Assembly (NCBI RefSeq): GCF_019061185.1
Contig: NZ_JAHQZU010000002.1
Location: 186,001 to 250,000, forward strand
Source of the DNA: Paracoccus sp. Z118
GTDB lineage: Bacteria > Pseudomonadota > Alphaproteobacteria > Rhodobacterales > Rhodobacteraceae
DNA length: 64,000 nt
Direction of reading: 5' to 3'
In this document: one piece after another, positions 1 to 64,000 of the stretch
Layout of the letters: each line of letters opens with the position of its first letter
How positions within the stretch are numbered: position 1 is the stretch's first letter
The notes under the pieces: generated by a model
Seen by the model: the letters and a program-made list of their open reading frames with translations, nothing else
Database searches by the model: none
What the model was told of the DNA's origin: nothing
Position numbers and translations under genes: made by a program

Positions 1-176
1 CACCACAGGCGCAGCGAACGGCCATGCCGGGGCATGAAGACCTCGGCCTCGGTAATGACACCGACGGCGGTGCCGGGAACCGGCAGGATGCCGAGCGGGG
101 GAACGGGCCGGGTCTCGGGATCGGCCCAGCCCCATTCGAGCCAGGCCGGGTGATGGCGAAATGCAAGCGTGCTCAT
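1..176 (-). CDS. Partial CDS, N-terminal 58 codons, function unknown
   Basis: An open frame starts with ATG at 176 on the minus strand and runs without a stop off the left window edge. The peptide begins MSTLAFRHHPAWLEWGW and is rich in Pro and Trp. It does not look like a signal peptide or membrane segment, and I do not recognise the family. It diverges from the LysR regulator across about 100 bases, the usual arrangement of a LysR regulator and its target, so it may be regulated by that protein (inference). The rest of the gene lies outside the window. Confidence 0.5.
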   Translation of the reverse strand, partial: MSTLAFRHHPAWLEWGWADPETRPVPPLGILPVPGTAVGVITEAEVFMPRHGRSLRLW

Positions 177-279
177 GGCGAATCGTCCTTCGGGCCATGC
201 TTTGATGAATGGACCAAGGGTGCTACCATTCGGGCCTGCGATCCAACAAAGCCGCGGCATGGCGGCACAAGGTTGGCTT

Positions 280-1173
280 ATGCATCACCTCCCGCCCCTT
301 TCGGCTGTCCGCGCCTTCGAGGCCGCCGCCCGGCACCTGTCCTTCACGGCCGCCGCGGGCGAGCTGGGCATGACACAGGCCGGGGTCAGCTATCAGATCC
401 GCATCCTGGAAGAACGGCTGGGCGGGCGGCTGTTCCTGCGCAAGCCGCGCGGGCTGGAGCTGACGGCGCTCGGCCAGCGGCTTGCCCCCGCGACGCGCGA
501 GGCGTTCGACATGCTTCGCAGCATCTATGCCCATGACGGCACCGGGCCGGAGACGCTGTCGATCAGCACCCTGCCGACCTTCGCGGGGAACTGGCTGTCG
601 CAGCGGCTGGCGCATTTCCAGACGGCCAATCCGGGCCTTTCGGTGCGGCTGGACGCCTCGGACGCGCTGATCGATTTCGCCCGCGAGGATTTCGATCTCG
701 CCATCCGCTACGGCATGGGCGACTGGCCGGGGCTGACCGCCCATCACCTCTTCGACGTGGATTTCACCCCGATGCTGTCGCCCGAACTGGCCCGGCGCCA
801 CGGGCCGCTGACCGAACCGGCGCAGATCATGTCGCTGCACCGGCTCGCCCCCGCCGATCCGGCGTGGGACGTGTGGCTGGCCGCCGCCGGGTTGCCGCGC
901 AGCGAAGCGCCGCCGGGCCCGGTCCTGCAACTCGGAACCCAGATCCACGAGGCGCGGGCCGCGGTCGCCGCCGAGGGGGTGGCGCTGCTGACCCCCCGTT
1001 TCTTCCGGTTCGAACTGGCGACGGGCGCGCTGGTGCAGCCGTTCCCGATCCTCGCCGCGAATGGCCGCGCCTACTGGCTGGTCTATCCGCCCGCCCGCCG
1101 CAATCTGCCGGCGATCCGCGCGTTCCGCCGCTTCCTTCAGGCCGAGATCGCGGCAGAGGCTGAGACGGCCTGA
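280..1173 (+). CDS. LysR family transcriptional regulator (GcvA-like)
   Basis: A 297-residue DNA-binding regulator of normal LysR length. Residues 1-60 form the winged helix-turn-helix (SAVRAFEAAARHLSFTAAA followed by ELGMTQAGVSYQI), and the rest is the periplasmic-binding-protein-like effector domain. The N-terminus (LPPLSAVRAFEAAARH) is typical of the GcvA-like subgroup. I chose the ATG at 280 because the LysR homology begins there; an in-frame upstream ATG at 169 would add 37 residues with no homology and overlap the divergent gene start. The effector is unknown. The likely target is the divergent partial gene at the window edge. Confidence 0.85.
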   Translation: MHHLPPLSAVRAFEAAARHLSFTAAAGELGMTQAGVSYQIRILEERLGGRLFLRKPRGLELTALGQRLAPATREAFDMLRSIYAHDGTGPETLSISTLPTFAGNWLSQRLAHFQTANPGLSVRLDASDALIDFAREDFDLAIRYGMGDWPGLTAHHLFDVDFTPMLSPELARRHGPLTEPAQIMSLHRLAPADPAWDVWLAAAGLPRSEAPPGPVLQLGTQIHEARAAVAAEGVALLTPRFFRFELATGALVQPFPILAANGRAYWLVYPPARRNLPAIRAFRRFLQAEIAAEAETA

Positions 1174-1176
1174 ATC

Positions 1177-1509
1177 TCAGGCCGCCATCTTGCGGCATTC
1201 CTCGGCGCAGTGGCGGCAGGCGCGGACGCAATCCTCCATCCCTGCCATGCCCTCGCAGTCCTTCGCGCAGGCCTCGCAGATCTCGGCGCAGGCGCGGCAA
1301 CTGTGGCGGTGGAGGGGCGATCCGGTCAGCATGATATGGGCCGAGGCGCGGCACATTTCGGCGCAGGCGGCCATGATGCGGACGTGATCCGGCGCGACAT
1401 GCTCGCCCCCGGTTTCCACGCAATGGCCCATCAGCATGGAATGGCAGGTGACATAGCAGGCGAGGCAGGCGTCGATGCAGGCCTGCATGTCCGTCTGGAC
1501 GTGTTGCAT
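1177..1509 (-). CDS. Four-helix bundle copper-binding protein (Csp / DUF326 type)
   Basis: A 110-residue protein with 16 cysteines, many spaced CxxxC along predicted helices (ACIDAC, CAEMC, CRACAEICEAC, CVRACRHCAEEC), plus many His and Met. This is the pattern of copper storage proteins, which line the core of a four-helix bundle with thiolates that bind many Cu(I) ions. No signal peptide is visible, so it resembles the cytosolic Csp3 type rather than the exported Csp1. It converges with the LysR gene, with 3 bases between stops. No copper ATPase or CueR-type regulator is adjacent, so a copper role rests on family knowledge. Confidence 0.85.
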   Translation of the reverse strand: MQHVQTDMQACIDACLACYVTCHSMLMGHCVETGGEHVAPDHVRIMAACAEMCRASAHIMLTGSPLHRHSCRACAEICEACAKDCEGMAGMEDCVRACRHCAEECRKMAA

Positions 1510-1568
1510 TGCAGTCGCTCCGTTGATCGTGGCGTCGGCTCAACGGACATGGGCGGGCGGGGTTCCGT

Positions 1569-2621
1569 TCACCCCTCCTCGCCCGGCACCTCGACATCCT
1601 CGCGCAGGACCTCGCGCATCCAGAGCTTCTTGACCACGACCAGCCCGACCACCGCCAGCGGCGTGGCCACCAGCACGCCCAAGGGACCGAGCAGCGTGCC
1701 GAAGGCGAAGATGGCGAACAGCGTCAGGATCGGCGGCAGCTCCACCGAATACTGTTGGACCAGCGGCGTGATGACGATGGTTTCGATCTGCTGGACGACG
1801 AAGTAGAGCCCCGCCACCCAGAGCGCCGTGGCGGGGCTGTCGGCAAGGCCCACCACCACCGCCGGAACGGCCGCCGCCACCGGACCCACCAGCGGGACGA
1901 AGTCGAACAGACCGGCGATGAGACCCAGGACCAGCGCCCCCTGAACGCCCAGCAGCCACAGCCCGGCCGTGACGAGCGTGCCCACCATCGCCATCGCCAC
2001 GAGCTGCCCCAGCAGCCAGAGCCTGAGCGCGCTGCCCACCGTCACGAGCGTGTCGCGGGCCAGAGCCTGCTGGGATTCGGGCACCAGCATCACCAGCCCT
2101 TCGACATTGTCCTGCGGCGCGAGGGCGAAGTAGATGCCGCCTGCCACCACGACGAGGACCTGCGCGGCGACGCTGAACGCAGAGGTCGAGAAGCCGGCGA
2201 CGTTGATGACCCATTGGCCGTTGGTCAGCACCGCGAAACGTTGCCGGTCGAGCCATTCGCCCAGGCCCTCGATGCCCAGCCGGTCCTCGGCAGCGGCCAC
2301 GATCGACGGCAGATTCTCGATGAGCAGTTGCGCCTGCGCCAATATCCGGTCGCCCAGCATCACGAGGAAACCGACCACGACCGCGCCGATCAGCAGCGCG
2401 GCGATGATGACCGCCCAGCGGCGCGAAAGCGGGGTGAACCGCTCGATCGGGGCCGCCGCCGCGCGCAGCAGGGTCGCGACAAGGATCGCGCCGAAGACCA
2501 GCAGCAGCACGCCGGAGAGCTGCCACAGAAGCAGCACGGCGACAACGATGGCGACCGCAAGGACGATGACCTTCGCGGCGTCCCAAAGCCACCTGTTGTC
2601 GTCTCTCGCCGGTCTGCCCAT
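1569..2621 (-). CDS. AI-2E family transporter (YdiK/PerM-like permease)
   Basis: A 350-residue inner-membrane protein. An N-terminal pair of hydrophobic segments (VIVLAVAIVVAVLLLW) is followed by a soluble stretch around residues 90-145. Several C-terminal membrane segments end in the family-typical region with GLFDFVPLVGP and GTLLGPLGVLVATPLAV. The family is named for TqsA, which exports autoinducer-2, but most members have unknown substrates, some acting as Na+/H+ antiporters or permeases. The stop lies 60 bases from the start of the copper-storage gene on the same strand, so co-transcription is possible. The substrate cannot be told from sequence. Confidence 0.85.
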   Translation of the reverse strand: MGRPARDDNRWLWDAAKVIVLAVAIVVAVLLLWQLSGVLLLVFGAILVATLLRAAAAPIERFTPLSRRWAVIIAALLIGAVVVGFLVMLGDRILAQAQLLIENLPSIVAAAEDRLGIEGLGEWLDRQRFAVLTNGQWVINVAGFSTSAFSVAAQVLVVVAGGIYFALAPQDNVEGLVMLVPESQQALARDTLVTVGSALRLWLLGQLVAMAMVGTLVTAGLWLLGVQGALVLGLIAGLFDFVPLVGPVAAAVPAVVVGLADSPATALWVAGLYFVVQQIETIVITPLVQQYSVELPPILTLFAIFAFGTLLGPLGVLVATPLAVVGLVVVKKLWMREVLREDVEVPGEEG

Positions 2622-2654
2622 GGCCCGTGCCCCTGCCCACGCCGCCGTGCGGCG

Positions 2655-3440
2655 CTACATCGTCGAGTTGTAGATCCCGCCGTCCAGCATCACGTTCTGG
2701 CCGATCATGAACCGCGCGTGTTCCGAACACATGAACGCGCAGGCGGCGCCGAAGTCCTCGGGGCGGCCATAGACGCCGGTGGGGATGCTCGCCTGCCGCT
2801 TGGCGCGCGCCTCGTCGATGGAAATGCCCTGCGCCTTGGACGCGGCGGTGTCCAGCGAGACGGCGCGGTCGGTGTCGTGCATCCCCGGCAGCAGGTTGTT
2901 GACGCAGACGCCGCTGCCCGCGATCTGCCGCGACATGCCGGCGACAAAGCCGGTCAGCCCGGTGCGGGCGGTGTTCGACAGGCCAAGCTGCGCGATGGGC
3001 GAGCGGACGGCGGCCGAGGTGATGTTGACCACCCTGCCCCAGCCGCGTTCCATCATACCCGGCACCAGCGCCTGCATCAGCGCGATGGCGGTCAGCATGT
3101 TGGCGTCGATGGCGCGGATGAAATCGTCGCGGCTCCAGTCCTGCCAGTTGCCGGGGGGCGGGCCGCCCGCGTTGTTCACGAGGATGTCGGCCTGCCCGCC
3201 TTCCAGCGCGGCCAGCACCTTCTCGCGCCCCTCGGGCGTGGTGATGTCGGCGGCGACCGGGATCACCTCGACCCCGTGGCGGTCCGCGATCTCCTTCGCG
3301 GTGGCCTCGAGCGTTTCCTGCGTGCGGGCGTTGATGACGAGGTTCACGCCCTCGGCCGCCAGCGCCTCGGCGCAGGCCCGGCCCAACCCCTTGGATGCGG
3401 CGCAGACCAGCGCCCGCTTGCCCTTGATTCCCATGTCCAT
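2655..3440 (-). CDS. SDR family oxidoreductase lacking the YxxxK pair
   Basis: A 261-residue Rossmann-fold short-chain dehydrogenase. The cofactor loop reads CAASKGLG (TGxxxGxG variant), the NNAG motif is intact (ILVNNAGGP) and the active-site Ser is in NITSAAV. Where YxxxK should follow, the sequence reads LGLSNTARTGLTG, so both catalytic Tyr and Lys are missing; this replacement recurs in a known SDR subgroup often annotated as 3-oxoacyl reductase. The C-terminus (MLDGGIYNSTM) matches that subgroup. It lies 12 bases downstream of bdhA on the same strand, so the two are probably one operon. Substrate unknown. Confidence 0.85.
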   Translation of the reverse strand: MDMGIKGKRALVCAASKGLGRACAEALAAEGVNLVINARTQETLEATAKEIADRHGVEVIPVAADITTPEGREKVLAALEGGQADILVNNAGGPPPGNWQDWSRDDFIRAIDANMLTAIALMQALVPGMMERGWGRVVNITSAAVRSPIAQLGLSNTARTGLTGFVAGMSRQIAGSGVCVNNLLPGMHDTDRAVSLDTAASKAQGISIDEARAKRQASIPTGVYGRPEDFGAACAFMCSEHARFMIGQNVMLDGGIYNSTM

Positions 3441-3452
3441 CGCGTATCCTCC

Positions 3453-4235
3453 TTAAAGCGCGGTCCAGCCGCCATCGACCGAGATCGTCGTCCCCGTGAT
3501 CTGCGCGGCTGCGTCCGAGCACAGGAACACCGCCGTCCCGCCAAGCTGTTCGACCGTGGCGAACTCGCCCGAGGGCTGGCGGGCCAGCATCACCTTGGCG
3601 ATCACGTCCTCGCGGCTCATGCTGTGGGTCTTCATCTGGTCGGGGATCTGCTTTTCCACGATCGGCGTCAGCACATAACCGGGGCAGATCGCGTTGCACG
3701 TGATCGGGTCGGTCGCGGTTTCCAGCGCCGTGACCTTGGTCAGCCCGACGACGCCGTGCTTGGCCGCGACATAGGCCGACTTGAAGGGCGAGGCGGTCAG
3801 CCCGTGGGCCGAGGCGATGTTGACGATCCGACCCCAACCCGCTGCGCGCATCATCGGCAGCGCGACGGCCGAGGTGTGGAAGGCCGAGTTCAGGTTGATG
3901 GCGATGATCGCGTCCCAACGCTCGGCCGGGAAATCGGGGATCGGCGCGACATGCTGGATGCCCGCGTTGTTCACGAGGATGTCGCAGCGCCCCGCCTTCT
4001 CGACCAGCGCGCGGCAATCGGCGGGCTTCGCCATGTCGCCCCGGATGTAGCGGGCCTTGACGCCGTGTTCGGCGGACAGCCTTTCGGCCAGTTCGTGGTC
4101 CTGCGCGTCGTCCGTGAAGCTGTTGATGACCAGATCGGCCCCGGCGGCCGCAAGCGCCTCGGCGATGCCCAGCCCGATGCCGCTGTTCGATCCGGTGACG
4201 ACGGCGGTCCTGCCCGCCAGTATCCTGCCCGTCAT
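3453..4235 (-). CDS. bdhA: 3-hydroxybutyrate dehydrogenase
   Basis: A 260-residue SDR that interconverts (R)-3-hydroxybutyrate and acetoacetate with NAD, the last step in using polyhydroxybutyrate. Motifs are complete: TGSNSGIGLG near residues 14-23, ILVNNAGIQH, Ser in NIASAHG, and catalytic Tyr-Lys in SAYVAAKHG. The C-terminal substrate loop (CPGYVLTPIVEKQIPDQ) is characteristic of 3-hydroxybutyrate dehydrogenases and separates them from generic ketoacyl reductases. It is the promoter-proximal gene of a leftward unit and diverges from the membrane protein starting at 4380. Confidence 0.9.
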   Translation of the reverse strand: MTGRILAGRTAVVTGSNSGIGLGIAEALAAAGADLVINSFTDDAQDHELAERLSAEHGVKARYIRGDMAKPADCRALVEKAGRCDILVNNAGIQHVAPIPDFPAERWDAIIAINLNSAFHTSAVALPMMRAAGWGRIVNIASAHGLTASPFKSAYVAAKHGVVGLTKVTALETATDPITCNAICPGYVLTPIVEKQIPDQMKTHSMSREDVIAKVMLARQPSGEFATVEQLGGTAVFLCSDAAAQITGTTISVDGGWTAL

Positions 4236-4379
4236 GTTCCCTGTCCTTCCTGCCCCGGTGGTGGCGCGACCTTAGCGCCGGCAAAGCCGCATCCGCCAGC
4301 CCCTTCCTGCCGCCAGCCGCGCCGGAACCGCGCCGCCCGCCGCCCCGTTGGTTTCCCGCCCAAACCCATGGAGGCTGCA

Positions 4380-4943
4380 ATGACACGGCACCACAGGACG
4401 GATCACTACGACGACGATGACGGCGATCTCGGCGAAGCTCTGCTCAAGGGGACTGTCGCGGGGGTCGCCGCCTCGGTCGCGCTGGACCGGCTGGACTGGT
4501 ATATGTGGGACCATCTGGACCCCGAAACCCGCCAGCAGACCCGCAGCGTTCGCCCCGATGGGCTGGATCCCGGCCATGTCGTCGCGCGCAAGATCGCCCG
4601 CGCGATGGGCACGGACATCGAGCCGAAGGGCCGGGACAACCAGCACCCCGCCGGGGTGGCGGTCCATTTCGCCATCGGCGTGGCCCCCGCGCTGGCCTAT
4701 GCGGCGATGCGGGACCGGACCCCGGCGCTGACCGCGGGCTGCGGGACGCTGTTCGGGCTGGGGCTGTTCCTGGTCCAGGACGAGGGGATGAACACCGTCA
4801 GCGGACTTGGCGCGAAGCCGCGCGAATATCCTTGGCAGGCCCACGCGCGGGGGCTGATCGCCCATCTGGTCTATGGCGCGGTGCTGGAAGGCGCGATGCG
4901 GCTGCTGGACGGCCCGCCGAAACGGCGCCGACGCCGATACTGA
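4380..4943 (+). CDS. Small membrane protein, YagU/DUF1440-like
   Basis: A 187-residue protein with an acidic, His-rich N-terminus (HHRTDHYDDDDGD) and a very basic C-terminus (KRRRRRY). About four hydrophobic segments lie between (LLKGTVAGVAASVALDRLDW, AVHFAIGVAPALAYAA, LTAGCGTLFGLGLFLV, GLIAHLVYGAVLEGA). This resembles the YagU/DUF1440 inner-membrane family, but the assignment is tentative. The ATG at 4380 is preceded at 5 bases by GGAGG (4370-4374), a good ribosome site; an ATG at 4368 would add four residues. It stands alone, divergent from bdhA. Function unknown. Confidence 0.7.
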   Translation: MTRHHRTDHYDDDDGDLGEALLKGTVAGVAASVALDRLDWYMWDHLDPETRQQTRSVRPDGLDPGHVVARKIARAMGTDIEPKGRDNQHPAGVAVHFAIGVAPALAYAAMRDRTPALTAGCGTLFGLGLFLVQDEGMNTVSGLGAKPREYPWQAHARGLIAHLVYGAVLEGAMRLLDGPPKRRRRRY

Positions 4944-5008
4944 GAGGCCCGCCGGATCGCACATCCGGCGCCCTGCCGCGCGTGCCGCACCCGCCCGCAG
5001 CAAAAAAA

Positions 5009-5031
5009 GACGCCCGCACAAGGCGGGCGTC
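5009..5031 (-). terminator. Hairpin with T-run on the minus strand
   Basis: A perfect 9-bp inverted repeat (GACGCCCGC / GCGGGCGTC) with loop ACAAG is flanked on its left by seven A (5002-5008). Read on the minus strand this is a classic intrinsic terminator, hairpin then T7. On the plus strand the hairpin is not followed by a T-run. It may stop antisense transcription coming out of the yejA-like gene as well as act weakly on the upstream plus-strand gene. Confidence 0.6.
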
Positions 5032-5198
5032 AAGTCATGAGGCAGGTTTCATACAGGCAAGAAACCTATCGAGCAGTAGGATTGGTATACGCCTTCCACC
5101 GCCCGAGTCCAAGGCTCAAGTTTGCCAGCCCCCTTGCGCTTCGGTAAGTTCGGAACGCAAGAGCCGGACCATACCGGCCACCAAGGGGCAGCCGAGCG

Positions 5199-7061
5199 AT
5201 GCGAATCTTCAATATTGCTGACGAATCCGCGATTGCGCGTGTGCTGCGCGTGATTTCCGTGGCCGTGCTGACTGTTGCAGCGATGCCGCTGGCAAGTGCC
5301 GCCGAGCCGTCCCATGCCATTGCAATGGTTGGAAAACCCGCGCTTCCCCCCGGCTTCACCCACCTGCCCTATGCCAACCCGGACGCGCCCAAGGGCGGCG
5401 CGATTCGACTGGCCGAGCCGGGTGGTTTCGATTCGCTGAAGCCGTGGGTGCTCAAGGGCAATCCGGCCTGGGCGGTGGGGACGCATGTCGCGGAAACGCT
5501 GATGTTCCGTTCGATCGACGAGCCGTTCACCCTTTACGGCCTGCTGGCGGAAACCGTGGAGACCGACCCTGAGCGCACTTGGGTCGAGTTCACCCTTCGC
5601 CCCGAGGCCCGGTTTTCCGACGACTCGTCCGTCACCATCGAGGACGTGATGTGGTCCTACGAGACGCTGGGAACCGAAGGCCACCCCCGCTACGCCGGCG
5701 CCTGGGCCAAGGTCGAGCGGATGGAGCAGACCGGCCCCCGGTCCGTCCGCTTCACCTTCAACACCCCCGACCGCGAATTGGCGATGCTGATGGGGATGCG
5801 CCCGATCCTGAAGAAGGCGCAGTGGGAAGGGCAGGATTTCAGCCAGTCCGGGCTGGAGCCGCCGATCGGCTCCGGCCCCTATGTCATCGACCGCGTCGAT
5901 CCGGGCCGCTCGATCAGCTTCGCCCGCGATCCCGACTGGTGGGGCGCGGACCTGCCCGTGAACCGCGGGCTGCACAACATCGACACCATCCGCTACGATT
6001 ATTTCTCGGACACCAACGCCATGTTCCAGGCCTTCAAGGCCGGCGAGGTGAACGTCTGGCGCGAACTCGACGGCGCGAAATGGGCCAGCGAATACGGCTT
6101 TCCGGCGCGGGTGGAGGGGAAGGTCGTGCAGGCGGAAATCCCGCATGAACGGCCCTCGGGGATCATGGGTTTGGCGATGAACACCCGCAACCCGGTCTTC
6201 GCGGACTGGCGCGTGCGGCAGGCGATGATCGAGGCGTTCAACTACCAGTTCATCAACGCCGCCCTGACCGGCGGGGTGGACCCGCGCATCACCAGCTATT
6301 TCGCGAACTCCGATCTCGCCATGCGCCCTGGCCCCGCGGACGGCGAGGTGGCGGACCTGCTGGCGCCCTACGCCGCGGACCTGCTGCCCGGCACGCTTGA
6401 AGGCTACACGCTGCCTGACGGCAGCCCGGACGCGCTGAACCGCAAGGGGCTGCGCACGGCGCTGGCGCTGCTGGAGGACGCCGGCTGGACGGTGGCCGAA
6501 GACGGGATGCTGCGCCGCGCGGATGGTTCGGCGTTCCAGTTCGAGATCCTGCTGAACCAGTCCGGCAGCGCCATGCGTTCGGGCAGCGAAGTGCTGAAGA
6601 TCGTCGGCATCTATGTCGAGGCGCTGAAGCATATCGGCATCCGCCCCGAAGTGACGCTGCTCGACAGCGCCCAGTTCATCGAGCGCACCAACCGCTTCGC
6701 CTTCGACATGGCGTGGTATGAGCGCGGCCTGTCGCTGTCGCCGGGGAACGAGCAGGCGCTCTACTGGGGCTCGGCCAGCGCGACGCAGCAGGGCAGCAAG
6801 AACTGGATGGGCGTCACCTCGCCCGCCATCGACGCGATGATCGCCCGGATGGTGAACGCGACCGACGCGCAGGACTACACCGCCGCCGTCCGCGCGCTGG
6901 ACCGGCTGCTGACGGCAGGGCGCTATGTCATCCCGGTCTCGTTCTCGCCCGTCAGCCGGATCGCGCATTCATCCGATCTGCACTTTCCGCAGCAGACGCC
7001 GATCTATGGCGACTGGCCGGGCTTCATGCCGGAAACCTGGTGGGCCGCCCCGGCCCGCTGA
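5199..7061 (+). CDS. Extracellular solute-binding protein family 5, YejA-like
   Basis: A 620-residue periplasmic binding protein for an oligopeptide-type ABC importer. The N-terminus has a signal peptide (about residues 1-34, ending ASAAEP). It is followed by HAIAMVGKPALPPGFTHLPY and NPDAPKGG, motifs strongly reminiscent of E. coli YejA, the microcin C/peptide-binding protein. The length fits YejA. The ATG at 5199 has AAGGGG 11 bases upstream. The partner permease and ATPase genes (yejBEF type) are not next to it, so it is an orphan here. The ligand is unknown; peptides are the family default. Confidence 0.9.
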   Translation: MRIFNIADESAIARVLRVISVAVLTVAAMPLASAAEPSHAIAMVGKPALPPGFTHLPYANPDAPKGGAIRLAEPGGFDSLKPWVLKGNPAWAVGTHVAETLMFRSIDEPFTLYGLLAETVETDPERTWVEFTLRPEARFSDDSSVTIEDVMWSYETLGTEGHPRYAGAWAKVERMEQTGPRSVRFTFNTPDRELAMLMGMRPILKKAQWEGQDFSQSGLEPPIGSGPYVIDRVDPGRSISFARDPDWWGADLPVNRGLHNIDTIRYDYFSDTNAMFQAFKAGEVNVWRELDGAKWASEYGFPARVEGKVVQAEIPHERPSGIMGLAMNTRNPVFADWRVRQAMIEAFNYQFINAALTGGVDPRITSYFANSDLAMRPGPADGEVADLLAPYAADLLPGTLEGYTLPDGSPDALNRKGLRTALALLEDAGWTVAEDGMLRRADGSAFQFEILLNQSGSAMRSGSEVLKIVGIYVEALKHIGIRPEVTLLDSAQFIERTNRFAFDMAWYERGLSLSPGNEQALYWGSASATQQGSKNWMGVTSPAIDAMIARMVNATDAQDYTAAVRALDRLLTAGRYVIPVSFSPVSRIAHSSDLHFPQQTPIYGDWPGFMPETWWAAPAR

Positions 7062-7152
7062 GGAAGCCGCCGCAACATTGGGAACCGTGGCGCGGCTTTC
7101 CCGTTTCGCTCACAAGAAGGGGCACGCCCCGCAGAGCAGAAGGAATCGCCCC

Positions 7153-7503
7153 ATGAAGTGGTCGCATGTGCAGGAGAACTGGTCCGCGTTCTACGAGGCC
7201 ATCCTGGAAAAATGGCCCGACGCCGACGAGGCCGAGCTTGACGAGATCGATGGCGACCAGCGCGCCTTCGTGACCTATGTCGCGCAGATCACCGAGGCCG
7301 AGCCCTCGGACGCCCGCGACGAGATCCGCGAATGGCTCGCGGGCGAGCTGCCCGCCGATGTCGTGATGGACCCGATGCACGACAACCATTCGATCAACCT
7401 GTCGGCCAAATACGTGCCCGAGGGCGAGGACGAACTGGCCGACGACGCCCGCTTCGGCGACGACGACGACTACCCCGACGACGGCGACACCGAGCGGCGC
7501 TAG
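7153..7503 (+). CDS. Acidic CsbD-like protein
   Basis: A 116-residue, very acidic soluble protein. The first 65 residues follow the CsbD pattern: an early Trp motif (WSAFYEAILEKWP), then DEIDGDQRAFVTYV, then EIREW. CsbD proteins are small stress-induced helical proteins of unknown biochemical role. The second half is a low-complexity Asp/Glu tail (DDDDYPDDGD) not seen in short CsbD proteins. AAGGA at 7140-7144 serves the ATG at 7153. An upstream in-frame ATG at 6925 lies inside the preceding gene and was rejected. The CsbD assignment is by eye. Confidence 0.65.
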   Translation: MKWSHVQENWSAFYEAILEKWPDADEAELDEIDGDQRAFVTYVAQITEAEPSDARDEIREWLAGELPADVVMDPMHDNHSINLSAKYVPEGEDELADDARFGDDDDYPDDGDTERR

Positions 7504-7541
7504 CAGGGGGCTGTCCGCCCCCGCCGCGCTGACGCGCGACT

Positions 7542-7604
7542 CCCCCGCGGGATATTTGCAGCCGCCCGAGAGGGCTTCGGGCGGCTGCAAATATCCCGCG
7601 GGGG
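7542..7604. repeat. Perfect 28-bp inverted repeat (Rhodobacterales GGATATTTG element pair)
   Basis: Arms 7542-7569 and 7577-7604 are exact reverse complements, with a 7-base loop (GAGGGCT). Each arm carries CCCCCGCGGGATATTTGCAG. The left side is preceded by GGGGGCTGTCCGCCCCC (7506-7522) and the right side followed by GGGGGCGCGAGGCCCCC, so this looks like two copies of one repeat head to head. Related copies lie at 30830-30896 and 32552-32603. Such a long stem would block transcription from both sides of the CsbD-like/glyS junction. Confidence 0.9.
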
Positions 7605-7810
7605 TCCGGGGGCGCGAGGCCCCCGTGTGCTTCCGCACGACATCGGCATCATGGGGCCGGGAAAGCTCGTCCGGTCCTCGCCTTTGCGTTTCGGGCGTTC
7701 GGTGGGAAAGGACCACGGGACCTTTTCCTGATCGGCTCCTCAAGCCTTGCGCGTTCCGCTTGGGGCGTTCGGAACTGCAAACGGTCCGCAAGTCCGTTCG
7801 CGGCCTCCCC
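7605..7810. other. Intergenic region between repeat and glyS stop
   Basis: About 200 bases with no convincing gene. It holds a GGGGGC/GCCCCC hairpin (about 7607-7625) belonging to the repeat. It also has an imperfect inverted repeat around GGAAAGGACC and GGACCTTTTCC (about 7708-7733), which could end transcription for either converging gene, and two copies of GGGCGTTCGG. Confidence 0.4.
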
Positions 7811-10150
7811 TCACCCCTCGATCTTGCCGAAATCCGCGATCAGACGCCCCGCCTCGCGGATGCGCGAAAGCAGGTTGAGCCGGTTGCGGCGCAGGATCTG
7901 ATTGTCGCTGTTGACCTGCACCGCCTCGAAGAAGGCGTCGATGGGGCCGCGCAGCGCGGCGATGGCCGTCATGGCGGCGGGGAAATCCTCGGCCCGCATG
8001 GCGCTCGCGATCTTCGGCTCGGCCGCGTCGAGGGCGGCGAAGAGGGCGCGCTCCTCGTCGGTGTCAGCGAATTTCGGGTCGGCGCCGAAGGAGTATTCGA
8101 CGCCGTCCTTTTCCTCGGCCTGCGCGAGGATGTTGGCGGCGCGTTTGAGGCCCTGCAGGAGGTTGGTGCCGTCCTCGGTTTTGAGCATGTCGTTCAGCGC
8201 GGTCGCGCGGCGGACGACAAGGGTGAGGTCGTCCGAGCCGGGCATCGCCAGCACCGCGTCGATCACGTCATGGCGGATGCCCTTCTCGCGGAGATGGACC
8301 TTGAGGCGGTCGTGGAGGAAGGCGAGGAGGCTATCGACTTGCTCGCCTCTCGGGCGGAATGGTTCGTCAGCATACGATGTAAACAGAGTAGGGGTGCGAA
8401 CGACGCCAGCTTGGCTGTACTGTACTATCGAACTTTCAACAGCGTAGTAGACATTCCCTTGGTCAGTTAGCTCGCTAATCTGTTCCCATCCGAACGGTTC
8501 ATAGATTGCATAGGTACCGCTCTCATCCTCATCAAACGAGACGTGCGCGGTACGTTCAAAGAACGTACCTTCATCATCATTGCAATATACATGACCAAGC
8601 CGCATTTGGCCCGACAGATTGTACATCAGGCCGTAGTATGCCGCGCTAGCTGTTTCTAGGAGCGGCAGCCGCACTTGATTTCCCAGCACCAGCCGGATCA
8701 CCCCCAACGCCGCCCTCCGCAGCGCGAAGGGGTCCTTGCTCCCGGTGGGCTTCTCATCAATCGCCCAGAACCCCGTCAGCGTGTCCAGCTTGTCGGCGAG
8801 CGCCACCGCCACCGGTACCGGCGCAGAAGGCACCTCGTCCGACGGCCCCAGCGGCGAATAATGGTCCCGCGCCGCGTCGGCCACCGCGTCCGGCAGCCCG
8901 GCGGCCTGCGCGTAATAGCGGCCCATCGTCCCCTGCAGCTCGGGGAACTCGCCCACCATTGCGGACCGCAGGTCCAGCTTCGCCACCCGCGCGGCCTGCT
9001 CGGCCTGATCTGCATCAGCGCCCACGGCCGGCGCGATCTCGCTGGCGAGCGCGGCGATCCGCTCCACCCGGTCGGCCTGTGATCCGAGCCTGGCGTGGAA
9101 TGTCACGGATTTCAGCCCCTCGGCCCACTCGCCCATGCCCGCTTTCGCGACCCGCAGGTCGTTCTCCCAGAAGAACGCGGCGTCCGACAGCCGCGCGGCC
9201 AGCACGCGCTGGTTGCCCTTCAGGATCGTCGCCCCGTCGTCGGAGGTCTCGATGTTCGCCACCGTCACGAAGCCCTCGATCCGCCCCGTCGCCGGGTTGC
9301 GGGCGGACAGGAACTTCTGGTGCTCCTTCATCGAGGTCTGCAGCACCTCGGGCGGCAGGTCGAGGAAGCGGTCCTCGATCACGCCCATCAGCGGCACGGG
9401 CCATTCGACCAGCCCTGCGAGTTCCGCCATCAGCCCGTCGTCGGGCACGATCTCCCACCCGCGCGCGAAGGCGAGGTTCGCGGCCTCCTGCCGGATCGCG
9501 GCTTCGCGCTCGGCGGGGTCGAGCATGACGCGCGCCCGACGCAGTTTAGCGGCGTAGTCGTCGAAGCCCGTCACCCGGAACGCGTCGGGCGCCATGAAGC
9601 GGTGGCCGCGCGTCGTGTCGCCGGCCGCGATGCCGTCCACGCTCAACGGCACGATCTGCGCGCCCGCCTCGTCCGACAGGATCGCAAGGATGGAATGCAG
9701 CGGGCGCACCCAGCGCAAAGACCCCGAGCCCCAGCGCATCGACTTGGGCCAGGGGAAGTCGCGGATCGTCGCCTCAAGCACTTCGGCCACGATCTCCGCC
9801 GCCTCGCGGCCCGGCTTCTCGATCACGGCGAAGTAGACCTCGCCCTTCTTCTCGGCGCGGCGTTCCAGCTGCTCCAGCGTCAGGCCGGTGGAGCGCAGGA
9901 AGCCCTCGACCGCCTTCTCGGGCGCGTCCGTGCGCGGCCCCTTGCGCTCCTCGCGCACGGGCTTCGATTCCGCCGTCAGCCCCTCGACCGCCAGCGTCAG
10001 CCGGCGCGGGGTCGAAAAGGCCCCTGCCGAGGCGTAGGTCAGCCCCGCCTCGACCAGACCGTCCGTCACCAGCCGCTTCAGGTCCTCGCGGGCGCGGGGC
10101 TGCATGCGGGCGGGGATCTCCTCGGAGAACAGTTCGATGAGAAGGTCCAT
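7811..10150 (-). CDS. glyS: Glycyl-tRNA synthetase beta subunit, with in-frame insert
   Basis: A 779-residue beta subunit of the heterotetrameric bacterial glycyl-tRNA synthetase, which binds tRNA-Gly and is needed to charge it with glycine. The N-terminus ([17 protein letters not shown]) and the end (VNSDNQILRRNRLNLLSRIR) match the family. Usual length is about 690-700. The excess is a roughly 106-residue stretch (residues about 499-604, bases 8339-8656) of clearly lower GC and different amino-acid use, inserted between RLPLL and LLAFLHDRLKVHL. The frame stays open, so the gene is probably functional. Its start overlaps the DUF6446 stop as TGATG. Confidence 0.95.
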   Translation of the reverse strand: MDLLIELFSEEIPARMQPRAREDLKRLVTDGLVEAGLTYASAGAFSTPRRLTLAVEGLTAESKPVREERKGPRTDAPEKAVEGFLRSTGLTLEQLERRAEKKGEVYFAVIEKPGREAAEIVAEVLEATIRDFPWPKSMRWGSGSLRWVRPLHSILAILSDEAGAQIVPLSVDGIAAGDTTRGHRFMAPDAFRVTGFDDYAAKLRRARVMLDPAEREAAIRQEAANLAFARGWEIVPDDGLMAELAGLVEWPVPLMGVIEDRFLDLPPEVLQTSMKEHQKFLSARNPATGRIEGFVTVANIETSDDGATILKGNQRVLAARLSDAAFFWENDLRVAKAGMGEWAEGLKSVTFHARLGSQADRVERIAALASEIAPAVGADADQAEQAARVAKLDLRSAMVGEFPELQGTMGRYYAQAAGLPDAVADAARDHYSPLGPSDEVPSAPVPVAVALADKLDTLTGFWAIDEKPTGSKDPFALRRAALGVIRLVLGNQVRLPLLETASAAYYGLMYNLSGQMRLGHVYCNDDEGTFFERTAHVSFDEDESGTYAIYEPFGWEQISELTDQGNVYYAVESSIVQYSQAGVVRTPTLFTSYADEPFRPRGEQVDSLLAFLHDRLKVHLREKGIRHDVIDAVLAMPGSDDLTLVVRRATALNDMLKTEDGTNLLQGLKRAANILAQAEEKDGVEYSFGADPKFADTDEERALFAALDAAEPKIASAMRAEDFPAAMTAIAALRGPIDAFFEAVQVNSDNQILRRNRLNLLSRIREAGRLIADFGKIEG
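8339..8656 (-). other. Low-GC in-frame insert within glyS
   Basis: About 318 bases encode residues about 499-604 of GlyS. The block is Tyr, Ser, Thr and Glu rich (YYGLMYNLSGQ, YAIYEPFGWEQI, VYYAVESSIVQYS) and uses A/T-ending codons unlike the flanks. It contains a perfect 9-bp inverted repeat GGTACGTTC-AAA-GAACGTACC (8549-8569). Edges are approximate because they are set by loss of GlyS-like sequence. I recognise no domain in it. Confidence 0.7.
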
Positions 10151-10632
10151 CAGTCCATCACTCCGCGTTCCGGGGTCTTGTCGTTGAACTGGTGCCAGCC
10201 GAAGGCGCGGCCGTCGGGATAGACGACGATCACCCGGTCCACGTCGGGGCGGACATCCGCCTGCCCCAGCACGGCGCGGGCAGCGCCGGATTCCAGATCC
10301 TCGGTCAGCCCGCGGGCCGAATAGCAGCGGAACCAGCGCGGGCCGTTGAGCGGCGTCGCGCCCGTGTAAGGCGCGGCGTCCGCGATCTCGGCGGGATCGA
10401 GCGTGAAGCAGCCGCGCCAGCGGATCGGCGAGGAGCTGGCGTCGATAGCGCGGAAGCCCTCGACCTCCACCGAACGGGCCCTGCCGTCCGGCAGCGTCAC
10501 GGTGATCTCGTTCGGGCCGGTGATCTCGTCGAATTCCTCGTAGAAGCCGTAGACCTGCAGGTAATACATCGCGAGCCCCGCCAGCAGAGCCGTCAGCACC
10601 AGCATCGAGACCATGATCTTGCCGGTGGTCAT
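10150..10632 (-). CDS. DUF6446 family protein, single-pass membrane
   Basis: A 160-residue protein with an N-terminal membrane segment ([21 protein letters not shown]) and a periplasmic domain containing RWRGCFTL and [13 protein letters not shown]. It matches the conserved Rhodobacteraceae gene found between glyQ and glyS, now called DUF6446; function unknown. Start and stop overlap both neighbours (ATGA with glyQ, TGATG with glyS), so the three are translationally coupled. Its constant position suggests a conserved locus rather than a proven role in aminoacylation. The two conserved Cys could pair in the periplasm (inference). Confidence 0.85.
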
Positions 10633-11591
10633 GCCTCTGCCCCCGCGTTCCGGCCCGTCGCGGCCTCGGTCGTCACGAACAGGTCGGCGCAGGCCTTCGC
10701 CAGCGCCCGGACCCGGCCGATATAGGCCTGCCGCTCGGTGACGGAGATGACGCCGCGCGCGTCCAGCAGGTTGAAGATGTGGCTGGCCTTGATCGCCTGA
10801 TCGTAAGCCGGATGCGCCATCGGGATATGCCGCCCGGCGCTGTCCTCGGCAGGGGCGTTCAGGATGCGGGCGCATTCCGCCTCGGCATCCCTGAAGTGCT
10901 GGAGCAGCATGTCGGTATCCGCCACCTCGAAGTTCCAGCGGGAATATTCGCGTTCGGTCTGGCGGAAGACGTCGCCATAGGTCAGCGGGATGGCGGCGTC
11001 GGGGGCGTTGAAGGGCATGTCCATGACGTGTTCCACGCCCAGCACATACATCGCCAGCCGCTCGAGCCCGTAGGTCAGCTCGCCCGAGACGGGGCGGCAG
11101 TCATGGCCGCCGACCTGCTGGAAATAGGTGAACTGGCTGACCTCCATCCCGTCGCACCAGACCTCCCAGCCGAGGCCCCAGGCGCCGAGCGTGGGGGATT
11201 CCCAGTCATCCTCGACGAAGCGGACATCGTGGATCAGCGGGTCCAGCCCGATCGCCTTGAGGCTGCCGAGGTAAAGCTCCTGCAGGTTCGGGGGCGAGGG
11301 TTTGATGATGACCTGATATTGATAATAGTGCTGAAGCCGGTTCGGGTTCTCGCCGTAGCGGCCATCCGTGGGGCGGCGCGAGGGCTGGACATAGGCCGCC
11401 GCCCAGGGCCGTGTGCCCAGCGAACGCAGCGTCGTGGCCGGGTGGAAGGTGCCCGCGCCGACTTCCATGTCGTAAGGTTGCAGGATCGCGCAGCCGGTCG
11501 CCGCCCAGTAGGATTGCAGGCGCAGGATCACGTCCTGAAAGCAGCGCGGGCGATCGACCTGCGGCACGGGCTGAGGCTGGGGGCTGGTCAT
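10629..11591 (-). CDS. glyQ: Glycyl-tRNA synthetase alpha subunit
   Basis: A 320-residue class II synthetase catalytic subunit that forms glycyl-adenylate and, with GlyS, charges tRNA-Gly. Family sequence starts at [19 protein letters not shown] and includes the near-invariant [33 protein letters not shown] and [10 protein letters not shown] chose the ATG at 11591, as the upstream extension to 11684 has no homology. A short Pro/Gln-rich lead precedes the conserved domain, normal in this family. First gene of glyQ-DUF6446-glyS; the stop overlaps the next start as ATGA. Confidence 0.96.
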
Positions 11592-11703
11592 CCCGGCGTC
11601 CTTTTGCATAACTGGCGCGATGTCACGGGGCCTTCTATGGGGCTGACCGGACAGGGTCAATTGCGGCCGATGCGCGCGGATCAAAGGGGCGGCGGAGACG
11701 GGA

Positions 11704-13026
11704 ATGCAGAAAAACTTGCGCTACGGCAGCCTGATCGCCCTCGCGATGACGCTGGGGATGCCGCTTGCGGCGGTGGCCGAGCCGACCGTGATCCGGGTCG
11801 AGGCGCGGCGCAGCGCGACGGCGGACGAGGCGGCGGCGCGCTGGCGGGCCGAGTTTCCCGATGTCGTGACCTTCCCCCTGCCGGGCGACTGGGTGGCCAT
11901 CGGCCTCGGCCCGATGGAGCGCGAGGATGCGAACGCCCGCATGGCGGAGCTGAAGGCCGAGCGCCGGATTCCCGCCGACAGTTTCCTCGCCGCGCCGGGC
12001 GAGGCTGTGGCGCTGACCCCGGCGGATGCCGTGCCCGAGGTCGCTGCCGAACCTGCCGCCGAACTCCCCGCCCCGGCCCCGCCGCCGGGCCATTTCATCA
12101 ACATCCAGTCCTTCCCCACCCGCGCCGAAGCGGATGCGGCGCTGGCCGCGTGGCGCGAGACCTTCCCCGAAGCGGCGCTGATGGAGTTGCCCGGCGGCGC
12201 CTTCACCGTGACGCTGGGGCCGATGGAGGAAGCGACGGCCGCCGCATGGCTGACTGCCTTCAAGTCCGCCGGAACCGTGCCGCGCGACGCTTTCGTGACC
12301 ACGGCCGAGCCGCTCGGCTCGGTCGCCGTGCCGGGCAGCGCCCCCGATCTGCCGCCGCCCGGCGAGGCGCAGATGCCGCCGCTGGATCAGGTGCAGCGCG
12401 CGCTCCGCTGGGCCGGGCTCTATGACGGCGCCATCGACGGCAAGGATGGCCCGATGACGCGCGAGGCGATCGAGGCGCAGGTCGTGCAGGGTCGGCTCGC
12501 CCCCGACGCGCCCACCGCCATGTCGCGGCTGATCGAGCAGCGCGAGGCGTGGCGGGCCGAGATGGGCCTGTCGGAACTGCGCGACGATCACACCGGCCTT
12601 TCCGCCATCGCGCCGATGGATCGGCTGGAATTCGACCGCACCCAGCGCGCGCTGTCGATCTATCGCCCCACGGGCGATTCGGGCGCGGCGCTGATCCTGT
12701 TCTCGCAGCCCGGCGGCCAGCAGGAAATGCTGGACCTCGCCGGTCTCGTCACCGCGCTCGGCTGGGTGCCGAAGCCGGACCGGCAGGTGAGCGACGGCCG
12801 GATCACGCTCAAGGGACAGGACGCGACCCATATCGGATACGCCGAGGGCCGCGTCGCCGATGGCCGGGCCGAAGGTTTCGTGCTGATCTGGCCGCTCGAG
12901 GATGCCCGGAACCAGCCCCGTATCGCCGCCGAAATCTCGGACAGCCTGACCCGCTTCGCTCCCGCAGAGACGGACGAGGCGGCGGAGCAGACGGTGCCGG
13001 ACGTGACGCTGCCAGCGGGGAACTGA
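11704..13026 (+). CDS. Exported SPOR-like / peptidoglycan-binding protein
   Basis: A 440-residue protein with a signal peptide (about residues 1-25, ending AVAEP). It has two related SPOR-like repeats: residues about 27-95 ([25 protein letters not shown]) and about 128-195 ([24 protein letters not shown]). A Pro/Ala linker separates them. A PG_binding_1-type segment follows ([19 protein letters not shown], about 230-265), then a C-terminal domain of about 150 residues without a recognised fold. It probably binds cell-wall glycan in the periplasm. Related Rhodobacterales proteins can carry a trypsin-like protease, but I see no His-Asp-Ser triad here. It diverges from glyQ. Confidence 0.7.
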
Positions 13027-13042
13027 CCCCCGGACGGCCGCG

Positions 13043-14491
13043 CTACTGCCGCCAGAAGCGCGGCAGGAACAGCACATAGACGGCCAGCAGCTCCAGCCGC
13101 CCGACATACATCCCCGCGATCATCAGCCATTTCGCCGTGGCGGGGAAGTCCGCGACCGAGCCGTTGGCCGTCACCTCCGGCCCCCATGCCGGTCCCACGT
13201 TGGCGATGGAGGTCCAGGCCGCGGTCAGCGCCGTGCGCGGGTGCAGCCCGGTCAGCGCCAGCGCCACGATCAGCACCCCGAAGCTGAGGATGAACAGCGT
13301 GAAGAACGCCATGACCGAGCCGACCACCTCGGCGCTCAGCCGCCGCCCCTGCAACCGGGGATACGCGACCCGGTGCGGCGACTGCATCCGCAGGATCTGC
13401 GCCTCGACCGCGCGCAGCAGCACCTGATAGCGGAAGATCTTGATCGAGCAGGCGGTCGAGCCGGTGCAGCCGCCGATCAGCCCTCCGACGATCAGCAGCG
13501 CCAGCGGCAGGGGGCCCCACTGGGTCACGTCCGTTGAAAAAAACCCGGTGCCCGACACGGTGGTCACGACGTTGAAGGTCGTCTCGCGCAGGATATGGCC
13601 CAGGTCCGTATGCCCCATGACCAGCACCCGATAGGCCGCGATCAGCAGGATGATCGTCCCCAGCACCCGCAGATAGGCGCGGATCTGGCTGTCGCGCCAC
13701 AGGGGCCGCACCTCGCCATATCCCGCCTGCACCAGCCGCACGAAGGGGATCGTGGCCAGGATCATGAACAGCGACGAGGCCAGTTCCGGCGGGCCGATGA
13801 ACGCGCCGAAGCTGGCGTCGTAGTTCGAGAAGCCCCCCGAGGAGGTGGTGGTCATCGCGTGGAAGATGGCGTCGAAGCCGGACATCCCCAGCGCGGCATA
13901 GGTCACGGCGCAGGCGATGGTGATCATCACGTAGACGCGGGTGACGTCCGCCGCGATCTGCCCGGCCCGCGGGCTGATCTTGCCCATCGTGTCGAATCCT
14001 TCCGAGCGGAAGAACTGCATCCCGCCGATCCGCATCGCCGGCAGGAAGATCAGCGCCACGACCACGATCCCCAGCCCGCCCGAGAATTGCAGCATCCCCC
14101 GCCACAGATGCGTGCCCAGCGGCAGCCCGTCGAGCGCGGGGAACGCCGTCGCGCCGGTCGTGGTCATGCCCGACATCGCCTCGAACACGGCGTCGGTGAA
14201 GCTCGCATCGGGCTCGCCCAGCATGAAGGGCAGCGCCCCGACCAGCGGCAGCACCAGCCACACGCCCGAGGTCAGCAGGAACGCCTGCTCCAGCATCAGC
14301 TCGCCCCCGCGCCCGGCGGTGGCGATGGCGACCAGCCCGCCGAGGATCGCGCAGATCAGCCCGGTTTCGGCAAAGACCATCCAGTGCGGATCGCCCGCCC
14401 ACCAGTCCACCAGCGCGGGCGCGGCCATCATCGCGCCGAAGACGGCGGTCAGGCGGCCGATGGCGTTGGCGACGGGGCGGATGTCGATCAT
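13043..14491 (-). CDS. trkH: TrkH family potassium uptake protein
   Basis: A 482-residue inner-membrane K+ channel subunit that works with TrkA. Four pore-loop repeats each supply a selectivity Gly: MTTTGATAF, TTSSGGFSNYD, TTVSGTGFFS and ANVGPAWGP. GGCTGSTACSIKIFRY in the third repeat is typical of TrkH. The start at 14491 (MIDIRPVANAIGRL) fits the family; a longer form would add ten Arg/Gly residues. No trkA is adjacent. The gene converges with the SPOR-like gene, with only 16 bases between stops. Confidence 0.93.
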   Translation of the reverse strand: MIDIRPVANAIGRLTAVFGAMMAAPALVDWWAGDPHWMVFAETGLICAILGGLVAIATAGRGGELMLEQAFLLTSGVWLVLPLVGALPFMLGEPDASFTDAVFEAMSGMTTTGATAFPALDGLPLGTHLWRGMLQFSGGLGIVVVALIFLPAMRIGGMQFFRSEGFDTMGKISPRAGQIAADVTRVYVMITIACAVTYAALGMSGFDAIFHAMTTTSSGGFSNYDASFGAFIGPPELASSLFMILATIPFVRLVQAGYGEVRPLWRDSQIRAYLRVLGTIILLIAAYRVLVMGHTDLGHILRETTFNVVTTVSGTGFFSTDVTQWGPLPLALLIVGGLIGGCTGSTACSIKIFRYQVLLRAVEAQILRMQSPHRVAYPRLQGRRLSAEVVGSVMAFFTLFILSFGVLIVALALTGLHPRTALTAAWTSIANVGPAWGPEVTANGSVADFPATAKWLMIAGMYVGRLELLAVYVLFLPRFWRQ

Positions 14492-14611
14492 GCCGCCTGA
14501 CTGCCCCCGCCTTCCGCGCAAATCAAGCGCGTCGCGCAGGCGCGCGCACGATGGCGTTCAGGCGATGCCGCGCTTGCGCCATGCCCCGCGCGGCCCTATA
14601 CGGAATCCGTC

Positions 14612-14685
14612 GCGGGTGTAGCTCAATGGTAGAGCAGCAGCCTTCCAAGCTGAATACGTGGGTTCGATTCCCATCACCCGCTCCA
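14612..14685 (+). tRNA. tRNA-Gly (anticodon UCC)
   Basis: A complete cloverleaf of 74 bases including an encoded CCA. The acceptor stem is GCGGGTG/CACCCGC, the D-arm GCTC-AATGGTA-GAGC, the T-arm GTGGG-TTCGATT-CCCAT. The anticodon loop CTTCCAA puts TCC at positions 34-36, reading GGA (and GGG) codons. The only weak pair is 27-43 at the top of the anticodon stem. It lies a few kb from the glycyl-tRNA synthetase genes, probably by chance. Confidence 0.97.
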
Positions 14686-14867
14686 TCTTTCATTCACTCG
14701 TCCAAGGTTCCGGCAGCTGCCCGTTGCGGGCGCGTGGCCCCGCCGAACGGCAAGCGGCCCGTGCTGGAACTTCTCCAATGACGCGAGCTGAAGTCCGGTG
14801 ACGGTGCTTTTCTGCAAAACCATCCGCCTGATACTTGTTTATGAACAATCCGGGAAATGGTTAACAA

Positions 14868-14892
14868 CAGGTTGCGCAAGCATAACAACCTG
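14868..14892. promoter_or_regulatory. Inverted repeat CAGGTTG-N11-CAACCTG, possible operator
   Basis: A perfect 7-bp dyad with an 11-base spacer, just upstream of an AT-rich stretch in the long leader of the Hint gene. The spacing of about one and a half helical turns centre to centre would suit a dimeric DNA-binding protein. No regulator is encoded nearby. Confidence 0.3.
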
Positions 14893-14971
14893 AAGTAGAT
14901 AATTTTTGCTTGGCATCGACAAGCGAACCCTTCGAACCGCCTGCTCGCAGGCATTCTGTCAGGATGTTCAC

Positions 14972-15031
14972 ATGCTGAAGTCGCGTTCTTCCGTTCGTCG
15001 CCTCGTCGGCAACGATCGCTCGGGCTCCTGA
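14972..15031 (+). CDS. Possible 19-residue leader peptide or gene remnant
   Basis: ATG to TGA encodes MLKSRSSVRRLVGNDRSGS, strongly basic. AGGA (14961-14964) lies 7 bases upstream, a plausible ribosome site. The start resembles the first residues of Flp/TadE-type pilins, which begin with a short basic leader and a Gly, but no hydrophobic helix follows before the stop. It may be a truncated remnant, a leader peptide, or chance. Confidence 0.2.
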   Translation: MLKSRSSVRRLVGNDRSGS

Positions 15032-15094
15032 TCATCAAGCACAACCTCACGGCCGGCAAACGCCGGCCGATCCCGATCTTGCCAGGAGCAACAC

Positions 15095-16288
15095 ATGCCC
15101 TACTACACCCAACTCCCCGCCAGCTTTGCAACGGTGAACGCCGATACCGGCCTGATCGAGCTCGGCGACACGGGGCTTCTGAACCAACTCAGCGGCTCGG
15201 AGTCATTCGCCCGATATGACGTCGCAGCGCCGACGGTGACCACCGTCTCGCCGGGAGACGACATGGCGCTGACCGATGAAGACGGGACAGCTGCGGTGAG
15301 CGGCACCTATGTCGGATCGGCAACGCTGGCGACCGCAGGTACGAACGTCAACGTTCTTCTCGTCGCCAATCTGAACGTACAGCTCAACCCGGTTGAGGGA
15401 CATATCCTCCAGACCGACGACGGAACATTGTATTTCGTCTCCGAGGACAACCCCACCGGAAACAACCTCGGGGTCACCATCACGGGGTCGATTCTCGGGG
15501 CGGAACTTTCGCCCCCCATCAATGTTCCAATTTCAGAGCTTGGCGAGGTGCCCTTGCTCGGACCGGCTCTCGCGTCGGTCTCCCAAGCGGCGAACAATCT
15601 CCTCAACACGGCCGTCGTCACCGTCGACCACGATCCCACTGCCACGATGGCACTGGAAGCCGACGAGGTGCTTGCGTGTTTCGCCGCCGGCACCCTGATC
15701 CTCACCCAAGACGGCGAGGTGCAGGTGGAATCGCTCTCGGTCGGCCACCTCGTCCTCACCCGCGATCACGGCCCGCGTCCGGTCCGCTGGATCGGCTCCA
15801 CGGTCGTGACGGCCGCCGCGCTTGCCCGCAACCCGAAGCTGCGCCCGATTCGCATCCGCGCCGGGGCGCTGGGGGCGGGCACGCCGGCCTCGGACCTCGT
15901 CGTCTCGCCGCAGCACCGCATTCTCGTGCGCTCGAAAGTCGCGCAAAGGATGTTCGGCACCGACGAGATCCTCGTTGCGGCCAGGCAGTTGCTGCTGCTC
16001 GACGGGATCGACATCGCCCATGATCTCGAGTCGGTGGAGTATTTCCACATCCTCTTCGACCGGCACGAGGTGGTGATCTCGAACGGGGCCGAGACGGAAT
16101 CGCTCTATACCGGGCCAGAGGCCATGAAGGGGGTCGGCAAGGCGGCGCATGAGGAAATCTTCGCGCTGTTCCCCGAACTGAAGGAGCGCGACTACGCGCC
16201 GGTGCCGGCCCGCCTGCTCGCCTCGGGGCGGATGGGGCGCAGGCTGGCGTCGCGGCACGGCCAGAACGGCAAGCCGCTGGTCAACTAG
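15095..16288 (+). CDS. Hint (Hedgehog/intein-type) domain protein
   Basis: A 397-residue protein. Residues 1-190 are Thr/Val/Asn-rich with no recognised domain. Residues about 195-335 form a Hint domain starting at Cys195 (LACFAAGTLILT) and including VLTRDHGPRPVRWIG, VSPQHRILVRS and YFHILFDRHEVVISNG. Hint domains of inteins and Hedgehog cleave their own backbone at the Cys; the Rhodobacteraceae versions are abundant, probably secreted, with role unproven. GCCAGGAGCAACAC precedes the ATG. The 5' half has lower GC than its neighbours. A strong terminator follows at 16312. Confidence 0.85.
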   Translation: MPYYTQLPASFATVNADTGLIELGDTGLLNQLSGSESFARYDVAAPTVTTVSPGDDMALTDEDGTAAVSGTYVGSATLATAGTNVNVLLVANLNVQLNPVEGHILQTDDGTLYFVSEDNPTGNNLGVTITGSILGAELSPPINVPISELGEVPLLGPALASVSQAANNLLNTAVVTVDHDPTATMALEADEVLACFAAGTLILTQDGEVQVESLSVGHLVLTRDHGPRPVRWIGSTVVTAAALARNPKLRPIRIRAGALGAGTPASDLVVSPQHRILVRSKVAQRMFGTDEILVAARQLLLLDGIDIAHDLESVEYFHILFDRHEVVISNGAETESLYTGPEAMKGVGKAAHEEIFALFPELKERDYAPVPARLLASGRMGRRLASRHGQNGKPLVN

Positions 16289-16311
16289 GCCAGCGCGGAG
16301 AACGACGACAT

Positions 16312-16329
16312 GGGGCCCTGCGGGGCCCC
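16312..16329 (+). terminator. Intrinsic terminator after Hint gene
   Basis: The 7-bp stem GGGGCCC/GGGCCCC with loop TGCG is followed by GTTTCATTT. It lies 24 bases past the Hint stop and about 100 bases before the adenine deaminase start. Confidence 0.7.
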
Positions 16330-16433
16330 GTTTCATTTGCGGGACGCACCGGATATGGCGGCTCTGGTCATCCCCGGCGAAACGCGGCACGAAGAAGCTC
16401 CGCCCCGAAGGCAAGCAAAGAAGGAACCGGAAC

Positions 16434-18236
16434 ATGCAGCGCCCGTGGCATCAGTCAGCCCCGCAATTGGTGGACGTGGCGATGGGGCGCAGGCCCGCCG
16501 ATCTGGTGATCCGGGGCGGGCAGTGGGTCAACGTCCACTCGGGCGAGATCATTCCCGGCACCGATATCGCCGTGGCCGAGGGGCGCTTCGCCTATGTCGG
16601 CCCCGATGCCAGCCACGCCATCGGCCCGCAGACGCAGGTGGTCGAGGCGAACGGGCGTTACCTCGTCCCCGGCCTCTGCGACGCGCATATGCATGTCGAA
16701 AGCGGCATGGTGACGGTGACGGAGTTCGCCCGCGCGGTGATCCCGCACGGCACCACCTCGATGTTCATCGACCCGCACGAGATCGCCAACGTCCTCGGCC
16801 TGCCCGGCGTCAGGCTGATGCATGACGAGGCGGCGGGGCTGCCGATCAACGTCTATGTGCAGGTGCCGAGCTGCGTTCCCAGCGCGCCGGGGCTGGAGCA
16901 TCCGGGCGCCGAGCTTACCCCCGACGACGTGCGCGAGGCGCTGACCTGGCCGAACATCATCGGTCTGGGCGAGGTGATGAGCTTTCCCGGTGTGATCGCC
17001 AACGATCCCAAGATGACGGCCGAGATCGCCGCCACCATGTCGGCGGGGCTGACGGTCGGCGGGCATTACGCCTCGCCCGATCTCGGCCGCCCCTTCCACG
17101 CCTATGCGGCGGGCGGCCCGGCCGACGATCACGAGGGGACCACCGCCGACGACGCGGTGGCCCGCGTGCGGCAGGGGATGCGGGCGATGCTGCGGCTGGG
17201 GTCGGCGTGGCACGACGTCGCCGCGCAGGTGAAGGCGATCACCGAGCGGGGGCTGGACTCGCGCAGCTTCATCCTCTGCACGGACGACAGCCACTCCGGC
17301 ACGCTGGTCCATGAAGGCCACATGAACCGCGTCGTCCGCCACGCCATCGCGCAGGGCCTGAAGCCCGTCACGGCGATCCAGATGGCGACGCTGAACACCG
17401 CCCAGCATTTCGGGCTGGAGCGCGAGCTTGGCTCCATCGCGCCGGGGCGGCGGGCGGACCTGATCGTGACCTCCGACCTCGTGGACCTGCCGGTCGAGAT
17501 GGTGTTCGCGCGGGGGCGGCTGATGGCCAAGGGCGGCGTGCTGACCGCCGATCTGCCGGAGCATCCCTATCCCGAAACGGCCCGCAATACGGTCCATCTG
17601 GGCCGGACGCTTTCCGCCGCCGATTTCGACATTTCCGCCGAGGCGGCGGAAGTCACCGCCCGCGTGATCGGCGTCGTTGAAAATCAGGCGCCGACGCGGG
17701 CGCTGGAACGGCGCCTGCCCGTGCGGGACGGCACCGTGCAGATGGACCCTGCGGGCGACGTCTGCCAGATCGCGCTGGTCGAACGGCACCGCGGCACGGG
17801 CGCGGTGGTCAACGGCTTCGTTTCGGGCTTCGGCTATGACCGGCCCTGCGCCGTCGCCTCGACGGTGGCACATGACAGCCACCACATGATCGTCGTCGGC
17901 ACCGACAAGGCCGACATGGCGCAGGCCGCGAACCGGTTGCAGGAGGTCGGCGGCGGCATCGTCGTGATCGCGGGCGGCGAGGAGCTCGCGCTCGTCGAAC
18001 TGCCCATCGCCGGCCTCATGTCGGACGAGCGGGCCGAGATCGTCGCCGCCAAGGCCGACCGTCTGGTGCAGGCGATGCGCGACTGCGGCTGCACGCTCAA
18101 CAACGCCTACATGCAGCACTCGCTGCTGGCGCTGGTCGTCATCCCCGAGCTTCGCATCTCGGACATGGGCCTGATCGACGTCACGCGGTTCGAGCGGGTG
18201 GAGGTGATCCTGCCCGATCCGCAGCCCGCCGCTTGA
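16434..18236 (+). CDS. ade: Adenine deaminase
   Basis: A 600-residue amidohydrolase that converts adenine to hypoxanthine and ammonia in purine salvage. Metal-binding and active-site motifs are present: CDAHMHVESGM near residues 82-92, DPHEIANV, VPSCVPSAPG, GGHYASP and CTDDSHSGTL. The C-terminal domain with DSHHMIVVGT and GGIVVIAGGEE is the adenine-deaminase-specific end and separates it from dihydroorotase-like relatives. The length matches bacterial Ade. GGAACCGGAAC lies upstream of the ATG. It appears monocistronic. Confidence 0.94.
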   Translation: MQRPWHQSAPQLVDVAMGRRPADLVIRGGQWVNVHSGEIIPGTDIAVAEGRFAYVGPDASHAIGPQTQVVEANGRYLVPGLCDAHMHVESGMVTVTEFARAVIPHGTTSMFIDPHEIANVLGLPGVRLMHDEAAGLPINVYVQVPSCVPSAPGLEHPGAELTPDDVREALTWPNIIGLGEVMSFPGVIANDPKMTAEIAATMSAGLTVGGHYASPDLGRPFHAYAAGGPADDHEGTTADDAVARVRQGMRAMLRLGSAWHDVAAQVKAITERGLDSRSFILCTDDSHSGTLVHEGHMNRVVRHAIAQGLKPVTAIQMATLNTAQHFGLERELGSIAPGRRADLIVTSDLVDLPVEMVFARGRLMAKGGVLTADLPEHPYPETARNTVHLGRTLSAADFDISAEAAEVTARVIGVVENQAPTRALERRLPVRDGTVQMDPAGDVCQIALVERHRGTGAVVNGFVSGFGYDRPCAVASTVAHDSHHMIVVGTDKADMAQAANRLQEVGGGIVVIAGGEELALVELPIAGLMSDERAEIVAAKADRLVQAMRDCGCTLNNAYMQHSLLALVVIPELRISDMGLIDVTRFERVEVILPDPQPAA

Positions 18237-18286
18237 TCCGGCGGCTCGGCCCCCCGATATGGGGCCAAGAAATCGAAAGGAACGCC

Positions 18287-18367
18287 ATGTCCCGCGCCGC
18301 GATGCACCGCCTGTCCTTCTATCTGCTGATGGGCGTGACGCTCTACGCCTCGCTCGTCGGCGCATAA
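18287..18367 (+). CDS. 26-residue membrane microprotein
   Basis: ATG to TAA encodes MSRAAMHRLSFYLLMGVTLY plus ASLVGA, one basic head and one hydrophobic helix. GAAAGGA (18275-18281) lies 5 bases upstream. The stop is immediately followed by GGAGG, the ribosome site of the XpaC-like gene 9 bases on, so the two are probably co-translated. Function unknown; it could be a small subunit or a leader for the downstream gene. Confidence 0.5.
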   Translation: MSRAAMHRLSFYLLMGVTLYASLVGA

Positions 18368-18376
18368 GGAGGTCCG

Positions 18377-19363
18377 ATGGCACGGCGTTTCGGCGGCAAG
18401 TATTCCCCCGGCCAGCAGGCCCGCAACGGCTACGGCAACGGCAACGATCCCCTGCCCCGCCCTCGGCCGGGCGAGGTGCGGCACCGGTTCGAGTCGCGGC
18501 CGAAGTGGATCACCATCATGGCGACTCCGCTCCTGCTGTCCGGGTGGGGTTCCCCCTTTGAGTTGGCGACGGCGCTTGCGGGCTTCGGCCTGATCGCCGC
18601 CGGCATGTGGATGACGCGCGAGGGGCTGCAGGCCGAGGCCGCCTACGACGCCCGCCGCGTCGCCCGCCGGCCGGGCATCCCGCGCAAGCTGTTCGGCGGC
18701 ATCCTCGCCGGCACCGGCATCGCCGTCGGCGCGTTCGAGCCGGGCGCGGCGGCGGGCGCGGGCGTCCTGGGCTTCACCGCCGCGATCCTGCACTGGCTCG
18801 CCTTCGGCCCCGATCCGACCAGGGACAAGGGCATGGAGGGGGTGGATACCTTCCAGCAGGACCGCGTGGCCCGGATCGTGGCCGAGGCGGAGACCTATCT
18901 GGACGGCATGACCGAGGCGATCAAGCGCACGGGTGACCGCCAGCTTGAGGCGCGGGTGAACCTGTTCGCCGCCACGGCGCGGACGCTGTTCGATCAGGTG
19001 GAGCAGGACCCGGACGGGCTGTCCCCGGCGCGGCGCTATCTCGGCGTCTATCTGATGGGCGCGCGCGACGCGACGGTGAAGTTCGCGGACCATTACGCGC
19101 AGACGCGCGATGCGACGGCCCGCTCGGACTACGAGGCGCTGCTGGCCGACCTGGAACGGAACTTCCGCGCCATCGCCGACCGGCTGCGGCAGGGCGGGCG
19201 CACCGACATGGAGATCGAGATCAGCGTCCTGCGCGAACGCCTTGCCCGCGAAGGGGTGCGGATGCCCGAGGGCCAGCCTCTGCTGGGCAGCGGGCGGCTG
19301 ACCGACACGCAGACGTTGGACGAGCTGCTGCGGATGCCGGCGGAACAGAAGGCCGGGCGCTGA
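18377..19363 (+). CDS. XpaC-like protein (5-bromo-4-chloroindolyl phosphate hydrolysis family)
   Basis: A 328-residue membrane-anchored protein. The N-terminal 40 residues are Gly/Asn/Arg-rich and soluble. About three hydrophobic segments follow ([48 protein letters not shown]). A helical C-terminal domain of about 180 residues completes it ([16 protein letters not shown] to LLADLERNF). This is the XpaC architecture, usually encoded next to a TelA-type toxic-anion-resistance protein. No telA is here, only the 26-residue microprotein upstream. GGAGG precedes the ATG. Biochemical role unknown. Confidence 0.8.
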
Positions 19364-19370
19364 CCGGCCC

Positions 19371-20180
19371 ATGCCCCGCTTCGCGCTGAAGATCGAATAT
19401 GACGGCGGCCCGTTCGCCGGATGGCAGGCGCAGGCGGACCAGCCCTCGGTGCAGGGCGCGGTGGAACGGGCGCTGGCGGCGCTCGATCCCGGCTTCAGGG
19501 CGGGGGCGCGAATCGCGGCGGCGGGGCGCACCGATGCGGGCGTCCACGCGACCGGGCAGGTCGCCCATGCCGACCTCGCCCGAGAATGGGAGCCGTTCCG
19601 GCTGGCCGAGGCGCTGAACTGGCATCTGAAACCCGATCCGGTGGCGGTGCTGGAGGCGGCGCTTGTCCCGGACGACTTCCATGCCCGCTTCGACGCGACC
19701 GAACGGCGCTACACCTTCCGCCTGCTCGCCCGCCGCGCGCCGGCCACGCATGATCGCGGGCTGGTCTGGCAGGTGCGCCAGCCGCTGGATGCAGGCGCGA
19801 TGCGGCAGGGCGCGGCGCATCTGGTCGGACGGCATGATTTCACCACCTTCCGATCCACCATGTGCCAGTCGGCCAGCCCGGTGAAAACGCTGGACGCGAT
19901 CGGGATCGAGGAACTGCCGGTCCCCTCGGGCACCGAATACCGCCTTCACCTGCGGGCGCGGTCGTTCCTGCATAATCAGGTCCGATCCATCGTCGGGACG
20001 CTGGAGCGGGTGGGGGCCGGCGCGTGGCCTCCCCAACGGGTGGCCGAGGCACTGGCAGCCAAAGACCGCGCCGCCTGCGGGCCGGTCTGCCCGCCGCAGG
20101 GGCTGTACCTCACCGGTGCCGGTTATCCGCAGGACCCGTTCACCGCTTCGTCCAGCGGGTCCGTTTCCAGCCCGGAATGA
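19371..20180 (+). CDS. truA: tRNA pseudouridine(38-40) synthase
   Basis: A 269-residue enzyme that isomerises uridines 38-40 in the anticodon stem-loop of many tRNAs. The catalytic Asp is in [12 protein letters not shown] near residue 54, and [13 protein letters not shown] is the conserved second motif. The length is normal. It starts 7 bases after the XpaC-like gene. Its 3' end overlaps the converging sugar transferase by 41 bases; the last residues ([10 protein letters not shown]) are outside the conserved domain. Confidence 0.95.
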
Positions 20181-20955
20181 TGACCGTCATCACCGTGTTC
20201 CAGATGATCCACATGTCCAGCGCGAAGCTGCGGCGGCGCAGATAGATCATGTCCAGCTGCAGCTTGGTCGGCAGGCAGCGGCGGTAATAGGCCTGCTCGG
20301 TCGCCTCGGCCGTGCCGCAGGACGCCATGATGGCGTCCTCATGCGCGTGATAGATCAGCGTCGCGAGGCCCGTGGCGCCGGGGCGCATCTGAAGCACCTG
20401 CGCGTATTCGCGGGGGAACCGTTCCACATATTCGCGCAGCGGCGGGCGCGGGCCGACGAAGCTCATGTCGCCGCGCAGGATGTTGAAGAGCTGCGGCATT
20501 TCGTCGATCCGGGTCCGGCGCAGGATGCAGCCGAACCTGGTGATGCGCCAGTTCTTGTGCGCGCCCGAGGCCCCCGAATCCTCGGCGGCCCGTCGCATGG
20601 TGCGGAACTTGAGCTGGTTGAAGCTTTCGTCGGGGCTGCGCATCCGGGGCGCGACGTAGAGGATGGGCCGCCCCTGCGAGACCAGCAGGATCGCCGCGAC
20701 GACCAGCATCACCAGTGACAGCGGGATCAGCAGCAGCAGCGAAAAGACGATGTCGAAGGCCCGCTTGCCGGGCGTCATGTGGATCGAGGCGGAAGGACCG
20801 GTCAGAATGCCGTAGGGGATCGCGGCCGATGCCGCGGCGACACGTTCCGGCGGACGCCGCTCCGTCCGTTCCCAGTCCTGTATGATCGACACGCGCACCC
20901 CGCTGGAAACTCGGAAAATCGGACATCGATAGAGACCTGCCGTTCCGTTTACCAT
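20140..20955 (-). CDS. Bacterial sugar transferase (undecaprenyl-phosphate type)
   Basis: A priming glycosyltransferase that moves a sugar-1-phosphate from a UDP-sugar to a lipid carrier for exopolysaccharide. A membrane helix ([20 protein letters not shown]) is followed by [32 protein letters not shown] and [10 protein letters not shown], all core family motifs. The longest form is 271 residues. An internal ATG at 20778 ([12 protein letters not shown]) gives 212 residues and fits the family start better; neither start has a clear ribosome site. No other polysaccharide gene is nearby, so it is an orphan. It overlaps truA tail to tail. Confidence 0.85.
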
Positions 20956-21073
20956 CTAAAGCGCATGCGTGAAATCGGCGGAAGCCGGAAAACATGGCGA
21001 TCTTGCGAGGATGCAACGGTTTTGGCAGGTTACCGCCTGTCCGGCACCCGGCCGGCACAGGAAAGGACATCCC

Positions 21074-21529
21074 GTGCGCAAGTTTCTCGTGGTTCTGGAC
21101 GAAACCCGCGAATGCCTGAACGCGATCCGCTATGCGGCGCTGCGGGCCGCGGCGACAGGCAGCTCGGTGCAGGTTCTGGCGGTGATCCCCGCCGAGGAAA
21201 TCCAGCACGGCATGGGCGTCGCCGAGGTCATGCGCGCCGAGGCGCAGGAGCGGATCGAGGCGCATTTTCAGGTATTTGCCAAGTGGATGCGGGACAAGCC
21301 GGGGGTGGAGCCAGAGCTGGTCATCCGCGAGGGCGACCCCGCGACCGAGCTGCTGGCGCAGATCTCCGCCGACCCGCAGATCGGGGTCGTCGTGCTGGGC
21401 GCCTCGACCGACAGCGCGGGGCCCGGCCCGCTCGCCAGCCGGCTTCTGCGGGACGTGGCCTCGCTGCCCTGCCCGCTGACGATCGTGCCGGGGGACATTT
21501 CGGCCGAACGGCTTCAGCAGATCACCTGA
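21074..21529 (+). CDS. Universal stress protein (UspA family)
   Basis: A 151-residue cytosolic protein. It starts KFLVVLDETRECLNAIRYA and ends with a typical nucleotide-binding region (VVVLGASTDSAGPGPLASRL and LPCPLTIVPG). The start is GTG at 21074, chosen because AAAGGA sits 6 bases upstream and the family begins there; upstream residues are unrelated. Such proteins support survival under stress, often binding ATP. It precedes the NifU-like gene by 125 bases. Confidence 0.85.
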   Translation: MRKFLVVLDETRECLNAIRYAALRAAATGSSVQVLAVIPAEEIQHGMGVAEVMRAEAQERIEAHFQVFAKWMRDKPGVEPELVIREGDPATELLAQISADPQIGVVVLGASTDSAGPGPLASRLLRDVASLPCPLTIVPGDISAERLQQIT

Positions 21530-21585
21530 CGGGCGGTGGGAACCCGGCGGAGCCGCGCGGGTTGACTTCGCCCCTTGACTGGCTC

Positions 21586-21613
21586 CGGTTGACTTGACCC
21601 GGTTGACTTGACC
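21586..21613 (+). repeat. Two tandem 14-bp repeats CGGTTGACTTGACC
   Basis: Units 21586-21599 and 21600-21613 are identical, and partial copies of the core (GGTTGACTT at 21560, CTTGACTGG at 21574) lie just upstream. Each unit contains TTGAC, the core of the sigma-70 -35 box, twice. The array ends 41 bases before the NifU-like start, so it may be part of its promoter or an operator. Confidence 0.6.
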
Positions 21614-21654
21614 GCGCCCGATGACCATATCCGATCCTCAAGAGGAGCCGCGCC

Positions 21655-22215
21655 ATGTTCATCCAGACCGAAACCACACCGAATCCCGCCACGCTGAAGT
21701 TCCTGCCCGGCGAGACCGTGCTGGCAAACGGCACGGCGGATTTCCCGGCCAGCGATACCGCCGCGTCCAGCCCGCTGGCGCAGCGCCTGTTCGCCGTTCC
21801 GGGCGTCTCGGGCGTGTTCCTCGGCCAGGATTTCGTGACCGTCACCAAGGCGGACGCCTCGGTCTGGGACCAGATCAAGCCCTCGATCCTCGGCGCGATC
21901 ATGGAGCATTACCAGTCCGGCCAGCCGGCGGTGGTGCAGACGGGCGCGGTCGATGATGGCCATGCCGAACATTCCGGCCCCGATGCCGAGATCGTCGTGC
22001 AGATCAAGGAACTGCTGGACACCCGCGTCCGCCCGGCGGTGGCGCAGGACGGCGGCGACATCACCTTCCACGGTTTCGACCGCGGCGTCGTCTACCTGAC
22101 CATGAAGGGCGCCTGCGCGGGCTGCCCGTCCTCGACCCTGACGCTGAAGATGGGGATCGAGAACCTGCTGCGCCACTACATCCCCGAAGTGACCGAGGTT
22201 CGCCCGGTTGCCTGA
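21655..22215 (+). CDS. NifU-like Fe-S cluster scaffold (Nfu type)
   Basis: A 186-residue protein with an N-terminal Nfu domain (MFIQTETTPNPATLKFLPG) and a C-terminal NifU domain whose CxxC (Cys154 and Cys157 in KGACAGCPSS) holds an iron-sulfur cluster for delivery to apoproteins. This two-domain form is standard in alphaproteobacteria and mitochondria. It lacks the IscU-like N-terminal domain of true NifU, so it is not a nitrogen-fixation gene. AGGAG precedes the ATG. It overlaps tsaB by 8 bases. Confidence 0.93.
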   Translation: MFIQTETTPNPATLKFLPGETVLANGTADFPASDTAASSPLAQRLFAVPGVSGVFLGQDFVTVTKADASVWDQIKPSILGAIMEHYQSGQPAVVQTGAVDDGHAEHSGPDAEIVVQIKELLDTRVRPAVAQDGGDITFHGFDRGVVYLTMKGACAGCPSSTLTLKMGIENLLRHYIPEVTEVRPVA

Positions 22216-22807
22216 CGGGCTGGTCCTTGGCTTCGACACCTCGGCCGCGCATTGCGCGGCCGCTGTCGTTTCGGGCGGCCGGGTGCTGGCCGAGCGGCTG
22301 GAGCCGATGGCGAAGGGCCAGGCCGAGCGGCTGATGCCGCTGATCGAGGAGGTGCTGGCCGAGGCGGGCGTCCCGCTTTCCGACCTGACCGGCATCGGTG
22401 TCGGGATCGGCCCCGGCAACTTCACCGGCATCCGCATCAGCGTCGCCGCCGCGCGGGGGCTCGCGCTGTCGCTGGGCATCCCTGCCGTTGGCGTGACCGT
22501 GACGGAGGCGGCGGCGCTGGACGCCCCCCGCCCCTGCCGGGCTGTCGTGGCCGGGCGCGGAAACGAGGTGTTCTGGCAAGATTTCGACGCATCCGGCCTG
22601 CTCCGCCAGCCCGCCCAGGCCGCAGCAGACACCTTGCCGCCCGGTCCGCCGATCACCGAGCCGACGCTCCCCACCGCCGTCGCCATCGCCCGCATCGCCG
22701 CCAGCCGCATCGCCGCGGGCGAGCCGCTGCCGCGCCCGGCCCCGCTTTACCTGCGCCCCGCCGACGCCGCCCCGCCGCGCGATCCCGCACCCGTCATCCT
22801 TCCGTGA
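22208..22807 (+). CDS. tsaB: tRNA threonylcarbamoyladenosine biosynthesis protein TsaB
   Basis: A 199-residue partner of TsaD, TsaE and TsaC in making t6A37 of ANN-decoding tRNAs. Conserved N-terminal motifs are LGFDTSAAHCAAAVV and GVGIGPGNFTGIRIS. The start appears to be TTG at 22208, inside the end of the NifU-like gene; no ATG fits the conserved N-terminus. The C-terminus (RPAPLYLRPADAAPP) is the usual short tail. It overlaps rimI by 4 bases as GTGA, so nfu-tsaB-rimI form one unit. Confidence 0.92.
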   Translation: MPDGLVLGFDTSAAHCAAAVVSGGRVLAERLEPMAKGQAERLMPLIEEVLAEAGVPLSDLTGIGVGIGPGNFTGIRISVAAARGLALSLGIPAVGVTVTEAAALDAPRPCRAVVAGRGNEVFWQDFDASGLLRQPAQAAADTLPPGPPITEPTLPTAVAIARIAASRIAAGEPLPRPAPLYLRPADAAPPRDPAPVILP

Positions 22808-23205
22808 CGCCCGAGGAAATGGCCGCGCTTCACGCGCGCTGCTTCGCCCACCCGCGCCCGTGGTCGGCGGGCGAGATCCGCGACGTCTCCTCGCTTCCGG
22901 GCGCATTCCTGCTGCTGCGCCCGCAGGGCTTCCTCATCGGCCGCACCGCCGCCGACGAGGCGGAGCTGCTGACGCTCGCCGTCGAACCCGAGGCAAGGCG
23001 GCAGGGCATCGGCCGGGCGCTGGTGCAGGAATTCGCCCGCGTCGCCCGCTCCCGCAGCGCGGCGCACGGCTTCCTTGAGGTCGCCTCGGACAACGACGCG
23101 GCGCTCTCGCTCTATGCCGCCTGCGGCTGGCGGCAGACCGGGCGGCGGCGGAGCTATTACGCGCCCGGCATTGACGCGCTGACGATGGCCGCCGATATGG
23201 GCTGA
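22804..23205 (+). CDS. rimI: GNAT acetyltransferase, RimI-like
   Basis: A 133-residue N-acetyltransferase. The acetyl-CoA loop is EARRQGIGRALV (about residues 61-72), followed by FLEVASDNDAALSLYAACGW and RRSYY, the pattern of RimI-type alanine N-acetyltransferases of ribosomal protein bS18. The start is GTG at 22804, overlapping the tsaB stop. The tsaB-rimI pair is conserved in many bacteria. Substrate not proven. Confidence 0.85.
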   Translation: MTPEEMAALHARCFAHPRPWSAGEIRDVSSLPGAFLLLRPQGFLIGRTAADEAELLTLAVEPEARRQGIGRALVQEFARVARSRSAAHGFLEVASDNDAALSLYAACGWRQTGRRRSYYAPGIDALTMAADMG

Positions 23206-23296
23206 GCCCCCCCCCTCGCCCAAGCGCGACCCCCCGGTTGCGCTAAATCGGCGCATTCCGCGGCAGCCCGCAGCCTGCCCGCGCAGGAGGTGCCCG

Positions 23297-26754
<3,458 letters not shown>

Positions 26755-26917
26755 GCCGGCCCCGGTGCGCATCTTGCGCTCCGGGATGCAAAAAACCCAC
26801 ACTCCTGCAAAAGCTTCGCAGCGCGGGTTGTGGCAAGGAACCCCTGCCCCTAGGTTTTGTTCTGCGCAGGACAGCATTCTTGCTGAGCCTTGTTTTGAAT
26901 TTCTGGAGTGATCCCGC

Positions 26918-27604
26918 ATGCGTAAAATGACCATCCCGCTCGCCTCGGCCATCGCGCTTGGCCTGGCCGCGTCGGCGAACGCCGGCGGATATACCGCCCC
27001 CGTCACCGATGTCGCGCCGGCGGCTCCCGTGGTCGTGACGCCCGCGCCCGCAGGTGACTGGCAGGGCCTGTATGCGGGGGGCACGCTCGGCTACGGCTTC
27101 GGCGGCGATGACGAGTTCACCCTGGGCGGCGGCAGCATCGTCGGCGACAACGAAATCTCCGGTGTCAACGCCGGCCTGCATGTCGGCTATCGCTGGCAGC
27201 GCGGCAACCTTGTGATCGGGCCGGAACTGTCGATCACCGGCGGCAACGTCGATGACAGCGTTTCGGTGCTTGGCGACGACTACGAATCGTCCTTGAACCA
27301 CATGGTCGCGCTGAAGCTGAAAACCGGCTATCAAGTGCGCCCGGACACGCTGGTCTATGGCATTGCCGGTGTCAGCCGCGGCGACTTCACCTTCACCGCC
27401 GATGGTCAGGATTTCGACTATGACACCAACGGCTACGTCTTCGGCCTCGGCATCGAGCGCATGATCACCGACCGCCTGTCGGTGACGGGCGAGATCGAGC
27501 GCAACCACTTCAAGAGCGAAAACATCGATCTGGGAGCGCTGGGGGACACCAACGGCACGCCGACCTTCAACAACGTCAAGGTCGGTGTGAACTTCAAGTT
27601 CTGA
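26918..27604 (+). CDS. Outer-membrane beta-barrel protein (Omp25/OmpA-like)
   Basis: A 228-residue precursor with a signal peptide of about 23 residues (AIALGLAASANA). A Pro/Val-rich spacer follows, then an eight-strand barrel: alternating hydrophobic strands such as WQGLYAGGTLGYGFGG, AGLHVGYRWQRG, LVYGIAGVSRG and GYVFGLGIERM, ending in VGVNFKF with the C-terminal Phe needed for Bam insertion. This is the small porin-like family common in alphaproteobacteria. CTGGAG lies before the ATG. A terminator follows at 27623. Confidence 0.85.
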   Translation: MRKMTIPLASAIALGLAASANAGGYTAPVTDVAPAAPVVVTPAPAGDWQGLYAGGTLGYGFGGDDEFTLGGGSIVGDNEISGVNAGLHVGYRWQRGNLVIGPELSITGGNVDDSVSVLGDDYESSLNHMVALKLKTGYQVRPDTLVYGIAGVSRGDFTFTADGQDFDYDTNGYVFGLGIERMITDRLSVTGEIERNHFKSENIDLGALGDTNGTPTFNNVKVGVNFKF

Positions 27605-27622
27605 TCCGCTCCGGGTCGAGAC

Positions 27623-27650
27623 AAAGGGCCGTCCTCAGGGGCGGCCCTTT
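27623..27650. terminator. Terminator between omp gene and pdeM
   Basis: The 9-bp stem AAAGGGCCG/CGGCCCTTT with a 10-base loop, followed by TGC on the plus strand. The AAA/TTT ends make it usable from both sides, so it may also stop the converging repair operon. Confidence 0.75.
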
Positions 27651-27660
27651 TGCGTCGCCG

Positions 27661-28350
27661 TCATCCGAATGACAGCGGCGGTCCGGCGCGGCGCCGGCGC
27701 GGCGGTTGCAGCGGGATCGGCAAAGCCCTGTGCAGGCAGGCGACGGCAAAGCCGCCCTCGACCAGATGCAGCAGCGCCGGATCGTGGACGGACAGCCCGC
27801 CCGTGTAGCTGCCGAACGCGGGCAGGATCAGGTGATCGCGCCCGACCAGCAGCGCCCGCCGCCGCGCCCCGGCCAGCGGCACGACCGGGTGGTAATGGCC
27901 GCTGATATCGGGGCCGCCGGCTTCGGCGACATGGCGCAGGGTGACGCCGCCCAACCGCGCCTCGTCCGCCCGCCGGCCCGGCAGCGCCGTTCCGTGATGC
28001 GCGGGATCGTGGTTCCCCGACACCCACAACCAGTCCCGCCCGTCGGCCAGTGCCGCCAACGCCGCAGCCACATCCGCATCCAGCGCCCCGGCCGCCGCAT
28101 CGTCATCGAACCCGTCGCCGAGGCTAACGACCAAAGCCGGGTCCAGCGCGGCGATCTCGTCCCCCAGCCGCCGCAGTGTTTCCAGCCCGTCATAGGGCGG
28201 CAGCAGCGCGCCGCCGCGCCGCGCCATCCGCTCGGATTTCCCCAGATGCAGATCCGCGACGATCAGCCACCGCCCCTGCGGCCACCAGAGCGCGCCGGAA
28301 CAGCGCGCCTCGAACGTCAGCCCGTGCCAGTCGAAGACGAAGCCTGTCAT
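27661..28350 (-). CDS. pdeM: Ligase-associated DNA damage response endonuclease PdeM
   Basis: A 229-residue calcineurin-like metallophosphoesterase, last gene of the ligase-associated repair operon. Metal motifs: VADLHLGKSE, LGDGFDDD, SGNHDPAHH and SGHYHPVV. I chose the ATG at 28350 (MTGFVFDWHG), matching the family start. A tandem repeat has copied the start context, so an ATG at 28398, overlapping the helicase stop as ATGA, would add 16 residues. It may process DNA or RNA ends for the adjacent ligase (inference from context). Confidence 0.9.
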   Translation of the reverse strand: MTGFVFDWHGLTFEARCSGALWWPQGRWLIVADLHLGKSERMARRGGALLPPYDGLETLRRLGDEIAALDPALVVSLGDGFDDDAAAGALDADVAAALAALADGRDWLWVSGNHDPAHHGTALPGRRADEARLGGVTLRHVAEAGGPDISGHYHPVVPLAGARRRALLVGRDHLILPAFGSYTGGLSVHDPALLHLVEGGFAVACLHRALPIPLQPPRRRRAGPPLSFG

Positions 28351-28351
28351 T

Positions 28352-28414
28352 GCGCCTTGTGCGTCCTCCCCCACGGTGCCCTGTGCGTCCCCGGTCATCG
28401 CGCCTTGCGCGTCC
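28352..28414. repeat. Imperfect 24-bp tandem repeat, three units, at lhr/pdeM junction
   Basis: Copies of G(C/T)GCC(T/C)TG(T/C)GCGTCC begin at 28352, 28376 and 28400, exactly 24 bases apart. On the minus strand this repeats the coding unit DAQG and the context of ATGAC(C/A)GG, giving two possible pdeM starts. Replication slippage is the likely origin. Confidence 0.75.
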
Positions 28415-30827
28415 GCACGGGGACCGGCGCTTCATCGGCCATTCCCGGCTCGCCCAAAGTCAGCCCCGCCTCGCGCATCATCGCCTCTGCCTCTGCTTCA
28501 GCCAGCCGCATCCGACCCTGTCCTTCGATCCTGACGCGCCCCATTTCCAGCATCAGCGGCGCGGCCAGGGGCGATACGCGGTCCAGCATCCGGTGGTCAA
28601 GCCGGGGCGATCGGTCCAGCATCTCCTCGATCCGGCCGAAATCCACGAGGCCGCGGCCCGCCTCGATCGCCGTGATCCGCAGCAGCAGGTGGTCCGGGTC
28701 ATAGCGGCGCAGCGTGTCATACAGGATGTCGCTGGAGAATGTCGCCTGCTTGCCCGTCCGCCGCCCGCCCGGCATGTTGCGCTGGATCAGCCCCGAGATG
28801 ATGGCGACATTGCGGAACGTCCGCTTCATCACCGCATTGCCCGCCAGCCACTCGCCGAGGCCCGCCCGCAACCCCTCGCGGTCCATCAGCGGCGCGAGAT
28901 CCGTCACCGGGTCCAGCGACCAGACCAGCAGCGCATAATCAGTGGACAGGAAGCCGAGCGGACCCAGCCCCGCCTCCTCCATCGTCCGGGTCAGCAGCAG
29001 GCCCAGCGTCTGCAGGGCATTGCGCCCGGCAAAGCCATAGATCGCCAGATGCCAGCGGCCCATATAGGGGAACGTCTCGGCCAGCAGTGTGCCCGGCTGC
29101 GGCAGGGCCGAGACCTCGGCCTGAAGCGCAAGCCAGCCCTGCGTGTCGGGCGGCAGCGCGTCCCAGCGGGCGGGATCGCCGATCAGCGCCAGCACGCGGT
29201 GGGAAAGTTCGGTGGACGTGGCGAGCTTCAGGCCGCTGAAGACGGCGATCTTCGGCTCCTTGTGCGGGTTCGGGCTGACCTCGATCACCAGTTCGCGCAG
29301 CCCCTCGTAGCGGACGGTCTGGCCGCCGGTCAGGAAGGTGTCGCCGGGGATCAGGGTGGCGGCGAACGCCTCTTCGACCGCGCCCAGCAGCCCGCCGCCG
29401 CGTTTCCAGCGGACCTTCATCATCTCGGCTTCGACGATGGTGCCGATATTCATGCGCAGATCGCGCGTGGCGCGGGGGTCGCGCAGTTGCCAAAGGCCGT
29501 TCCGCTGAACCAGCCGCTGCCAGCGGTCATAGGCGCGCAGGGCATAGCCGCCGGTGGCGCAGAAGTTCAGGCAATCGTCGAAATCGGCGCGGGTCAGCCC
29601 GGCGTAGGGACCGGCGGTCCGCACCTCGGCGAACAGCACATCCGCATCGAACGGCCCCGCGCTGGCGGTCAGCAGGATATGCTGGCACAGCACGTCCAAC
29701 GGGCCGGGGCCGCGCGGCTCGCCGTCAAGATCATGCGCGCGGACGGCTTCCAGCGCGGCCACGCATTCGATCACCTCGAAGCGGTTGGCGGGCACGATCC
29801 GGGCGGTTGACGGCGCGTTGTAGCGGTGGTTCGCCCGCCCGATCCGCTGGACCAGACGCTTGACGTTCTTGGGTGCCCCGACCTGGATCACCAGATCGAC
29901 ATTGCCCCAGTCGATCCCCAGATCGAGGCTGCCGGTCGCCACCACCGCCCTGAGCTGCCCCGCCGCCATCGCCGCCTCGACCCGGCCGCGGGCCTCACGC
30001 GACAGGCTGCCGTGGTGCAGGCCGATGGGCAGGTTGTCCTCGTTCGCGGCCCAGATCGCCTGAAAGAACAGCTCCGCCTGCGCGCGGGTGTTGATGAAGA
30101 TGATGGTCGTATTGGCCCGCCGCACCGCCTCCAGCACGTCGGGCACGGCGTAATGGCCGCCGCCACCGGACCACGGCGCCGGGCGGGCCGTCCGCAGCAT
30201 GGCGATGTCGGGATCGGGTCCGGGATCGGCGTGGATCACCGCCGCGCCGCCCATGAAATCCGCCAGCGCCGCCGGGTCTTCCACGGTGGCCGAGAGGCCG
30301 GTTGCGATCAGGCCGGGCGAGAGGCTGCGCAGCCGCGCAAGCCCCAGCATCAGCTGGTCGCCGCGCTTGGATTCCGCCAGCGCGTGCAGCTCGTCCAGCA
30401 CCACCCGGCGCAGATTGCCGAAGATACGCGGCGCCTCGGGATAGGACAGCATCAGCGCGAGGCTTTCCGGCGTCGTCAGCAATATCTGCGGCGGATCGGT
30501 GCGCTGGCGCTGGCGGGCGCTGGATTTCGTATCCCCCGTCCGGTCCTCGACCCGGATCGGCAAGCCGAGGTCCGCCACGGGCCGCGCGAGGTTGCGGCCG
30601 ATATCCGCCGTCAGCGCCTTCAGGGGCGAGACATAGAGCGTGTGCAGCCCCTGCCAGCCGCCGCTCAGCTCCACCAGCGACGGCAGGAACCCGGCCAGCG
30701 TCTTGCCGCCGCCGGTCGGCGCAATCAGCAGGCTGTCGCCCGCCGTATCCAGCAGCGCGAGCTGATGCGGGTGCGGGCTCCAGCCCTGCCGCGCGAACCA
30801 CTCGGCGAAAGCGGGCGGCAGGCTCAT
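28395..30827 (-). CDS. Ligase-associated DNA damage response DEXH-box helicase (Lhr-type)
   Basis: An 810-residue superfamily 2 helicase of the Lhr-core group. Walker A is APTGGGKT (near residue 36), motif II is VVLDELHALAES (DELH instead of DEAH), motif III is GLSATVED. Motifs V-VI are in ATGSLDLGIDWGNVDLVI and QRIGRANHR. The C-terminal Lhr region includes a winged helix and the KQATFSSDILYDTLRRYDP stretch. Lhr-core helicases unwind DNA/RNA hybrids 3' to 5'. The start overlaps the ligase stop as ATGA. Confidence 0.93.
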   Translation of the reverse strand: MSLPPAFAEWFARQGWSPHPHQLALLDTAGDSLLIAPTGGGKTLAGFLPSLVELSGGWQGLHTLYVSPLKALTADIGRNLARPVADLGLPIRVEDRTGDTKSSARQRQRTDPPQILLTTPESLALMLSYPEAPRIFGNLRRVVLDELHALAESKRGDQLMLGLARLRSLSPGLIATGLSATVEDPAALADFMGGAAVIHADPGPDPDIAMLRTARPAPWSGGGGHYAVPDVLEAVRRANTTIIFINTRAQAELFFQAIWAANEDNLPIGLHHGSLSREARGRVEAAMAAGQLRAVVATGSLDLGIDWGNVDLVIQVGAPKNVKRLVQRIGRANHRYNAPSTARIVPANRFEVIECVAALEAVRAHDLDGEPRGPGPLDVLCQHILLTASAGPFDADVLFAEVRTAGPYAGLTRADFDDCLNFCATGGYALRAYDRWQRLVQRNGLWQLRDPRATRDLRMNIGTIVEAEMMKVRWKRGGGLLGAVEEAFAATLIPGDTFLTGGQTVRYEGLRELVIEVSPNPHKEPKIAVFSGLKLATSTELSHRVLALIGDPARWDALPPDTQGWLALQAEVSALPQPGTLLAETFPYMGRWHLAIYGFAGRNALQTLGLLLTRTMEEAGLGPLGFLSTDYALLVWSLDPVTDLAPLMDREGLRAGLGEWLAGNAVMKRTFRNVAIISGLIQRNMPGGRRTGKQATFSSDILYDTLRRYDPDHLLLRITAIEAGRGLVDFGRIEEMLDRSPRLDHRMLDRVSPLAAPLMLEMGRVRIEGQGRMRLAEAEAEAMMREAGLTLGEPGMADEAPVPVRTRKAR

Positions 30828-32536
30828 TCTTCTTCGTCCAAATATCCCGCGGGGATGGATGGGGTTTCGACCCCATCCAGGGGGCGCGCAGCCCCCGCTT
30901 CTTGGGGCGCCTCGCCCCCGCCGCGTCGCTTGGTCCGCCCATGCCGCACGCCCGCCCGAGCCCCCTCGGCGTCAAAGACATTCGGCGTGTCGATCATCGC
31001 CTCCAGCGTCTCCAGCCGGTCGGCCTCGGCCGCGGGCTTGTCCCAGCGGATGCGGCTGATCCGGGGGAAGCGCATGGCGACGCCGGACTTGTGGCGGGCC
31101 GAGCGGTTGACCCCCTCGAAGGCGACCTCGACCACCAGCTTCGGCGCGACGGCCCTCACCGGGCCGAAGCGCTCGGTCGTGTTGGCCCGCACGAAGCGGT
31201 CGAGTTCGCGCAGTTCCTCGTCGGTGAAGCCGAAATAGGCCTTGCCGACCGGGACCAGCGCATCATCTGACCACAGGCCGAAGGTGAAGTCGGAATAGAA
31301 CCCCGAGCGGCGCCCGTGCCCGCGCTGCGCATACATCAGCACGGCATCCACGACGCGGGGGTCGCGTTTCCACTTGAACCACGGCCCGCGCGGGCGACCC
31401 CCGACATAGGGCGCGTCGCGGCGCTTGATCATCACCCCCTCGATCACCGGCGCCGGCGGTTCGGCACGCAGGGCGGCCAAGTCGTCCCATGTCCCGAACG
31501 GCAAAAGCTGCGAGATGTCGATGCGGTCCGACCGGAAATCGGCGGCCTCCAGCACCTTGCGGCGTTCGATCAGGGGCAGCGGGCGCAGGTCCGCACCGCC
31601 CCAGATCAGCAGGTCATAGACGCGCAGCCCCGCCGGATGGCTGGTCAGCAGCGCGCGGCTGACGGTCTTGCGGTTCAGCCGCTGCTGCAGGTCGTTGAAG
31701 GTGGCGACCGCGCCTTCACGCCGGACCAGCAGCTCCCCATCGACAGCGCCTTCCCAGTTCATCTCGTCGATCAGGTCGGGGAAGGCGCCGGAGATGTCCT
31801 CTCCGGTCCGGGAATAGAGCCGCCGGACGCCGCCCTCGCTGACCGCCTGCACGCGGATGCCATCCCATTTCCATTCTGCGATGTGCTCGGCGGGGTCGAG
31901 CCCGCGCAGCTCCTCAAGGGTGATCGGGGTGGACAGCATCACCGGCCGGAACGGCGCGAGCGCAGCGCGATCGGGGCGCGGGCCGCCCTCGATCCAGGCG
32001 AAAAGCTCGGGATATGGGGGGTTGAGGCCGTGCCAGATTTCCTCGATCTCCGCGAGTGTCGGGCCGCCCATCTGCGCCAGCGCGGTGCGGGCAAGCCGCG
32101 CGGACAGGCCGACCCGCAGGTTGCCGGTGGCGAGCTTCAGGAAGGCCAACCGCTCGGACGGGCCGAGGCGGTCCAGCACCCCGGCAATGGCGGCGGGCAG
32201 GCCGGCCTTGCCGGTGGTTTCCAGCAGGCGCACGGCGTCGGCCAGCGGCAGGTCGGCCCCGCCCGGCCCCTCCCAGATCAGCGCGATGGTTTCGGCCAGA
32301 TCGCCCACGAAGTCGTAGGACAGCGCGAACAGCACCTCGTCGAACCGCTCCGCCGCCAACCCTCGCAGCAGGCCGGGGGTGACGGCGCGCAGCTTGAGAT
32401 CGCCGGTCAGCGCGGCGAGGGCATGGCCGCGGTCCGGATCGGCGGTGCGTTCGAGGTAGTGCTGCAAAATCGTCAGCTTGGCATTGCGGGCCGGCGTGAA
32501 GGCCAGCCGCTCCAGCAGGGCGGCGAAGGCTTTCAT
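30824..32536 (-). CDS. ATP-dependent DNA ligase (ligase-associated repair type)
   Basis: A 570-residue cisplatin-type ATP-dependent ligase. An N-terminal helical domain is followed by the nucleotidyltransferase core with the adenylated Lys in EWKWDGIRVQ, plus GAVDGELLV, APVIEGVMIKRRDAPY and WFKWKRDPRVVD. The OB-fold end contains RFPRISRIRWDKP. The ATG at 32536 starts the conserved MKAFAALLERLAFT. The last roughly 55 residues (from about base 30990) are not ligase: they read through a GGATATTTG repeat and end SIPAGYLDEEE. It seals nicks in a non-replicative repair route (inference). Confidence 0.92.
   Translation of the reverse strand: MKAFAALLERLAFTPARNAKLTILQHYLERTADPDRGHALAALTGDLKLRAVTPGLLRGLAAERFDEVLFALSYDFVGDLAETIALIWEGPGGADLPLADAVRLLETTGKAGLPAAIAGVLDRLGPSERLAFLKLATGNLRVGLSARLARTALAQMGGPTLAEIEEIWHGLNPPYPELFAWIEGGPRPDRAALAPFRPVMLSTPITLEELRGLDPAEHIAEWKWDGIRVQAVSEGGVRRLYSRTGEDISGAFPDLIDEMNWEGAVDGELLVRREGAVATFNDLQQRLNRKTVSRALLTSHPAGLRVYDLLIWGGADLRPLPLIERRKVLEAADFRSDRIDISQLLPFGTWDDLAALRAEPPAPVIEGVMIKRRDAPYVGGRPRGPWFKWKRDPRVVDAVLMYAQRGHGRRSGFYSDFTFGLWSDDALVPVGKAYFGFTDEELRELDRFVRANTTERFGPVRAVAPKLVVEVAFEGVNRSARHKSGVAMRFPRISRIRWDKPAAEADRLETLEAMIDTPNVFDAEGARAGVRHGRTKRRGGGEAPQEAGAARPLDGVETPSIPAGYLDEEE
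30830..30896 (-). repeat. GGATATTTG repeat copy forming the ligase C-terminal tail
   Basis: On the minus strand it reads GGGGGC...GCCCCC, then GGATGGGG-N6-CCCCATCC (30857-30878, perfect 8-bp dyad), then CCCCGCGGGATATTTGGACG and AAGAA. It shares the GGGATATTTG core and the GAAGAAGAATG end with the copy at 32552-32603, in opposite orientation. It is translated as the tail of the ligase. Confidence 0.75.
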
Positions 32537-32551
32537 GCGGCACCGCCGCGC

Positions 32552-32603
32552 GGGGGGCTGTCTGCCCCCCGAACCCCCCGAGGATATTTGCGCGAAGAAG
32601 AAT
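32552..32603 (+). repeat. GGATATTTG repeat copy between exonuclease and ligase genes
   Basis: Reads GGGGGGCTGTCTGCCCCCC (19 bases, hairpin) then GAACCCCCCGAGGATATTTG and CGCGAAGAAGAATGG. It matches the repeat left of the 28-bp palindrome at 7506-7560 (GGGGGCTGTCCGCCCCC, then CCCGCGGGATATTTG). It fills the 70-base gap between two genes of one operon and could form an intercistronic hairpin. Confidence 0.75.
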
Positions 32604-32606
32604 GGC

Positions 32607-33602
32607 TCATTCCGCCTCGTCCTCGTAGCCGACCAGCCGCAGGGGGCGGGCATCAAGGCCGTTCAACTCGCACCAGCGGACGACGCCTTCTTCGGCGCCG
32701 TGCGTGACCCACACCTGCTCCGGTCGCAGTTCGGCCAGCGTCTGCGTCAATTGCGGCCAATCGACATGGTCGCTGATGACGAGTGGCAGTTCCACCCCCC
32801 GCTGGCGAGCGCGGGCGCGCACCGCCATCCAGCCGGAGGCGAAGCAGATCACCGGATCGCGGAAACGCTGGACCCAAGGGGAGGCAAAGGCGGAGGGCGG
32901 GGCGATGACCACCTGCCCCTCGATCTCCTTCGGGGTGGTCGCGGGGCGCAGGTCGCCCAAGGGGATGCCCTGCTCGACATGGTAATCGGTCAGCCGCTGC
33001 ATGGCACCGTGCAGGTGGACGGGCGCCTCAAAGCCCGCCTGCCGCAGTAGCGCGATCACCCGCTGCGCCTTGCCGAGGGCATAGGCGCCGACCAGATGCG
33101 CGCGGCCGGGAAACTCGGCCATGCTGGCGAGCAGCCTTGCGATCTCGTGCGCTGGGTCGGGGTGCTTGAAGACCGGCAGCCCGAACGTCGCCTCGGTCAC
33201 GAAGATGTCGCAGGGGACCGGCTCCCACGGGGCGCAGACGAGGTTCGGGGTGCGGCAGTAGTCGCCCGAGACGGTGATCACCGGCCCGTCGTCGCAGGCC
33301 AGCCGGATCTGCGCCGAGCCGAGGATGTGGCCGGCGGGATGGAAGCTGACCTCGACCCCGCCGATGCGGGCCGGGCCATCCGCGGCCTGGCGGGCGGCGG
33401 TGAAGTTCTCGCCATAGCGGATCGCCATGATGTCCAGCGTCTCGCGTGTCGCCATCACCGCGCCGTGCCCGGCCCGCGCGTGATCGCCGTGGCCGTGGGT
33501 GATCAGCGCGCGCGGCACCGGGCGCACCGGGTCGATGAAGAAATCGCCCGCCGGGCAAAAAAGCCCCGCATCGGTCGGAAACAGGAAGTCGTCGGCGCGC
33601 AT
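32607..33602 (-). CDS. Ligase-associated DNA damage response exonuclease (MBL fold)
   Basis: A 331-residue metallo-beta-lactamase-fold nuclease of the SNM1/Pso2/CPSF type, first gene of the repair operon. The metal motif is ALITHGHGDHARAGH, followed by HPAGHILGSAQI, SGDYCRTPNLV and ISDHVDWPQL. SNM1-type enzymes trim 5' ends and crosslinked DNA. The ATG at 33602 (MRADDFLFPTDAGL) fits the family. In other bacteria these four genes always travel together. Confidence 0.92.
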   Translation of the reverse strand: MRADDFLFPTDAGLFCPAGDFFIDPVRPVPRALITHGHGDHARAGHGAVMATRETLDIMAIRYGENFTAARQAADGPARIGGVEVSFHPAGHILGSAQIRLACDDGPVITVSGDYCRTPNLVCAPWEPVPCDIFVTEATFGLPVFKHPDPAHEIARLLASMAEFPGRAHLVGAYALGKAQRVIALLRQAGFEAPVHLHGAMQRLTDYHVEQGIPLGDLRPATTPKEIEGQVVIAPPSAFASPWVQRFRDPVICFASGWMAVRARARQRGVELPLVISDHVDWPQLTQTLAELRPEQVWVTHGAEEGVVRWCELNGLDARPLRLVGYEDEAE

Positions 33603-33703
33603 TGGGTCAGAACGCGCCGGACCGTCGGCGGGTTGCCCGGCGGCGTTCACGCAGCGCGCCGCCGGCCGCATCATGCGCCTGCGTATCGCCGGAAGGAGCA
33701 GCC

Positions 33704-34315
33704 ATGCCGACCCTTTACCACGCGCCGATGAGCCGCTCGACCTCGATCCTCGCGCTGGTCCACGAGCTGGGCGACCCCGAGGATCTGGAGATCGTCCGCG
33801 TCACCATTCCCCGCGCCGACGGCTCCGAGGGGCCGGACCCGAGGAACCCGCATCCCGAGAAGAAGGTGCCGGTCCTCGTGGATGAGGGCGAGCTGATCCG
33901 CGAGCGCGGCGCGATCATCGTGTGGCTGACCGAGCGCTACCCCTCCGCCCTCGCGCCGCTGGCCGGGCAGAAGAACCGCGGCACGTTCCTGAAGTGGCTG
34001 TTCTGGTATCAGGGCGTCTTCGAGCCGGTCGTGATCTTCGATCACATCAAACTGGACGATCCCATCGTCAACGCGACCTTCCGCGACCTGCCCACCGCGA
34101 TCGGGCAGATCGAGGATGCGCTGGCCGGTGGGGACTATCTGCTCGGCGACAGCTATTCCGCCGCCGACCTGCTGATCGCCGGCGCGTTCGGCTGGTTCCG
34201 GCACCTGATCCCGGAAACGGGACCGATCGGGTCATGGGTAGAGCGGTGTCAGGGCCGCGAGGCCGCGCGGCGGGCGATGGCCGAGGACGGGGCGGAGCGC
34301 GGCGGACCGGCCTGA
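33704..34315 (+). CDS. Glutathione S-transferase family protein
   Basis: A 203-residue cytosolic GST. The N-terminal thioredoxin-like half has the candidate active-site Ser in YHAPMSRSTSIL and the cis-Pro motif KKVPVLVDEGELIRERGAII; the helical half has GDSYSAADLLIAGAFGW. GGAAGGAG ends 5 bases before the ATG at 33704. Substrate unknown. It diverges from the repair operon and overlaps the converging DMT permease by 67 bases. Confidence 0.88.
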   Translation: MPTLYHAPMSRSTSILALVHELGDPEDLEIVRVTIPRADGSEGPDPRNPHPEKKVPVLVDEGELIRERGAIIVWLTERYPSALAPLAGQKNRGTFLKWLFWYQGVFEPVVIFDHIKLDDPIVNATFRDLPTAIGQIEDALAGGDYLLGDSYSAADLLIAGAFGWFRHLIPETGPIGSWVERCQGREAARRAMAEDGAERGGPA

Positions 34316-35217
34316 AGCGTCGCAGGCGGCACCCGCGCCAGCTGCACCATCAGGATGCCGGCCGCCACGATGATCGAGCCGATCACGTCCGACGCCCCGA
34401 ACCGCTCGCCCAGCAGGACTGCGGCGACAGCGACGCCGAAGGGCGGCGACAGGAAATGGAAGGTCGCCGCCCGCACCGCCCCTACCCGCTGGACCAGCTG
34501 GAACCAGATGAACGTCGCCCCGATCCCCGGCGCGACGATGGTGTAGAGGAAGGCGAGGACGAGCTCTCCGCTCCACCGGATCGGCAGCCCGCGTTCCAGC
34601 AGCAGCGCCGGCAGCAACAGCGCCGCCGCGCCGATGGCCATCTGGACGCCCACCGCCATCAGCACGTTGCGCCCGCCGCCTGCGCCCCGAACGCTCAGCG
34701 TGGCGACGGCCAGCGCCACCACGGCGATCAGGCACAGCACCGTGCCGAACAGGTCCAGCCCCTGCGTCAGCCGCACCCCCATGATCAGCGCGACGCCCGC
34801 AAGGCCGGTGATCAGCCCGGCAATGGCGACGGGGCGCAGCCGCTCGCCCATGAACAGCCCGCCGAACATCGCCACCAGCAGCGGCATCATCGAGGCGATG
34901 ATCGCGGCGGCCGACGCCTCGACCGTCTGCATCCCCATCCAGTTGAGCCCGAGATAGAGCGCGTTCTGGCAGAGGCCGAAGATGATCAGCGCCCGCCATT
35001 CGCGGGCGGAAAAATCCATCCGCTGGCCGAGCAGCCGGGCAAGTCCGATAGCGAGGATCGCCGACAGGGTGAAGCGGATCACCAGCGCCGTCAGCGGCGG
35101 GGCGTCCACGACGATGATCCGCGTCGTCGTGAAGGCCGACGCCCAGATGAACGCGAAGGAAATGCCCATCAGCAGCGCCTTGCCGTCCAATCCCGCCCCT
35201 CCTCCGATCACCGCCAC
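34249..35217 (-). CDS. DMT/EamA family transporter
   Basis: A 322-residue protein with about ten membrane helices in two EamA repeats (first from GISFAFIWASAFTTTRI, second from TLSVRGAGGGRNVLMAVG). Typical signatures are TVEASAAAIIASMMPLLVA near the end of repeat one and GAVRAATFHFLSPPFGVAVA in repeat two. Drug/metabolite exporters of this type often export amino acids or nucleosides; substrate unknown. The last 20 residues are polar and lie in the overlap with the GST gene, so the tail is not conserved. Confidence 0.88.
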   Translation of the reverse strand: MAVIGGGAGLDGKALLMGISFAFIWASAFTTTRIIVVDAPPLTALVIRFTLSAILAIGLARLLGQRMDFSAREWRALIIFGLCQNALYLGLNWMGMQTVEASAAAIIASMMPLLVAMFGGLFMGERLRPVAIAGLITGLAGVALIMGVRLTQGLDLFGTVLCLIAVVALAVATLSVRGAGGGRNVLMAVGVQMAIGAAALLLPALLLERGLPIRWSGELVLAFLYTIVAPGIGATFIWFQLVQRVGAVRAATFHFLSPPFGVAVAAVLLGERFGASDVIGSIIVAAGILMVQLARVPPATLQAGPPRSAPSSAIARRAASRP

Positions 35218-35288
35218 GCAAGGCGCGCCGGGACACTAGAGGCAGGGGGCGCGGGGAATGTCCACCCGGCGCGTGAGACTGGCCGCGC

Positions 35289-35903
35289 TCAGCCCGGCAG
35301 GCGGGCGCGGCGCTCGGCCTCGGCCAGATCCTCGGGGGTGTTGACGTTGAAGAACGGATCGCCGCCGAAGAATGCGACCCGGCGGGCGCCCTGCTCCTCG
35401 GCCCAGACGGCGGGACGGCGGACGCCTTCGGCCAGGGCGCGGCGAAGCGGCTCGCGCAGGCTCACATCCCAAGCGGCGAGGGTCGGGTGATCGCGCCCCT
35501 CGTGTGTCGCCATGGCGACCGGTCCGCCCGCCGCCAGCAGCCGCGCGGCGAGATCGCGGGGCAGGAAAGGCGTGTCGGCCGATGCGGTGACGATCCGGGC
35601 GAAGCCCTGCGCCGCCGCCCAGTCCATCCCCGCCAGCACCCCGGCGAGCGGGCCGGGGCGATCCGGCGTTCCGTCCGGCAGGCGGTCGGGCAGGACCGGC
35701 AGGCCGAAGGAACGGAACCGTTCTGGGTCGCCGTTGGCGCTGATCGCGCGGACGCAGCCCAGCCGTTCGACGACATGGGCGATCATCGGGCGGCCCGCGA
35801 GCGGCAGCAGCGCCTTGTCGATGCCGCCCGGCCCCGCTCCGTGTCCCGCCGCCTGCATCCGGCGCGAGGCGCCGCCTGCCAGAATGATCCCCGCGTGTTC
35901 CAT
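35289..35903 (-). CDS. mobA: Molybdenum cofactor guanylyltransferase
   Basis: A 204-residue enzyme that joins GMP to molybdopterin to make the guanine dinucleotide cofactor of DMSO reductase-family enzymes. The N-terminal GTP loop is IILAGGASRRMQA with Lys in GGIDKALLPLAGRPMI, followed by NGDPERF, PGPLAGVLAGMDWA, TASADTPFLP and the C-terminal FFNVNTPEDLAEAE. It diverges from DUF2478 over 106 bases, so the two may share a control region. Confidence 0.93.
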   Translation of the reverse strand: MEHAGIILAGGASRRMQAAGHGAGPGGIDKALLPLAGRPMIAHVVERLGCVRAISANGDPERFRSFGLPVLPDRLPDGTPDRPGPLAGVLAGMDWAAAQGFARIVTASADTPFLPRDLAARLLAAGGPVAMATHEGRDHPTLAAWDVSLREPLRRALAEGVRRPAVWAEEQGARRVAFFGGDPFFNVNTPEDLAEAERRARLPG

Positions 35904-36009
35904 ACTCGCAGCTTGCCCGGCGCGGCGGCGGGCGCAAGCCCGCGCGACCGATCGGCGCAGCGCCGAAACACCGATTGCCGCTGCGGGGCGGCGTCCCTAT
36001 CATCGCCCC

Positions 36010-36522
36010 ATGCTCGCCTATGTCACCTCCGCCGACGAGTCCGGTGCCGCCAGCCTGCTGTTTGCCGACATCGCCCGCAGGCTCGCGGCCGAGGGGCTGC
36101 GGCTGGCCGGGGCGGTGCAGGTCAACCATGATCGCGGGGCGGATTGCAGTTGCGACATGGACCTGACGGTGCTGGGCGACGGCGGGCCGGCGGTGCGGAT
36201 CTCGCAATCGCTGGGGAACGGCGCGGGGGGCTGTCGGCTGGACAGCGGGGCGCTGGCGCTCGCCGTTGGCCGGGCGGCGCGGGTGCTGGAGGGCGGGGCC
36301 GACCTCGTCATCGTCAACAAGTTCGGCAGGCAGGAGGCCGAGGGTGGCGGTTTTCGCGAGCTGATCGCCGAAGCGCTCGCCCAGGGCACGCCGGTGCTGA
36401 TCGCCGTCGCGCCGAAGTTCCAGGCCGCTTTCACGGATTTCGCGGGCGATCTGGCGCAGCCGCTCGCGCCTGAAGACGCGCTGGACTGGTGCCGCGCCGC
36501 CGCGCTGCATCCGGCGGGCTGA
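36010..36522 (+). CDS. DUF2478 family protein
   Basis: A 170-residue protein of the DUF2478 family, often encoded with molybdate transport or cofactor genes. It starts MLAYVTSADESGAASLLFAD, resembling a degenerate P-loop NTPase, then AADLVIVNKFGRQEAEGGGFRE-type sequence (residues about 98-118), which resembles NTP-handling in MobB-like folds. Cys50 and Cys52 in RGADCSCDMDL could bind metal or sulfur. It diverges from mobA and is followed by tusA 6 bases on. A molybdenum-cofactor role is inferred from context. Confidence 0.8.
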   Translation: MLAYVTSADESGAASLLFADIARRLAAEGLRLAGAVQVNHDRGADCSCDMDLTVLGDGGPAVRISQSLGNGAGGCRLDSGALALAVGRAARVLEGGADLVIVNKFGRQEAEGGGFRELIAEALAQGTPVLIAVAPKFQAAFTDFAGDLAQPLAPEDALDWCRAAALHPAG

Positions 36523-36528
36523 GGGCGG

Positions 36529-36774
36529 ATGCAGATCCCGTCTGCCGACGCCACGCTGCGGATCGACGCGCAGGGCCTGCTCTGCCCGCTGCCGGTGCTG
36601 AAGCTGCGCAAGGCGTTGCGGGACCTTGCGCCGGGCGCGCAGGTGCAGCTGCTCGCCACCGATCCCGCCGCCGTCATCGACGTGCCGCATTTCTGCCAGC
36701 AGGGCGGCCACGAACTGCTTTCGGTCGAGCCGTCCGAAAACGGCGCGCGGCTGTTCACCGTCCGCCGGGGCTGA
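36529..36774 (+). CDS. tusA: TusA family sulfurtransferase
   Basis: An 81-residue sulfur carrier with the family motif GLLCPLPVLKLRKALRDL; Cys19 forms the persulfide. TusA hands sulfur to tRNA thiolation and, in some bacteria, to molybdoenzyme maturation. Its placement directly after DUF2478 and opposite mobA favours a molybdenum-cofactor link here (inference). The end (VEPSENGARLFTVRRG) is normal for the family. Confidence 0.9.
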   Translation: MQIPSADATLRIDAQGLLCPLPVLKLRKALRDLAPGAQVQLLATDPAAVIDVPHFCQQGGHELLSVEPSENGARLFTVRRG

Positions 36775-36852
36775 CGCCTTCCATCTGCTTGCACCCGCGC
36801 CCCACCGGTGGTTCTGTGCCGCCGGGCGTCGGAGACAGGAGGGGCAAGCGCC

Positions 36853-37779
36853 GTGCTGGCGATATTCCTGCAGACGCTGCCGTTCTTTGCGTTGATCGGA
36901 CTGGGCTGGGTCGCCGGGCGCACCCGCTTCTTCCCGGCCGAGGCGACGGCCTGGCTGACCCGCTTCGTCTTCTATTTCGCATTGTCGGCGATGCTGTTCC
37001 GCTTTGCCGCGACGCTGGACCTTGCCGCGCTGTTCGACTGGCGCTTCGTTCTGGCCTATCTGGTCGGATCGGGCGCGGTCTGGGCGGCGGGCTTCGTGGT
37101 CGCCCGCCGCCGGGGCGCCTCGCCCGCCGAGGCGGCGATGGAGGCGCATACCGGCATGACGGGCAATACCGGCTTTCTCGGCGTGCCGATGCTGGTCGTC
37201 ATGTTGGGCGAGCCGGCCATCGGGCCGGTGCTGATGGTGCTGACGCTGGACATGATCGTGTTCTCGACGGTCATCACGCTGATCATCGCGGCTTCGCGGC
37301 ACCAGCGGGTGGGCCTTGCCACGTTGCTGGCGGCGCTGCGCGGGGTGATCGCCAACCCGATGATCGTGTCGATGGCCGCCGGGCTGGCCTGGGCGGCGCT
37401 GAGCCTGCCGCTGCCCGCGCCCGCCGCCGAGTTCCTGACGCTGCTCGGCAATGCCGCGACGCCCGGCGCGCTGTTCGCCATCGGCGCCTCGCTGGCCGCC
37501 CGCCCCGTGGGACGGATCGGCCCGGCCGCATGGCTCAGCTTCGCCAAGCTGGTGCTGCATCCCGCCGCCGTGGCGCTGGCGGCGCTGGCCTTCGGCGTCG
37601 CCTCGGGGCCTGCGGGCGTCATGGTGGCCGCCGCGGCGCTGCCGGTGGCGGGCAATGTCTACATGCTCGCCCATCATTTCCGGGTCGCCGAGCAGCGGGT
37701 CTCGGCCGCGATCCTCATCTCCACCGCGGTCAGCATCCTGACCATTCCCGCAGTGATCCATGCCATTTCGAAAGGGTGA
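36853..37779 (+). CDS. AEC family transporter (auxin efflux carrier-like)
   Basis: A 308-residue membrane protein with about ten helices and the family's two inverted repeats. Typical segments are FFALIGLGWVAGRTRFF at the start and GMTGNTGFLGVPMLVVM, with AATPGALFAIGASLA in the second half. The start is GTG at 36853, with AGGAGGGG ending 8 bases before. Known members export malate or malonate; substrate unknown. It precedes the crotonase gene by 3 bases, so the two are one unit. Confidence 0.88.
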   Translation: MLAIFLQTLPFFALIGLGWVAGRTRFFPAEATAWLTRFVFYFALSAMLFRFAATLDLAALFDWRFVLAYLVGSGAVWAAGFVVARRRGASPAEAAMEAHTGMTGNTGFLGVPMLVVMLGEPAIGPVLMVLTLDMIVFSTVITLIIAASRHQRVGLATLLAALRGVIANPMIVSMAAGLAWAALSLPLPAPAAEFLTLLGNAATPGALFAIGASLAARPVGRIGPAAWLSFAKLVLHPAAVALAALAFGVASGPAGVMVAAAALPVAGNVYMLAHHFRVAEQRVSAAILISTAVSILTIPAVIHAISKG

Positions 37780-37782
37780 ACC

Positions 37783-38589
37783 ATGCGCAAGATCTCGGAA
37801 CTCCAGCTCACCAACCTGCTGTTCTCGATGGACGAGGACGGCATCGCGGTCGTCACGCTGAACCGCCCCGCCAAGCGCAACGCGCTGGATTCGACGACGG
37901 TGGAGGAGCTGGTCGAGCTGTTTTCCACCCTGCCCCGCGCCGGCGCCCGCGCCTGCGTGCTGCGGGCCGAAGGGCCCCATTTCTGCGCCGGGCTGGATCT
38001 GGTGGAGCATTGGCAGGCCGACCGCTCGGCCGCCGATTTCATGCATCTGTGCCTGCGCTGGCACGAGGCGTTCAACAAGATGGAATATGGCGGCGTGCCG
38101 ATCATCGCCGCGCTGAAGGGCGCGGTCGTCGGCGGGGGGCTTGAACTCGCGTCGGCCGCCCATATCCGGGTGGCCGACCAGTCCACCTATTTCGGCCTCC
38201 CCGAGGGGCAACGCGGCCTTTTCACCGGCGGGGGGGCCACGATCCGGGTGGCCGACCTGATCGGCAAGGCGCGGATGATCGACATGATGCTGACCGGCCG
38301 GCTCTATCGCGGGCAGGAAGCGGTGGATGTCGGCCTTGCGCAGTATCTGGTGGAGGACAGCGAAGCCAAGGCGATGGAGCTTGCCCGCGCCGCCGCCCAG
38401 AACCCGCCGCTGTCGAACTTCGCCATCTGCTCGGCTATCTCGCACATGCAGAACATGTCCGCGCTGGACGCCGCCTATGCCGAGTCGGTCGTCGCCGGCG
38501 TCGTCAACACGCAGGAAGCGGCCAAGGCGCGGCTGGAAGCCTTCGCCATGGGCACGGCGGCCCGCATCAAGCCCGATCAGAACCAGTAG
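37783..38589 (+). CDS. Crotonase / enoyl-CoA hydratase family protein
   Basis: A 268-residue crotonase-fold enzyme. The oxyanion-hole segments are [14 protein letters not shown] and [38 protein letters not shown] follows. The usual Glu in the second position of the hydratase pair is not obvious, so it could be an isomerase or lyase instead of a hydratase. It is co-directional with the AEC permease. Exact CoA substrate unknown. Confidence 0.88.
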
Positions 38590-38677
38590 GATCGAAATAA
38601 GCGCCAGCACCTGTCCCCGCGATTCGCCTGCGCGGACAGACTGGCGCGGAAAGCTTTACGCCGGGTTTACGGGCGCT

Positions 38678-39019
38678 TCAGACCGCGCGGATCAACTTGG
38701 AATCGAACACCCGCAGCACGGCCTTGAGGTCGTGGCCGCGTTTCAGGACCCGGCCATCCATGCCGATCACCGCATATTGCCCCTGCGCGGCCCGCAGCTT
38801 CGGGCGCTTCTCGATCCGGTAGATGGGGGTTTCCGCCGCGCGGCGGAAGATGCTGAACACCGCCACCTCGCGCAGAAAGGACATGGCGTAGTCGCGCCAT
38901 TCGCCCGCCGCGACCATGCGGCCATAGACCGAAAGGATCGCGGACAGCTCGGCCCGGTCGAAGGCGGTCTGCTCGGGGGCGGGCCGGTGGGGCGGCGCGG
39001 GGGGAAGCTGGCTCAGCAT
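38678..39019 (-). CDS. DUF2794 family protein
   Basis: A 113-residue protein matching the alphaproteobacterial DUF2794 family: FDRAELSAILSVYGRMVAAG and EWRDYAMSFLREVAVFSIFRR-type sequence, then PIYRIEKRPKLR and LKRGHDLKAVLRV. Function unknown; the fold is probably small and soluble. I chose ATG 39019 because family sequence starts soon after; ATG 39061 would add 14 unrelated residues. It converges with the crotonase gene. Confidence 0.88.
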   Translation of the reverse strand: MLSQLPPAPPHRPAPEQTAFDRAELSAILSVYGRMVAAGEWRDYAMSFLREVAVFSIFRRAAETPIYRIEKRPKLRAAQGQYAVIGMDGRVLKRGHDLKAVLRVFDSKLIRAV

Positions 39020-39101
39020 GACCCCAAGGTGACATCCCGCCCCCCGCCGTTCAATGGGCAAGGGGCCGCGGACCGGCCCCCCCCCCGTTTTCAGCCCCGC
39101 A

Positions 39102-39383
39102 TCAGTAGCAGGCGACCTTCGCGATGCGGCTGTCGGTTCCGATCTCGACGTTCAGACGCTCGATGCGGTAATCCATCGTGACCGCGTCGCCCGGTCCGAT
39201 GATGCGCGTGCCGGCCGGCAGCAGCATCGTGTCCAGCACGGTCCGGGGCTGGCCGACGAGGCCCTGATAGCTGGAGGCCTTGCAGGCGTCGGTGTCAGGT
39301 TCGTCCACAACGGGAACCGGCTCGACGCAGGCGGTCAGGGCCAGCAGCGGCAGTGCCAGGAAAAAGCGGGTCGTCATTGTCAT
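39102..39383 (-). CDS. I78 family peptidase inhibitor lipoprotein (downstream copy)
   Basis: A 93-residue lipoprotein with a lipobox at LLALTAC (about residue 19). The mature part matches the I78 inhibitor family: CKASSYQGLVGQPRTVL, RIIGPGDAVTMDY and RLNVEIGTDSRIAKVACY, with two conserved Cys likely disulfide-bonded. Such proteins inhibit subtilisin-like serine proteases from a membrane anchor. It lies 8 bases after a second copy. Confidence 0.85.
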   Translation of the reverse strand: MTMTTRFFLALPLLALTACVEPVPVVDEPDTDACKASSYQGLVGQPRTVLDTMLLPAGTRIIGPGDAVTMDYRIERLNVEIGTDSRIAKVACY

Positions 39384-39391
39384 GCGCCTCC

Positions 39392-39730
39392 TCAGCCGCA
39401 ATCGATGTTCTGGATGTTGCCCATCTGGTCGAGGCGGAAGACGATCCGCAGCGGGTCGTATTCCTGGGGCTCGATCCCGCGATGCTCGACCACGCGATAG
39501 TCGCGGGTGATGCCGAGCGTGCGGATGACGCTGCCCGGCTGGCCCAAGGCCGAGACGTAGGTGCCCGCGTGGCAACCGTCAGGCTGGCGTTCCTGCAGGC
39601 CGGACACGCCGGTGACTGCCGGCACCTCCATCACGGGAAGCGGTTCGACCGCGGCGGGGGCGGGGGCGCAGGCGGCGAGGGGCGCGGCCACCAGGGCCAG
39701 GGCGAACATTTTGCGGATCATGTTGTCCAT
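39392..39730 (-). CDS. I78-like peptidase inhibitor lipoprotein (upstream copy)
   Basis: A 112-residue lipoprotein with lipobox APLAAC (about residue 21). It shares the I78 layout with its neighbour (PDGCHAGTYVSALGQPG, ITRDYRVVEHRG, LDQMGNIQNIDCG) but is more diverged and has a longer linker. The pair probably arose by tandem duplication. Start ATG at 39730; an internal ATG three codons on is possible. Confidence 0.75.
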   Translation of the reverse strand: MDNMIRKMFALALVAAPLAACAPAPAAVEPLPVMEVPAVTGVSGLQERQPDGCHAGTYVSALGQPGSVIRTLGITRDYRVVEHRGIEPQEYDPLRIVFRLDQMGNIQNIDCG

Positions 39731-39953
39731 TCGTTTGTCGTTGGTCGTTGTCGCGGAAGATGCGTGTGGTTCCCGCAGCATAGCGCAATCCTGCATGGGT
39801 TGAGAACCCGGCACCCGACCGCGCCGTTCAAGTTTGCGCGCCATCCTCTTGAACATTCCCGATTCCGCCCAAAAGCGCCTCCCTGCGCGCTTTATCGGCA
39901 GGGGATTCCGTGTCAGCCTGCGCCCATCCGAAACCACCCTGCAAGGATCCGCC

Positions 39954-41390
39954 ATGAACCGCCCGTTCCCGCACCAAGCCTCGTTCCGCGATTCCGTCGA
40001 TGCCATGTTCGCCGAGGCGGTCGCCCTGATGGACCTGCCGCCGGGGCTGGCCGAGAAGATCCGGGTCTGCAACTCGACCTATACGGTGCGGTTCGGGGTG
40101 CGGCTGCGGGGGCAGATCCACACCTTCACCGGCTACCGCTCGGTCCATTCCGAGCATCACGAGCCGGTCAAGGGCGGCATCCGCTACGCCCCCAGCGTCA
40201 ACCAGGACGAGGTCGAGGCGCTGGCGGCGCTGATGACCTACAAATGCGCGCTGGTCGAATTGCCCTTCGGCGGATCGAAAGGCGGGCTGCGGCTGGACCC
40301 GCGCGACTGGGATGCGGCCGAACTGGAGCAGATCACCCGCCGCTTCACCTATGAATTGTCCCGGCGGCGGCTGATCTCACCCAGCCAGAACGTCCCGGCG
40401 CCCGACATGGGCACAAGCGAGCGCGAGATGGCGTGGATGGCCGACGCCTACAAGCGGCTCCACCCCGAGGATATCGACGCCCGCGCCTGCGTGACCGGCA
40501 AGCCGATCGGCATGGGCGGGATCTCGGGCCGGGTCGAGGCCACGGGCCGCGGCGTGCAATACGCGCTGCGCGAGGTGTTCCGCACGCCCGAGCTGCTGGC
40601 GCGGGCCGGGCTGGAAGGCTCGCTCGAAGGACAGCGGATCGTCGTTCAGGGCCTTGGCAACGTGGGCTACCATGCCGCGTCCTTCCTGTCCTCCGAGGAC
40701 GGGGCGCGGATCATCGCGGTGGCCGAACGCGACGGCGCGGTGATGAACCCGGACGGGCTGAACATCGACGACCTGCGCGAGTATCTGCGCAAGAACGGCG
40801 GCGTGAAGGGCTTCCCCGGCGGCACGTTCGAGCCGGATTCGGCCCAGGCGCTGGAACTCGATTGCGACGTCCTGATCCCAGCGGCGATGGAGGCCGTCAT
40901 CAACGAGGAGAACGCCGGCCGCATCAAGGCGCGGCTGATACTGGAGGCGGCGAACGGCCCCACCACCGCCGGCGCCGACGCGATCCTGCGCAAGCGGGGC
41001 GTGGTGATCGTGCCCGACATGTATGCCAACGCGGGCGGGGTGACGGTCAGCTATTTCGAATGGGTCAAGAACCTCGGCCATATCACCTTCGGGCGGCTGG
41101 AACGGCGGCAGGAGGAAGACCGCCACCGCCTGCTGGTCGAGGAGCTGCAGCGGCTGTCGGCCGACACCGGCCTCGGCTGGACGCTGTCGGAGGGGTTCAA
41201 GCAGCGTTACCTGACGGGCGCGAGCGAGCTGGAGCTGGTCCGCTCGGGCCTCGACGACACGATGCGGGGGGCGTTCCAGCAGATGTTCGCGCAACTGCAC
41301 AACGACAGCCGGGTGCCGGACCTGCGGACGGCGGCGTTCATGGTATCGATCCGGCGGATCGCGGAAAGCTATCATTCGCTCGGGCTTTGA
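39954..41390 (+). CDS. Glu/Leu/Phe/Val dehydrogenase (glutamate dehydrogenase)
   Basis: A 478-residue hexameric-type dehydrogenase that interconverts glutamate and 2-oxoglutarate plus ammonia. Substrate and catalytic motifs are PVKGGIRYAPSVNQDEV, LPFGGSKGGL (catalytic Lys) and PAPDMGT; the nucleotide loop is VQGLGNVGYHAASFL. Residues VPDMYANAGGVTVSYFEWVKN are family-typical. AAGGA precedes ATG 39954. The cofactor (NAD or NADP) cannot be decided by eye. It stands alone, divergent from the lipoproteins. Confidence 0.92.
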   Translation: MNRPFPHQASFRDSVDAMFAEAVALMDLPPGLAEKIRVCNSTYTVRFGVRLRGQIHTFTGYRSVHSEHHEPVKGGIRYAPSVNQDEVEALAALMTYKCALVELPFGGSKGGLRLDPRDWDAAELEQITRRFTYELSRRRLISPSQNVPAPDMGTSEREMAWMADAYKRLHPEDIDARACVTGKPIGMGGISGRVEATGRGVQYALREVFRTPELLARAGLEGSLEGQRIVVQGLGNVGYHAASFLSSEDGARIIAVAERDGAVMNPDGLNIDDLREYLRKNGGVKGFPGGTFEPDSAQALELDCDVLIPAAMEAVINEENAGRIKARLILEAANGPTTAGADAILRKRGVVIVPDMYANAGGVTVSYFEWVKNLGHITFGRLERRQEEDRHRLLVEELQRLSADTGLGWTLSEGFKQRYLTGASELELVRSGLDDTMRGAFQQMFAQLHNDSRVPDLRTAAFMVSIRRIAESYHSLGL

Positions 41391-41510
41391 GGACGGCGGC
41401 TTCCGCCGCAGCCGCCTGACCGCCGATACCGCGACCTCTCTTGACGGGCGCCGTGCGGCCTGCGCCGGGTTGACAGGCCAGCGGCGCCGGCCGGCGTAAC
41501 GCGCAGGCGC

Positions 41511-41876
41511 TCACGACTTGCGCTCACGGCGTTCGGCCGCGGCCTCGTCGGTCAATTGCGCCAGCACCCGCGCACGGCCGAATTCCCGCGCGGCCTTCGC
41601 GCGGGCAGCCGCGAAACCGGGGGCGAGGCGCGACAGCTCCGCCTCGGCCCGCAGCAGGGAGTCGGCATTGCGGCCGGCGATCGCCGCCATCGCCCGCAAG
41701 TCCGGCAGCGAGTCCGGCGCGGCGGCGGCGCAAAGCTCCCCCAGCTCGCCGCGGATCGCGCCGACACGGGATTCGACGGCGACGACATGGGCGCGGAAGG
41801 CCGCGAACCGGCGCAGCTCCAGGTCGGATTTCAACTGCGCCACATGCGCGAGGGCGCGGAGCTTCGCTTCGGTCAT
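41511..41876 (-). CDS. Coiled-coil protein at end of flhB operon, FliJ-like
   Basis: A 121-residue, Ala/Arg/Glu-rich helical protein with no membrane segment (ALAHVAQLKSDLELRRFAAF to RVLAQLTDEAAAERRERKS). The size and helical-hairpin composition resemble FliJ-type export chaperones, but sequence identity is too weak to be certain. The start overlaps the flhB stop as ATGA, so it is the last gene of the leftward flagellar operon. Confidence 0.45.
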   Translation of the reverse strand: MTEAKLRALAHVAQLKSDLELRRFAAFRAHVVAVESRVGAIRGELGELCAAAAPDSLPDLRAMAAIAGRNADSLLRAEAELSRLAPGFAAARAKAAREFGRARVLAQLTDEAAAERRERKS

Positions 41877-42970
41877 GCCGCTCCTCCGCCCTGCCCGGCC
41901 CCCCAGCCCTGCCGCGCGCGCACCCGCATGGCCTCGGCAAAGCGGATCGCGGCGGCGACGGGGCCGAACTGGGCATGGGGGATTTCCTCGCCCAGCTTGA
42001 CCGTCGCGTGCAGGGCGCGGGCGCAGGGCGGGTCGGACCAGATCGGCACGTCATGGGCGCGGGCGCGTTCGCAGATGCGGGCCGCGACCTCGTCCACGCC
42101 CTTGGCCAGGCAGACCGGCGCCCGCCCGCTGCCCCGCTTCCATTCCAGCGCCACGGCGTAATGGGTGGGGTTCACGATCACCACGTCGGCCTTTTCGACA
42201 TCCGCCAGCATTGTTCCCAGTGCGATATCCACCGCCCGTTGCCTGCGGGCCTGCTTCAGATGCGGGTCGCCCTCGCTTTCCTTGTGCTCGTCCTGCACCT
42301 CCTTGCGGGTCATGCGGTTGCGGCGCAGGAACTCCAGCCGTTTCCAGAACAGGTCGATCCCGGCGAAGACGACCGCGATGGCCAGCGCCAGCAACAGCAC
42401 TTGCCGCATCAGCAGCGCAAGCGCGGCGGTCCACTGATCCTCCGCCAGAAAGGCCGCGCTGCCGAGCCGGCCCATGAGGCTGCGGAACAGCAGCCAGCCC
42501 CCCGCCGCGACAAGCGCGGCTTTCGCGAGCGACAGGGCGAAGGTCATCAGCCCCTGCCGGCCGAACTTCTGGCCCGCGTTCTTCAGCGGGTTGATACGGT
42601 TCAGGTCGGGCGACAGCTTCGAGGGCGTGAAGACGAAGCCGCGCTGCACCACCAGCCCCAGCAGCACCAGCGCAGCGGGCGCAGTCAGCAGCGCCAGCAC
42701 GATGACGCCGCTGCGCCGCCCCAGCGCGGTGGCGATGTCGAAGGCCGAGGCGGGCGCCACGGGCCATGCCTCCGCCCCCAGCAACCGCGCGGCCATCGCC
42801 GACCAGCCGCCGAGCGCGGCCGCCGCGACCATCGTCAGGGCAAGCACGCTGCCCAGCCAGGACAGCGCGGTCGATGTCTCCGGCGAGCGGGGGATGTCGC
42901 CCTTTTCGCGCGCCCGGCGCAGCTTCTGCTCGGACGGGTCGTGCTGGCGGTCCTCCTTGTCCTCGCTCAT
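41873..42970 (-). CDS. flhB: Flagellar export switch protein FlhB
   Basis: A 365-residue inner-membrane export gate protein. A basic N-terminus (DPSEQKLRRAREKGDIPRS) precedes four membrane helices and a cytoplasmic domain with the self-cleaving NPTH at residues 267-270 (VIVNPTHYAV). Cleavage there switches export from hook to filament subunits. The sequence looks complete and unbroken. It follows fliR by 9 bases and overlaps the coiled-coil gene. Confidence 0.95.
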   Translation of the reverse strand: MSEDKEDRQHDPSEQKLRRAREKGDIPRSPETSTALSWLGSVLALTMVAAAALGGWSAMAARLLGAEAWPVAPASAFDIATALGRRSGVIVLALLTAPAALVLLGLVVQRGFVFTPSKLSPDLNRINPLKNAGQKFGRQGLMTFALSLAKAALVAAGGWLLFRSLMGRLGSAAFLAEDQWTAALALLMRQVLLLALAIAVVFAGIDLFWKRLEFLRRNRMTRKEVQDEHKESEGDPHLKQARRQRAVDIALGTMLADVEKADVVIVNPTHYAVALEWKRGSGRAPVCLAKGVDEVAARICERARAHDVPIWSDPPCARALHATVKLGEEIPHAQFGPVAAAIRFAEAMRVRARQGWGAGQGGGAA

Positions 42971-42979
42971 CCGGCGCCC

Positions 42980-43717
42980 CTACGGCAGCACGGGAAGCGG
43001 CACCGACAGCACCGCGTCGGCCCAGATCCGCAGGATCGCGGGCGACATGACGGTCAGCGCGACCAGCGCCAGCAGGATCGCCGCCGGCGCGGCGATGAAG
43101 ACCACCGGCAGCGCCGGCATCACCCGCGCGATCACCCCCGACAGCGCCTGGAACAGGAAGCCGCCCAGCACGAAGGGCGCGGCGATCACCAGCGCGAGGC
43201 TGAAGCTGCTGCGGACCAGCTCCACGATGGCGGGAAGCAGCCCCTGAATGTCGGGCCAGCCGCCCGCCGGGCGCAGCCGCAGGCTGTCCGACAGAAGGTC
43301 GCAGACCATGATCGGCAGCCCCAGCGCCATCAGCACGGCAAGCCCGGCGAGATGCAGCAGGTTGCCGATCGGATGCGGCGCCATCTCGTTCGAGACGCCG
43401 AGTATCTGCGACAGCGAGGCGGTCTGCGCGATCGCCGTCGCCCCGATGTCGAGCGCCATCGCGATCAGCCGCACCATCAGCCCCAGCGCGGCGCCCGTCA
43501 CGATCTCGGCCGCGACCAGCAGACCAAGCGCGCCCGGCGTCGCGGCATCCGGCGCGGCGGTGGTTCCGGCCAGCAGCGGCGTCAGCGCGAATGCCAGCGC
43601 CACCCGCACCCGGACCGGCAGCGGCTGTTCCCCGAAGCCCGGCAGCGCCAGCAGGCAGGCCTGCACCCGCGCATAGACGAGGATCAGCGGCAGCAGCGCC
43701 GACGCGGTGAAGGTCAT
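42980..43717 (-). CDS. fliR: Flagellar export protein FliR
   Basis: A 245-residue membrane protein of the FliPQR export gate with about six hydrophobic segments (first LLPLILVYARVQACLLALPG, then VRVALAFALTPLLAG and TASLSQILGVSNEM-type sequence). The PGFG and LPVRVRVALA motifs are family typical. The start at 43717 overlaps the flhA-fragment stop as ATGA. No frameshift is seen. fliQ is not in the window. Confidence 0.93.
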   Translation of the reverse strand: MTFTASALLPLILVYARVQACLLALPGFGEQPLPVRVRVALAFALTPLLAGTTAAPDAATPGALGLLVAAEIVTGAALGLMVRLIAMALDIGATAIAQTASLSQILGVSNEMAPHPIGNLLHLAGLAVLMALGLPIMVCDLLSDSLRLRPAGGWPDIQGLLPAIVELVRSSFSLALVIAAPFVLGGFLFQALSGVIARVMPALPVVFIAAPAAILLALVALTVMSPAILRIWADAVLSVPLPVLP

Positions 43718-44770
43718 GTCTCGACCGTGCCCAGCAGCCGCATCCGGGCGGCGGGGTCCACCTCGTCGATGCCGAGGACCGGCCAGCCGATCCCCGCCGC
43801 CGCCGCCATGGCCCGGACGGCGCGGCGGCGGTGGTCGGGAACGATCAGCGCCGGCTGCGCCCCCGCCGCAAGCGTCGCGGCGGTGCGTTTCAGCTGCGCC
43901 GTCATCGACTGGATCAGCGGCTGGCTGAGCGCGCCCGGTTGGCGTCCCGCCTCGGCCTCGGCGCGGACGAACTCGGCCTCCCACCCCGGATGCAGCTGGA
44001 TCACGTCCAGCCGGCCTTCGGCGTCTGCCAGCTGTTCGGTGATCTGGCCGCGCAGGCGGCGGCGGACCACGTCGCAGGCAAGCTCGGGTTCGGCGCTGCG
44101 GGATTCATAGACCGCCTCGACGATCAGCGGCAGGTTGCGGATCGACACCCGCTCGGCCAGCAGCAGCCGCAGCACCGCCAGCAGCAGGTCGGGCGCCACC
44201 TTGTCGGGGATCATGCTGTCGAAGAGCCGCTGATAGGTCTGGGCCCGTCCCTCGTCGCTGAGCCCGCGCAGCTCCTGGATCAGCCGCTGCATGGCGGACA
44301 GGGTGAACAGCGCCGGCAGGTTGGCCTTGACGGTTTCCATCAGGTGGGTGGACAGCACCTCCATCGGGGTGACGACCGTCGCCCCTGCGATGGCGGCGCC
44401 GTCCTGATCGGCGGGCGGGATCCAGCAGGCGGGGCTGTCATAGACCGGCTCGCGCGTCGGATCGCCGGTCAACGCGGCCAGCGTCTCGGCGTCCCCCAGC
44501 GCGAGGATCTGGCCGGGGCGGAGGTTGCCGCGCGCGCGGACGACGCCGTGGATGCGGATGACGTAATCGCCGCCATCCAGCGACAGCGCATCGGTGATCC
44601 GCACCTCCGGCAGGATCACGCCGAGGCTGCGGGCGATGTGCAGGCGCAGGTTGTTGATGCGGGGGCCAAGGCCCCGCGCGCCGTCCAGCGCGCTGGCGAT
44701 GAGGTCGGGGCCGATCTCGACGCTGATCTCGTCGGTGTCGAGGATGTCGCCCATGCGCGGGCGGGTGTCG
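43714..44770 (-). pseudogene. flhA: flhA fragment: cytoplasmic half only
   Basis: About 346 codons (first in-frame ATG at 44754, MGDILDTDEISVEIGPDLIA) match the C-terminal cytoplasmic ring domain of FlhA, through LPALFTLSAMQRLIQEL and VVTPMEVLSTHLMETVK. FlhA is normally about 690 residues; the eight-helix membrane half is missing. FlhA-like reading continues only a few codons upstream (IDTRPRMGD) to about 44770-44780, where motA begins. No ribosome site precedes the ATG. A soluble FlhA cannot form the export gate, so I call it a pseudogene. Confidence 0.85.
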
Positions 44771-45515
44771 ATGCCACGAGGACGGACTTGATGACCTCGT
44801 AGAACGCCAGATCCTGCTTGGTCACCTCGCCCAGCCGCTGCGCCAGCGGCGCCACGAACCCATAGGCGAGGAACACGCCCAGGAACGTGCCGACCAGCGC
44901 CCCGCCGATCATCCCGCCCAGCACCTCGGGCGGCTGGTCGATCGAGCCCATCGTCTTGATGATCCCCAGCACCGCCGCCACGATCCCCAGCGCCGGCAGC
45001 GCGTCGGCCATGTTCTGCAGCGCGTGCGGGACATGCATCGCTTCGTCCTTCATCAGCGAGATGCGGCGGGCCAGCATGTCCTCGACCTGATAGGGGTCGT
45101 CATAGTTGAGGCTGGCCGAGCGCATGGTGTCGGTGATCAGCCTGACCGCCTGCTCGTCGGCGAGGATCTGCGGATAGGCCTGGAAGATGGCCGAGGTTTC
45201 CGGCGTCTCGATATGCTCCTCCAGCTCGACCGGGTTCGAGCGGGCCAGCCGCAGCAGCTGGAACAGCAGGCACAGCACCTGCTGGTGATCGGCATCGTGC
45301 CATTTCGGCCCCTTGAAGGCGCGAATCAGCCCGCCGAGCGTGTGCCGCAGCACCGCCGAACTGTTCGACAGCAGATAGGCGCCGACCGCCGCGCCGCCGA
45401 TCATCATCAGCTCGAACGGCAGCGAGTGCATGATGACGCTCATCTTGCCGCCGGCGAGGATGTAGCCGCCGAAGACCATCGCGACGGTCAGGACGATGCC
45501 GATGATGCCGAACAT
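44616..45515 (-). CDS. motA: MotA stator protein with foreign out-of-frame C-terminus
   Basis: Residues 1-248 are normal MotA: a stator subunit with four membrane helices, the cytoplasmic charge region (LLRLARSNPVELEEHIETP) and pore Pro residues in DALPALGIVAAVLGIIKTMG and YGFVAPLAQRL. After SVLVA (about base 44773) the frame enters flhA sequence in another frame and adds 51 Ser/Thr/Ala/Pro-rich residues before a stop. About 40 native C-terminal residues are lost. Stability and function are doubtful. No motB is in the window. Confidence 0.9.
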   Translation of the reverse strand: MFGIIGIVLTVAMVFGGYILAGGKMSVIMHSLPFELMMIGGAAVGAYLLSNSSAVLRHTLGGLIRAFKGPKWHDADHQQVLCLLFQLLRLARSNPVELEEHIETPETSAIFQAYPQILADEQAVRLITDTMRSASLNYDDPYQVEDMLARRISLMKDEAMHVPHALQNMADALPALGIVAAVLGIIKTMGSIDQPPEVLGGMIGGALVGTFLGVFLAYGFVAPLAQRLGEVTKQDLAFYEVIKSVLVASTPARAWATSSTPTRSASRSAPTSSPARWTARGALAPASTTCACTSPAASA

Positions 45516-45518
45516 GGG

Positions 45519-46061
45519 TCAGTCCTTCATGCTGCGGGGGGCGCCCATGCGGGCGGTCAGGATCGCCGCCTGCGAGGGCTCCAGCGCGGCGATGATGCGT
45601 GCGCCGACCTCGGGCTGGACGCGGGCGAGGATCTCGGCCCCGAAATCGGGGGGCAGCGCCCCTAGCACCTCGGCCGCCTCGGCCGGCTTCATCACGTCAT
45701 AGACGGCGATCAGCCGGGCGATCCCCTCATCCGCGCCCGTGGCGCGGGCGGTGCGCGTGTCGTCCAGCGCCTGTTTCGCGGCGCGAAGTTCGGTCAGGCG
45801 GGCCGTCAGCCGCTCCTCGGCGGCGGCGATCTCTGCCTCGCGCTGGTCCAGCGCCTCGATCCCGCGATCCACCGCGATGCCGCGCAGGCGCAGCGTCTCG
45901 GCCAGCGCCACCGCTTCGGGCACGTCGCCGCAGCCTTCCATGAGCGCCGGCGTCGCGGCGAAGGCGAGCATCCGGCTGCCGGGGTCCGCAAGCTGCGCGG
46001 CCTGCAGCGCCGCGACGGTGCCGAGCGCCAGTGCGGCGGTCATCAGAAGGCCCCTACGCAT
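45519..46061 (-). CDS. MotE family protein
   Basis: A 180-residue exported or membrane-anchored protein with an N-terminal hydrophobic segment (LLMTAALALGTVAALQAA), a coiled coil (about residues 60-105, ALDQREAEIAAAEERL) and a C-terminal helical domain (YDVMKPAEAAEVLGALPPDFG and ILARVQPEVGARIIAALEP) typical of MotE/MgtE-N-like proteins. MotE chaperones MotC in rhizobial motility. It ends 3 bases before motA and overlaps the preceding gene by 8 bases. Confidence 0.8.
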   Translation of the reverse strand: MRRGLLMTAALALGTVAALQAAQLADPGSRMLAFAATPALMEGCGDVPEAVALAETLRLRGIAVDRGIEALDQREAEIAAAEERLTARLTELRAAKQALDDTRTARATGADEGIARLIAVYDVMKPAEAAEVLGALPPDFGAEILARVQPEVGARIIAALEPSQAAILTARMGAPRSMKD

Positions 46062-46386
46062 CGGCCGCTTCCCGGCGGCGCAGGCGCGGGCGGCGCGGGG
46101 CGGTGTCCGCGACCATGCTGCGCTGAAGCGCCCAATAGGCGCGCTCGGCCTTGGCCCGCTCGATCTCGGCCGCAAGCTCGCGCGTGGCGGCGGTCGCCTC
46201 GGCTCTGGCGGCCGCCATCCCGGCTTCCAGCCGGCCGATCTCGGCGGTCATCACGGCGATCGCGCCGCCGAGCCCGGTTTCCAGATCATTGAGCCGACGC
46301 AGCCGGCGCGAGAGCAGCAGGCAGAACGCCGCCAGCCCCCCCGCCGACACGCACAGCGCAAGTTGCAGCATCAGGGGCAGCGTCAT
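46054..46386 (-). CDS. Membrane-anchored coiled-coil protein of the fliL operon
   Basis: A 110-residue protein: one N-terminal helix in the membrane (MLQLALCVSAGGLAAFCLLL), then a basic turn (SRRLRRLNDLE) and a long Ala/Glu coiled coil, ending in a basic tail (RRPRLRRREAADA). Equivalent small genes sit between fliL and motA in other Rhodobacteraceae; function unknown. The start overlaps the fliL stop as ATGA. Confidence 0.7.
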   Translation of the reverse strand: MTLPLMLQLALCVSAGGLAAFCLLLSRRLRRLNDLETGLGGAIAVMTAEIGRLEAGMAAARAEATAATRELAAEIERAKAERAYWALQRSMVADTAPRRPRLRRREAADA

Positions 46387-46859
46387 TGGATTCGGAACTC
46401 CGTGATGAGCAGGTCGCGCACCGCATCCTCGCCCAGCACGAAGCGGGCGCGTGTGGCGAGTTCGGCGCGGATGATTTCAAGGATGCCGCGGCGGTCAAAA
46501 GCGGCGGGATCGATTTCCGACAGGAAGCCGGTGAAGGCGTCGGTCACGCGCGGCACCAGCAGCTTCGCGTTGCCCAGATGCGCCGGATCGACATCGAGCA
46601 GCGCGGTCAGCACCAAGCTGCGCCCGCCGGCCCCCGGCAGGGTCAGGACGATCCGCGGCACGTCGAGGAAGGCGACCTCGGGCGCGGCAACCGCCGGCGG
46701 CTCGGGCGCGCCGTGAAGCAGCGACGCGGGTGACCACAGCCCCGTCCATGTGGTGCCGAAGCCCGCCGCCAGCGCGATGACCGGCAGCAGCACCGGGATC
46801 AGCCGCTTCAGCAGCGGCCTGCGCGGCGCGGCGAGAGTGTCTGCGGTGATGTCGGCCAT
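46383..46859 (-). CDS. fliL: Flagellar basal body-associated protein FliL
   Basis: A 158-residue single-pass protein: cytoplasmic head with basic residues (RRPLLKRL), one membrane helix (IPVLLPVIALAAGFGTTW) and a periplasmic stomatin-like domain with VAFLDVPRIVLTLPG and LLVPRVTDAFTGFLS. FliL rings the stator and supports torque. First gene of the leftward operon, diverging from fliF over 108 bases. Confidence 0.85.
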   Translation of the reverse strand: MADITADTLAAPRRPLLKRLIPVLLPVIALAAGFGTTWTGLWSPASLLHGAPEPPAVAAPEVAFLDVPRIVLTLPGAGGRSLVLTALLDVDPAHLGNAKLLVPRVTDAFTGFLSEIDPAAFDRRGILEIIRAELATRARFVLGEDAVRDLLITEFRIQ

Positions 46860-46967
46860 CGTGATTCTCCGTCCTGCAGGGGGATCATTAGCAGGGCGGG
46901 GCTAACGCATTCTTAATCGCCGCCGTGCCATGACGCTTTCACGGGAATCGGATTCGGGAGCGGTTGC

Positions 46968-48521
46968 ATGCAGAAGCTGCAGGACTACTGGAACGCGCGC
47001 AGCGGGCAGCAGCGGATGACGCTGATTGCCGCCTTCGCGCTGACCTTCCTCGCCGTGGCCGCCTTCGCCTTCGCCTCGAACAGGACCGAGATGGCGCTGC
47101 TTTACGGCGGGCTGGACGGGGCGCAGTCGGGCTCGATCATGGCCGAGGTGGAAAAATCCGGCGTCGCCTATCAGGTGCGGGGCGATTCGATCTGGGTGGA
47201 TGCCGGCCAACGGGACCAGCTGCGGATGACGCTGGCGGGGCTGGGCCTGCCGAGCGCGGGCGGCGCGGGATACGAGATCCTCGACGGCATGTCCGGCTTC
47301 GGCACCACCTCGCAGATGTTCGACGCCGCCTACTGGCGCGCGAAGGAGGGCGAGCTGGCACGCACGATCCTCGCGCTGCCGAATGTCAAGGCGGCGCGGG
47401 TCCATCTCGCCGTTCCGACCGGGCGCGGCTACCGGCGCGAGGCGGCGGGCACCGCATCGGTCACGCTCACGACCAGCGGCGCGGCGGTGGACCGCACGCA
47501 GGCGCAGGCGCTGCGATTCCTGATCGCCTCGGGCGTGCCGGGCATGACGCCGGAGCGTGTCACCGTGATCGACAGCGCGCGGGGCGTGGTTTCCAGCGGC
47601 GACGAGATGGCTGGTGCCGACCGCGAGGCCGAACTCAAGCGCAACGTCGAGCGGTTGCTCGAATCCCATGTCGGCCCCGGCAACGCCATCGTGGAGCTGA
47701 ACATCGCGCTGCAGACCGAAGCCGAGCAGCTCACCGAGCAGCGATTTGACCCGACCCAGCGGGCGCTGATCTCGCAGGAAAGCGAGGAGACGACGGACCA
47801 GTCCACGAACCAGTCAGGCGGCCCTGTGACGGCTTCGTCGAACCTGCCGGAAGGAACCGGCGATCAGGACGACCAGAGCCGCGCCAACAGCTCGGAAACC
47901 CGGCAGCGCTCGAACTACGAAGTCAGCCGGATCACCCGCGAGGTCGTCAGCCAGCCCGGCGCGACCCGCCGCCTGACCGTCGCCGTTCTGGTCAACGGCG
48001 TGCCCCAGACCGTCGCCGGGGGCGAGGTGACGCTGGTCCCGCGCCCGGAGGCCGAGATCGAGACGCTGCGGGAACTCGTCGCCTCGGCGGTCGGCTTCGA
48101 CGAGGGCCGGGGCGACGTGGTCACGGTCAAGTCGCTGCCTTTTGCGGCGTTGGGGGAGGATGGAACGCTGGCCCGGCGCGGCGGGCTGGTGGACCGGCTG
48201 GAGCCGAACGGGCTGATCCGGCTCGCGCTGATCGGGCTGTTCGCGCTGCTCATCGCCGCCCTTGTCCTGCGCCCCGTGCTGCGCGCCCGCGCCCAGGGCG
48301 CGGCGGCCCCGCTGCTGGACGGCTCGGGCCCGGCCCTGCCCGCACCCGATCTGCCCGAGATCCCCGCGCTCGCGGCGCTGTCGATGGCCGAACCTGAATA
48401 CGAGTTCCCGTCCTTGCCCGCCGCCGATCCGGTTGCCCGTCTGCGCGAGCTGATGCGCGAGCGCCAGCAGGACAGCCTGCGGATCCTCTCGGGCTGGATC
48501 GACGAGAAGGAGAAGGCGTGA
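46968..48521 (+). CDS. fliF: Flagellar MS-ring protein FliF
   Basis: A 517-residue membrane protein that builds the MS ring and houses the export gate. The first membrane helix is at residues about 18-37, followed by ring-building motifs (MALLYGGL, GFGTTSQMFDAAYWRAKEGELARTI split as in the family). A second helix (LIRLALIGLFALLIAALVLRP) precedes the cytoplasmic FliG-binding tail. The length is at the short end of normal. The sequence is intact. Confidence 0.95.
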   Translation: MQKLQDYWNARSGQQRMTLIAAFALTFLAVAAFAFASNRTEMALLYGGLDGAQSGSIMAEVEKSGVAYQVRGDSIWVDAGQRDQLRMTLAGLGLPSAGGAGYEILDGMSGFGTTSQMFDAAYWRAKEGELARTILALPNVKAARVHLAVPTGRGYRREAAGTASVTLTTSGAAVDRTQAQALRFLIASGVPGMTPERVTVIDSARGVVSSGDEMAGADREAELKRNVERLLESHVGPGNAIVELNIALQTEAEQLTEQRFDPTQRALISQESEETTDQSTNQSGGPVTASSNLPEGTGDQDDQSRANSSETRQRSNYEVSRITREVVSQPGATRRLTVAVLVNGVPQTVAGGEVTLVPRPEAEIETLRELVASAVGFDEGRGDVVTVKSLPFAALGEDGTLARRGGLVDRLEPNGLIRLALIGLFALLIAALVLRPVLRARAQGAAAPLLDGSGPALPAPDLPEIPALAALSMAEPEYEFPSLPAADPVARLRELMRERQQDSLRILSGWIDEKEKA

Positions 48522-49084
48522 TGGCCGCCGCGATTCTCAGGCTGCAATCCTTCGACCAGCCGCTGCCGCTGCCCGAAGCCATGTTCACCCAGGCCGACCT
48601 CGACGCCGCGCACGAGCGGGGCGCATCGGCCGGGGCGGCGCAGGCCCATGATGCGCAGTTGGCGGAGATCATCAGCCGGCTTTCTGCATTGGCGGCGACC
48701 ATCCGCGAGGCCGCGGACCGGCGCGCGGCCGTTCAGGCCGAGGTCATCGCCGCGCTCGCGCCGATGCTGCTGGCCTTCGCCGACGGGGCGCTGCCGATCC
48801 TTGCCCAGTGCCGGCTGGAAGCCGCGTTGCGCCAGGAACTGCAGCGGCTCGCGGACACCGCGACGCCGCTCGCTGCCCGGCTGTGCTGCGGGCCTGACCA
48901 GAGCGCCACGCTGCAGCAATGCCTGAGCGATCTGCCGGACGCCACGTTTGAGCTCGACCCCACCGGGCCGGAGGGGACGGTCGAACTGGCCGTCGCGGGC
49001 GGGCGCATCACCTTCGACCGGGCGGCGCTGGCGGAATCGTTCCGCGCGCTGCTGATGGAAATCCTTGACGGAGCACCGCAATGA
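48521..49084 (+). CDS. FliH-like flagellar export regulator
   Basis: A 187-residue soluble protein. It has an N-terminal helical region with a FliH-like stretch (FTQADLDAAHERGASAGAAQ) and a C-terminal alpha/beta part (GTVELAVAGGRITFDRAALAE) resembling the FliH/YscL end that binds the FliI ATPase. Its place between fliF and fliN fits. The ATG at 48521 overlaps the fliF stop (TGATG) behind AGGAGAAGG; a GTG at 48518 is the alternative. No fliI is in the window. Confidence 0.6.
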   Translation: MAAAILRLQSFDQPLPLPEAMFTQADLDAAHERGASAGAAQAHDAQLAEIISRLSALAATIREAADRRAAVQAEVIAALAPMLLAFADGALPILAQCRLEAALRQELQRLADTATPLAARLCCGPDQSATLQQCLSDLPDATFELDPTGPEGTVELAVAGGRITFDRAALAESFRALLMEILDGAPQ

Positions 49085-49335
49085 CCGACATCGCCTCGCT
49101 GATCGCCACCGACCATATCCAGGTCGAGATCGAAATCCGGTTGGGCCGCACGCGGCTGACGGTCGCCGAACTGTCGCGCCTGCGCCCCGGCGACGTGCTG
49201 GCGCTGGATCAGGACATCTCGGACGGGGTGGAGATCTGCATCGGCGACAAGGTCATCGCCCGCGGCGAGCTGGTGGACGACGCCGGCAGCGAGGGGCGGC
49301 TTTCCGTCCGCATCCTGTCCGCGGGCGAGGCATGA
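49081..49335 (+). CDS. fliN: Flagellar motor switch protein FliN
   Basis: An 84-residue protein forming the SpoA domain of the C ring: VEIEIRLGRTRLTVAELSRL, RPGDVLALDQDISDGVEICI and KVIARGELV are the expected motifs. FliN sets rotation direction with FliM and FliG and anchors FliH. It lacks the N-terminal extension of E. coli FliN, as is common in alphaproteobacteria. Its start and stop overlap both neighbours by 4 bases. Confidence 0.9.
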   Translation: MTDIASLIATDHIQVEIEIRLGRTRLTVAELSRLRPGDVLALDQDISDGVEICIGDKVIARGELVDDAGSEGRLSVRILSAGEA

Positions 49336-50063
49336 TACGCCCGCCGGTCGCCGCCGCCCTCGCCGTCGCCCTGCTGCTGCCGCAGGCGGCGGGGGCGCAG
49401 GGGCTGGACCAGATCGCCCAGTCGGCCGCTGGCGGGCTTGGCGACAATGCGGTCCTGATCTTCCTCGGATTGACGATCCTGGCGCTGGCGCCCGGCTTCG
49501 CCATCATGATCACCTGCTTTCCCTTCGTGGTCACGGTGCTGTCGATCCTGCGCCAGTCGATCGGGCTTCAGCAGTCGCCGCCCAACATGCTGATCGTCAG
49601 CCTCGCGCTGTTTCTGACCTGGTTCGTCATGGACCCGGTGCTGCGCGAGGCGTGGACCGTTGCCGGCGCGCCGTTGCAGCAGGGCGTGATCTCGCTCCCC
49701 GAGGCGTTCGAGCGCGGGATCGAGCCGTTCCGCGCCTTCATGTCCGCCCGCACGAATCCCGACACCCTCGCCGCGCTGGTCGAGGTCGCACCCGCGCCGC
49801 CAGAGCCTGCGGCCGAACCGGCGCTGTCCGTGCTGGTGCCGTCCTTCATGCTGTCGGAGATCCAGCGCGCGTTCGAGATCGGCTTCCTCGTCGCGCTGCC
49901 ATTCCTGATCATCGACCTGGTGGTCTCGGCGGTGCTGATGTCGATGGGGATGATGATGGTGCCGCCGGCGATTGTGGCGCTGCCGTTCAAGCTGGCGTTC
50001 TTTGTCGTCGTGGACGGCTGGGGCCTGATCGCCGCCGCGCTGGTGCGCGGCTATCAGGTCTGA
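49332..50063 (+). CDS. fliP: Flagellar export gate protein FliP
   Basis: A 243-residue precursor with an N-terminal signal sequence (AALAVALLLPQAAGAQG) and four membrane helices. Signatures are MITCFPFVVTVLSILRQSIG, QSPPNMLIVSLALFLT and LVPSFMLSEIQRAFEIGF with IDLVVSAVLMSMGMMMVPP. It forms the pore with FliQ and FliR. ATG 49332 overlaps the fliN stop as ATGA. Last flagellar gene of this operon. Confidence 0.95.
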   Translation: MIRPPVAAALAVALLLPQAAGAQGLDQIAQSAAGGLGDNAVLIFLGLTILALAPGFAIMITCFPFVVTVLSILRQSIGLQQSPPNMLIVSLALFLTWFVMDPVLREAWTVAGAPLQQGVISLPEAFERGIEPFRAFMSARTNPDTLAALVEVAPAPPEPAAEPALSVLVPSFMLSEIQRAFEIGFLVALPFLIIDLVVSAVLMSMGMMMVPPAIVALPFKLAFFVVVDGWGLIAAALVRGYQV

Positions 50064-50073
50064 GCGGCCGGGC

Positions 50074-50484
50074 TCAGCTGGCGGCCGCCAGTGGCACCGC
50101 CGCGATCACGACGAAGGCCTGCGCCCAGGGGTGGTCGTCGGTCAGCGTCACATGCACGACCGCGCTGTGCCCCGGCGGGGTCATCGCCGCCATCCGCTCG
50201 GCCGCCCAGCCGGACAGGTGCATCTGCGGCTGCCCGCTGCCCAGATTGCTGACCGCCATGTCGCGCCACGCGATTCCCATGGCGAGGCCCGTTCCCAGCG
50301 CCTTGCTGCACGCCTCCTTCGCCGCCCATCGCTTGGCGAGCGTCGCCGCCTCGTTGGCGCGGCGGGCGGCGCGGGCAAGCTCGTCCTCGGTGAAGACCCG
50401 GTTGCGGAAACGGTCGCCGAACCGCTCCAGCACGCCGGCGATGCGGTCGATGTTGCAGAGGTCTGTGCCGATGCCGAGGATCAT
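50074..50484 (-). CDS. acpS: Holo-[acyl-carrier-protein] synthase
   Basis: A 136-residue phosphopantetheinyl transferase that activates acyl carrier protein using CoA. The Mg-binding residues lie in [12 protein letters not shown] (Asp8) and [16 protein letters not shown] (Glu), and the start MILGIGTD is conserved. The length is normal. Its start overlaps the unknown membrane gene stop as ATGA, and it converges with fliP. Confidence 0.94.
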
Positions 50485-51290
50485 GGGGCGGCCGCTGCTT
50501 CGGGATCAACACCGAAAACCCAATCCACCAGACCGGCCAGGTAGCCGATGGTAGCGGTATAGGTCGCCGACATAGAGACGTTGGGCAGTCCGCCATAAAG
50601 CTCGCGTGCGCCGTCCCATGCCGCACCAGGGCTGGACCTGATGCTAGCCCACAACTCGGCCCGGGTCGGCACCTTCAACCCGCAGATATCGTCGTCGGTC
50701 ATCGGGTTCTCCGGGTTGAAGGCTGCGTCAAGCTCGCGCATTTCTCCCATCAACGTGCAGGCGTCGGACAGTTCCCATGCGGTTGCCGCGACGATGACGC
50801 CCACGCCGATGACGGGCAATGCCTCGCCGGCCATGCTGGCAAGGTTCCGTGAGGTCGCAATCGTCGTGCGGCGCGAGACGCGGGCCGCGGTGTCCTTGAC
50901 TGCATCCCGCCCCGCCATGCGGGTGCCCCGATAGGTGACCTGACTTTCCGCCATCTCACGCGCCAGCTTAAACTGTGCGGCGCGGCTGTCGGCAAGTTCC
51001 CGGGCCAGATTGTCGGGGCGACTTGTGGCGGCGCGACGCTGGGCCGCCTCGGCCGCTGCGCGTCTTTCGATCCGGGCGAGTTCATCCGCCTGCCGCGTAT
51101 GCAGCGAGCGGAGCCCTGTCGCCGACTCGACCACGCCCGACACAGCGGCGAAGATTGCCGGAACCATCGTCATGGCAATGCTAAGCGCCAGCGAACTGGC
51201 CATCAGTAGCAGCATCAGGACGGACCAGAGGCCCCCGAGCGTCCGCAGCACCAGCCTGATCGTGCGCCGGGCCCCGCGCAGGCCTACCAC
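50481..51290 (-). CDS. Conserved membrane protein of unknown function between pdxJ and acpS
   Basis: A 269-residue protein I do not recognise by function. A basic N-terminus ([11 protein letters not shown]) precedes a helix ([20 protein letters not shown]). A coiled coil follows at about residues 65-125, then a short motif [21 protein letters not shown] second hydrophobic segment ([20 protein letters not shown]) leads to a C-terminal domain with two Cys ([17 protein letters not shown]). Similar proteins occur elsewhere in Rhodobacteraceae (from memory). It lies 19 bases after pdxJ and overlaps acpS, so it is in their operon. Confidence 0.75.
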
Positions 51291-51309
51291 CGCCGGCCTT
51301 CCTGCGGGA

Positions 51310-52056
51310 TCAACTGCCAGTCCCCCGCCGCGCCAGTTCCATGCAGCGCCGCATCTCGCGGATCGCGGGGCCGAGGCCGGTGAAGATCGATTCCGAGATC
51401 AGGAAATGGCCGATGTTCAGTTCGGCCAGTTCGGGGATCGCGGCGATGGGGCCGACCGTGTCGAAGGTCAGGCCGTGGCCGGCGTGAACCTCTAGCCCCA
51501 GCGAGGCGGCGAGCCGGGCGCCGTCCGCAAGCCCGGCGAGTTCGGCGTCGCGCGCGGCGTGGCGGCCTTCGGTGTCGAGGTCGCAATAGCTGCCGGTGTG
51601 CAGCTCGACCACGGCGGCGCCGATCCGGGCGGCGGCGTCGATCTGGCGCGGGTCGTGGCCGATGAACAGCGACACCCGGCTGCCCGCCTCGCGCAGGGGC
51701 GCGATGAAGTCGGCGAGCCGCGATTCGTCCGCCACGATGTCGAGCCCGCCCTCGGTCGTCCGCTCCTCGCGCTTTTCGGGGACGATGCAGACGGCGTGCG
51801 GGCGGTGGCGCAGGGCGATCGCCTGCATCTCGGCGGTGGCCGCCATTTCAAAGTTCAGCGGCACGCGCAGCGCCTCGGCCAGCCGGGCGATGTCGTCATC
51901 GGAAATATGGCGGCGATCCTCGCGCAGATGGGCGGTGATGCCGTCGGCGCCCGCCTCTTCGGCCAGCAGGGCGGCGCGCAGCGGGTCGGGCCAAGGCGAG
52001 CCGCGGGCATTCCGCACCGTCGCCACATGATCGATGTTCACGCCCAGCCGCAGCAT
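51310..52056 (-). CDS. pdxJ: Pyridoxine 5'-phosphate synthase
   Basis: A 248-residue TIM-barrel enzyme that condenses 1-deoxyxylulose-5-phosphate with 3-amino-2-oxopropyl phosphate, the last ring-closing step of vitamin B6 synthesis. Motifs: [16 protein letters not shown] at the start, [42 protein letters not shown] and [16 protein letters not shown] 52056 begins the conserved sequence. First gene of pdxJ-unknown-acpS. Confidence 0.96.
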
Positions 52057-52090
52057 TGCACCCTCGTCCTTCTGCCTCTCGCGCGACAGG

Positions 52091-52933
52091 TTAGCGCGGC
52101 GCGGCGGGGGAAGGTAGGGTCCGCGTGGCCACCACCCACCAGCCCGGATGCGCGGCGGCGATCGCGGCGGCCGCCGCCTGCGCCGCCGTCTCACCTTCGA
52201 AAATACCGAAGCAGGTCGCCCCCGAGCCAGACATTCGGACAAGCCGCGCGCCCGCCGCCTCAAGCGCCGACAGCGCCTCGGCCACCGCAGGGGCAAGCCG
52301 GATCGCGGCGGGCTGGAGATCGTTGCGGGTGCCGGCCAGCCATTCGGTCAGCCCGGCGGCATCCGCGACATGCGGCGGCTCGGGCATGGGCGGGTTGTCG
52401 CGGCGATCCAGCGCGTTGAACACGGCGGGCGTGGACAGGGCGACGCGCGGGTTGACCAGCACGAGATCCAGCGCAGGCAGGCCGGGCAGCGGGTCGATCA
52501 CCTCGCCCACGCCGCGCATCCGCGCGGGAATCCCGGCAAGGCAGACGGGCACGTCCGCGCCCAGCGCCTCGGGGCGCGTCGGGCGGCGTCCCAAAGCGCG
52601 CAGGACCGCCGCGGCGTCCGCCGAGCCGCCGCCGATCCCCGAGGCCACAGGCAGCGCCTTGTGCAGCGTGATCGCACACTCCGCACCGACGCTGCGGGCG
52701 GCCCGCAGGCAGAGGTTGTCGCCATCCACCGGCAGATCAGCGGCGAACGGGCCCGTGACCGTCAGCGACTGCGGACCGGGCGCGACCGTCACCCGGTCGC
52801 CGAGTTCGGTGAAGACGACCAGCGAATCGAGCAGGTGATACCCGTCTGCCCGTTGGCCTGTGACATGCAGGGCGAGGTTGATCTTGGCAGGGGCGGGTTC
52901 GCTGCGGGCAGCGTCGTGGGACGCGGCGGTCAC
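52091..52933 (-). CDS. ispE: 4-diphosphocytidyl-2-C-methyl-D-erythritol kinase
   Basis: A 280-residue GHMP kinase of the MEP isoprenoid pathway. Substrate motif [20 protein letters not shown] lies near the start, ATP loop [17 protein letters not shown] in the middle, and the third motif is [12 protein letters not shown]. The start is probably GTG at 52933 ([19 protein letters not shown]), as no ATG lies between an upstream stretch without homology and the conserved region. It follows the TPR gene on the same strand. Confidence 0.92.
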
Positions 52934-53027
52934 AGGGCGGCTCGCCCCGGTCGGGGGCGGCCGGGCCGGAAACCCGTGCCCCGCCCCGGCAGCAAACCCG
53001 ATCCGGGCCCCGTTGGAGCTTCGGCGA

Positions 53028-54896
53028 TCACGGCCGTGGGGCGGGTTGATCGCCGTCGTCCGGCGCGGCGGCATCGTCTTCGGGTTCGGCCGCTGCGTCG
53101 TCGGACTCCGCCGGCTCCTCGGGCAGCCCGAACCCGTCGGGCAGTTGGCCGCCGTTCGCCTCCTCGGCGGCCAGAACATCGTCAAGCCCGACATTCAGCT
53201 TGGCGCGGATGCGGTCCGGGTCGGTGTCGGTGTCTTCCTCGGTCCAGAGGCTCAGGGCCCGCCGCCACTGGACGTCGGCCTCGCGCTCGCGGCCGGCCAT
53301 CCAGTAGACGTCGCCCAGATGGTCGTTGACCAGGCTGTCGTCGGACATCACGGCGACGGCCCGCTCCATCGGCGCGACCGCATCGTCGTAGCGGCCCAGC
53401 CGGTAATAGGCCCAGCCGAGCGAATCGAGGATGTAGCCGTCATCCGGGCGAAGTTCGACCGCGCGCTCGATCAGCTCCAGCGCCTCGTCGAGGTTGACGT
53501 TCCGGTCCACCCAGGAATAGCCGAGATAGTTCAGGATCGCGGCATGGTCGGGCTGCATTTCCAGCGCCGCCCTCATGTCGGCGTCCGAGCGCTCATACTG
53601 GCGCGAGCGTTCCAGCGCGATCCCGCGGGCGTAGAGCGCGAACCACGGCGCTTGCGAATCGGGCTCCTGCGACAGCAGCTCGACGGCGCGGTCATAGGCG
53701 ACCACTGCCTCTGCCCATTTGTCCTGCGCCCGCAGCAGATCGCCCAGCGCGGTCCAGGCCGGGGCGAGGTCGGGGCGGGCGTCGGTCAGCGCACGGGCGG
53801 CGGCTTCGGCGTCGGTCATCCGCTCGGCCCCGACGAGGGCGTCGATGCGGGCAAGCTCGGCCACCGGGCGCACCTCGCCGGACTCGCGCAGGGCGTCGAA
53901 CTCCTGCCCCGCCAGGTCGAACTGGCCCACCGATTGCAGAAGCTGGGCCGAGATCAGCCGCGCCTCGCCCAGATCGGGGGCGATGTGGCTGGCCAGCCGC
54001 GCGTGGATCAGGGCCAGCGGGTCCGGCTCCTCACCCGTCGAAAGGGCGCCGGCGAAGGTCAGGAACACCTGCGCGATCCCGTCGGCGGGCGAGCGGATGG
54101 CGGTGAAGGGCAGCGTCTCGCCCGCCTCCAGACGGGCGCGCTGATCCTGCAGCAGCGGTTCGGCTTCGACGAAGCCGAGCCCGTCGATCAGTTCGATCGC
54201 CTCGCCGTTCCGGTCGAGTTGCGAGAGCACCTGCACCCGCGCCATGATTCCCAGCAGATGCGCGCTGGCGCCGGGCTTCGCCATGGCGGCGTCCGCGCCC
54301 TCGAAGTCGCCCACGCTCGCCAGCGCCAAGCCGAGATGATACTGCGCCATCGCCGCCGCGCCGGGGCTGGTTTCAAGTTGCCCGAAGGCCGCGATGGCAT
54401 CGCCCGCCCGGCCCGCGCCCAGAAGCGCCCATGCGCGGATCATGTCGTCGAGCAATGCGCCGCCGGGGCCGTTCGCGTCCGGCTGCGGCTCGCCCAGCAT
54501 TTCCAGCAGGTCATCCCAGCGCTGCTGCCGGGCAAGGTCGGCGCGCAGCACGACCCCGGCGAGCGGGGTCGGGTTTCCCTGCTCGGTCAGATCCTGCGAC
54601 ACCTCGACCGCGCGGGGCACCTGCCCCGCCGAGACGAGCGCGATCAGCAGGCTGTCCTGCAGCACGGGATCGGTGGGATCGTGCGCCAGCGTCTCCGCAT
54701 ACCAGCGGGCGGCCTCGACGAAGTCGTTCTCCATCGCGGCGGCGCGGGCGGCGAGATAGGGACCAGCCGAGCCGCGCAGCATCGGCGCGGGCGGGGCCTC
54801 CGCCCCCATCGCGGCCGGCGAGGCGTCAGTCTGCGCGGCAAGCGGCAGCGGCGCGAGGAGCAGTGCCGCCAGCACCAGTGAGTGCAAGGATGTCAT
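53028..54896 (-). CDS. Exported TPR-repeat protein
   Basis: A 622-residue protein with a signal peptide ([16 protein letters not shown]) and tetratricopeptide repeats over most of its length. The best units are [42 protein letters not shown] and [20 protein letters not shown] style (residues about 440-550), typical of periplasmic TPR proteins beside ispE. The C-terminal tail is Asp/Glu/Pro-rich. TPRs mediate protein contacts; partner unknown. It lies in the order etfQO, TPR, ispE seen across Rhodobacteraceae. Confidence 0.88.
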
Positions 54897-55001
54897 GTCG
54901 CGCGTCCGGCCGGTTTCGGGGCTATCGATCTGTCGGCGGACCCTAGCGGGCCCGCGGGGGCGGGGCAACGTCCCGCGCCGTGCCCGGCCTTCCGCCGCCG
55001 A

Positions 55002-56672
55002 TCACATGTTCGGATAGTTCGGCCCGTCGCCACCCTGGGGGGTGGTCCAGACGATGTTCTGGCTGGGGTCCTTGATGTCGCAGGTCTTGCAGTGGACACA
55101 GTTCTGGAAGTTGATGACGAAGCGCGCGCCCTCGGGAACGCTGGCGTCCTCGACCACCTCATAGACCGCCGCCGGGCAGTAGCGCTGCGCGGGTTCGGCA
55201 TATTCGGACAGGTTGACCCGGATCGGGATCGTCGGGTCCTTCAGCTTCAGATGCGAAGGCTGGCTTTCCTCGTGGTTGGTGAAGGAAAACGCCACGTTCG
55301 TCAGCCGGTCGAAGCTCAGCCTGCCGTCGGGCTTGGGATAGTCGATCGGCTTGAAGTTCTTCGCCTTGCCGGTCGCGGCGGCGTCGGTCTTGCCGTGTTT
55401 CCAGGTGCCCAGGATGCTGCCCCTGAAAAGCTGTCCGAACCACATGTCCGCCCCGCCCAGCATCAGCGAGCCGATCATGCCGGTGCGCGACCATGCGGGC
55501 TTGACGTTGCGCACCCGCTTGAGGTCGGCCGCGATGGGACCCGAGCGCAGCGCGGCCTCGTATTCCACCAGCTCGTCGCCCTCGCGGCCCGCGGCGATCG
55601 CCTCGGCGGCGGCCTCGGCGGCGTGCATCCCGGACTGGATCGCGTTGTGGCTGCCCTTGATCCGCGGCACGTTCACCAGCCCGGCCGAGCAGCCCAGCAG
55701 GACCGCGCCGGGAACCGTCAGTTTTGGGATCGACTGCCAGCCGCCTTCCGAGATCGCGCGGGCGCCGTAGGCCACGCGCTTGCCGCCCTCCAGCAGCTCG
55801 GCGACCATGGGGTGATGCTTGAAGCGCTGAAACTCCATGTAGGGGTTCAGATACGGGTTCTCGTAATTCAGGTGGACGACGAAGCCGATGTAGAGCTGGT
55901 TGTTTTCCGCGTGATAGATGAACGACCCGCCGCCCGCGTTCTTGCCCAGCGGCCAGCCCATCGTGTGGACGACCGCACCTTCGTTGTGCTTGGCGGGATC
56001 AATGTCCCAGATTTCCTTCAGGCCGATGCCGAACTTCTGCGGCTCGTGCCCGGCCGACAGGTCGTGGCTCTGGATCAGCTGCTTGGCAAGGCTGCCGCGC
56101 ACCCCTTCGGCGATGAAGACATACTTGCCGCGCAGCTCCATCCCTGGCTCGTAGGAGGGGCCGGGGGTGCCGTCGTGGTTCAGCCCCATCTCGCCGGCGA
56201 CGACGCCCGCGACGCGGTTCCCGTCCATCACCAGAGCGCTGGCCGCCATGCCGGGGAAGACTTCCACGCCCATCGCCTCGGCCTGCTCGGCCAGCCAGCG
56301 GCAGACATTGCCAAGGCTGACGATGTAGTTGCCGTGGTTCGACATCAGCCGGGGCATCGGCCAGTTGGGGATGCGGGCCGAGCCGCCCTCGCCCAGCATC
56401 ACGAAGCTGTCCTTCGTGACCTGGGTGCGGATCGGGGCGCCCTTTTCCTTCCAGTCGGGGATCAGTCCGGTCAGCGCGCCGGGGTCCAGCACCGCGCCCG
56501 ACAGGATATGGGCGCCGACCTCCGATCCCTTTTCCAGCACCACCACGTTCAGCTCGGGGTCGATCTGTTTCAGCCGAATCGCCGCCGACAGGCCGGCCGG
56601 CCCCGCGCCCACGATCACAACGTCAAAATCCATCGCCTCGCGTTCGACTTGATCCACGGCTGGCTCCTCCAT
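55002..56672 (-). CDS. Electron-transfer flavoprotein:ubiquinone oxidoreductase
   Basis: A 556-residue membrane-associated flavoprotein that passes electrons from ETF (fed by acyl-CoA dehydrogenases) to ubiquinone. The FAD loop is VVIVGAGPAGLSAAIRLKQ near residue 18; GWPLGKNAGGGSFIYH and GCSAGLVNVPRIKGSHNAIQ-type sequence follow. The 4Fe-4S ligands lie near the C-terminus in RYCPAAVYE and NCVHCKTCDIKDPSQNI. Length is normal. It fits the acyl-CoA dehydrogenase at the window end. Confidence 0.95.
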   Translation of the reverse strand: MEEPAVDQVEREAMDFDVVIVGAGPAGLSAAIRLKQIDPELNVVVLEKGSEVGAHILSGAVLDPGALTGLIPDWKEKGAPIRTQVTKDSFVMLGEGGSARIPNWPMPRLMSNHGNYIVSLGNVCRWLAEQAEAMGVEVFPGMAASALVMDGNRVAGVVAGEMGLNHDGTPGPSYEPGMELRGKYVFIAEGVRGSLAKQLIQSHDLSAGHEPQKFGIGLKEIWDIDPAKHNEGAVVHTMGWPLGKNAGGGSFIYHAENNQLYIGFVVHLNYENPYLNPYMEFQRFKHHPMVAELLEGGKRVAYGARAISEGGWQSIPKLTVPGAVLLGCSAGLVNVPRIKGSHNAIQSGMHAAEAAAEAIAAGREGDELVEYEAALRSGPIAADLKRVRNVKPAWSRTGMIGSLMLGGADMWFGQLFRGSILGTWKHGKTDAAATGKAKNFKPIDYPKPDGRLSFDRLTNVAFSFTNHEESQPSHLKLKDPTIPIRVNLSEYAEPAQRYCPAAVYEVVEDASVPEGARFVINFQNCVHCKTCDIKDPSQNIVWTTPQGGDGPNYPNM

Positions 56673-56827
56673 CGGCGTGCTGACGCAATCTTCCTAGCCG
56701 CTCACCCCCCGGTCCACAATCATTCCGCGGCGTTTTGCCCCCTGCCGCCGGGCGGCGGTGCGCCGCATAATGCCACCGGCCAGCTTGCAAGCCCGCCGGG
56801 TTCGCGCCACGATGCTTTCAGGATGAT

Positions 56828-56856
56828 ACGCCCCCCGCCCCAATGGCCGGGGGCGT
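56828..56856 (+). promoter_or_regulatory. Hairpin in the greA leader
   Basis: An 8-bp perfect inverted repeat (ACGCCCCC / GGGGGCGT) with a 13-base loop, followed by TCGATTTGCTGC and 36 bases before the greA ATG. It could be a weak terminator or attenuator in the leader; GreA itself rescues stalled polymerase, so autoregulation is conceivable (inference). Confidence 0.35.
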
Positions 56857-56892
56857 TCGATTTGCTGCTTTGGGGCACCGCCCGGAGGACCG

Positions 56893-57363
56893 ATGGAAAA
56901 GATACCGATGACCCGCGCCGGCTTCGACCTGCTGGACAAGGAATTGCGCGACCTCAAGGGTGTCGAGCGTCCGGCCGTGATCCGCGCCATCGCGGAAGCG
57001 CGCGAGCATGGCGATCTGTCGGAAAACGCAGAATATCATTCCGCGCGCGAAAAGCAGAGCTTCATCGAGGGCCGCATCAAGGAGCTGGAGATGGTCATCT
57101 CGCGCGCCGAGGTGATCGACGTGTCCAAGCTGTCGGGCAGCGTCAAGTTCGGCGCCAAGGTGACGGTGGTGGACGAGGACACCGAGGAGGAAAAGACCTT
57201 CCAGCTGGTCGGCGAGCAGGAGGCGGATCTGGAACGCGGCCTGCTCAACGTCCGCTCGCCGCTGGCCCGCGCCCTGATCGGCAAGGACGAGGGCGACAGC
57301 GTCGAGGTGGTCACGCCCGGCGGCGACAAGGCCTACGAGATCCTGTCGATCCGGTATGAGTGA
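56893..57363 (+). CDS. greA: Transcription elongation factor GreA
   Basis: A 156-residue factor that enters the secondary channel of RNA polymerase and triggers cleavage of backtracked RNA. The N-terminal coiled coil has the tip acidic pair in [16 protein letters not shown]; the C-terminal FKBP-like domain includes [15 protein letters not shown] and [15 protein letters not shown]. Length is normal. It diverges from etfQO and overlaps the next gene by 8 bases. Confidence 0.95.
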
Positions 57364-58285
57364 GCTTCGCGGCAGCCTGCGCGGTCTGCTGGAGGGCGGC
57401 GGCTCGGGCGAGCGCCCGGTGATGATCGGGCTGGCCGCCGCGGCCCTGTGGATCGCGGCCGTGCTGCTGTTCTGGCTGCTCGGCCCCGAGGGCTCCGGCC
57501 GGACCAGCGGCGCGGGCTGGCTGCTGCGCGCGGCGGGGCTTATCTCGCCGCTGGCCCTGATCTGGATGGCCGTGAGCCTTGCCCGCACCATCGCGGCTCT
57601 GCGGGCCGAGGCGGACGATCTGCGCGCCGAACTGGCGCGGGTGCAGGATGCCGCCGCCAGCCCCGTGGGACGGCCGCGCGAGGTGCCGCCCGCCGCCCGG
57701 CCCGTCCAGACCTCTCGCGCCCCGGCCCGCCCCGGTGCTGCCGCCCGCCCGCAGGCCGATGCCCGCCAGAGCGCACTGCCGCTGGAGGATGACGAGCCGC
57801 CCGCCGCCATCTCGCCCATCGACCTGCTGCGGGCGCTGAACTTTCCCGACGGCCCCGACGATGTCGAGGCGATCCGCGCCCTGCGCGCGGCGCTGGCCGA
57901 TCACGACACGATGCGGCTGATCCGCGCCGCGCAGGATGTCGTCACGCTGCTGGCGCAGGCCGGCGTCTATATGGACGACCTCGCCCCCCGCCCCGCCCCC
58001 GCGCCGCTGTGGCGCGGCTTTGCCGAAGGCGCGCGCGGGCCGCAGATGGCGGCGCTGGCCGGCGTCGATGACGAGGCGGCGCTGGACCGGGCCACGAACC
58101 TCCTGCGGGGGGACGAGATCTTCCGCGACGCCGCCCATCACTTCATGCGCCAGTTCGACCGGATGCTGACCCGCATGGCGCCTGAGCTCGAGGACGAGTT
58201 CCTCGGCGCGATGACCGAAACCCGCTCGGGCCGGGCCTTCGTGCTGCTGGGGCAAAGCTCGGGCATCTTCAGCAGCGGCACCTGA
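57356..58285 (+). CDS. Conserved Rhodobacteraceae membrane protein, function unknown
   Basis: A 309-residue protein with two N-terminal helices ([20 protein letters not shown] and [20 protein letters not shown]). A short coiled coil ([15 protein letters not shown]) and a Pro/Ala-rich linker follow. The C-terminal soluble domain ([18 protein letters not shown] to [15 protein letters not shown]) is helical and ends in a conserved-looking Gly/Ser motif. The start overlaps greA. I recognise it as a family seen after greA in relatives but know no function. Confidence 0.75.
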
Positions 58286-58312
58286 CAGGCGCCGGAAAAC
58301 AGCGAGGGAACA

Positions 58313-59143
58313 ATGACGACCGAGGCACCCCAGGACGGCCCGCTTTCCGGCATGCTGGCCGTGTCCATCGCCGCGAACGCGCCGGGGCCCGAGGCGGCGG
58401 CGCTGCTGCGGGCCGAAGGGATGCGCATCGTCAAGATCGAAGGCCCGGCGGGCGATCTGCTGATCGAGGCCGCGCCGGGCTGGTATGCCGAGCTGACCGA
58501 AGACGTCGAGGTCCGCAAGCTGGACCTGCGCTCGGAGTCCGGCTTCGCCGAGTTCCGGGGGCTGCTGGCCGAGGCCGACCTGCTCATCACCAGCCACCGC
58601 CGCGCGGGGCTGACCCGGCTCGGGATAACCGTCCCGGCGCTGGCGGCGATCAACGCCGATCTCTGCTGGATCGAGATCGTGGGCGACAATGAGGCGCCGG
58701 ATGTCCCCGGCCATAACCTCACCTACCAGTTCAGGGCCGGGCTGCTGGCCCCGCCCGCGATGCCGCGCACGGCGTTGGCCGATCTGGCGGGCGCGCGCGA
58801 TGCCGCCCGCGCCGCGCTGGCGCTGCTGCTGGGGCGGGCCCGCGGCCGGGCCGAACGGCACCGCACCATCGGCCTGCGCCAGTCCGCCGAGGCCCTCGAC
58901 GCCCCGGTGCGCCACGGGCTGTCGGTCGATGGGGGCTTCCTGTCGGGCGCGCTGCCGAACTATCGCATCTACGCGTTGAGCGACGGCTGGGCCGCCGTCG
59001 CCGCGCTCGAGCCGCATTTCGCCGCCCGCTTCGACGCGGCGGTGGGGGCCGATCCCGCCGCCTTCTTCGCAGCCGCCACAGTGGCCGAGATCGAGACGCT
59101 GGCCGAGGCGCAGGATCTGCCGATCGAGGCAGTGGCGGGCTGA
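58313..59143 (+). CDS. Short CoA-transferase III / AMACR-like protein
   Basis: A 276-residue member of the CaiB/alpha-methylacyl-CoA racemase superfamily: LAVSIAANAPGPEAAALLRAEG and KIEGPAGD at the start, GLTRLGITVPALAAINADL in the middle. Full members have about 380 residues; this one lacks much of the second domain. The His of GHN (usual GHD) and the Asp of ALADLAGARDA align with the catalytic pair of racemases, so activity is possible. Substrate unknown. GAGGGA precedes the ATG. Confidence 0.75.
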   Translation: MTTEAPQDGPLSGMLAVSIAANAPGPEAAALLRAEGMRIVKIEGPAGDLLIEAAPGWYAELTEDVEVRKLDLRSESGFAEFRGLLAEADLLITSHRRAGLTRLGITVPALAAINADLCWIEIVGDNEAPDVPGHNLTYQFRAGLLAPPAMPRTALADLAGARDAARAALALLLGRARGRAERHRTIGLRQSAEALDAPVRHGLSVDGGFLSGALPNYRIYALSDGWAAVAALEPHFAARFDAAVGADPAAFFAAATVAEIETLAEAQDLPIEAVAG

Positions 59144-59195
59144 CGCGGATCGGCGGCCGCCGCAGGCGACGCGCTCGGCGCATCAGGGCGCTCCG

Positions 59196-59750
59196 CTATC
59201 GATAGACGGTGAGGCGCAGCACCCGCGCTCCGCCCGGCCATCCCCGCTGCGGCGCGAACCCGGCGCGGCGGAAGGCGGCCAACGCCGGGGCGTTGCGGCG
59301 CGCGACCTCGGCCCGCAGGCCCGGATGGCCGCGCCGTTCCGCCTCGGTCAAGGCGGCGGCGATCAGAAGGGCGGCGACGCCGCGCCCGCGCCAGCCGGGC
59401 GACACGACGAGGCAGTCCAGCACCAGATCCGCCGTCCGCGGCGCGGCAAGGCCCAGGACCCGGTCGAGTGCCGCCGCGGCCCTGCCGCGCGGCAGCGCGA
59501 GCGCCCCGCCCCTCGGGCCGCGCAGTCCGGTCAGGCCGACCAGCCGCCCCTGCCCGTCCAGCGCGGCGATGATCCGCTCGCGCCGCAGTCCGCGCCGGAT
59601 CAGGACAAGCGCCGTGCGCCGGTCCGACCAAGGTGCGATCTCCCGCCCGAACTCCTCCGCGATCAGCCGCGCGGCGTCTGCCCGCACCGCCAGCGGCAGC
59701 GGCCGCACGAGGCGCAGTTGCAGGGGCGTGTGGCGGGACTGGCGGTTCAT
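59196..59750 (-). CDS. GNAT family acetyltransferase
   Basis: A 184-residue protein with the acetyl-CoA loop SPGWRGRGVAALLIAAALTE (about residues 117-136) and the following ARRNAPALAAFRRAGFAP, both typical of GNAT enzymes. The N-terminal 70 residues contain no recognised substrate domain. The ATG at 59750 excludes a longer Arg-rich extension to 59927 that lacks homology. Substrate unknown. It stands between two plus-strand genes. Confidence 0.8.
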   Translation of the reverse strand: MNRQSRHTPLQLRLVRPLPLAVRADAARLIAEEFGREIAPWSDRRTALVLIRRGLRRERIIAALDGQGRLVGLTGLRGPRGGALALPRGRAAAALDRVLGLAAPRTADLVLDCLVVSPGWRGRGVAALLIAAALTEAERRGHPGLRAEVARRNAPALAAFRRAGFAPQRGWPGGARVLRLTVYR

Positions 59751-59996
59751 GGCTGCACAGCTTGCCCGCAGGGACGAGGCGCCGCAACGGCAGCGGCCCC
59801 GGCGCCACCGGATCAGACCTCGCGGAACCGCTGCCGCAGCGCGGAAAGCCGCCCTCGGCCAGTTTCTCCGGGCATGATCCGAGCGCACGAAGCAGCATCG
59901 CAGACACGCCGAATCCACCCTAGGCACCCCCGCTTGTGCCTGCGAGACAACGCCCTATGGTGGCCGCCGGATTTTCCTTTCAGGCCGCCCCTTTCC

Positions 59997-60794
59997 ATGT
60001 CCGCTTCTCCTTCCCCCGCGCGCCGTTCCTCTCGCGGCGGCCCCGATCCGGCGCTTTCCGAAACTCCCCCGCAGGCGTTCCGCCGGGGCATGGTCCAGGC
60101 CCTGCCGTTCCTGCTCGTGCTGATTCCGTTCGGGATGCTGTTCGGGGTCGTCGCGCAGGCGGCGGGGATGCGGGTGGTCGAGACGATGGGCTTTTCCATC
60201 GTCGTGCTGGCGGGTGCCTCGCAATTCGCCGCGATGGAGCTGATGGCGCAGAACGCGCCGGTGCTGCTGATCCTCGCCTCGGCCTTGGCGGTGAACCTTC
60301 GGATGGCGATGTATTCCGCCTCGCTGGTCCCGCATTTCGGGGACGCGAAGCCGTGGGAGCGGGCGCTGATCGCCTATTGCCTCGTCGATCAGGGCTACGC
60401 GATGGCGATCCAGAACGCCGAGGCGCATCCGGGGCTTTCCACCCGGCAGAAGGTCGCGCATTTCTTCGGCGCCTCGCTGGTGCTCTGCCCGCCGTGGTTC
60501 CTGTTCACCTATCTCGGCGCGACGGCGGGGAACTTCATTCCCGCCGCATGGCCGCTGGATTTCGCGGTGCCGATCACCTTTCTGTCGATGGTCGCGCCGA
60601 TGCTGCGGACGCTGGCCCATCTGGCGGCGGCGGCGGCGTCGATCCTGCTGGCGCTGGCGCTGGCCGGGCTGCCGAGCGGCAGCGGCCTGCTGATCGCCGC
60701 GCCGCTCGGCATGGCCGTGGGCGCGTGGGTGGAGACGCTGACCGCCCGTCGGGCCAACCGCCTGAACTATCCGGTGAAAAGGGCAGGACGATGA
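59997..60794 (+). CDS. azlC: Branched-chain amino acid exporter large subunit AzlC
   Basis: A 265-residue membrane protein with about six to seven helices. The AzlC signature is present: FLLVLIPFGMLFGVVAQAAG, FSIVVLAGASQFAAMELM and AVNLRMAMYSASLVPHF. With AzlD it exports branched-chain amino acids or related compounds. The ATG at 59997 is preceded by a polar Ser/Arg-rich lead that other members also have. It overlaps azlD by 4 bases. Confidence 0.9.
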   Translation: MSASPSPARRSSRGGPDPALSETPPQAFRRGMVQALPFLLVLIPFGMLFGVVAQAAGMRVVETMGFSIVVLAGASQFAAMELMAQNAPVLLILASALAVNLRMAMYSASLVPHFGDAKPWERALIAYCLVDQGYAMAIQNAEAHPGLSTRQKVAHFFGASLVLCPPWFLFTYLGATAGNFIPAAWPLDFAVPITFLSMVAPMLRTLAHLAAAAASILLALALAGLPSGSGLLIAAPLGMAVGAWVETLTARRANRLNYPVKRAGR

Positions 60795-61117
60795 GCTACT
60801 CGATCCCGACCATCTGGTTCATCATCGTCGTGCTGGGGATCGGCACGTTCCTGCTGCGCTGGTCGTTCCTCGGCGCGATGGGCAACCGTCCTTTCCCGCT
60901 CTGGGCGCAGCGGCTGCTGCGCTATACCGCCGTGTCGGTGCTGCCCGCGCTGATCGCGCCGATGGTGATGTGGCCCGCGGCGACGGGCGGGCGGCCCGAT
61001 CCGGCGCGGCTGGGCGCCGCCGCCGCGACGATCGTCGTGGGGCTGCTGACCCGCAACACGCTGGCCGCCATCCTTGCCGGAGGGGTCGTGCTGGGGCTGG
61101 GAACCTATCTCGCCTGA
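60791..61117 (+). CDS. azlD: Branched-chain amino acid exporter small subunit AzlD
   Basis: A 108-residue protein with four hydrophobic segments (TIWFIIVVLGIGTFLLRW, YTAVSVLPALIAPMVMW, ARLGAAAATIVVGLLTRN, LAAILAGGVVLGLGTYL), standard AzlD size and pattern including the FLLRWSF and RNTLAAI motifs. ATG 60791 overlaps the azlC stop as ATGA. Its end overlaps the converging lipoprotein by 13 bases. Confidence 0.9.
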   Translation: MSYSIPTIWFIIVVLGIGTFLLRWSFLGAMGNRPFPLWAQRLLRYTAVSVLPALIAPMVMWPAATGGRPDPARLGAAAATIVVGLLTRNTLAAILAGGVVLGLGTYLA

Positions 61118-61764
61118 GCGATCCGTTCGGACCTGAGCTGGCCGTTCACATACCCTTCGATCGTGCCGTTCTTCTGGCGCAGCAGCACGTCGTGGTTGTT
61201 GGCCGGATCTCCGTCCATCCAGCGATGCGAGACGACGCCCGGCAGCGTCAGGAACCAGTCCCGCAGCTTGAGCGGGCTGAACCCGCCCGGCGCGCCCTGA
61301 AAGCCCGGCACCTGCCGCAGCACCGACGAGGTCGCCACGGCGCAGAAGGACTTGTTGGCGGCCCCGTTCGCCTCGGCCGCGCGGATCGCCATGTCGGCCA
61401 CCTCGCGCGTGACCATCACGCGGTCCTCGGCGACCCAGTAGGTCTGCCGCGCGTGGTAGTCGATATAGAAGCGTTTGAAGTTGTCGGTGATCCCGTAAAG
61501 CACGTCGCCGCGTTCGGGGATATGGGGATGCTGCCAGCTTCCCGCGGGATCGAAGATCACCCGCTGGCTGCCGTTGATCATCAGCGCGGAATGGGCCCCC
61601 TCACCACGCTGGATGCCGATGACGGTGTAAAGCGTGATCGACGGCGGCTCGTCCGACACGAACCGGGCGGCGCGCACGGCCTCGTCGCCGGCCCATCGGT
61701 TGTCAGCGCCGCAGGCGGCAAGCACGGCCGGCAGCGCGAGCGCGATGAAGGAACGCCGGTGCAT
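61105..61764 (-). CDS. Conserved lipoprotein, function unknown
   Basis: A 219-residue protein with a lipobox (ALPAVLAAC, Cys about residue 18). The mature domain begins ARFVSDEPPSITLYTVIG and has HSALMINGSQRVIFDPAGSW, HARQTYWVAEDRV and a Cys in NKSFCAVATSSVLRQV. The His plus later Cys recall papain-like or NlpC-type folds, but I could not place catalytic residues with confidence. It is a single gene between azlD and the COX IV gene. Confidence 0.7.
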   Translation of the reverse strand: MHRRSFIALALPAVLAACGADNRWAGDEAVRAARFVSDEPPSITLYTVIGIQRGEGAHSALMINGSQRVIFDPAGSWQHPHIPERGDVLYGITDNFKRFYIDYHARQTYWVAEDRVMVTREVADMAIRAAEANGAANKSFCAVATSSVLRQVPGFQGAPGGFSPLKLRDWFLTLPGVVSHRWMDGDPANNHDVLLRQKNGTIEGYVNGQLRSERIAQAR

Positions 61765-61824
61765 GATGGTTCAGCCCCTCGATTCCGACGCCGGGCTGTG
61801 GCCGCCCGGTCGCCGCGGTCCCTC

Positions 61825-62004
61825 TCAGGAGTTGGCCAGCGCCAGGAAGATCAGCACGACCGCAATGGCGGCGACGTTCCACGCCAGGAATTTCACGAAC
61901 CCGTCGAAGGTGCGCTTGTGGTTGGTGGCGTCCACCGTGCCGGCGGCATCGTTGCGCATGTCCTGCGCGTGGGCGTTGCGGGCGGTATCGTGGGTCGTGG
62001 CCAT
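61825..62004 (-). CDS. aa3-type cytochrome c oxidase subunit IV
   Basis: A 59-residue small subunit with one membrane helix near the C-terminus (NVAAIAVVLIFLALANS) after a polar, His-rich head with the family pattern NHKRTFDGFVKF. It packs against the aa3 oxidase and is not needed for proton pumping. As in many alphaproteobacteria it lies away from the catalytic subunits. Confidence 0.88.
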   Translation of the reverse strand: MATTHDTARNAHAQDMRNDAAGTVDATNHKRTFDGFVKFLAWNVAAIAVVLIFLALANS

Positions 62005-62069
62005 CGGCGTCCTCCTCCGGTCGTGTCCTTGGTGCGTTGCGGATGTGCTAACCCGAATGAACCGGGCTG

Positions 62070-63095
62070 TCACGCCCCCCACAGCGTTCCGCCGTCCTTT
62101 GTCCGCCCCACCGGCGCGATCAGGCCACGCTGGCGCAGGCAGTTGATATGGGCGACCGCCTCGACCACCGCGAGGCCGAAGACGGCATCCTCGATCCGGC
62201 GCCGGAACAGCAGGTCGAAGCAGCCGACCGCGGTGCGGGGCGCGCGCCGCAGATCCTCCGCCAGCCGGGTCAGGGCCGATTCGTGATTCTCGGTCATCGC
62301 CGAAAGCCGCGCGGGAAGGCCCCGGAAGGGCAGCTTGTGGCCGGGCAGGACGAGATGGCGGTCCTCGGCCAGCGCGGCCAGCGTCGCGCAGCTTTCCAGC
62401 CAGCCGGTCACGGGATCGGCGTCGGGCTCGTTCGGATAGACGCCGAGATTGGGCGAGATGCCCGGCAGGATCTGGTCGGCGCCGATCACCAGGTCGTCAT
62501 CCTGCGACCAGAGCGTCACCTGCTCGGGCGCGTGACCCTCGCCCAGCACCACCCGCCAGTCGCGGCCGCCGAAACGGACCTCCTGCCCCTCGGTCAGCCG
62601 GACAAAGCCCGGCGGCAGCGGATGGGCGTTGTCCGAGGCGTTCCACGGCCGCTCGGCCATCCGCGCCGCCAGCTTGTCCGCCGGCATTCCGGCGCGTCGC
62701 CAGAACGCTTCCTGCTGCGGCGTCGCCTGTTCCTGCACGTCCAGCCACAGCATCCGCGCCATGAGCCAGCTTGCCCGGCTGGTCCACAGCTCGGCCCCGC
62801 GCGTCATCAGCCAACCGGCAAGGCCGATATGGTCCGAGTGGTGGTGCGTCGCGATCACCCGCACCACGGGCGCCCCGGAAAGAGGGCCGTCCAGCAGCGC
62901 CTGCCACGCCGCGCGGGCGCGGGGGGTGTCGAAGCCGGTATCGACGACCGTCCAGCCTTCCGCGTCACGGAAGGCGTAGGAGTTCACGTGGTTCAGCCGC
63001 ATCGGCAGCGGCAGGCGCATCCACAGGACGTCCGGCGCGATCTCCACAGCCTCGCCGTCAGCCGGGGCATCGGTCCACGGGTGGTGGATCGTCAC
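62070..63095 (-). CDS. MBL-fold metallo-hydrolase
   Basis: A 341-residue metallo-beta-lactamase-fold hydrolase. Metal ligands lie in ATHHHSDHIGLAGWL (HxHxDH), VVLGEGHAPEQVTLW (the usual third His) and LVLPGHKLPFRG. NHVNSYAFRDAEGWTVVDTG is typical of the glyoxalase II-like group. A C-terminal helical domain of about 90 residues is also seen in GloB-like relatives. The start is GTG at 63095, overlapping the acyl-CoA dehydrogenase stop. Substrate unknown; a thioesterase role beside the acyl-CoA dehydrogenase is plausible (inference). Confidence 0.85.
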   Translation of the reverse strand: MTIHHPWTDAPADGEAVEIAPDVLWMRLPLPMRLNHVNSYAFRDAEGWTVVDTGFDTPRARAAWQALLDGPLSGAPVVRVIATHHHSDHIGLAGWLMTRGAELWTSRASWLMARMLWLDVQEQATPQQEAFWRRAGMPADKLAARMAERPWNASDNAHPLPPGFVRLTEGQEVRFGGRDWRVVLGEGHAPEQVTLWSQDDDLVIGADQILPGISPNLGVYPNEPDADPVTGWLESCATLAALAEDRHLVLPGHKLPFRGLPARLSAMTENHESALTRLAEDLRRAPRTAVGCFDLLFRRRIEDAVFGLAVVEAVAHINCLRQRGLIAPVGRTKDGGTLWGA

Positions 63096-64000
63096 GCCGC
63101 CGTGCCCGAGAACGCGGCGTCCGGCACCGCGTCGAGATCCGCGACCCCCGCCTTCGCCTCGGCCAGATCGGCGGCATAGCGGGGCAGGATGCGGGTGATG
63201 TAGATCCGGGCCAGCGCCTTGCGGGCGTCGTCCCCGGCCATCGCCGCGGTCAGGTGATAGCTTGCGCCCAGCACGCGGGCGAAGGCGTCGAGATACGGCA
63301 CCGCGCCGGCGAAGCGGTCCTGCATTCCCGTCTCGACCAGCGCCGAGGTCGCCTCGCGCAGCGCCTCGGCCGCGTCCCAGACGGGCGCGGCAAGGTCGGG
63401 CAGCGCGGATTGCGCGGCCTGCACCCCGTCCATCACCTCGTCCAGCAGGCGCATCGCGGCCTCGCCCCCGTCCATCATCTTGCGGCCCACAAGGTCCATC
63501 GCCTGAATCCCGTTGGTGCCTTCGTAGATGGGCGTGATCCGCACGTCGCGCAGATACTGGGCCGCGCCGGTCTCCTCGATGAAGCCCATGCCGCCGTGGA
63601 CCTGCACCCCGGTGTCGGCCACGCGGCAGCCGACATCGGTGCCGTGCGCCTTGGCGATCGGGGTCAGCAGCGCGGCGCGGGCGGCCCATTCGTCGTCGCC
63701 CGTCGCCCGCGCCATGTCCAGCGCAGCGGCGCAGGACAGGCAGATGGCGCGGGCGGCGAACACCTCGGCCCGCGAGGTCGCCAGCATCCGGCGCACGTCG
63801 GCATGGCGGATGATCGGCCCCATCTGGTCGCGCTCGGCCGCATAGGCGGCGGCCTGCTGCAACGCGGCCTCGGCCAGCGCGACGCCCTGCACGCCGACGC
63901 CGAGGCGGGCCGCGTTCATCATCGTGAACATCGACGCCATGCCCTTGTGTTCCTCGCCGATCAGCCAGCCGGTCGCGCCCTCGAAGCTCATCACGCAGGT
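63092..64000 (-). CDS. Acyl-CoA dehydrogenase, C-terminal part (runs off window)
   Basis: About 303 C-terminal codons of an acyl-CoA dehydrogenase with the extra C-terminal domain; the N-terminus lies beyond base 64000. It includes MMNAARLGVGVQGVALAEAA, AERDQMGPIIRHADVRRML, QVHGGMGFIEETGAAQYLRD and ITPIYEGTNGIQAMDLVGRK, the catalytic core motifs with the Glu base in YEGTNGIQ. It oxidises acyl-CoA esters and feeds electrons to ETF and the ETF-ubiquinone oxidoreductase upstream. It overlaps the MBL gene as GTGA. Confidence 0.92.
   Translation of the reverse strand, partial: TCVMSFEGATGWLIGEEHKGMASMFTMMNAARLGVGVQGVALAEAALQQAAAYAAERDQMGPIIRHADVRRMLATSRAEVFAARAICLSCAAALDMARATGDDEWAARAALLTPIAKAHGTDVGCRVADTGVQVHGGMGFIEETGAAQYLRDVRITPIYEGTNGIQAMDLVGRKMMDGGEAAMRLLDEVMDGVQAAQSALPDLAAPVWDAAEALREATSALVETGMQDRFAGAVPYLDAFARVLGASYHLTAAMAGDDARKALARIYITRILPRYAADLAEAKAGVADLDAVPDAAFSGTAA

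Follow-up and report, generated by a model that had tools for sequence, protein, structure and literature searches.

A probable deletion joining motA to the cytoplasmic half of flhA in Paracoccus sp. Z118

Among the flagellar genes of Paracoccus sp. Z118 is a motA that runs out of frame straight into the second half of flhA. We consider it very likely that this join reflects a genuine deletion of about 1.4 kb, arisen in nature or in culture in a lineage that is losing its flagellum, and we expect the cell to be non-motile. The deletion lies in a window of 64,000 nucleotides (C84:186001-250000, to which all coordinates below refer unless another locus is named) of the Paracoccus draft genome G000, which comprises 3,610,959 bases in 161 contigs and is 99.0% complete. 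It would have occurred inside a minus-strand operon with the order fliL..motA-(small ORF)-flhA-fliR-flhB and joined the remainder out of frame. The predicted products left behind are a MotA with 51 foreign terminal residues and an isolated FlhA cytoplasmic domain lacking its own start region.

Structure of the motA-flhA junction

Read along the minus strand, motA keeps its native sequence up to residue 248 of 288 and gives way directly to codon 343 of the 694 codons of flhA, in another frame. Residues 1-248 of P. marinus MotA align to 45515..44772 (minus strand, 89.5% identity), and residues 343-694 of P. marinus FlhA align to 44772..43717 (89.2% identity) in a frame other than that of motA. 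These alignments confirm the frame switch and the missing segment described in an earlier, sequence-only reading of this DNA; together with the P. aeridis alignments they also show that its coordinates, its placement of the break at residue 248 and its estimate of roughly 340 lost codons were right. The junction itself sits at 44771..44773 (no strand), where about 1.40 kb is absent relative to both P. aeridis and P. marinus. In the P. aeridis alignment the break falls at 44773|44771, matching L068 6896|8298, and 1,401 bases have no counterpart. Summed from the alignments, the gap in P. marinus coordinates is 1,408 bases, made up of 40 codons of motA, a spacer of 262 bases and 342 codons of flhA. 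Given the recovery of the C-terminal half of FlhA at 215 bits, and the position of motA upstream of flhA in 28/28 Paracoccus loci, this pattern is far beyond chance. As read from the sequence, the deletion would have taken 40 codons from the 3' end of motA, a small gene, and codons 1-342 of flhA, which encode its whole membrane domain. The sequence-only reading had the 3' end of motA and the membrane half of flhA correct, and overlooked the small gene between them. Its proposal of one deletion is supported by the undecayed state of the adjacent genes and by the exact alignment of the junction to two relatives, so that a single deletion would explain the join.

The motA remnant keeps native codons 1-248 of 288 (44772..45515, minus strand). 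Its membrane and proton-channel region is present, with matches to MotA_N and MotA_ExbB (PF20560 and PF01618), and TIGR03818 spans residues 1-252. The native C-terminal tail is absent, the P. marinus alignment stopping at residue 248. In its place, the 299-aa ORF continues out of frame through flhA for 51 foreign codons and a stop (44616..44771, minus strand). Relative to the flagellar stator protein MotA (TIGR03818), the window protein thus shares residues 1-248, including both domains, and differs in having 51 out-of-frame residues in place of the last 40. The truncated protein still scores above the TIGR03818 cut-off (311.0 vs 303.8).

The flhA remnant (43714..44771, minus strand) corresponds to codons 343-694 in P. 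marinus numbering and encodes the cytoplasmic domain only. The first in-frame ATG is at 44754, and the fragment is open from there to the normal stop at 43714. The named relatives recovered with this fragment place the genome in Paracoccus; over the 346 residues of the fragment the closest are the P. marinus and P. aeridis proteins, each 90% identical. The PF00771 match runs from about 322-326 to 655 of 657 profile positions and shows that the cytoplasmic domain is present, while the eight-helix N-terminal domain is gone along with the first 342 codons. Compared with the flagellar export gate protein FlhA (PF00771, TIGR01398), the window copy therefore has a C-terminal cytoplasmic domain that is 89-90% identical to that of P. 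marinus and P. aeridis and lacks the whole membrane domain; it falls below the curated TIGR01398 cut-off (250.8 vs 772.1 bits). In Salmonella FlhA, residues 1-327 have been reported to form the eight-helix membrane domain and residues 328-692 the cytoplasmic domain, and the membrane-domain substitutions R94A, D208A and D249A reportedly gave no complementation at all of a null mutant (PMC3139655).

Gene order and the small gene in Paracoccus

We compared the arrangement across a synteny set of 31 loci, from which three Gemmatimonadetes were dropped to leave 28 Paracoccus loci, some of them labelled Paracoccus sp. without a species name. The sequence-only reading had raised the question of whether motA and flhA are adjacent in relatives. 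All 28 loci have motA upstream of flhA, and in most of them (26/28, the exceptions being L078 and L101) a small gene was detected between the two, with weak matches of 38-60 bits in 24 of the 26. The nearest relatives, P. marinus and P. aeridis, both have the order motA (288 codons), small gene, flhA; in P. marinus the small gene has 87 codons and flhA 694. The spacer between motA and flhA measures 238-309 bases in 26/28 loci, 697 in L078 and 1,701 in L090. In the latter, from P. bogoriensis, about 1.5 kb of extra sequence between about 3246 and 4727 separates motA from the small gene. The P. marinus small gene (L069 6226-6486) has a start that resembles a signal peptide by eye and no match in an NCBIfam search; it is possibly an unnamed flagellar gene.

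In 27/28 loci, flhA is recovered as a single segment of more than 60 bits starting at codons 1-20 of the P. marinus protein, which rules out a motA-flhA fusion as a genus-wide arrangement. The 28th, P. cavernae (L101), has flhA broken into five segments. Close relatives of the window thus carry a whole flhA in the same synteny, where the window carries a disrupted one.

Integrity of the assembly and copies elsewhere in the genome

An assembler could have skipped 1.4 kb in a strain that has the whole motA-flhA interval, and a draft in 161 contigs with an operon whose remainder looks functional gives this idea some ground. We nonetheless regard such an artefact as rather unlikely. The junction is inside a contig of 270,625 bases. 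A genome search with the 76 bases spanning it gave a single full match; the remaining matches listed, from 40 of 49 candidates scored, do not exceed 29 bases. Because the two flanks of the junction in the relatives have only a few bases in common by eye, no repeat is present that would invite a collapse. The missing sequence was also not found stranded on another contig: for the 1,401 missing P. aeridis bases, the sole match in the draft, with 40 of 408 first-look candidates scored, was one of 23 bases (E 6.6e-4). A second lesion in flgH, described below, further argues against an artefact, though it could itself be a sequencing error.

The sequence-only reading had suggested looking for a second flhA or motA elsewhere in the genome and named a full-length flhA as a possible replacement. 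We found neither a second whole flhA nor another motA in the 99% complete draft: MotA_N occurs once, and a PF00771 profile search of the whole draft returned two matches only, the window fragment and a 77-codon piece on contig C74. This piece (L002 1501-1731 / L065 about 6924-7154) lies beside genes for a DDE transposase and a phage integrase, ends at a stop and shows 66% protein identity to L003, the FlhA of another Paracoccus. Because it represents another type of FlhA, this remnant is ruled out as a replacement; it may be what is left of a second flagellar or type III system. Repeats around it were examined, and nothing in them bears on the flhA deletion. Within the draft, then, no functional replacement for the pseudogenised operon was found. 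The idea that a mobile element carried the missing half elsewhere is likewise unsupported: there is no transposase ORF at the junction, and the 40 scored candidates mentioned above include no copy of these 1,401 bases.

State of the remaining flagellar genes

The genes on either side of the junction are intact. Downstream on the minus strand lie fliR (42980..43717, Bac_export_1), whose ATG overlaps the flhA stop by eye, flhB (41873..42970, Bac_export_2 1-334/335) and a small conserved ORF that is FliJ-like by position only and has no Pfam or NCBIfam match (41511..41876). Upstream on the same strand are a gene with an MgtE_N domain, called MotE-like from resemblance and position (45519..46064), a conserved ORF of 110 codons that aligns to the relatives and has no family match (46054..46386), and fliL (46383..46859). 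The plus strand carries fliF (46968..48521), a conserved ORF that is FliH-like by position only, again with no family match (48518..49084), fliN (49081..49335) and fliP (49332..50063). The genes fliL, fliF, fliN and fliP were identified by domain matches and alignment to the relatives. Twelve cluster ORFs were compared in all: flhB, fliR, the flhA C-terminal part, motA 1-248, the MotE-like gene, fliL, fliF, fliN, fliP and the three without a family. Every one aligns to P. aeridis and P. marinus in one segment, and for fliL, the MotE-like gene, fliF, fliN, fliP, fliR and flhB the segment covers nearly the whole length in both relatives, in agreement with the sequence-only reading that these flanking genes are complete.

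We asked how selection has acted on this cluster, using a three-species tree. As the tree is unrooted, the stem is counted with the window branch, and relaxation of short duration would escape notice. Window-branch dN/dS ranged from 0.13 to 0.44 for the 12 cluster ORFs and from 0.17 to 0.37 for five neighbouring non-flagellar controls, named by eye, with the flhA C-terminal part at 0.20, motA at 0.21 and a glutamate dehydrogenase-like control at 0.23. The window branch exceeds the branches of both relatives in several flagellar genes (flhA C-terminal part 0.20 vs 0.11 and 0.08; motA 0.21 vs 0.08 and 0.11; fliF 0.31 vs 0.13 and 0.18), a possible sign of some relaxation. We do not read it so, because three of the five controls are raised in the same way (0.23 vs 0.16 and 0.12; 0.24 vs 0.06 and 0.15; 0.17 vs 0.05 and 0.10). 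Long relaxed selection on the remaining operon, beyond that seen in the control genes, is therefore not apparent from dN/dS. Since the cluster genes are full-length and their dN/dS is in the control range, the deletion looks recent; measured against the divergence of the species, too little time has passed for decay to become visible. Normal-looking selection on the remaining genes fits a recent event and would fit an assembly error equally well.

Outside the window we examined 17 flagellar genes. P. aeridis served as the reference for eleven (fliI, flgB, flgC, flgF, flgG, flgA, flgH, motB, flgE, flgK and flgI) and six were examined by Pfam domain only (fliE, fliQ, flgL, flagellin, flaF and flbT); the names flgB and flgF come from position and look, flgF also having a Flg_bbr_C match. 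Sixteen of the 17 have a single open frame. The exception is flgH (L123 15279-16015, contig C139), which lacks one base relative to P. aeridis and P. marinus and is frameshifted, aligning to P. aeridis FlgH (FlgH by Pfam) in two frames over residues 10-136 and 132-251. We take this as a second flagellar lesion of the genome, though a sequencing error could also account for it. The idea that the rest of the flagellar set has not yet decayed thus holds for the window genes and fails for flgH.

One could suppose that the cytoplasmic domain of FlhA on its own, and MotA with its changed tail, remain useful to the cell, whether in regulating export or otherwise. The FlhA fragment is open throughout from ATG 44754, starting near the domain border, its window-branch dN/dS is 0.20 and MotA passes its family cut-off. 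We nevertheless find a functional split highly improbable: ATG 44754 has no ribosome site visible by eye and is inside the overlapping motA frame, the arrangement was not seen by eye in the other 124 Paracoccus genomes, dN/dS cannot separate recent loss from function, and flgH is broken too. It is more improbable still that the soluble FlhA domain and the remaining operon are kept for a role outside motility, such as docking export substrates or chaperones without export; if that were true, a cut falling very close to the border between the domains would have freed the FlhA export platform from the membrane channel.

flhA lesions across the genus

FlhA has a match in 121/125 Paracoccus genomes (G000 included), and 115/125, counted by eye, carry one or more full-length, uninterrupted FlhA matches, whatever the type. 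The ten without one are G000, G023, G052, G059, G101 and G121, together with G087, G100, G105 and G108, which have no match at all; two of these last four are less than 90% complete. Like the window, several genomes have flhA interrupted or partly deleted while keeping some flagellar genes, with lesion types that differ from the window deletion. Both G052 and G121 have a frame break in flhA, G059 has an internal TAG, about 179 N-terminal codons were not found in G101, and G023 (79% complete, its coordinates matching those of P. cavernae, L101) has several frame breaks. In G010, which keeps a second-type FlhA elsewhere, the main-type flhA is reduced to roughly its final 110 codons. There, at L106 8054-8463, a larger deletion has put the 3' portions of fliF and flhA side by side, and motA and fliL were not found beside the remnant. 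Across Paracoccus, flhA lesions thus recur in varied form, although some of them may stem from errors of assembly or sequencing; G023 and perhaps G121 may be error-rich assemblies.

Loci L107, L108, L109 and L110 show these frame breaks, the internal TAG and the apparent N-terminal deletion, the first three near the end of the membrane domain. The lesions of G052, G121 and G059 cluster with that of the window near this point, an observation made post hoc on few genomes that may reflect chance or sequencing error.

In some Paracoccus papers, flhA may denote a formaldehyde dehydrogenase gene. Among the matches listed in a literature search of titles and abstract openings, none concerned flhA loss in Paracoccus. 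For P. marcusii, flhA has been reported among flagellar assembly proteins (PMC13036509).

The deletion could also have arisen in laboratory culture, motility having been lost under relaxed or opposite selection. This form of our preferred explanation, a genuine deletion, is in keeping with dN/dS values within the control range, and motility loss in vitro has been reported for Campylobacter jejuni in an evolution experiment (PMC7677240). We hold a culture origin to be the less likely course, though a realistic one: both lesions, motA-flhA and flgH, would need to be recent, and the flhA lesions in several other Paracoccus genomes suggest recurrent natural loss in the genus.

Predicted consequences for the flagellum

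If the deletion is genuine, as we favor, the consequences for the cell would be severe. With the whole membrane domain gone, FlhA should not support export. The type III export gate of the flagellum is then expected to fail, leaving the cell with no rod, hook or filament. The overlap of the fliR start with the flhA stop means that translation of fliR and flhB may suffer as well. Judged from the sequence, the flagellum can probably no longer be built. Since flgH, encoding the L-ring protein, is also broken, the flagellar system would be at an early stage of decay, and we expect a cell that does not move.

The case is one of ordinary pseudogene formation and flagellar loss, and it offers a clean snapshot of an early stage, with two lesions and the other examined flagellar genes still open. 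It also carries a caution for annotation. MotA passes the NCBIfam cut-off and the neighbouring genes count as present, so automatic annotation may show near-complete flagella and gene counting could wrongly predict motility. Four Paracoccus species have been described as non-motile (PMC10302349; PMC11540602), as against full-length FlhA in 115/125 genomes; for this genus, a frame-by-frame check of flhA and flgH would be useful.
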